A stretch of DNA of 7,566 nucleotides, taken from positions 1-7,566 of the forward strand of contig QMWA01000083.1 of the NCBI GenBank assembly GCA_003661385.1, given 5' to 3'. The notes under the pieces are model-generated. The model did no database searches. It worked only from the letters and a program-made list of their open reading frames with translations, and was not told where the DNA came from. Shown piece by piece: positions 1 to 7,566 of the stretch. Source of the stretch: Thermoproteota archaeon. Its GTDB lineage: Archaea > Korarchaeota > Korarchaeia > B14-G2. Within the stretch, counting starts at the first letter, position 1. Each line of letters begins with the position of its first letter. Position numbers and translations under genes: made by a program.

Positions 1-927
1 AGCCACGTACTCTGCCAGCTGGCCTCCGAGCTTAGCTAGCTCCTTCTTGAGCCTGCTCCTCTCCCTGGCTGCAGCCTCAGCTGCAGCTGGGAGCTTATCT
101 AAGCTCACCCCCATGGCCTTAGCTGCCTGCTCAGCTAGCTTAAGCTGCTGTGCCATAGCCCTGTAAGCTGGCTCCCCGGCTGCGAACTCGAGCCTCTCAA
201 CACCCTTCTGGAGCCTCATCCTCCCTAGAATCCTTATGGGAGCTACCTCAGATGTCAGCTTGACATGCGTGCCGCTACACAGGGAGACATCCCAGCCCTC
301 CACCTCGACAACCCTCACTTCACCTGCTGGTGTGACCTCTGTGACCCCGAGCTTGCTCCCATACCTCCTCTCAGCCTCCTCTCTGCTCATAGTCCACCAC
401 CTGACCCTCCTGCCCTCCATGGCTACCGTGTTAGCTAGCTGCTCTATCCTCTCAAGCTGCTCCCTGGCTATGGGCCTCCCGTAGCTGAGGTCTATCCTAG
501 TCTTCTCCAGCGCTATCTGGAATCCCATGTAGACAAGCCTCTCTACCCCGAGGACACGCCTGGCAGCTGAGAAGACTATGTGAGATGCTGTGTGGCTCTT
601 CATCAGCTGGTACCTCCTACCCCAGTCTATCCTACCTGACACAAGCTCCCCAACCTTGGGGAGCTGCCTCCCCTCACACACATGGACTACAGCACTGCCA
701 GCAGGCTGCGTGTCCACTACCCTCAGGGTGCCGCCACTCCACTCTAATACCCCTGTGTCACCAGGCTGCCCACCTCCCTCAGGGTGGAAGCACGTCTCCT
801 CCAGCACAACGTACAGCTTACCGCCCTCAGCATGAGAGGCTACAACCCTGCTCTTAAACTCCTTGAGGTAGGGGTCCTCGTAGTAGAGTAGCCTAGTCTT
901 AGCGCTCCCAACCCAGCTTAAGCTCAT
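1..927 (-). CDS. alaX: AlaX-type alanyl-tRNA editing protein (C-terminus cut by window edge)
   Basis: Freestanding homologue of the AlaRS editing domain. The family deacylates mischarged tRNA(Ala), mainly Ser-tRNA(Ala), in the cytoplasm. The ATG is at 927 and 309 codons are visible with no stop before position 1. After a short lead the protein shows the Gly-rich AlaX/AlaRS motif HPEGGGQPGD (residues 48-57). It then has the two zinc-site motifs, HTASH (H112, H116) and CSGTH (C217, H221). From about residue 255 an Ala/Glu/Lys-rich, probably coiled-coil helix begins. That helix and the length beyond 300 residues suggest the long form (AlaX-L), whose C-terminal domain would lie outside the window. 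No aminoacylation domain precedes it, so it is not AlaRS itself. It lies 31 nt downstream of a small gene on the same strand but has its own TATA box at the leaderless distance. Family assignment is firm; the long-form subtype is inferred. Confidence 0.93.
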   Translation of the reverse strand, partial: MSLSWVGSAKTRLLYYEDPYLKEFKSRVVASHAEGGKLYVVLEETCFHPEGGGQPGDTGVLEWSGGTLRVVDTQPAGSAVVHVCEGRQLPKVGELVSGRIDWGRRYQLMKSHTASHIVFSAARRVLGVERLVYMGFQIALEKTRIDLSYGRPIAREQLERIEQLANTVAMEGRRVRWWTMSREEAERRYGSKLGVTEVTPAGEVRVVEVEGWDVSLCSGTHVKLTSEVAPIRILGRMRLQKGVERLEFAAGEPAYRAMAQQLKLAEQAAKAMGVSLDKLPAAAEAAARERSRLKKELAKLGGQLAEYVA

Positions 928-949
928 GCAGCACCCGCGTAGCAGCAAG

Positions 950-957
950 TTATTAAA
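950..957 (-). promoter_or_regulatory. TATA box of alaX, leaderless spacing
   Basis: On the minus strand the sequence TTTAATAA sits with its centre about 26 nt upstream of the alaX ATG at 927. That is the usual archaeal TATA-to-transcription-start distance, so transcription would begin at or next to the A of the ATG. A GGTG a few bases before the ATG is a weak alternative ribosome binding site if the gene is read from a longer transcript. This is inferred from position and composition only. Confidence 0.5.
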
Positions 958-958
958 G

Positions 959-1216
959 CTACTCCAGCTTCTCGACCACGTCCTTCTCCCTGAGAACCTC
1001 CTTCTTCCAGGCCTCTATGAGCGGAGCCCAAGCTGCCAGGAGCCTTAGCCTGTAGATTGGTGGCGCAAACGGGATCCCTAGCATGTCTCCTAGGGTGGCT
1101 GTCATCATCGCACACTCCTCCCTGAACTTCGCCTTCTCCAGGGTCTTCACAGGCTCAAGGACAAGGAAGCCGAACAAGAACTCCCGGATCTTCCTCTTAA
1201 GCCCTCTCAACTCCAC
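959..1216 (-). CDS. Small helical protein, paralogue of the protein at 3633-3944
   Basis: An 85-residue protein of unknown function, starting at GTG 1216. An in-frame TGA at 1225-1223 rules out a longer start, and a TATA box about 26 nt upstream makes this GTG a good leaderless start. The N-terminus is basic (several Lys/Arg in the first 11 residues) and is followed by a short hydrophobic stretch. The last 45 residues (41-85) align without gaps to the last 45 residues of the small protein encoded at 3633-3944, with 23 identities. The shared pattern is TLGDMLG, a P-x2-PP-x-Y turn, L-x-LL, P-x-I, WK and RE-x-DV. This similarity between two places in the window is the strongest evidence that both genes are real. 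I do not recognise a named family. It is upstream of alaX on the same strand, but nothing links it to tRNA editing except position. Confidence 0.82.
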   Translation of the reverse strand: MELRGLKRKIREFLFGFLVLEPVKTLEKAKFREECAMMTATLGDMLGIPFAPPIYRLRLLAAWAPLIEAWKKEVLREKDVVEKLE

Positions 1217-1240
1217 CCTGACTCAAGCAGGCTTGGAGCG

Positions 1241-1250
1241 TATAAACTTT
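1241..1250. promoter_or_regulatory. Bidirectional TATA element between divergent genes
   Basis: The sequence TATAAACTTT reads as AAAGTTTATA on the minus strand, with an A-rich BRE-like stretch (CAAAAG) before TTTATA. In the minus direction the TTTATA centre is about 26 nt from GTG 1216, predicting a leaderless transcript. In the plus direction TATAAA predicts a start near 1270, leaving a leader of roughly 18 nt with GAGG (1279-1282) before ATG 1288. One short element could therefore position transcription both ways. The minus assignment is the stronger because it has a better BRE. Confidence 0.5.
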
Positions 1251-1287
1251 TGGGCAGGCATCTGGCAGGCTAGCTGCTGAGGATGGT

Positions 1288-1785
1288 ATGTTGGAGTCAA
1301 CCATATGGGCTAGGAACATCCTGCTAGGAGACTGCGTGTTCGCCAAGTTTAAGCTGCCTGAGGGCTGGGCTATAAGGCCTACGCTCTACCCTCCTGATGT
1401 CGAGGAGTACACTGAGCACAGGGGGTTGAAGTGGGCTGCTAGCGGGTTCATAATCCTAGACCTCTACGCTGGCCGAGATAAGCCCCTCAGGCTTGAGATC
1501 AAGGCCAAGAGGTCTAGGAGGTGGCTGACCAGGGAGCGTGCTGCGAGAAGCCTCGGCGTGAGCGCAGATAGCGTCAGAGAAGCTGTGGCAGGAGGGCATG
1601 AGGCATACTACGCTGTCAAGGAGAGCAGGAGGCTCCTGGGAGGCAGGAGGATGGAGGTCAAGCTGGTGCTCTACTGCCATGAAACCCAGCGCACCATAAG
1701 GTTCACCGTCGAGGGGGCTCCAGAGCACGTCAGCAGCTGTCTAGCTGAGGTACTGGAGCTGCTCACCTCAGTCACATGCCACTGA
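1288..1785 (+). CDS. Conserved-looking protein of unknown function (165 aa)
   Basis: The ATG at 1288 is preceded by GAGG at 1279-1282, a suitable ribosome binding site. Codon use (AGG for Arg, ATA for Ile, GAG for Glu) matches the neighbours, which supports a real gene. I do not recognise the family. The N-terminal third contains short beta-like stretches and a Pro-rich segment (PTLYPPD, residues 31-37). The middle is very basic (KAKRSRRW, residues 72-79) and runs into a helical stretch with the pattern LTRERAARSLGVS (80-92). The C-terminal part alternates beta-like segments (MEVKLVLYC, 122-130, and TIRFTVEG, 136-143). Four Cys (16, 130, 151, 164) are scattered without a metal-binding spacing. 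No membrane segment or signal peptide is visible. The basic middle could contact nucleic acid, but that is speculation. It is divergent from the small protein/alaX pair and precedes the separately promoted cstA. Confidence 0.72.
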   Translation: MLESTIWARNILLGDCVFAKFKLPEGWAIRPTLYPPDVEEYTEHRGLKWAASGFIILDLYAGRDKPLRLEIKAKRSRRWLTRERAARSLGVSADSVREAVAGGHEAYYAVKESRRLLGGRRMEVKLVLYCHETQRTIRFTVEGAPEHVSSCLAEVLELLTSVTCH

Positions 1786-1824
1786 CAGCATCGCATGGTG
1801 TGTTTACGTCAAAATCCTATCCCT

Positions 1825-1844
1825 CTTTCGTCGGTCTCCGAAAG
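1825..1844. promoter_or_regulatory. Candidate operator: inverted repeat touching the cstA BRE
   Basis: CTTTCG (1825-1830) and CGAAAG (1839-1844) form a perfect 6-bp inverted repeat with an 8-nt spacer. The right arm merges with the BRE directly before the TATA box. A protein bound here would block TFB/TBP. It is too far upstream of the predicted transcription start to be an mRNA structure of cstA. A nested TCGG/CCGA (1831-1834 and 1838-1841) gives a second, smaller dyad. A second inverted repeat, CGTCAA (1807-1812) and TTGACG (1858-1863), brackets the whole promoter. Confidence 0.35.
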
Positions 1845-1852
1845 GTTTTTAA
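1840..1852 (+). promoter_or_regulatory. BRE/TATA promoter of cstA
   Basis: GAAAGG (1840-1845) followed by TTTTTAA (1846-1852) resembles an archaeal BRE plus TATA box. It predicts transcription from about 1875. The resulting leader is about 20-25 nt and includes the ribosome binding site AGGTG (1887-1891), seven bases before the ATG at 1899. Confidence 0.6.
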
Positions 1853-1898
1853 GGTACTTGACGGGGGCCATTTAGCCTAATGCAGTAGGTGCTGAAAA

Positions 1899-3566
1899 AT
1901 GTACCCAATATGGTTCGTGATCCTAGGTGTTATAGTATATGGGCTAGCCTACTTCACCTACGCCAAGTGGTACGACAAGCACGTGTGGGAGCCTGACCCC
2001 AAGAAGCCTACACCAGCCCACACGTACATGGACGGCATAACCTTCTTCCCAGTCAGCAAGTACGTGCTATACGGCTTCCAGTTCAAGGGGATTGCAGGCC
2101 TAGGGCCGATACTAGGCCCCTTCATAGCGCTGATGTACGGCTGGGTTCCAGCCCTCATATGGATACTCCTAGGCAACTTCTTCATAGGGTGGATACACGA
2201 CTACAGCTCCCTGATGCTCTCAGTCAGAAACGAAGGCAAGACGATGGGGCCACTCAGCTACGAGCTGATAAGCCCACGAGCCAGGAGAGCTCTCTTAGGC
2301 TTCCTCGTGTTCTACCTAATCCTGATCCTCGCAGTCTTCATGGTCCTGTGCTCGCTGTTCTTCAAGGTCTACCCTGCATCAGTCCTAGCAATGATCTTCC
2401 TAGTGCTAGGTGGAGTAGTCAGCGGAGCCCTCCTCTACAAGGCTAAGATGGGCGTCGGGACATCCACACTGGTAGGCATCATCATAATCATAATAGGGAT
2501 AATACTGGGGGTCCAGGTCCCAATAAAGCACCCAAGCCTAGCTCTCTGGATGGTCTTCACATCAATCATACTCTTCATAGCAGCTGTCACCCCACTGATG
2601 TGGGTTACCCAGCCAGTGGTCTACGTAGCAAGCTTCCCAGCCATATTCGGTATACTCCTGCTCTTCATAGGCGCGCTAGCATCCCCAGCTACAGGCGTGA
2701 GGATCGAGCAGCCAGGCTACCTCGGCTTCATGGCTAAAGCTGGGCCGATGTGGCCTCTCCTGACAGTATCGATAGCATGCGGAGCTATATCAGGGTGGCA
2801 CAGCCTGATAAGCACATCAGGCTCAGCCTCACAGCTAGATGTCGAGACCGATGCCCTGCCAGTAGGAGGAGGAGCTATGCTGACTGAAGGCCTCCTAGCC
2901 CTGATGTCGCTGGCAGCGTACATGGTCCTGACTCCAGGTGAGATCAAGGAGCTAGGCGGAGTGAAGTGGACGTGCCTCGTCCATGGAGCAAAGAAGCTTA
3001 TAGTGCCAATAACAGGAGGAGAACCCTACATAGAGGCATTCTACGGGCTGTGGCTCGAGCTATACGCGCTGACGATAGCAATGATAGTCATAAGGTTCCT
3101 CTGGCTGACGTTCGGCGAGATCACAGCTGGAGTCCCGCCGCTTAGGGTCATAATAGGGAACAAGTGGGGTGGCTCCATAATAGGGCTCCTGGTAGCTGGA
3201 GCATTCGCATACACTGGAGCATGGATCAACCTATGGCTGCTGTTCGGAGGCTCAAACCAGCTGCTAGCTGGCCTAGCCCTCATACTAGTCACAATATACC
3301 TAGCTAAGGTGAAGAAGCCGACAATATACACGCTAGCTCCAGCAGCATTCATGATAGTGACATGTGAGGCAGCTCTGCTATGGGAGGCCAAGGACTTCTT
3401 CCTGAAGATGGGGCAGCTTGTCAAGCCTCCGATGAAAGCTGGGACACTAGCTGCTAAAGCCCTGAACTTCATATTCGGAGTCGTCGGAATAGTGCTCTTC
3501 ATACTAGGGCTGCTAGTGGCCATAGACGCGATCAAAGCTTACAGGAAAGCCAAAGCAGGCGGTTAG
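1899..3566 (+). CDS. cstA: CstA-family carbon starvation protein (peptide/pyruvate transporter)
   Basis: A 555-residue polytopic membrane protein of the CstA/BtsT family. Bacterial members import peptides or pyruvate, in BtsT as a proton symport. The family signature is plain: QFKGIAGLGPILGP (residues 61-74), GW-PALIWILLG and the WIHD-YSS region ending in SVRNEG (81-113), then SGWHSLISTSGSASQLD (298-314) and FGGSNQLLAGLAL (449-461). More than a dozen hydrophobic helices run from residue 3 to about 543, including an Ile-rich one around 192-204. It is well short of the roughly 700 residues of the E. coli proteins, and the shortening appears to be in loops and at the C-terminus. The start is ATG 1899 with AGGTG seven bases upstream. 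It has its own promoter and a T-run after the stop, so it is probably monocistronic although the ATPase operon follows in the same direction. The substrate here is not known; pyruvate or peptides are guesses from the family. Confidence 0.93.
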   Translation: MYPIWFVILGVIVYGLAYFTYAKWYDKHVWEPDPKKPTPAHTYMDGITFFPVSKYVLYGFQFKGIAGLGPILGPFIALMYGWVPALIWILLGNFFIGWIHDYSSLMLSVRNEGKTMGPLSYELISPRARRALLGFLVFYLILILAVFMVLCSLFFKVYPASVLAMIFLVLGGVVSGALLYKAKMGVGTSTLVGIIIIIIGIILGVQVPIKHPSLALWMVFTSIILFIAAVTPLMWVTQPVVYVASFPAIFGILLLFIGALASPATGVRIEQPGYLGFMAKAGPMWPLLTVSIACGAISGWHSLISTSGSASQLDVETDALPVGGGAMLTEGLLALMSLAAYMVLTPGEIKELGGVKWTCLVHGAKKLIVPITGGEPYIEAFYGLWLELYALTIAMIVIRFLWLTFGEITAGVPPLRVIIGNKWGGSIIGLLVAGAFAYTGAWINLWLLFGGSNQLLAGLALILVTIYLAKVKKPTIYTLAPAAFMIVTCEAALLWEAKDFFLKMGQLVKPPMKAGTLAAKALNFIFGVVGIVLFILGLLVAIDAIKAYRKAKAGG

Positions 3567-3577
3567 CTCCCCTGCTA

Positions 3578-3595
3578 CCTCTTTTTTAGGAAAAG
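3578..3595 (+). terminator. T-run terminator after cstA
   Basis: CCTC followed by six T (3582-3587) lies 15 nt beyond the cstA stop, as expected for archaeal oligo-T termination. CTTTT (3581-3585) and AAAAG (3591-3595) could also form a small 5-bp hairpin around TTAGG, which overlaps the next promoter's BRE. Confidence 0.45.
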
Positions 3596-3602
3596 TTAAA
3601 AA
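3590..3602 (+). promoter_or_regulatory. BRE/TATA promoter of the ATPase operon
   Basis: GAAAAG (3590-3595) plus TTAAAAA (3596-3602) matches an archaeal BRE/TATA. The predicted transcription start is about 3620-3625, immediately before AGGTGG (3623-3628). This position argues against translation from the GTG at 3609, which would lie upstream of the message start. Confidence 0.55.
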
Positions 3603-3632
3603 GCGTTAGTGCAGGTACGTTTAGGTGGTTCT

Positions 3633-3944
3633 ATGCCAAAGTGGTTTAAGAGGGAGAGGAAGGAGGAGAAGAGAGAGGAGGAGGGAGGCGTCAAGAAGGA
3701 GGTTAAGGAGGCTGTCAAGGGAGTGTTCTATGGCATGGCTTCGCATGGGATGGTAAGGTACATGCTGAAGACAAGGATGTACCTCGAGCACCTTTTCATG
3801 CTGATAACACTAGGGGACATGCTTGGGTTCCCGATTCTGCCACCATACTACTCGCTGAAGCTGCTGCCATATGCCATACCCCATATTAAGACCTGGAAGA
3901 GGAGCTTGTTCCGTGAGCGTGATGTAACCGACCTACTGTACTGA
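3633..3944 (+). CDS. Small hydrophobic-core protein heading the ATPase operon, paralogue of 959-1216
   Basis: A 103-residue protein of unknown function. I chose ATG 3633 because AGGTGG (3623-3628) precedes it and the upstream in-frame GTG at 3609 is too close to the TATA box. The N-terminal third is a dense Lys/Glu/Arg helix (residues 3-29). It is followed by a segment rich in Met, His and aromatic residues and then a hydrophobic core (about 51-85). The final 45 residues (59-103) align without gaps to residues 41-85 of the protein at 959-1216, with 23 identical, including TLGDMLG, PP-x-Y, P-x-I, WK and RE-x-DV. The charged N-terminus is absent from the shorter paralogue. The stop lies 11 nt before the ATPase ATG, so the two are co-transcribed. 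Operon position and hydrophobic character suggest a binding partner or client of the ArsA/Get3-type ATPases, which is inference. Confidence 0.88.
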   Translation: MPKWFKRERKEEKREEEGGVKKEVKEAVKGVFYGMASHGMVRYMLKTRMYLEHLFMLITLGDMLGFPILPPYYSLKLLPYAIPHIKTWKRSLFRERDVTDLLY

Positions 3945-3950
3945 AGGTGG
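3945..3950 (+). promoter_or_regulatory. Ribosome binding site choosing ATG 3956
   Basis: AGGTGG directly follows the stop codon of the small protein and lies five bases before ATG 3956. The in-frame GTG at 3947 is inside this site, so it is unlikely to be the start. The same hexamer precedes the small-protein gene at 3633 and the nikR start, which suggests a standard signal in this genome. Confidence 0.6.
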
Positions 3951-3955
3951 CTGCC

Positions 3956-4960
3956 ATGCCCAAGTCTCTTAAGGAGTTCTTTGATGCAAGCCCTGAGCTC
4001 AGGATAGTAGTGTACGCTGGTAAGGGTGGGCTTGGGAAGACCACTGCGAGCGCAGCCACAGCATACTGGTTCTCCAAGAGGGGGAAGAAGCCCCTCTGCT
4101 TCAGCACAGATCCCCAGGCTTCGCTCAGCGACATATTCGAGAGGGACATATTCGGCAAGGGGGTCATAGAGGTCGCTCCAAGCCTGTACGTGGTTGAGAT
4201 AGACGCTGACAAGAGGATAGCTGAGTTCCAGGAGGAGGTCAGGGCCAAGATCAGGGAGCTCTACAAGATCGAGAAGATCCCAGATGAGATAGACGAGTAC
4301 ATCAGGACAGCTGCAGCTGAGCCAGCTATGCACGAGTCAGCTACATACGATGCCATGGCTGAGCTCCTAGCTAAAGGCGAGTACGACATCTACATATTCG
4401 ACATGCCCCCGTTCGGGCATGGAGTCAGGATGATATCAATGGCTCAGATACTTGACGCCTGGATAGACAAAATGGAGGAGACCAGGAGGAAGGCAGCTGA
4501 GTACGAGGAGGCTGTAGCCAGGCTGAAGGGGCTCTCAGCCAAGACAGAGGACGAGGTCTTGGTCGAGCTCAGGGAGATAAGGAGGAAGCTGGACTTCTTC
4601 AGGGAGAGTTTAACGAACCCGAAGACCTGTGCGTTCTTCATGGTGATCATACCTGAGAAGATGGCTATACTAGACACTGAGCGAGCCCTAGAGATGTTTG
4701 ACAAGCTCGGCATAAAGCTCAGCGGCATAATCGTGAACCAGATCTACCCGCCCTCGCTCCTGGAGAACCCGAACATAAGCACCTTCCTCAAGAACAGAAT
4801 TGAGATGCAGCAGAAGTACATGAAGGTCATCTGGGAGAAGTTCGAGGAGTACATCAGAGCACTAGTCCCCATGTTCGACAGGGAGCCTAAGGGCCTCGAC
4901 ATGATAGCTAAGGTGGCTGAGCACATGTTTGAGAGGCCTTGGGAGGTTGATGTGATATGA
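3956..4960 (+). CDS. arsA: ArsA/Get3-family P-loop ATPase, first of a pair, switch residues largely kept
   Basis: A 334-residue cytoplasmic ATPase of the ArsA/Get3 (SIMIBI, deviant Walker A) family. Relatives power arsenite pumps (ArsA) or deliver tail-anchored proteins to membranes (Get3). Visible motifs are GKGGLGKTT (22-30) with the signature Lys23 and P-loop Lys28, and switch I STDPQASLSD (50-59) with the Asp (D52) that acts as catalytic base in Get3. Switch II is DMPPFGHGVR (149-158), keeping Gly-His, and the adenine-loop motif is VNQIYP (260-265). A long charged helical insert (about 170-220) corresponds to the client or metal-binding helical subdomain. The CxxC zinc motif of dimeric Get3 is absent, and the arsenite Cys triad is not evident (only C48 and C225), so an arsenite role is doubtful. 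Its stop overlaps the next ATPase start. Start chosen at ATG 3956 because of AGGTGG five bases upstream. Confidence 0.93.
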   Translation: MPKSLKEFFDASPELRIVVYAGKGGLGKTTASAATAYWFSKRGKKPLCFSTDPQASLSDIFERDIFGKGVIEVAPSLYVVEIDADKRIAEFQEEVRAKIRELYKIEKIPDEIDEYIRTAAAEPAMHESATYDAMAELLAKGEYDIYIFDMPPFGHGVRMISMAQILDAWIDKMEETRRKAAEYEEAVARLKGLSAKTEDEVLVELREIRRKLDFFRESLTNPKTCAFFMVIIPEKMAILDTERALEMFDKLGIKLSGIIVNQIYPPSLLENPNISTFLKNRIEMQQKYMKVIWEKFEEYIRALVPMFDREPKGLDMIAKVAEHMFERPWEVDVI

Positions 4961-5982
4961 GTGAGCCTGTTCCGCTAGCTGAGTACCTGGCTTCGAAGCC
5001 AAGCCTGAAGTTCTTCTTCACAGGAGGTAAGGGAGGCGTAGGGAAGACAGTGTGTGCAGCTGGGCTGGCGTACCACTTCGCTGAGAGCGGTGAGAAGACC
5101 CTTCTAGCCTCGCTGAACCCAGTGCACTCTCTGTCAAGCCTGTTTGAGCAGGAGCTCTGGGGTGGGGTGATAAAGCCGGTAGAGGGCGTCAGGAACCTCT
5201 ATGCCATAGAAGTTGACATAAAGGACAGGGTTGAGGCCTACAAGAGGCAGCTAGCTGAGAAGCTCAGGTGGTTCCTGAAGTGGGCTGACATCCCAGTTAA
5301 GGCTGAGCCATTCATCGAGATAGCAGCCACGAACCCAGCCTTCGAGGAGTCAGCTATGTTCGACAACATGATCGACATCATGCTGAAGGAGGGAGAGAAC
5401 TACGACAAGATAGTCTTCGACTGCGCTGCTGTGGCTAACGCAGTGAGGCTCCTAGGCTTGAGCAAGATATACGACCTCTGGCTTGACAGGATGATAAAGA
5501 GCAGGGAGGAAGCCCTCTCGCTCAGGGTCAGGCTCTCCTTCAGGAAGGATAAGGCCATGGAGGAGATCAGGAAAGACCCCATGATGAGAGACCTCATGGA
5601 CATGAGAGAGAGGATCAAGGAGGCCAAGAAGATATTCAACAACCCTGATAGGACAGCGTTCTTCTTCGTCACGCTCCCACTTGCACTCCCAATATCGGTG
5701 GTCAAGAGGTTCATTGACATGGTCAAGGGCTTTGACATACCAGTTGGAGGAGTGTTCGTGAACGGAGTGCTCCCCAAGGCCCTTGCCATGAGAGAGGGAG
5801 CAGAAGACTACCTGAAGAACAAGTACATGGAGCAGGAAGGCTACATGGGGATGATAAGGAGAGACCTATGGCCTCTAGTGAGAGCTATGATACCACTATA
5901 CGAGAGTGAGATAGTTGGAGTCAAGATGATCGCTAAGCTAGCCGACGACATGATGAAGTGGAAGCCTGGAGTAGAGATCTGA
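4957..5982 (+). CDS. ArsA/Get3-family ATPase, second of a pair, degenerate switch regions
   Basis: A 341-residue paralogue of the preceding ATPase, with start ATG 4957 overlapping the upstream TGA as ATGA and GGAGGT nine bases before it, so translation is probably coupled. The P-loop is canonical, GKGGVGKT (24-31), and nucleotide binding is expected. Switch I reads SLNPVHSLSS (52-61): the catalytic-base Asp of the family is Asn54 (codon AAC at 5116-5118). Switch II reads DCAAVANAVR (155-164): the usual Gly-His is Ala160-Asn161. The adenine-loop motif is VNGVLP (268-273) instead of VNQ. A helical insert (about 175-228) is rich in Met and charged residues, as in client-binding subdomains. No CxxC is present. 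I infer a slow or inactive ATPase that pairs with the first subunit, comparable in principle to the two unequal halves of bacterial ArsA. Heterodimer formation is not shown by sequence. Confidence 0.92.
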   Translation: MSEPVPLAEYLASKPSLKFFFTGGKGGVGKTVCAAGLAYHFAESGEKTLLASLNPVHSLSSLFEQELWGGVIKPVEGVRNLYAIEVDIKDRVEAYKRQLAEKLRWFLKWADIPVKAEPFIEIAATNPAFEESAMFDNMIDIMLKEGENYDKIVFDCAAVANAVRLLGLSKIYDLWLDRMIKSREEALSLRVRLSFRKDKAMEEIRKDPMMRDLMDMRERIKEAKKIFNNPDRTAFFFVTLPLALPISVVKRFIDMVKGFDIPVGGVFVNGVLPKALAMREGAEDYLKNKYMEQEGYMGMIRRDLWPLVRAMIPLYESEIVGVKMIAKLADDMMKWKPGVEI

Positions 5983-6614
5983 TGACACCGCTGCAGCTCA
6001 TTATAGCTGTGTCAGTAGGCTTCACGCTCTACTACTTTCTCGGTAAGCTATGGAACAGGAGGCTGCAGAGGGAGCTCTGGAGGCGCATCAGGCCTGAGCT
6101 AGCTAGGAGGTATGGGAGCTTCAGCTTCATGCCACTAGGCTCAAGTGGCTTCAGGATCCTGGCAGCGAAGCCCAAGGGAGGGGGGCCGCGTAAGCTCGAG
6201 CTAGACCTCCTGCTGCTAGACAGAGAGAACCTTGTGCACTACCCTGTTCAGCTTGCTCTAGGCGAAGTCGACAAGGTCGTTGTCAAGGCGAACTTGAAGA
6301 GCAGGCCTAAGGCTAGGCTGGAGGCTGCCTCCAGGAGCTACAGGCCTGCCTCCAGGCTTGAGGCTAGAGCACCAAGCGAAGGGCTGCTTGATGCTGGAGA
6401 GGGTGTGGTTGCGTGGTCTGATAGGAGAGTTGAGGGCTTGAGGGTGCTGCTCTCAAGTGGAGCCGCCAGAGCCCTCTCAGAGGGAGCGCTGCTGAGGATT
6501 TCAGTTTCACCTGAGGAGCCTAACCTGATAGTCCAAGCTAAGGCATGTGAGAGCGGGGTTAAGGCTGCGCTGGAGGTTGCTGAGCGCATCTACCTAGAGG
6601 ACTGGAGCAAGTAG
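5982..6614 (+). CDS. Single-pass membrane-anchored protein of unknown function, last gene of the ATPase operon
   Basis: A 210-residue protein that I do not recognise. ATG 5982 overlaps the previous stop (TGATG), the normal sign of translational coupling. An upstream in-frame ATG at 5958 lies inside the ATPase gene without a useful ribosome site and was not chosen. Residues 4-21 form one hydrophobic segment directly followed by a strongly basic stretch (KLWNRRLQRELWRRIR, 22-37). By the positive-inside rule this puts the remaining roughly 170 residues in the cytoplasm. The soluble part alternates beta-like hydrophobic stretches (KLELDLLLLD, 71-80; HYPVQLALG, 87-95) with Arg/Ala-rich segments and ends in a helix. 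Operon membership suggests a membrane dock for the ATPase pair, which is inference. Its 3' end overlaps the convergent nikR by 21 nt (6594-6614). Confidence 0.85.
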   Translation: MTPLQLIIAVSVGFTLYYFLGKLWNRRLQRELWRRIRPELARRYGSFSFMPLGSSGFRILAAKPKGGGPRKLELDLLLLDRENLVHYPVQLALGEVDKVVVKANLKSRPKARLEAASRSYRPASRLEARAPSEGLLDAGEGVVAWSDRRVEGLRVLLSSGAARALSEGALLRISVSPEEPNLIVQAKACESGVKAALEVAERIYLEDWSK

Positions 6615-6998
6615 GAGGTCGGCCCACTTCACTCCCTTTATGCTCTCTATCCTCCTGTACAGCTCCTTTATAGCCTCACTCCCACCCCTGCATGTTATGA
6701 CCTCTAGGCAGTCTTCTCCGAGGTGTATGTGGCTTGAGTTGATTACTATACTGCTGTAGTCGTGCTGGGCTTCAGTTATCTCCTCCTCACACCCCCTCTT
6801 CCCGTGGCTATACAGCACGATGATCACCCCAATGTTCCCTTTAGCTGATGCCACTCTCCCCTCCTTCATTATCAGAAGCCTCATGGCTGCCCTTATCGCC
6901 TCAGACCTGTTAGCGAACCCTACCTCTCTTGATACTCTAGTGAACTCCTCAAGGAGGTTCCTCGGCACACTTACTCCGAACCTCACTATCTCCTCCAA
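6594..6998 (-). CDS. nikR: NikR-family nickel-responsive ribbon-helix-helix regulator
   Basis: A 134-residue homologue of NikR, a tetrameric nickel sensor that binds DNA when loaded with Ni(II). Residues 4-45 carry the ribbon-helix-helix fold: strand VRFGVSVP (5-12) and the typical FANRSEAIRAAMR (28-40). The C-terminal ACT-like domain shows the expected ligands: H79 (AQHDYSS), H90 and H92 in HIH, and C97 before LEVITCRG, followed by KGVKWADLL. The H92-to-C97 distance is five residues, whereas E. coli NikR has six (H89 to C95), so the metal loop is one residue shorter. The start is TTG 6998 with AGGTGG (7003-7008) four bases upstream; GTG 6986 is an alternative, but the TTG start gives an N-terminus like that of archaeal NikR proteins. 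No nickel transporter or nickel enzyme gene is visible in the window. Divergent from kptA. Confidence 0.92.
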   Translation of the reverse strand: MEEIVRFGVSVPRNLLEEFTRVSREVGFANRSEAIRAAMRLLIMKEGRVASAKGNIGVIIVLYSHGKRGCEEEITEAQHDYSSIVINSSHIHLGEDCLEVITCRGGSEAIKELYRRIESIKGVKWADLLLAPVL

Positions 6999-7021
6999 GA
7001 GTCCACCTTAAAGCCATACAC

Positions 7022-7041
7022 CTAAGTGAATAAAAGCTTAG
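7022..7041. promoter_or_regulatory. Divergent nikR/kptA promoter with flanking inverted repeat
   Basis: The A/T-rich core AATAAAAG (7029-7036; CTTTTATT on the minus strand) can act as a TATA box in both directions. Toward kptA it predicts transcription near 7058; toward nikR it predicts a start a few bases before the TTG 6998 ribosome site. The core is enclosed by CTAAG (7022-7026) and CTTAG (7037-7041), a perfect 5-bp inverted repeat with a 10-nt spacer. A direct repeat AGCCATA (7012-7018 and 7040-7046) also brackets it. These are candidate NikR autoregulation sites. The E. coli NikR operator (GTATGA-N16-TCATAC) is not present. Confidence 0.4.
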
Positions 7042-7057
7042 CCATATGGGTGCGCAT

Positions 7058-7566
7058 GTGCCACCTAGCGTGTATAGGTGTGGGGTCTGTGGGAGGCTTG
7101 TCGAAAGCAGGGTGCACTGTGGGTCTAGCTGCGTGCTCCTGCTTGATGGAGGGAGGAGGCTTAGGCTCAGCAAGCTGATGAGCCTGCTGCTGAGGCATAG
7201 GCCTGAGCTAGGTGGGCTCAAGGTTGACGCGGAGGGCTTTGTAGAGGTACGTGAGCTGGTGGAGGCAGCTAGGAGGCTGGGACTTAGGTGGGTTAGGGAG
7301 GAGCATGTCAAGGCTGTAGCTGAGCTGGACTCTAAGGGGAGGTTTGAGCTGAGGGGCAGCAGGGTGAGAGCTAGATATGGGCACTCGATTCCAGTTGAGG
7401 TACGCTACGAGAAGGGGAGTGTGCCTGATGTCTTGTACCATGGGACTACATCTGAGGCTGCAGCTAGGATACTGAGAGAGGGACTGAAGCCTATGGGGAG
7501 GAGGATGGTGCACCTGTCGAGCAGCATCGAGGACGCCATCGCTGTCGGTAGGAGGAAGTGTAGGAC
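7058..7566 (+). CDS. kptA: RNA 2'-phosphotransferase Tpt1/KptA with N-terminal Cys motif (3' end cut by window)
   Basis: KptA/Tpt1 enzymes use NAD+ to remove an internal RNA 2'-phosphate, giving ADP-ribose 1'',2''-cyclic phosphate. The archaeal role is unsettled because archaeal tRNA splicing leaves no such phosphate. Numbering from GTG 7058, the protein shows LSKLMSLLLRHRPE (37-50) with the family RH pair, then RARYGHS (104-110) with the active-site His109, LYHGT (126-130) and VHLS (151-154). It leaves the window after about 169 codons; perhaps 50 residues are missing. Before the catalytic core is a CxxC...CxxxC element (C8, C11, C21, C25), probably a zinc knuckle. GTG 7058 is preferred because the TATA core at 7029-7036 lies about 26 nt upstream and GGGTG sits five bases before it. 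ATG 7046, in the same frame, would add four residues but lies upstream of the predicted message start. Confidence 0.9.
   Translation, partial: MPPSVYRCGVCGRLVESRVHCGSSCVLLLDGGRRLRLSKLMSLLLRHRPELGGLKVDAEGFVEVRELVEAARRLGLRWVREEHVKAVAELDSKGRFELRGSRVRARYGHSIPVEVRYEKGSVPDVLYHGTTSEAAARILREGLKPMGRRMVHLSSSIEDAIAVGRRKCR

Follow-up and report, generated by a model that had tools for sequence, protein, structure and literature searches.

The window, that is, the whole stretch of DNA analysed here, spans one 7.6-kb contig from an archaeal genome of 1.74 Mb in 206 contigs (G000), and it carries two overlapping genes, A and B, that encode ATPases of the ArsA/Get3 type within a cluster built around a transporter of the CstA family. 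The main features are the following:

959..1216, minus strand: second CstX-type small protein, 85 aa, a paralogue of 3633-3944 encoded on the divergent strand
1899..3566, plus strand: carbon starvation transporter of the CstA family (PF02554, E = 9e-99)
3633..3944, plus strand: CstX, a CC-star-type small protein of 103 aa directly upstream of A, assigned by profile comparison; helix-break-helix hairpin predicted with low-to-moderate confidence
3956..4960, plus strand: gene A, ArsA/Get3-type ATPase of 334 aa in a single domain, with D52, G154-H155, P-loop GKGGLGKT and switch I STDPQAS; catalytically complete to judge from these residues
4109..4111, plus strand: D52 codon of gene A, GAT (Get3 D57 position)
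4957..5982, plus strand: gene B, ArsA/Get3-type paralogue of A, 341 aa, with N54, Ala-Asn at 160-161 replacing Gly-His, and an intact P-loop
5116..5118, plus strand: N54 codon of gene B, AAC (Get3 D57 position)
5434..5439, plus strand: A160-N161 codons of gene B, GCT AAC, replacing Gly-His
5982..6614, plus strand: CstY-type protein, 210 aa, with an N-terminal membrane segment and a soluble domain (CstY in the sense of PMC2963123)

Gene A extends from an ATG at 3956-3958 to a stop codon at 4958-4960, and the ATG of gene B (4957-4959) lies within that stop (ATGA, a 4-nt overlap), with the stop codon of B at 5980-5982. The two proteins are 31% identical and both belong to the ArsA/Get3/TRC40 superfamily, as they combine an ArsA_ATPase domain (PF02374, E = 2.9e-69 for A and 1.2e-54 for B) with the deviant Walker A motif, the P-loop GKGGxGKT being kept in both; they also pass the 135-bit cut-off of TIGR00345 (GET3/arsA/TRC40), with 224.6 and 190.2 bits for A and B, respectively. 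The catalytic switch-I Asp expected of an active ATPase is present in A, and Asn stands in its place in B. The original prediction had described two adjacent, translationally coupled ORFs, the first with D52 and Gly-His and the second with a full P-loop but Asn54 and Ala160-Asn161, and it is right in each of these particulars. A third ArsA-family protein is encoded elsewhere in the window genome (L003, G000 contig 35); it keeps the Asp (TSDPTPS) and has Gly-Gly for Gly-His, and no CstA was seen in its 2.6-kb locus.

The gene order in the window is second CstX (minus strand), ORF 1288-1785, CstA, CstX, A, B and CstY, and the start of the CstY-type ORF overlaps the stop codon of B (TGATG). This context was missed by the original prediction, and since the pair is part of a cluster around the CstA transporter, the designation of an ArsA/Get3 pair does not by itself tell its function. 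No ars partner (ArsB, Acr3 or ArsR) was found in the window, the neighbours being CstA, CstX, CstY, NikR, AlaX-type and Tpt1. ORF 1288-1785 (plus strand, 165 aa) has no Pfam family; conserved copies of it adjoin the cluster in relatives (L039-L049, L061 and L078). Directly downstream of the cluster there is a gene for a NikR-type nickel-responsive regulator (6594-6998, minus strand; NikR_C, E = 3.1e-22), and the cluster is flanked by genes for an AlaX-type alanyl-tRNA editing protein (1-948, minus strand) and a Tpt1/KptA RNA 2'-phosphotransferase (7046-7566, plus strand).

The asymmetry between the two ATPases is conserved. Residues were counted on one alignment of a first set of 40 A and 41 B sequences, in which all A sequences have both Asp and Gly-His (40/40 each) and all B sequences have Asn (41/41), with Ala-Asn in 36, Ala-His in three and two unreadable at the switch II position, Gly-His never occurring; the signature Lys and the P-loop Lys are invariant in A (40/40) as well as in B (41/41). 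A second set comprised 57 further loci, 49 of them new, from the classes or phyla of three pair-bearing genomes, and here too Asn was found in every B sequence (57/57; Ala-Asn in 54, Ala-His in three), while Asp and Gly-His were found in all readable A sequences (54/54 and 55/55, respectively). Gene A bears an invariant switch-I change of its own, STDPAHS to S-x-DPQAS, which removes a His that is retained in B. Among 63 single or unlinked ArsA/Get3 proteins used for comparison, the Asp is retained in all (63/63). This residue pattern is far beyond chance.

The asymmetry is intact in the 13 relatives that carry the same pair, and a scan of named genomes identified B orthologues with about 50% identity in archaea (Bathyarchaeota, Thermoproteales and Methanoperedens) as well as in bacteria (Chloroflexota, Thermodesulfobacteriota and other Deltaproteobacteria, Acidobacteriota, Gemmatimonadota, Symbiobacterium and an Acetobacteraceae bacterium). 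Among the genomes sampled, 42 of 100 from one Chloroflexota class carry the pair, as do 11 of 99 from the phylum of L067 and 16 of 151 from that of L060. The original prediction had named B orthologues with Asp and Gly-His as one observation that would count against it; none was found among about 90 distinct B sequences from archaea and many bacterial phyla, in all of which Asn occupies the Asp position, with Ala-Asn as the usual and Ala-His as the rare switch II pair. With such conservation, neither an isolated mutation nor a sequencing error can account for the residues of gene B, and its decay is likewise ruled out by the invariant P-loop and trans-acting lysine. Since N54 and the ATP-binding residues are both invariant in these orthologues, B is under selection rather than decaying.

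To examine the ancestry of the pair, a tree of 133 ATPase sequences was built by a quick method with SH-aLRT support. All 110 CstA-linked sequences form one clade (support 99) apart from classical Get3, within which the pair A and pair B clades are supported at 99 and 100, respectively, and A plus B at 97. Archaeal and bacterial members split alike within the A clade and within the B clade. A single duplication, from which A and B stem on the evidence of the tree, explains this pattern if B then lost its Asp, at a time when the archaeal and bacterial branches had not yet separated (or been exchanged). In seven pair genomes that were searched whole there is one A and one B in each; the two genes are adjacent and the 4-nt overlap recurs at many loci. 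The lack of CxxC, which in Get3 binds zinc at the dimer interface, had been noted in the original prediction and is true of both proteins but common to all CstA-linked sequences of the tree (CxxC in 0/110, versus 14/23 of the others), and because single-gene CstA-linked systems lack it as well, it is not special to the A-B pair.

The grouping of CstA, CstX, A and B is kept in the relatives, and the order of CstA, CstY and the second CstX varies. CstA lies within the fetched flank in most of the 27 named pair-type loci (leaving aside the duplicate L080), the exceptions being three loci (L062, L071 and L072) in which CstX is present and CstA is absent from the fetched flank, and the short contigs L063 and L084. 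The CstA-CstX-ArsA set also occurs at loci with a single ATPase gene in haloarchaea, Bacillaceae, Gammaproteobacteria and Gemmatimonadota, Haloferax or Bacillus methanolicus relatives being among the carriers, and no CstA-cluster partners were found at classical Get3 loci. Two CstX genes are present at 16 of 26 named pair loci as against none of 38 single-ATPase loci (Fisher test, with shared ancestry ignored). The pair has the attributes of the CstA-linked ArsA clade (clusters 14-18 of Castillo and Saier), namely an operon with CstA and CstX, a single domain of about 330 aa, and monophyly.

Of the 29 genomes sampled from the window's phylum, 14 contain CstA, and it is these same 14 that carry the intact pair. 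Genome G023, which has a B fragment, and genome G011 are both without CstA; in the latter there is real decay, a B remnant with two in-frame stops (contig 18, 18883-19080), which suggests loss of the whole module. In a CstA tree (bootstrap and SH-aLRT), all 31 pair-type CstA fall into one clade (100/100), and the CstA proteins of pair-bearing Gemmatimonadota (L066), Bacillota (L064) and Pseudomonadota (L083) lie inside it, away from the single-type CstA of their phylum-mates. Given that the CstA clade matches pair type and not phylum, and that CstA and the pair have the same phyletic distribution, the CstA-pair module has been inherited, and probably transferred, as a unit.

As to the small proteins, the window CstX (3633-3944) matches the CC-star profile NF041419 with E = 1.6e-6 and 28 bits, under the 80-bit cut-off, and ends in LLY without a terminal CC; yet it reaches 99.1% in an hhalign comparison with the RCC-ending CC-star set, and for this reason we regard it as a divergent CC-star relative. 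It has no Pfam match, and the hhalign probability with YbdD/YjiX (PF04328) is 7.8%, over the last 8 residues only; homology of CstX to YbdD/YjiX is not supported, the alignment being restricted to the terminal RCC. Among CstX proteins of single-ATPase loci (L086-L138), those of Bacillaceae, Proteobacteria and Gemmatimonadota end in RCC and those of haloarchaea in a His/Phe tail, and pair-type CstX proteins are without the RCC ending. The RCC end that CstX and the otherwise dissimilar E. coli YbdD/YjiX have in common is possibly a convergent motif, judging from the alignments. The hydrophobic stretch of CstX is short, with a peak 19-residue Kyte-Doolittle value mostly of 1.3-1.6 in pair systems, and the monomer model of the window CstX is of low confidence (pLDDT 72.3, pTM 0.40) and was left out of the fold search. 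CstY-type proteins have a faint likeness, under the cut-off, to CCDC47, a eukaryotic membrane-protein biogenesis factor (best E = 2.7e-4 for L042 and 0.0067 for L056); profile comparison with PDB chains gave this likeness no support. In Chloroflexota, too, pair loci have CstY-like genes close by (L065 and L070).

In the Get3/ArsA fold both ATP sites lie at the dimer interface, and each takes its signature lysine from the partner subunit. The switch-I D57 of yeast Get3 coordinates and primes the attacking water, and this water-priming role is general in the family (PMC10248533). The monomer model of B (pLDDT 86.8, pTM 0.85) finds archaeal and eukaryotic Get3 as its best matches in the fold search (3zq6, Z = 28.9) and aligns to the ATP-bound structure of Get3(D57N) (9ns5, Z = 28.3); by sequence and model together, the nearest solved structures are archaeal Get3 proteins and Chlamydomonas ArsA1. 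Since D57 primes the water and Get3(D57N) was solved with ATP bound, B can be considered a natural relative of this trapped mutant.

From these data we infer, as a reading somewhat better than evenly likely, that A and B form a heterodimeric ArsA/Get3-type ATPase with one hydrolysing and one ATP-holding site, which drives or gates CstA through CstX. The residue pattern is what such a dimer predicts: the loss in B is confined to the residue that its own site needs for catalysis, and the ATP loop and the Lys that would serve A are kept. The original prediction, which had suggested an obligate heterodimer with one hydrolysing subunit, is partly supported. At the A-site, the P-loop and D52 of A together with the signature Lys25 of B would hydrolyse ATP, and at the B-site, where the water-activating Asp is absent and which would thus be catalytically dead, ATP would be bound but held, so that in the working dimer one site would cycle while the other stayed occupied. 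Docking onto CstA would be through the small CstX proteins, of which one lies next to A/B and a paralogue nearby, and the docked dimer would drive or gate solute movement through the transporter. A more detailed version, in which this widespread two-gene one-site ATPase converts or gates CstA, a secondary transporter, with B holding ATP in a structural or timing role, A cycling, and each subunit on its own CstX, is tentative and we regard it as possible but doubtful. In E. coli, pyruvate uptake by CstA needs its small neighbour YbdD (PMC5847655), and btsT is followed by yjiX and then by the GTPase gene yjiA; taken with CstA-YbdD, this points to a recurring arrangement, a transporter of the CstA family with a small linker to an NTPase. 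The YbdD result transfers weakly to CstX, because only the terminal G-x-RCC is in common and even this is missing from pair-type CstX, and CstA transport does not in itself call for an ATPase, given that transport by some E. coli members of the CstA family proceeds without ArsA (ybdD is the sole companion gene of cstA).

Driving, gating and assembling of CstA cannot be separated from sequence alone, and a rather unlikely alternative is that the A-B heterodimer is a Get3-like assembly or membrane-insertion factor for CstA, CstX or CstY, with transport neither powered nor gated. Consistent with this, the closest folds are archaeal and eukaryotic Get3, CstX has a short hydrophobic stretch and CstY a membrane segment, and asymmetric sites would fit a one-round delivery cycle; however, the Get3 CxxC is absent from every CstA-linked sequence, one transporter family is the partner in every phylum instead of a varied client set, and the helical insert that serves for tail-anchor binding in Get3 is polar in the pair (median GRAVY -0.79 in A and -0.82 in B), although unlinked relatives (-0.61) are only slightly less so. 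We favour driving or gating over assembly, given that the transporter is the constant partner and that the insert is polar, if only slightly more so than in unlinked relatives. More remote still is the notion that the pair handles arsenite or tail-anchored proteins in general and that its CstA neighbourhood is incidental: the family names and profile matches (ArsA, Get3) would fit, but the CstA neighbours across phyla, the matched trees and the identical phyletic distribution make it scarcely credible, and ars genes are reported to be absent from CstA-type operons (PMC2963123).

The subunit arrangement has also to be considered. Related CstA-linked systems use a single, presumably homodimeric, ArsA, and homodimers were suggested in PMC2963123, so that A might form an active A2 ATPase and B a separate ATP-locked B2 scaffold or competitor with no heterodimer at all; the strict one-to-one adjacency with translational overlap, the reciprocal switch-I changes (A keeps the Asp and has Ala for His, B has Asn and keeps the His) and the retention of the trans-acting lysine in 41/41 B sequences render this improbable. 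That N54 leaves hydrolysis intact in this branch, making B an ordinary active ATPase with altered switches, would be in keeping with the fact that the evidence for a dead Asn comes from distant relatives such as yeast Get3, and with a switch II that differs too and might accompany rearranged chemistry, but we take it to be very improbable in view of the family-wide role of the Asp in water priming (PMC10248533) and of its retention throughout the A sequences and the 63 others used for comparison.

Several elements of this system were described in 2010 by Castillo and Saier (PMC2963123), who reported ArsA homologues in operons with CstA, the small CstX and archaeal CstY, argued for co-function from matched trees, and proposed that CstA is energised by ArsA with CstX as a linker. 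They also mention adjacent ArsA pairs of cluster 15 in Pyrobaculum arsenaticum and Symbiobacterium thermophilum (31% and 25% identity), a duplicated CstX in Pyrobaculum, the absence of the ArsA metalloid cysteines C113, C172 and C422 from single-domain homologues and, in a passing remark, that the switch-I D of single-domain proteins "can be substituted only by N"; their clusters 14-18 have the same operon partners and single-domain size (about 330 aa) as A and B. Neither the constant placement of Asn in the second gene of the pair, nor the loss of Gly-His, nor a heterodimer is reported in the passages of that paper covered here. The literature searched, with most subscription journals outside it, yielded no report of the fixed A/B asymmetry, which provisionally appears to be new in its universality.

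Work on Get3/ArsA ATPases has dealt with symmetric homodimers or with fused pairs, and symmetry makes it difficult to examine how the two sites of a dimer are coordinated. In the natural pair, where one subunit is permanently the counterpart of the D57N laboratory mutant across archaea and bacteria, an asymmetric dimer would be available ready-made, with sites that can be probed singly. CstA-family proteins of model bacteria carry pyruvate and peptides, and the pair raises as a real question whether some of these transporters are driven by ATP; it also sharpens the 2010 proposal that ArsA energises CstA, as one ATP site must suffice.

Compared with known systems, the pair resembles archaeal Get3 (3zq6, 3ug7) in fold, P-loop and the switches of A, with 30% identity over most of the B model, but archaeal Get3 is the product of one gene, a homodimer with a CxxC zinc pair, whereas A and B are encoded by two genes and have no CxxC, and B is without the Asp. 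The substitution engineered in yeast Get3 D57N (9ns5) is natural in B, the former being a laboratory homodimer mutant and the latter the fixed state of one subunit. Two Get3-like proteins also share one entry (6bs3) in the case of Mycobacterium tuberculosis Get3-like A and B (BagA/BagB, Rv3679-Rv3680), which is a precedent for two-gene Get3-like complexes; A and B belong to another subfamily, as membership in BagA/BagB was ruled out by scores of 25-44 bits against NCBIfam equivalog cut-offs of 400 and 521. E. coli ArsA (1f48, 1ihu) has the same fold, a transporter partner (ArsB) and two nucleotide sites, but consists of fused halves, binds arsenite and belongs to an ars operon, whereas A and B are two separate overlapping ORFs. 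The E. coli BtsT-YjiX-YjiA and CstA-YbdD systems likewise have a CstA-family transporter followed by a small RCC-ending protein, and BtsT also has a P-loop NTPase; YjiA, however, is a GTPase in which no similarity to A or B could be detected, and YjiX is unlike CstX beyond the RCC end. Finally, the expected residue pattern of A-B, with one working site, is like that of ABC transporters with one degenerate site, and if our proposal is true, the pair would be their Get3/ArsA counterpart.
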